A DNA stretch of 10,238 nucleotides from Frankiaceae bacterium (lineage in GTDB: Bacteria; Actinomycetota; Actinomycetes; Frankiales; Frankiaceae): assembly GCA_030840885.1 (NCBI GenBank), contig JAVEDQ010000144.1, positions 1-10,238 of the forward strand, written 5' to 3'. Positions 1 to 10,238 of the stretch are shown here, in pieces (positions within the stretch are counted from its first letter, which is position 1; every line of letters begins with the position of its first letter). The notes below the pieces were generated by a model. The model was not told the origin of the DNA. It saw only the letters and a list, made by a program, of their open reading frames with translations, and searched no databases. The translations under genes were made by a program, and so were the position numbers.

Positions 1-1
1 A

Positions 2-229
2 GCGGAATTCGAGGTGCATGAGTGGCGGACCCGCTCGTTGCGCAGACGAAGCGTCGAGGACGGCCTGCTCCTCTGGGAGATCGGGTTGACTGAGACCGCC
101 AGCGACGACCGGGAGCCGGTTCGCCGACGTCACTTCTTCTCTCGTCGCTGGGAGCGCTTGCAGACCGTTCAGCAAGCGGCGGACGAGACAGCGGCTCAAC
201 TCGATCGACTCCTCAGCGAGCGGACCTAG
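2..229 (+). CDS. Unrecognised protein, probable 3' fragment
   Basis: The reading frame is open from the first base of the window to a TAG at 227-229, so this is probably the C-terminal end of a gene that starts outside. A GTG at 14 could also start a 71-residue protein, with only a weak GGAA (4-7) in front of it. The visible part is highly charged: a basic Arg-rich stretch (RTRSLRRR) is followed by an acidic segment, then a second Arg cluster, and it ends in a Gln/Ala/Leu-rich stretch (VQQAADETAAQLDRLLSER) likely to form a helix. I recognise no family. Codon use is less G/C-biased than in the genes after 940, as in the toxin-antitoxin pair that follows, so the two may share an origin. That the frame is coding is moderately likely; the function is unknown. 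Confidence 0.45.
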   Translation, partial: AEFEVHEWRTRSLRRRSVEDGLLLWEIGLTETASDDREPVRRRHFFSRRWERLQTVQQAADETAAQLDRLLSERT

Positions 230-245
230 GTGGCGGCTACGGGCG

Positions 246-263
246 CTTCCTCGAGCGAGGAAG
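246..263 (+). terminator. Stem-loop after the first gene
   Basis: CTTCCTC (246-252) and GAGGAAG (257-263) form a perfect 7-bp stem around the loop GAGC, 16 bases after the stop at 229. There is no T tract, which is common for actinobacterial terminators. It would insulate the toxin-antitoxin promoter from upstream transcription. This is inferred from position and pairing only. Confidence 0.4.
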
Positions 264-300
264 ATGCACTCTCGCGTGCGGTGGCGCTCCTACGCGGCGC

Positions 301-329
301 TTGCCGCCGGATGTCTGGTCGACTAGAAT
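301..329 (+). promoter_or_regulatory. Promoter of the toxin-antitoxin operon, probably leaderless
   Basis: A -35-like TTGCCG (301-306) is followed after exactly 17 bases by a -10-like TAGAAT (324-329). The antitoxin ATG is at 338, eight bases after the -10 ends, so the expected transcription start falls on or within about two bases of the start codon. No Shine-Dalgarno sequence lies before that ATG. This is the usual arrangement of leaderless genes in actinobacteria. Toxin-antitoxin pairs are typically autorepressed, but no clear operator palindrome was found here. Confidence 0.6.
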
Positions 330-337
330 TTCGGTCT

Positions 338-625
338 ATGAGCACCCTTCCGTTGTCGGAGGTGAAGGCGCGCCTGTCCGAGATCGCTGAAGAGGTGGCG
401 GCAACGCACGAACGCGTCCAGATCACGAAGAACGGGCGCGGCTATGTGGTTCTTCTAGCGGCCGAAGATCTCGAGTCGATCGAGGCCACTCTTGAGTTGC
501 TGGCGGACCCGGTGGCGCAGGCGCGCATAGTGAGCGCCGAGAAGGACATCGAACGAGGGGACGTTCTGGACGAGGTTGTGGTTCGCGCGCTGCTCACGGC
601 TAGGCGGCCTGGAGTATCTGAGTGA
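338..625 (+). CDS. Type II antitoxin, Phd/YefM family
   Basis: This 95-residue protein opens with MSTLPLSEVKARLSEI, the pattern of the Phd/YefM N-terminal DNA-binding fold, and has the family's ITKNGRGYVVLLAAEDLESI stretch at 29-48 (a basic turn, then a hydrophobic strand, then a helix). The acidic C-terminal half (about 55-95) is the part that normally wraps around and neutralises the toxin. By family, the protein represses its own operon, more strongly in complex with the toxin. The ATG at 338 is chosen because the fold starts there and because a promoter with -10 at 324-329 fits a leaderless start. The stop overlaps the toxin start by four bases (GTGA, 622-625), which implies translational coupling. 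Less common codons such as CTT and CTA appear, unlike in the neighbours after 940, which suggests transfer. Confidence 0.88.
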   Translation: MSTLPLSEVKARLSEIAEEVAATHERVQITKNGRGYVVLLAAEDLESIEATLELLADPVAQARIVSAEKDIERGDVLDEVVVRALLTARRPGVSE

Positions 626-888
626 ACTTCCGGGTCGTTGTGACCCGGACGGCAGCGCGCCAGCTCGCCGAACGCCTGCCCGAAGCCGCAGCCACCGCTT
701 GTGTCGAGTTCCTGTTCGGACCGCTGGCCGACAACCCCCATCGCGTTGGTGCGCCACTGCGCGCCCCCTTCCTCGGTCAACGCCGAGCCCGTCGGGGTGA
801 GTACCGGGTTCGCTATCGGATCGAGGACGCGAGCGCCACCGTCTACGTGCTCGACATCGATCACCGACGGGACGCCTACCGCAGTTGA
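622..888 (+). CDS. Type II toxin, RelE/ParE superfamily
   Basis: This 88-residue basic protein has the RelE/ParE layout: an N-terminal strand (NFRVVVTRTAARQL), two helices (about 11-32), and C-terminal strands containing RGEYRVRYRI (58-67) and VYVLDIDHRRDAYR (74-87). The Arg/Tyr positions R58, R62 and R64 and the H81-R82-x-D-x-Y86 ending match the RelE branch, whose members usually cut mRNA on the ribosome; ParE members instead inhibit gyrase, and sequence alone does not settle which applies. The GTG at 622 overlaps the antitoxin stop by four bases, and GGAG at 611-614 lies seven bases ahead as a ribosome binding site. Length is normal and nothing looks broken, so the pair is probably functional. 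Confidence 0.87.
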   Translation: MNFRVVVTRTAARQLAERLPEAAATACVEFLFGPLADNPHRVGAPLRAPFLGQRRARRGEYRVRYRIEDASATVYVLDIDHRRDAYRS

Positions 889-926
889 TCGGTAGGAGTT
901 CCGCGTCAAAGGATCCCGCCGCAGTT

Positions 927-952
927 CCAGCTGTAGCCCGCGCTACAGCTGG
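927..952. terminator. Convergent stem-loop between toxin and helicase
   Basis: CCAGCTGTAG (927-936) and CTACAGCTGG (943-952) form a perfect 10-bp stem around CCCGCG. It lies between two converging genes and can serve both strands. The distal arm is the last ten bases of the helicase gene including its TAG stop (943-945 on the minus strand), so the hairpin is built partly from coding sequence. No T tract follows on either strand. Confidence 0.65.
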
Positions 953-3468
953 TTGACCGCCGTGACATGCACGACCGCCACACCGGCCTCGTCGGAGGCG
1001 GCGAGGTCGATCTCGGCCGAGAACCCCCAGTCGTGCGCGCCGGCGGGGTCATCGAAGATCTGCCGTGCGGTCCATCGCCCGGGCTGCTGGTCGAGCAGGA
1101 GCAGAGCCGGGCCGCGGGCGTCGGGCCCGGTGCCGATCTCGTCGAACTCCTCGAAGTACGGCGCCAGCGCCGCCGCCCAGGCGTGGGCGTCGAAGCCGTC
1201 CTCGCCGTCGAGCTCGCCGAGCGCCAACCACTGCTTGCGCGCCGCCAGCTCGACACGACGGAACAGCGCGTTGCGCACCAGCACCCGGAAGGCGCGGACG
1301 TTCGCCGTGACCGGCGGCGGCCGCTCGTCGAGCACGGAGGTCTCGGTCGTGACCTCCTCCGGGTTCATGAGGCGTTCCCACTCGTCGAGCAGGCTGGAGT
1401 CGATCTGCCGGACCAGCTCGGAGAGCCAGGCGAGCAGGTCCTCGAGCTCCTCGGTGCGCGCGTCCTCGGGCACGGTCTGCCGCAGCGCACGGGAGGCGTC
1501 GGCGAGGTAGCGCAGCACCACGCCCTCGGAGCGGGCGAGACCGTAGAACTGGACGTAGTCGGCGAAGTTCATGGCCTGCTCGAACATCTCGCGCACCACC
1601 GACTTGGGGGCGAGCTCGAAGTCGGCGACCCACGGATGGCCCTCGCGGTAGATCGCGAACGCACCCTCGAGCATCGTCTCGAGCGGCTTGGGGTGGGTGA
1701 CGTCCTCGAGCAGCTCCATCCGCGCCTCGTACTCGATGCCCTCGGCCTTCATCGCCGCGACGGCTTCCCCACGGGCGCGGTTGCGTTGCGCCGAGAGGAT
1801 CTGGCGCGGGTTCTCCAGCGTCGCCTCGATGACGCTGACGACGTCGACGACGTAGGTCGGTGACTCGCGGTCGAGCAGCTCGATCGCAGCGAGCGCGAAC
1901 TGCGAGAGCGGTTGGTTCAGCGCGAAGTCGGGCTGGAGGTCGACGGTGAGCCGCATGGTGCGGCCCGCGCGATCGGGTTCGGCGAGCCGTTCGACGATCC
2001 CGGCGGTCTCGAGCGAACCGAGGATCTCCTCGGCCTCGGCAAGCTGCCGTTGCTGGGTGTCCTCGGTCTCGGCGGTAGCCGTCACGAGCTCCTCGACGGC
2101 CACCCGCACGTCGCCCGGCCGGGCGAGCAGGTTGAGCACCATCGACGTGCTCATCCGGAAGTGGCTGGTGAGCGTCTCCGGCTCCCCGGCGACCAGCCGC
2201 TCGTAGGTCGGGGCACCCCAGGAGACCATCCCCTCGGGCGGCTTCTTCCGGACGACCTTGCGGCGCTTCTTCGGGTCGTCGCCGGCCTTGGCGAGCGCCT
2301 TCTCGTTGTCGATGACGTGCTCGGGCGCCTGCACGACGACCCGCCCGGCCGTGTCGTAGCCGGCCCGGCCCGCGCGGCCGGCGATCTGGTGGAATTCGCG
2401 CACGGACAGCAGGCGGACCTTGGTGCCGTCGTACTTCGACAACGACGTGATGACCACGGTGCGGATCGGGACGTTGATGCCGACGCCGAGCGTGTCGGTG
2501 CCGCAGATGACCTTGAGCAGACCCCGCTGCGCGAGCGTCTCCACGAGCCGGCGGTACTTCGGCAACATCCCGGCGTGGTGGACGCCGATGCCGTGGCGCA
2601 CCAATCGGGAGAGGATCCGGCCGAATCCGGCGCTGAAGCGGAAGCGTCCGATCGCCGTGGCGATGGCGTCCTTCTCCTCGCGGCTGCACATGTTGATGCT
2701 CATCAGAGCGGACGCGTGCTCGGCGGCACCGGCCTGGGTCGGGTGGACGACGTAGATCGGCGCCTGGCCGGTGTAGAGCAGTTCCTCCACGGTCTCGTGC
2801 AGGGGCTTGAGCGCGAACGCGTAGAACAGCGGCACCGGGCGCTCGGCGCCCGACACCGTGGTGGTGGGCCGGCCGGTCCGGTCGGTGAGCTCCTTCTCGA
2901 AGCGGGAGACGTCACCCAGGGTCGCCGAGAGCAGCACGAACTGCGCCTGCGGGAGCTCCAGCAGCGGCACCTGCCACGCCCAGCCGCGCTCGGGGTCGGC
3001 GTAGTAGTGGAACTCGTCCATCACGACCTGACCGACGTCGGCGTCGGGTCCGCCGCGCAGCGCGAGGTTGGCGAGGATCTCGGCGGTGCAGCAGACGATG
3101 GGTGCGTGGGCGTTCACGCTGACGTCACCGGTGAGCATGGCGACCCGTTCGGCGCCGAACACCTCGATCAGCGCGAAGAACTTCTCCGACACCAGCGCCT
3201 TGGTCGGCGCGGTGTAGAAGCTGCGCCGCCCCTCGGCCAAGGCGGCGAAGTGCGCGCCGACCGCGATGAGGCTCTTCCCCGAGCCGGTCGGGGTCGAGAC
3301 GATCACGTTCGAGCCGGTGACGATCTCGATCAGCGCCTCCTGCTGCGCCGGATAGAGGGTCAGGCCCTGCCTGGTGGCCCAGTCCGAGATCGCCCCGAAC
3401 AGCTCGTCGGGGTCGGCGGGATGGTCGGCGCCGGTCGGTGCCGCAGGGAGGTCGTCGAGCAGGCTCAT
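943..3468 (-). CDS. Ski2-like DEAD/DEAH helicase with DUF3516 domain
   Basis: This 841-residue superfamily II helicase carries the full motif set: a Q-like LYPAQQEAL (38-46), Walker A TPTGSGKS (59-66), motif Ia TAPTKAL (86-92), TGD (113-115), motif II DEFH (151-154), motif III SAT (181-183), HHAGMLPKYR (297-306), motif V GTDTLGVGINVP (323-334) and motif VI QIAGRAGRAG (361-370). The DExH box and the motif IV-VI region resemble the Ski2/Mtr4 group, so ATP-driven RNA unwinding or remodelling is likely; the precise substrate in actinobacteria is not known to me. A Lys/Arg-rich patch (about 400-409) follows the helicase core, and the C-terminal half fits DUF3516, the actinobacterial family with this layout. 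The start at 3468 gives the expected N-terminus, but GGAGGG lies only two bases ahead, an unusually short spacing. No in-frame start is seen just upstream. Confidence 0.92.
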   Translation of the reverse strand: MSLLDDLPAAPTGADHPADPDELFGAISDWATRQGLTLYPAQQEALIEIVTGSNVIVSTPTGSGKSLIAVGAHFAALAEGRRSFYTAPTKALVSEKFFALIEVFGAERVAMLTGDVSVNAHAPIVCCTAEILANLALRGGPDADVGQVVMDEFHYYADPERGWAWQVPLLELPQAQFVLLSATLGDVSRFEKELTDRTGRPTTTVSGAERPVPLFYAFALKPLHETVEELLYTGQAPIYVVHPTQAGAAEHASALMSINMCSREEKDAIATAIGRFRFSAGFGRILSRLVRHGIGVHHAGMLPKYRRLVETLAQRGLLKVICGTDTLGVGINVPIRTVVITSLSKYDGTKVRLLSVREFHQIAGRAGRAGYDTAGRVVVQAPEHVIDNEKALAKAGDDPKKRRKVVRKKPPEGMVSWGAPTYERLVAGEPETLTSHFRMSTSMVLNLLARPGDVRVAVEELVTATAETEDTQQRQLAEAEEILGSLETAGIVERLAEPDRAGRTMRLTVDLQPDFALNQPLSQFALAAIELLDRESPTYVVDVVSVIEATLENPRQILSAQRNRARGEAVAAMKAEGIEYEARMELLEDVTHPKPLETMLEGAFAIYREGHPWVADFELAPKSVVREMFEQAMNFADYVQFYGLARSEGVVLRYLADASRALRQTVPEDARTEELEDLLAWLSELVRQIDSSLLDEWERLMNPEEVTTETSVLDERPPPVTANVRAFRVLVRNALFRRVELAARKQWLALGELDGEDGFDAHAWAAALAPYFEEFDEIGTGPDARGPALLLLDQQPGRWTARQIFDDPAGAHDWGFSAEIDLAASDEAGVAVVHVTAVNQL

Positions 3469-3506
3469 CGCCCTCCATGCTGCCAGTCCCGGTACCCGGC
3501 GGGCCC

Positions 3507-3543
3507 GTCAGCCGGTCGGTGTCAGCCGGTCCCGTCAGCCGGT
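3507..3543. repeat. Three close copies of GTCAGCCGGT
   Basis: The 10-mer GTCAGCCGGT occurs at 3507-3516, 3521-3530 and 3534-3543, with start-to-start distances of 14 and 13 bases. Two of the copies are preceded by CCC. The array lies 39-75 bases upstream of the helicase ATG; on its coding strand it reads ACCGGCTGAC three times. The spacing is somewhat over one helical turn, so it could be a cluster of protein-binding sites in the helicase promoter, or simply a short local duplication. The rest of the 3469-3610 gap shows no convincing promoter or terminator. Confidence 0.55.
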
Positions 3544-3610
3544 GGCGAGACAGACGGTCGCACCGGGATCACCCGATCGGCCGCACTACCGGCACACGCC
3601 CGCTCCCTGC

Positions 3611-4444
3611 TCAGGCGACGTCGAAGGTCTCCGGATCGGGACCGACGCGCTCGCCGCTGCCCAGCGCCGTGATGGCGCCCATGTCGGCGTCGGAGAGCTC
3701 GAAGTCGAAGACCTCGATGTTCTGCTGAATGCGGTCGGGGGTCACCGACTTGGGGATGGCGACGTTGCCGAGCTGCATGTGCCAGCGGAGCACCACCTGC
3801 GCCGCGCTCTTGCCGTGCGCCTCGGCGATCGAGGTCAGCGTCGGATCCTCGAGCAGGCCCTTGCCCTGCCCGATCGGGCTCCAGGCCTCGGTGACGATCT
3901 GATGTGAGGCGTGGAAGGCACGCAGCTCTTCCTGCGGCAGCTTCGGGTGCAGCTCGACCTGGTTGATGGCCGGCACGACGCCGGTCTCGTCGAACAACCG
4001 GTTGAGGTGGCGCTCGGTGAAGTTCGAGACGCCGATCGCCCGGGCCCGGCCATCGGCGTAGATCTTTTCGAGGGCCTTCCAGGTGTCGACGTAGCGGTCC
4101 CGCTTGGGCAGCGGCCAGTGGATGAGGTACAGGTCGACGGTGTCGAGACCGAGCTTGCCGAGGCTCACGTCGAAGGCGCGCATCGCCTCGTCGTAGCCCT
4201 GGTCGGCGTTCCACAGCTTCGTGGTGATGAACAGGTCGTTCCGGTCGACACCGCTGTTGGCGATGGCCTTGCCGACGCCTTCCTCGTTCTGGTACGCGGC
4301 GGCGGTGTCGATCAGCCGGTAGCCGGATTCGATGGCCGTGCGGACCGGCTCGACGACCTCGTCGGCGGGCACTTGGAACACGCCGAACCCCAGCTGGGGG
4401 ATCTCGACGCCGTTGTTGAAGCGAACGGTGGGGGTGTCGGTCAT
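3611..4444 (-). CDS. Aldo/keto reductase, 2,5-diketo-D-gluconate reductase-like (AKR5-type)
   Basis: This 277-residue single-domain (beta/alpha)8 oxidoreductase probably reduces carbonyl compounds with NADPH in the cytoplasm. The catalytic tetrad is complete: D46 (in GYRLIDTA), Y51, K76 (in ITTKLW) and H109 (in LIHWPLP). AIGVSNF (136-142) and NQVELHP (161-167) are family signatures. The cofactor loop IPKSVTPDRI (230-239) keeps K232, S233 and R238, equivalent to the NADPH phosphate-binding residues of bacterial 2,5-diketo-D-gluconate reductase A. The physiological substrate cannot be read from the sequence; many actinobacterial members act as general aldehyde or ketone reductases. The ATG at 4444 is preceded by GAGAGG at about six bases, and a longer in-frame start at 4507 adds only non-homologous residues. 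The gene lies 142 bases upstream of the helicase on the same strand, and the two may or may not be cotranscribed. Confidence 0.93.
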   Translation of the reverse strand: MTDTPTVRFNNGVEIPQLGFGVFQVPADEVVEPVRTAIESGYRLIDTAAAYQNEEGVGKAIANSGVDRNDLFITTKLWNADQGYDEAMRAFDVSLGKLGLDTVDLYLIHWPLPKRDRYVDTWKALEKIYADGRARAIGVSNFTERHLNRLFDETGVVPAINQVELHPKLPQEELRAFHASHQIVTEAWSPIGQGKGLLEDPTLTSIAEAHGKSAAQVVLRWHMQLGNVAIPKSVTPDRIQQNIEVFDFELSDADMGAITALGSGERVGPDPETFDVA

Positions 4445-4723
4445 TCGGTTCCTCTCGCAGTCGTGCGCAGGTGGACGTCTCGCAGGCCGGTGACGGCCAC
4501 GTCCCACGTCTACGGCGCTCCGATCTGCGTACCCGGGGCGCCGTCAGACAACCGATCGCGTGACGAGCGACCCCGGCCGCCGAGGGCCCTGAGGACGCGG
4601 GACGCCCGCCGCGACCGCCGTTCGCCGCTGGCGAATTCGCTCCGATCGCTGCAGTCACGGAGCCGGACGGTCGATCAGGAATTTTGTACCGTCCCTCCAC
4701 CCGCCATGAGGAGAAGTCACACG
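4445..4723. promoter_or_regulatory. Divergent intergenic region with two palindromic sites
   Basis: This gap lies between the divergently transcribed aldo/keto reductase and CAP-domain genes and must hold both promoters. Two symmetric sites stand out: the 10-base palindrome GCGAATTCGC (4631-4640), and the inverted repeat GGACGGT (4665-4671) / ACCGTCC (4688-4694) around an A/T-rich centre (GGAATTTTGT). The second lies just upstream of the CAP gene, and TACCGT (4687-4692) within it resembles an actinobacterial -10 (TANNNT), so a protein bound there could block transcription. AGGAGA at 4709-4714 is the CAP gene's ribosome binding site. No riboswitch was recognised here, unlike in front of the NlpC/P60 gene. 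Confidence 0.4.
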
Positions 4724-5278
4724 ATGTCCGAATTTCTCAGCTTTTCGCCGATCGCCACGAGTGACCAGAACGCCGGCGGCTCGCCCGCCCGCCCGCGCCG
4801 TCGAGTGCTCCGCCTCGCACTGGGTGTCGCCGCCGCCGCGATCTCGCTCAGCGGCGTGGCCGCCTGCAACCCCATGAACCCAACCGTTCCGCCCTCGCCG
4901 ACCGTGTCGGCGCAGGCCGCGTACGAGGGGCGCATCCTGGTGCTCGTCAACGCCGAGCGCACCCGACGAGGACTGCGCCCGCTGGCCATGAACACCTGCG
5001 CCGACGGCTACGCGAACCGCTGGGCGAGCTCCATGGCGTCCAGCGGGAGGTTCGCCCACCAGAGCATCACGCCGATGCTGTCGAGCTGCGGCGCGCGCCG
5101 GGTCGGCGAGAACATCGCCTACGGCAACGTCAGTGCCGACCAGATGATGGTGATGTGGATGAACTCCCCAGGCCACCGCGCCAACATCCTCAATCCGGCC
5201 TTCACCCACATCGGGATCGGCGCCGTGAAGACCTCGGCGGGCCGCTGGTACGGCGTCCAGGACTTCATCACGAAGTGA
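4724..5278 (+). CDS. CAP-domain (SCP/PR-1-like) lipoprotein
   Basis: This 184-residue exported protein has a long n-region with RRRVLR (25-30), a hydrophobic stretch (31-45) and a lipobox VAAC, so it is probably lipidated at C48 and held on the outer face of the membrane. The RRxVLR pattern could direct it to the Tat pathway. After a Pro/Ser linker (50-60), the CAP domain fills 67-184: ILVLVNAERTRRGLRPL (71-87), FAHQS with H112, GENIAYG with E129, and SPGHRANIL with H151. H112, E129 and H151 match the conserved cavity residues of the family. C92 and C122 may form a disulfide. The role of bacterial CAP proteins is not well established. The ATG at 4724 is preferred because AGGAGA lies nine bases ahead; the in-frame ATG at 4706 overlaps that ribosome binding site. 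Confidence 0.9.
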   Translation: MSEFLSFSPIATSDQNAGGSPARPRRRVLRLALGVAAAAISLSGVAACNPMNPTVPPSPTVSAQAAYEGRILVLVNAERTRRGLRPLAMNTCADGYANRWASSMASSGRFAHQSITPMLSSCGARRVGENIAYGNVSADQMMVMWMNSPGHRANILNPAFTHIGIGAVKTSAGRWYGVQDFITK

Positions 5279-5292
5279 CACACCGGTGTCAC
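5275..5292 (+). terminator. Stem-loop on the CAP gene stop codon
   Basis: GTGACAC (5275-5281) and GTGTCAC (5286-5292) form a perfect 7-bp stem around ACCG. The TGA stop (5276-5278) is part of the first arm. There is no T tract. The position, exactly at the gene end and before a long untranslated leader, favours a terminator that separates the CAP gene from the riboswitch-controlled gene. Confidence 0.5.
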
Positions 5293-5445
5293 GGCGATGC
5301 GAGCCGGTGACGCCGAAGGTGTGACGTAACTGGTCAGACCGCCCGTCGGGCCGCTTCGACCTCCGCGCTCACGACTTCGATGTCCGTTATGTGAGGTTTG
5401 TCTCGGCAACCATTCCGCGACATGTCGGTCGTCCTGTCGTTGAGT
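5293..5445. other. Gap upstream of the riboswitch leader
   Basis: No gene is supported here. The stretch should contain the promoter of the NlpC/P60 gene, but I found no pair of -35 and -10 hexamers that I trust; TTGTCT (5398-5403) and CATGTC (5421-5426) have 17-base spacing but a poor -10. The palindrome CGACATGTCG (5418-5427) is a possible protein site overlapping that weak -10. Confidence 0.3.
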
Positions 5446-5503
5446 GTGCTTGCAACGAGCAAGCACTTGGGCCGCACGCCGAGTTCCGCCCCCGGCCCAA
5501 GTG
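5446..5503 (+). ncRNA. Two overlapping stem-loops in front of the riboswitch
   Basis: Hairpin 1 pairs GTGCTTGC (5446-5453) with GCAAGCAC (5459-5466) around AACGA: 8 perfect pairs. Hairpin 2 pairs CACTTGGGCCG (5464-5474) with CGGCCCAAGTG (5493-5503): 11 perfect pairs, plus a possible G-U at its base. The two share CAC (5464-5466) and cannot both form fully. The 18-base loop of hairpin 2 (5475-5492) contains the 5' strands of riboswitch helices P1 (5477-5480) and P2 (5484-5491), so hairpin 2 as drawn competes topologically with the ligand-binding fold. Pairing is read directly from the sequence; a regulatory role is inferred. If transcription begins after about 5465, only part of this exists in the RNA. 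Confidence 0.5.
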
Positions 5504-5657
5504 TCCGAACGAGAAAACTCATGGGGCGGAAGTGGGGGAACCACCGCACGTCGCCGGCTGACCTCGTCAGCCGGCTTGGGGTGAAGCCGGGTCTTCTTGA
5601 CCGGCCGGGCAGCCCAGCCCGAATCCGACAGCTCACCCCGCAGGCGAACGGGAAGGA
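5477..5657 (+). promoter_or_regulatory. c-di-AMP riboswitch (ydaO/yuaA leader)
   Basis: The conserved blocks of the ydaO class appear in order: GCCGAGTTCC (5478-5487), GGGGGAACCAC (5534-5544), GGGGTGAA (5578-5585), and CGAATCCGACAGCTCACCCC (5620-5639) followed by GCAGGCG. Pairing supports the fold: P1 CGCC 5477-5480 with GGCG 5643-5646; P2 TTCCGCCC 5484-5491 with GGGCGGAA 5524-5531; GTGG 5532-5535 with CCAC 5541-5544; a 9-bp hairpin GCCGGCTGA/TCAGCCGGC at 5553-5575; GCCGG/CCGGC at 5586-5605; CGGGC/GCCCG at 5606-5621; and the long-range GGGGTGA 5578-5584 with TCACCCC 5633-5639. The GGAAGGA ribosome binding site (5651-5657) follows P1 by four bases. The class binds cyclic di-AMP and usually turns expression off; in actinobacteria it typically precedes cell-wall hydrolase genes, as here. 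Confidence 0.92.
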
Positions 5658-5663
5658 ACTTCT

Positions 5664-6167
5664 GTGCCCTCTCACGTCCTGAACGTGGAGTCTTCCGCCG
5701 CCACCTCCGACAGCACGCCCACGAGCACACCGCGTCCGACGCGCCGCCTCGTCGCCACCCGGATCGCTGCCCTCGCCATGGCCGGCGCCGCCACGGTCAG
5801 CCTGACCGCGTGCCACAGCACGGGTGGCTCCAACTCCCGTGCCGTCGGCATCGCCGCAGCGCAGGCCGGCGAGCCGTACGTCTACGGCGCCACCGGCCCG
5901 AACGCCTTCGACTGCTCCGGGTTCACCCAGTACGTCTACCGCCAGCTGGGCAAGAGCATCCCGCGCACCGCCAGTGCGCAGGCCGCTGCCGCCGCCCCCG
6001 TCTCGAGGAGCGCCGCCCGCCCCGGCGACCTCATCTTCATCGGTTCCCCGGCCTACCACGCCGGCATCTACGCCGGTGGCAACAAGATGTGGACCGCGCC
6101 CAAGTCCGGCGACGTGGTGAAGCTGCAGACGATCTGGAGCTCCAACTACCGCGTCGGCCGGTTCTGA
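5664..6167 (+). CDS. NlpC/P60 family lipoprotein, probable peptidoglycan endopeptidase
   Basis: This 167-residue protein has a Ser/Thr/Pro-rich n-region, TRRLVA (26-31), a hydrophobic stretch (about 32-47) and a lipobox LTAC with lipidated C50. The TRRxVA pattern resembles a Tat signal. The NlpC/P60 domain fills 57-167: YVYGATGPNAFDCSGFTQYV with the nucleophile C84, RPGDLIFIG (119-127), and YHAGIYAG with catalytic H132. The third catalytic position, usually His, Asn, Gln or Glu about 12 residues after the His, falls on T144 (KMWTAPKSG), so activity or its mechanism may differ. There is no SH3, LysM or coiled-coil domain, so the protein is a bare catalytic domain. By family it cuts stem-peptide bonds in peptidoglycan outside the membrane. 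The GTG at 5664 has GGAAGGA six bases ahead. The c-di-AMP riboswitch upstream ties its expression to wall or turgor state. Confidence 0.92.
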   Translation: MPSHVLNVESSAATSDSTPTSTPRPTRRLVATRIAALAMAGAATVSLTACHSTGGSNSRAVGIAAAQAGEPYVYGATGPNAFDCSGFTQYVYRQLGKSIPRTASAQAAAAAPVSRSAARPGDLIFIGSPAYHAGIYAGGNKMWTAPKSGDVVKLQTIWSSNYRVGRF

Positions 6168-6202
6168 CCCGGAGCTACACACCAGCACTCGCACTGCCAG
6201 CA

Positions 6203-6262
6203 CTCGAGCGGCCGCTCCTGCCCGTCCTTCCCGGACGGGGCAGGGGCGGCCGTCTTCTCGAG
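6203..6262 (+). terminator. Strong terminator after the NlpC/P60 gene
   Basis: CGGCCGC and the following CCTGCCC-GTCC (6209-6227) pair with GGACGGGGCAGGGGCGGCCG ending at 6252, giving about 18 pairs with one U-G pair and one bulged base around a small loop. CTCGAG just outside (6203-6208) can also pair with CTCGAG at 6257-6262 past a short bulge. It lies 35 bases after the stop and is the strongest hairpin I found outside the riboswitch region. A weak T-containing run (GTCTTCTC) follows. Confidence 0.8.
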
Positions 6263-6343
6263 CGCAACCCGCGTGCTCACGCCGCCGGTCCGCCCTCCGA
6301 TGGGAACGTGACGGTTCACCGACGGCAGGACGCGGAGCTCATG

Positions 6344-7141
6344 ATGCAACCTCGGACGACGCCCGGCCCCGGTTCCGACCCGGCACGCCTGCTCACACCC
6401 CGGACGCTGGCGCTCGCGCTGGCCGTGGTCGCGGCGATGGCCGCCGGCTGCGAGGGCGCCCACCCGACGGCCACAACTGCCTCCGCGAGTCCGTCGGCCG
6501 CGGCGCCCGCCTCCGTCGACGACTCGACAGCGTCGGTGGTCGAGCCCTCCGATGCCCCGTCCGATCCAGCCGAACAGCCGGCGACGGGAACTGCTCCGCC
6601 GCCCGGGGCAACCGCTCCGGACAACGCCGCCAACACGTCACCGCAGGCCGCTTCCCGCAGCGCCGGACGCACCACACCGGGCATCGCCGACGGCGCCACC
6701 GCGCTTCCGCCCAGCGCCGCCGTCGCGCCCGACAGCCGGTGCCGGACCACGGCGCTGCGCCTCGAACCCGTCGACCTGCAGGGCTCTCCGGGTGGCACCT
6801 ACGCGAACTTCCGGCTGCTGAACACGGGCCGGACCAGCTGCTCGGTCAAGGGCTTCGTCGGTGCCACCCTGATCGGTGACGACGGCAAGGACATCGCGAC
6901 GGCTGTGCGGCACGAAGCCGGGCCCGAGGTGTGGGTGAGCGTGGCTCCGCGGGGCTCGGCGCAGTTCCACCTCCGCTTCCCGAACCCGTACTCGGGTGAG
7001 GCACCGTGCAACCCGCCCAACGCGGCGAAGGTGCGCGTCACGCTGACCTCCAACCCCGGCACGCTGACCGGGGCAACTCCCGACGGCGGCATCCAGGCAT
7101 GCAACGGTGCGGTCTCGACGGCTCCGGTCGGCAGCACCTGA
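6344..7141 (+). CDS. DUF4232 lipoprotein with long disordered linker
   Basis: This 265-residue protein has a signal segment (TLALALAVVAAMAAG, 21-35) ending in the lipobox AAGC with lipidated C36. Residues 39-128 are an Ala/Ser/Thr/Pro-rich linker of the kind that spans the cell wall. The DUF4232 domain covers about 131-256: RCRTTALRL (132-140), YANFRLLNTGRTSCSVKGF (153-171) followed by GATLIGDDG, then VAPRGSAQFHLRF. Its four cysteines (C133, C166, C222, C253) probably make two disulfides, as is usual in this extracytoplasmic family. The biochemical function is not known. ATGs at 6341 and 6344 compete; GGAG at 6334-6337 is six bases from the second, which I prefer. The preceding terminator makes this a separate transcription unit. 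Confidence 0.85.
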   Translation: MQPRTTPGPGSDPARLLTPRTLALALAVVAAMAAGCEGAHPTATTASASPSAAAPASVDDSTASVVEPSDAPSDPAEQPATGTAPPPGATAPDNAANTSPQAASRSAGRTTPGIADGATALPPSAAVAPDSRCRTTALRLEPVDLQGSPGGTYANFRLLNTGRTSCSVKGFVGATLIGDDGKDIATAVRHEAGPEVWVSVAPRGSAQFHLRFPNPYSGEAPCNPPNAAKVRVTLTSNPGTLTGATPDGGIQACNGAVSTAPVGST

Positions 7142-7191
7142 TCGGTTCAGCCGGTGCGTCGGCGGCCACTGCGGTGGGCAGGACGGCAGCC

Positions 7192-7362
7192 ATGGCCGAC
7201 GAACGCACCGAAGACCTGTCCGACCTCGACGCCGACGCCGTGGGCGAGCGCATCCGTTCGCTGATGAACGACGGCTGGCAGCCGGGCTCCCTGACGCTGA
7301 CCCGCGAGAAGGATCCCTCGGACGAGAAAGGCCCGGTCCTCCGGGACGACCCGGAGCTATAG
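7192..7362 (+). CDS. Small acidic hypothetical protein (56 residues)
   Basis: The ATG at 7192 has AGGA (7180-7183) eight bases ahead, and the frame runs to TAG at 7360-7362. The product is soluble and very acidic, with DLSDLDADAVGERIRSLM (8-25) likely helical, a central GWQPGSLTL (28-36), and a charged tail (KDPSDEKGPVLRDDPEL). There is no signal peptide or membrane segment. I do not recognise the family. It begins 50 bases after the DUF4232 gene on the same strand with no hairpin between, so cotranscription is plausible. Being short, it could be spurious, but the ribosome binding site and codon bias support it. Confidence 0.65.
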   Translation: MADERTEDLSDLDADAVGERIRSLMNDGWQPGSLTLTREKDPSDEKGPVLRDDPEL

Positions 7363-7447
7363 GGAGCAGTACCCCGGCGTCGCGGGATGTCGGCGGTGAA
7401 CCTGTCGCGGCCGTCAGCAGCGGCTGGCAGTTGCTTGTGGACGTCGA

Positions 7448-7479
7448 ACGGGCGGCCGACCCGAAGGCCGACCGCCCGT
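7448..7479. terminator. Convergent stem-loop
   Basis: ACGGGCGG (7448-7455) and CCGCCCGT (7472-7479) form an 8-bp perfect stem; CC/GG inside can extend it with a small bulge. It lies between the stop of the small plus-strand gene (7362) and the stop of the minus-strand DUF6458 gene (7521) and could end both transcripts. The rest of 7363-7520 shows nothing else. Confidence 0.6.
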
Positions 7480-7520
7480 GAAGCGGTGCGAAGGGCCGTG
7501 AGCCGGCACCCGGGGACGGT

Positions 7521-7754
7521 CTAGTACACGCTTCGACGAACCACCGGCTGCCCGGCCAGCGGGGCCTCGGCGTAGGTGGTGTGGACGCGGCGACGCGGCG
7601 CGAACAGCGCCACCTCGAGCACGATGCCGAGCAGGCCGGCACCCATGAGCACCCAGCCGACCACGGCGAGGTCGAGTCCGGAGACCGACGCGTGGACGGC
7701 GAAGGCCAGGATGGCGCCGAGCGCGACCAGGAAGACACCGACACCGATACCCAT
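7521..7754 (-). CDS. DUF6458 family small membrane protein
   Basis: This 77-residue protein has two membrane segments, about 3-20 (IGVGVFLVALGAILAFAV) and about 29-50 (AVVGWVLMGAGLLGIVLEVALF), joined by a short loop with SGLDL, and a basic cytoplasmic or tail segment APRRRVHTTYAEAPL. MGIGVGVFLVALGAILAFAV followed by LDLAVVGWVLM is the hallmark of the actinobacterial DUF6458 family, whose function is unknown. The ATG at 7754 is chosen because GAGGAG lies six bases ahead and the family pattern starts there; the in-frame ATG at 7799 would add 15 unrelated residues. TraR/DksA-like 7915-8265 lies upstream on the same strand, 160 bases away. Confidence 0.85.
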   Translation of the reverse strand: MGIGVGVFLVALGAILAFAVHASVSGLDLAVVGWVLMGAGLLGIVLEVALFAPRRRVHTTYAEAPLAGQPVVRRSVY

Positions 7755-7779
7755 GACGTACTCCTCGCAGAAGCCACCG

Positions 7780-7799
7780 GTGGGGACGGGCGTCCCCAC
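7780..7799 (-). promoter_or_regulatory. Perfect inverted repeat in front of the DUF6458 gene
   Basis: GTGGGGAC (7780-7787) and GTCCCCAC (7792-7799) form an 8-bp stem around GGGC, 25 bases upstream of the DUF6458 ATG. It could be an operator, an RNA hairpin in the 5' leader, or a terminator of transcripts from the DksA-like gene. No trustworthy promoter was recognised in 7800-7914. Confidence 0.4.
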
Positions 7800-7890
7800 A
7801 CCTGATGAGTGATGCGTCTATCTCCGCTGCGGGCCATGCGGATACTCGGCCATTCGGGTAATTGATTGCGCCCGTTGTCACCCAGTCGGG

Positions 7891-7907
7891 CCAGCCATGC
7901 GCGCTGG
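7891..7907 (-). terminator. Weak stem-loop after the DksA-like gene
   Basis: CCAGC (7891-7895) and GCTGG (7903-7907) can pair around a seven-base loop, seven bases past the stop of the minus-strand zinc-finger gene. The stem is only 5 bp with no T tract, so the call is tentative. Confidence 0.25.
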
Positions 7908-7914
7908 ACGGCGC

Positions 7915-8265
7915 TCAGCGGGGCGCGGCGCCGGCGCAGCCGACGCAGGTGGTGGTGTCCGGCCGTGCCGTCAGCCGGCCCTCGGGAATCACGGCGCCGC
8001 ACGACGCGCAGCGGCCGTAGCTGCCGTCGTCCACCCGGGCGAGAGCCGTCTCGAGTCCGACGAGGCGCCCCCTGGCCTGCCGGATCAACGCCGCGATCTG
8101 CTCCCGCTCGAACGCGAGCGTGGCGCCCTCCGGATCGTGTTCGTCATCGGTGGCGCCGAGGTCTGCACCGGCGACGATGCCGTCCCGCTCCCGCAACAGC
8201 CCGTCGAGCTGCGCCGTCGTCTCCGCCTGCAGCCGGCGCAACTGCTGCACGGTAAAGGTGGTCAC
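7915..8265 (-). CDS. DksA/TraR-type C4 zinc-finger protein
   Basis: This 116-residue protein has an N-terminal helical hairpin (about 6-78), with VQQLRRLQAETTAQLDGLL as one arm and ATLAFEREQIAALIRQARGR on the return, and an acidic turn TDDEHDPEG (39-47) at the tip. A C4 zinc finger follows: YGRCASCG (C86, C89) and TTCVGC (C107, C110). This is the layout of the DksA/TraR family, which inserts into the RNA polymerase secondary channel and modulates initiation; the tip acids are the critical residues in DksA. Whether this actinobacterial version binds ppGpp or polymerase is unproven. The GTG at 8265 is chosen from where homology begins; GAGG is only one base ahead, so the start is less certain than the identity. 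It is divergent from the spermidine-synthase-like gene. Confidence 0.85.
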   Translation of the reverse strand: MTTFTVQQLRRLQAETTAQLDGLLRERDGIVAGADLGATDDEHDPEGATLAFEREQIAALIRQARGRLVGLETALARVDDGSYGRCASCGAVIPEGRLTARPDTTTCVGCAGAAPR

Positions 8266-8338
8266 GCCTCGGCAACGCTCTGGACGGAAGGCGGAATTCC
8301 GGGCGGCGTCGTCCGGCTGTCGGCACCGGGTTGAGAGA
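8266..8338. promoter_or_regulatory. Short divergent promoter region with palindrome
   Basis: Only 73 bases separate the DksA-like gene from the divergent membrane-protein gene, so their promoters must overlap or lie inside coding sequence. The 10-base palindrome CGGAATTCCG (8292-8301) is near the centre and is a candidate shared operator. No clear -10 hexamer is visible. Confidence 0.35.
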
Positions 8339-9970
8339 ATGCGGGACGTGCCTTCTGCCTCGCCTTCCGACCCGACCGATTCCCGCCGGCCGAGTGCGAC
8401 GGGTGACCGGCCCGCCACCGCCGTCGCCAGCGCGTCGCACCATGTCGGCTCCCCCGCCCCCGCCCCCGACACTCGGCAGGGCGCCCGACTCGGGATCGCC
8501 TTGGCGTTTCTCGCCAGCGCGGCAGTGCTCACCCTCGAGCTGCTGAGCCTGCGGCTCGTCGCCCCCTATGTGGGCCTCACGATCCAGGCGAACAGCGCCG
8601 TCATCGGCATGGCGCTCGGCGGGATCGCTGCCGGAGCATGGATGGGCGGCCAATTCGCCGACTCGCGCGACCCGGCGACGCTGCTGGGCCCGCTCTTCCT
8701 GATTGCCGGGGCACTGACCGTCGTCGTGCTGCCGCTCGTACGGCTGCTGGGTGAGTCGATCGGGTCGGCGAACCCGGCGGTGGTGCTGCTGATGGCTATG
8801 GTCGCGGTCTTCCTGCCCTGCTCGTTCCTCTCGGCGGTCCCGCCACTGGTGGTCAAGCAGATGCTCGCCGATCTGCGCCTCACCGGGAGCACGGTCGGCT
8901 CGGTATCGGCCGCAGGCACCATCGGCGGTCTCGTCGCCACGTTCCTCACCGGCTTCCTCCTGGTGGCCTACTTCCCGGTCCGGGCCCTGGTGCTGTCGAT
9001 CGCGGTCATCCTCCTGGTCGTCGGAGCCGCGCTGACGCTCGCCCGGCGCCGGCCTGGCGGCCGTCACCCGACGACCGCACCGCTGCTGCTCGTCGGAGCC
9101 CTCGTCCTCGGCGGCGTGTCGCTGGCCGGCACGAAGAGCTGTGACGTCGAGACCGCGTACCACTGCGCACGCCTCATCAACGCGGCACCGCCTGCAGGTG
9201 CGCAGGTGCTGCAGCTCGACACGCTTTCGCACAGCTACGTGAACCCGGCCGACCCCACCGATATCCGCTTCGCGTACATCCGCGCGCTCACCGCCGTCAG
9301 CGGGGCGGTGGCCCCGCCCGGCCAACCGATCACAGCCCTGCACATCGGCGGTGGCGGTGCCACCATGCCGCGCTATCTGGCGGCCACCCGGCCCGGCACC
9401 GACAGTCAGGTCTTCGAGGTCGACCGCGGGGTCGTGAACCTCGACCGCAAGCGGCTCGGCCTGAAGACCGACGACAAGCTGCGCGTCCGCGTGGTCGACG
9501 GCCGCGTCGGCCTGCAGGAGAGCCCGGACGACCACTACGACATGGTCATCGGCGACGCGTTCGGCGGCGTCACCGTGCCGTGGCACCTCACCACCCGCGA
9601 GACCGCGCAGCAGGTGCAGCGCGTGCTGCACCCCGGCGGCATCTACGCGGTGAACACCATCGACTACCCGCCGAACGCGTTCTCCCACGCAGAGTTCGCC
9701 ACGCTCGCCTCGACCTTCCGCTACGTCGGGGTCATGGCGGCTCCCGCGACGCTGGCGAACCAGGGCGGCGGCAACGCCGTTCTCGTCGCCAGCGACGCAC
9801 CGCTGCCGATCGACCAGCTCCGAGCCGGCCTCGCCTCCCATCCGCAGCGCTGGGAGCTGCTCAGTGGTGAGGAGGCCGTCGGGTGGTCACGGCAAACCGG
9901 GAAGCCGCTGGTTCTCACCGACGACTTCGCTCCCGTGGACCAGATCCTCACGGCGGCCCCACCGGCCTGA
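8339..9970 (+). CDS. Fused membrane/spermidine synthase-like protein
   Basis: This protein of 543 residues has a 50-residue polar n-region, about seven membrane segments (roughly 51-71, 85-105, 113-136, 147-170, 188-212, 214-235, 248-264) and a C-terminal Rossmann domain like that of spermidine synthases (about 285-540). In that domain HIGGGGATMPRYL (335-347) is the nucleotide loop, E360 in VFEVD the ribose acid, VVDGR (385-389) the adenine-loop motif, DAFGG (406-410) the active-site strand, and LTDDFAPVD (526-534) the end motif. Classical enzymes have a DxxD at the active site; here only D406 is seen, so true aminopropyl transfer is doubtful. C268 and C276 flank the linker. The natural reaction of these fusions is not established. 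ATG 8339 is immediately after GAGAGA (8333-8338); GTG 8348, nine bases after it, is an equally good start giving 540 residues. Confidence 0.85.
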   Translation: MRDVPSASPSDPTDSRRPSATGDRPATAVASASHHVGSPAPAPDTRQGARLGIALAFLASAAVLTLELLSLRLVAPYVGLTIQANSAVIGMALGGIAAGAWMGGQFADSRDPATLLGPLFLIAGALTVVVLPLVRLLGESIGSANPAVVLLMAMVAVFLPCSFLSAVPPLVVKQMLADLRLTGSTVGSVSAAGTIGGLVATFLTGFLLVAYFPVRALVLSIAVILLVVGAALTLARRRPGGRHPTTAPLLLVGALVLGGVSLAGTKSCDVETAYHCARLINAAPPAGAQVLQLDTLSHSYVNPADPTDIRFAYIRALTAVSGAVAPPGQPITALHIGGGGATMPRYLAATRPGTDSQVFEVDRGVVNLDRKRLGLKTDDKLRVRVVDGRVGLQESPDDHYDMVIGDAFGGVTVPWHLTTRETAQQVQRVLHPGGIYAVNTIDYPPNAFSHAEFATLASTFRYVGVMAAPATLANQGGGNAVLVASDAPLPIDQLRAGLASHPQRWELLSGEEAVGWSRQTGKPLVLTDDFAPVDQILTAAPPA

Positions 9971-10022
9971 CGAGTGCTCACCTCCGAACAGCCGCCGCCG
10001 ATGGAGAAGCAGGACCGTCCAC

Positions 10023-10175
10023 ATGTGGCGGCCACGGCGACATGCCGAGCGGAGGACCATGAGCCCACGCCAGGTGCAGGTCGCGGTCGTCGGCCTGGTT
10101 GCCGCCTTCTCGGTGGGCGGCTGCACCCTGCCGGGCCGCAGCAACCCGAGCTGGGCGCCGGCGATCGGGGCCTAA
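10023..10175 (+). CDS. Very small lipoprotein (50 residues)
   Basis: The ATG at 10023 has AGGA (10011-10014) eight bases ahead. The product has a strongly basic n-region (WRPRRHAERR), a hydrophobic core VQVAVVGLVAAFSV (18-31) and a lipobox VGGC with C34, leaving a mature peptide of only 17 residues (CTLPGRSNPSWAPAIGA). An internal ATG at 10059, with GGAGGA only two bases ahead, would give 38 residues and the same mature part. It starts 52 bases after the spermidine-synthase-like gene with no terminator between, so it probably belongs to the same transcript. I do not recognise a family. The signal peptide and two-sided ribosome binding evidence make it likely to be real, though it could be the relic of a longer gene. 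Confidence 0.6.
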   Translation: MWRPRRHAERRTMSPRQVQVAVVGLVAAFSVGGCTLPGRSNPSWAPAIGA

Positions 10176-10185
10176 GCGGCCGCGC

Positions 10186-10212
10186 CGGCCACGGCCCGAT
10201 GGAGCGTGGCCG
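10186..10212 (+). terminator. Stem-loop after the small lipoprotein gene
   Basis: CGGCCACG (10186-10193) and CGTGGCCG (10205-10212) form a perfect 8-bp stem with an 11-base loop, 11 bases after the TAA. A second small hairpin, CCGCAG (10214-10219) with CTGCGG (10228-10233), follows at the window edge. No T tract is seen. Confidence 0.55.
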
Positions 10213-10238
10213 ACCGCAGTGAGATCCCTGCGGGCTCC

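Follow-up and report, generated by a model that had tools for sequence, protein, structure and literature searches.

Riboswitches that bind c-di-AMP (the ydaO/yuaA leaders, RF00379 in Rfam) precede genes for cell-wall hydrolases in Streptomyces, Frankia, and their relatives. The RNA that was crystallised is 108 nt long (PMC5393176), and the aptamer is described as containing a long-range pseudoknot (PMC5393176, PMC9337991). In the Rfam model, the 10 nt upstream of P1 are unpaired, and the hairpin that follows P1 has 2 bp and a short loop. How these riboswitches switch when they lack a canonical terminator is presented as unsettled in the accessible text of one report (PMC9960051), according to which the C. 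glutamicum nlpC riboswitch has no such terminator and probably exerts translational OFF control. Transcription termination has been reported for S. coelicolor rpfA (PMC10117811). In another class, the SAM/SAH riboswitch, the RNA forms a pseudoknot in which a stem-loop is coaxial with the knot helix (PMC7367207).

Here we describe the leader of a c-di-AMP riboswitch from a Frankiaceae bacterium, lying in a stretch of 10,238 nt that we call the window. It contains a helix, H2, between the leader and the loop of hairpin P2 that is missing from the Rfam model of RF00379. We consider it likely that H2 serves as the first stem in an H-type pseudoknot attached to the aptamer, where it would clamp the P1/P2 junction. 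Judging from the sequences compared below, H2 is probably a part of the c-di-AMP sensor and not a competing switch, and the leader pseudoknot, which probably lies at the 5' end of the transcript, has probably been added to the aptamer in many Actinomycetia.

The aptamer and its leader

The only match in the window above the RF00379 gathering score of 38 covers positions 5484-5661 (55.9 bits, E 4.6e-11). All features given here are on the forward strand. The aptamer itself, taken from P1 to P1 with ends set by pairing, spans 5477-5646: the 5' strand of P1 (CGCC, 5477-5480) pairs with its 3' strand (GGCG, 5643-5646). The Rfam alignment sets P1 at 5494-5497 instead of 5477-5480 because P2 has a long loop in the window. 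We use 'P2' for the hairpin following P1, and published numbering may differ. Its 5' strand, TTCCGCCCC (5484-5492), pairs with GGGGCGGAA (5523-5531). The gene context also agrees with RF00379, as a cell-wall gene lies downstream: a gene for an NlpC/P60 peptidase of 167 aa (5664-6167; PF00877, E 1.3e-22), presumed to be the regulated one. It is preceded by a Shine-Dalgarno-like sequence, GGGAAGGA (5650-5657, identified by eye), 3 nt downstream of P1. The genome (63% complete) holds another c-di-AMP aptamer, likewise upstream of an NlpC/P60 gene (L002:1194-1369, G000:C515), that has H2 as well, with 10 of 11 positions paired.

A preliminary description of the locus, made from the sequence alone, had placed two perfect stem-loops of 8 bp and 11 bp with three common bases directly upstream of the aptamer. 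Checking each base bore this out. H1 (5446-5466) has arms at 5446-5453 and 5459-5466 that form 8 perfect pairs around the loop AACGA. H2 has 11 perfect pairs between a 5' arm at 5464-5474, the candidate pseudoknot stem S1, and a 3' arm at 5493-5503; bases 5464-5466 belong to both hairpins. Both precede the aptamer, and the 18-nt loop of H2 (5475-5492) contains the 5' strands of both P1 and P2, as had been stated. This loop consists of a 9-nt segment, L1 (5475-5483), which holds the P1 strand and GAG, followed by the P2 5' strand, the candidate stem S2. The P2 loop begins with the 3' arm of H2, which takes up 11 nt and adjoins the P2 5' strand with 0 nt between them. An A-rich segment of 19 nt, L3 (5504-5522), then leads to the P2 3' strand. 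H2 thus crosses P2 (5464-5474/5493-5503 against 5484-5492/5523-5531) on disjoint bases, in the same order as the two stems of an H-type pseudoknot, and it has no base in common with P1 or P2.

Elsewhere in the window, two neighbouring small frames at 230-888 resemble, by eye, a Phd-type antitoxin and a RelE-type toxin. A plasmid search gave 41 records with partial matches.

Conservation of the leader helix

We read 151 loci, among the matches listed, from an RF00379 search of 58 genomes (the window's own included) that had matches in at least 57 of them. Two loci lacked an anchor, and the filters left 161 rows at 147 loci, chance anchors among them. A filter that required P2 to have at least 6 bp and to lie where expected kept 118 rows at 117 loci, 110 of the rows having a P2 loop of at least 18 nt. 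H2 was first spotted in these loci, which are mostly from Frankiaceae. We also scanned named genomes with a pattern of P1-P2 and GGGGGAMC that required a long gap and left the leader unconstrained. It yielded at least 119 stretches, with 80 named among the matches listed, and 121 of the 122 matches listed were usable, one being lost for want of a 4-bp P2. Both sources together gave 230 sequences and, at less than 75% identity, 127 representatives among the matches listed. L003 was left out for its false P2. The counts on the 127 representatives, the pattern-scan set, and the 188 H2 carriers exclude L224, which is inside the totals of 123 and 119; this sequence is titled Vibrio cholerae, fits the actinobacterial aptamer pattern, and has 63.1% G+C in 8 kb, which suggests a mislabelled or contaminated assembly. 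Of 296 genomes sampled across the class, 113 carry the long-loop pattern, as do 45 of 115 genera.

Leaders pair with their own P2 loops far better than with those of other sequences. Among the matches listed, the 127 representatives have a pairing score of 20.6 with their own loop against 11.2 with a swapped one (z = 27.9, 5000 permutations). Of these representatives, 98 have an H2 of at least 7 bp, compared with 21.8% of swapped arms, and 117 one of at least 5 bp, compared with 53.2% of swaps; the 29 representatives below 7 bp, again among the matches listed, include 10 below 5 bp. Each of the first ten positions of H2 shows at least three Watson-Crick pair types in the listed representatives. 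The pattern scan, whose pattern is silent on H2, gave similar figures among the matches listed: at least 7 bp in 91 of 121 sequences and at least 5 bp in 114, and, for the 72 representatives from outside Frankia, z = 18.2 and at least 7 bp in 53. When the arms were slid along the sequence in this set, the scores of the listed matches were 6.8-11.2 against 19.8 for the true arms. An origin of H2 by chance was ruled out by the swapped-arm and slid-arm controls.

An H2 of at least 7 bp was found, among the named loci in the matches listed, in 36 of 42 from Streptomyces, 6 of 6 from Frankia, 2 of 2 each from Nocardioides and Arthrobacter, and 2 of 5 from Kitasatospora, and in single loci that include Kribbella, Cellulomonas, Isoptericola, Terracoccus, Pseudarthrobacter, and Promicromonospora. 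It was not found among the listed loci of Modestobacter (0 of 2) and Embleya (0 of 2), nor in the single ones of Kocuria, Streptantibioticus, Mycobacterium, Jiangellales, and one further MAG.

We built a plain alignment from 27 Frankiaceae leaders out of the 51 listed. They were picked for a common leader type showing H1, a selection that favours H1. In this alignment, 92.1% of the cells of H1, 92.5% of those of H2, and 100% of those of P2 are paired, and shifting the partner by one column cuts pairing to 35-45%. Cells changed on both sides number 36 in H1 and 24 in H2, compared with 13.7 and 9.4 after shuffling, and 0 of 500 shuffles matched either value. The numbers of doubly changed pairs and of pair types were not above shuffles for H1 or H2 in these 27 leaders, because few pairs vary. 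P2 has double changes at 3 of its 7 pairs and is invariant at the other 4, so that H2 and P2 have covariation support in the same molecules. The window's own row was retained even if it is one column out of register in H2, where it is mostly scored as unpaired, because its P2 is longer. A second alignment was left uncounted since its arms were too gappy. The preliminary description had proposed looking in relatives for compensatory changes; both hairpins carry them in the 27 leaders, and the lack of conservation that would have told against it is not what we observe.

Spacing of the helices

Among the matches listed, the 3' arm of H2 begins 0 nt (82 representatives) or 1 nt (35) past the P2 5' strand in 117 of the 127, and L1 measures 8-10 nt in 116. 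In the 98 listed representatives with an H2 of at least 7 bp, inward growth of H2 at the expense of L1 or P2 would add 0 pairs in 89 and 1 pair in 9. L3, from the H2 3' arm to the P2 3' strand, has at least 9 nt in all 188 H2 carriers among the matches listed (at least 10 in 187), a set that is not dereplicated, and at least 10 nt in the 98 listed representatives. A pseudoknot must have such an L3 to cross H2 and a competing hairpin need not, which favours the pseudoknot; the abutment of H2 and P2, the length of L1, and the lack of inward growth favour it as well. In several Streptomyces leaders (L152, L184, L204, L233, and similar ones), a sequence of about cagtcgtcgcgtcaagcgccg recurs in L3 and may fold into a small hairpin within this loop of the pseudoknot.

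The presence of H2 follows the length of the P2 loop. Among the listed aptamers found with the Rfam model, none of the 10 whose P2 loop is at most 21 nt long has an H2 of at least 7 bp, compared with 97 of the 107 whose loop is at least 22 nt long. The 10 short-loop aptamers among these 117 are an undercount because the filter on P2 also removed aptamers with a very short or irregular P2. The pattern permitted gaps from 14 nt, and none of its 121 usable sequences among the matches listed had one under 23. The class seems to divide into two structural groups. Five short-loop aptamers (L008, L111, L116, L119, L120) come from genomes of the same class and have no room for H2.

In an idealised A-form model, the deep groove of P2 spans about 12-21 Å for 7-9 bp, and by this rough measure L1 could span it even with the P1 strand inside. 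A simple groove-crossing rule might predict that each loop grows with the helix it crosses. No such rise was seen for L3 with H2 length (rho -0.29, p 0.004) or for L1 with P2 length (rho 0.12, p 0.25).

The optional 5' hairpin

Among the matches listed, 38 of the 98 representatives have a significant hairpin of the H1 type that ends near the 5' arm of H2 (60 shuffles each, p of at most 0.05), where about 5 were expected. H1 is therefore optional, and it mostly stands flush against H2: among the listed matches, the 38 significant hairpins share 0 bases with H2 in 28 cases, one in 4, and at least two in 6, and the best hairpin of each of the 98 has no overlap with H2 in 62. The overlap of the window is the largest of the 38 in the matches listed, with 3 bases if one takes the 11 perfect pairs and 4 with the 12-pair H2 delimited by our script. 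In the window, an H1 of 8 bp and an H2 of 8 bp side by side, at -29.4 kcal/mol, are as favourable as the best split (6 and 10 bp, -29.5 kcal/mol), and 5 and 11 bp give -27.7 kcal/mol. The three bases shared in the window are a sliding junction and not a conserved exclusion.

Transcript start and downstream genes

We searched for TAnnnT boxes in the 42 nt upstream of H2 and found them in 90 of 98 representatives, compared with 29 of 480 control blocks taken farther upstream, among the matches listed. Their distances to H2 group at 7-10, 14-18, and 22-34 nt in these listed matches. These boxes suggest that transcripts start at H2, or at H1 where it is present. The preliminary description had considered a start after about 5475 as evidence against its hairpins; this is unlikely given the -10-like boxes of relatives, which point at or before H1 and H2, but the window itself has no clear box. 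Between 5331 and 5465, we found no TAnnnT, and only TGTCGT at 5435 is in about the right place; no sigma-70-like promoter was found in 5280-5720. The promoter of the window may be degenerate or of another type. There is one terminator-like site, at 5571-5590 (0.3 expected by shuffling). An explanation based on a terminator was rejected because this sole site lies within the aptamer.

Among the matches listed, 92 of the 98 representatives have a short P1 of 4-6 bp, and in 96 an SD-like core begins 1-9 nt past the GGC of P1. Ten of 85 candidate downstream frames were looked at: four encode NlpC/P60, three a transglycosylase-like protein (PF06737), one a lysozyme-like protein, one M23, and one none of these, with a rough choice of frame by script that picked the wrong frame for the window.

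Folding energies and rival explanations

Programs that forbid pseudoknots show H2 and P2 as alternatives. The preliminary description had asked for folds with and without constraints, and the outcome is mixed: H2 appears as a state of -104.7 kcal/mol for 5440-5661, but the state with P1 and P2 has -106.9 kcal/mol, and the lowest nested fold of 5440-5670 contains P2 and lacks H2. A rough sum for the pseudoknot gives -104.2 kcal/mol, with an assumed penalty, coaxial stacking omitted, and helix initiation counted twice.

The same description had read H1, H2, and the aptamer as successively incompatible, that is, as a kinetic switch in which they displace one another and H2, until its turn comes, traps the P1 and P2 5' strands. 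H2 can indeed form before P2, and transcripts that start at 5444 and end at 5508-5526 contain it in their lowest-energy nested fold; as the chain grows, nested folds alternate between H2 and P2, and without pseudoknots the two states are at most 2.2 kcal/mol apart. The energies of H2 and P2 are also weakly correlated (rho 0.22, p 0.03), as a tuned competition would give too, and H1 and H2 have three bases in common in the window. The alternation nevertheless stems from a program that does not allow pseudoknots, and the preliminary description, like such programs, took the crossing of helices for their exclusion. H2 has no base in common with P1 or P2 in the window, its H1 and H2 fit side by side at 8 bp each, and the overlap between these hairpins is missing from most relatives (28 of the 38 with a significant H1, and 62 when all 98 are counted, among the matches listed). 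The abutment of H2 and P2, the near-constant L1, and an L3 that in every listed carrier is long enough to cross H2 also argue against displacement. We thus regard the kinetic switch as unlikely.

A different conflict could involve P1 itself. The H2-P2 pseudoknot might sterically exclude P1 and mark the ligand-free (ON) state, with P1 breaking the knot on ligand binding or the reverse. Strand competition close to a Shine-Dalgarno sequence is a frequent design among riboswitches. L1 contains the P1 5' strand, P1 is short, the longest possible P1 comes within 0-2 nt of H2 in 82 of 98 representatives among the matches listed, and in 8 of these 98 a P1 lengthened outward could invade H2 by 1-3 bases. 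The two helices share no base, however, in the window or in 90 of these 98 representatives, and rough idealised A-form distances leave space for both; we think this arrangement slightly less probable still than the kinetic switch. The idea that H1 and H2 are independent hairpins that stabilise the 5' end, with no tie to aptamer function, agrees with the place of H1 near the predicted start and with its optional nature. It does not account for the lack of H2 in the listed aptamers with short P2 loops, nor for a 3' arm that starts at most 1 nt past the P2 5' strand in 117 of the 127 listed representatives, and we find it very improbable.

Proposed mechanism

In the pseudoknot that we favour, H2 would be closed together with P1 and P2 in one molecule. 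It would arise from pairing between the leader directly 5' of P1 and the first half of the P2 loop; H2 adjoins P2 and is probably stacked on it coaxially. L1 would hold the P1 5' strand, the A/C-rich L3 would cross H2, and H1 would serve as an optional 5' hairpin flush with H2. During transcription, H1 and H2 would close before P2, which would then form across the loop of H2, and the knot would be finished before P1 and the ligand pockets form. It would probably serve to pre-organise and clamp the P1/P2 junction, letting c-di-AMP stabilise the short P1; this helix ends 3 nt 5' of the ribosome binding site, and its stabilisation would lower expression. Together with the accounts of nlpC (PMC9960051) and rpfA (PMC10117811), as far as their accessible text goes, this suggests that P1, once stabilised by the ligand, would hide the ribosome binding site of this gene, and that the knot of H2 and P2 may pre-organise the junction. 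More tentatively, the long-loop riboswitches of Actinomycetia could be a structural subclass whose transcripts begin in, or a few nucleotides before, a cap made of a hairpin and the pseudoknot; this cap would tie the leader to the aptamer and be an obligatory cotranscriptional folding step that sets the ligand response.

Comparison with known riboswitches

The window has much in common with the ydaO/yuaA leaders: the core aptamer, P1, the conserved segments GGGGGAACC and CAGCUNACC, and a cell-wall hydrolase gene downstream. It differs from the Rfam model by the additional 11-bp helix that links the leader with the P2 loop. In our reading, the crystallised 108-nt RNA, as given in the accessible text (PMC5393176), begins 2 nt 5' of P1, and its GAAC runs almost straight into GCGGGGGACC; H2 therefore could not appear there. 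The known pseudoknot of the aptamer is, like H2, a helix that crosses others over a long range within this RNA, but it is described as involving core nucleotides and the right shoulder of P1 (PMC9337991), whereas H2 joins leader bases outside the aptamer to the P2 loop. The C. glutamicum riboswitch shares an NlpC/P60 gene with the window, and the single pseudoknot named for it in the accessible text is CTCC-GGAG at the ribosome binding site, not a helix between leader and P2 loop (PMC9960051). We found no description of such a helix in the open-access texts that we searched, and an earlier one may exist elsewhere.

If the pseudoknot is real, constructs beginning at P1 leave out part of the RNA. 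The knot offers mutants that can be tested, an improved covariance model, and a means of dividing the class into subclasses. The SAM/SAH and preQ1 riboswitches, which are H-type pseudoknots, resemble the proposed knot in combining a pseudoknot with a stem-loop coaxial with the knot helix. In these riboswitches, the pseudoknot itself makes the ligand-binding fold. The candidate H2-P2 knot, unlike them, would be a peripheral module that precedes a larger aptamer.
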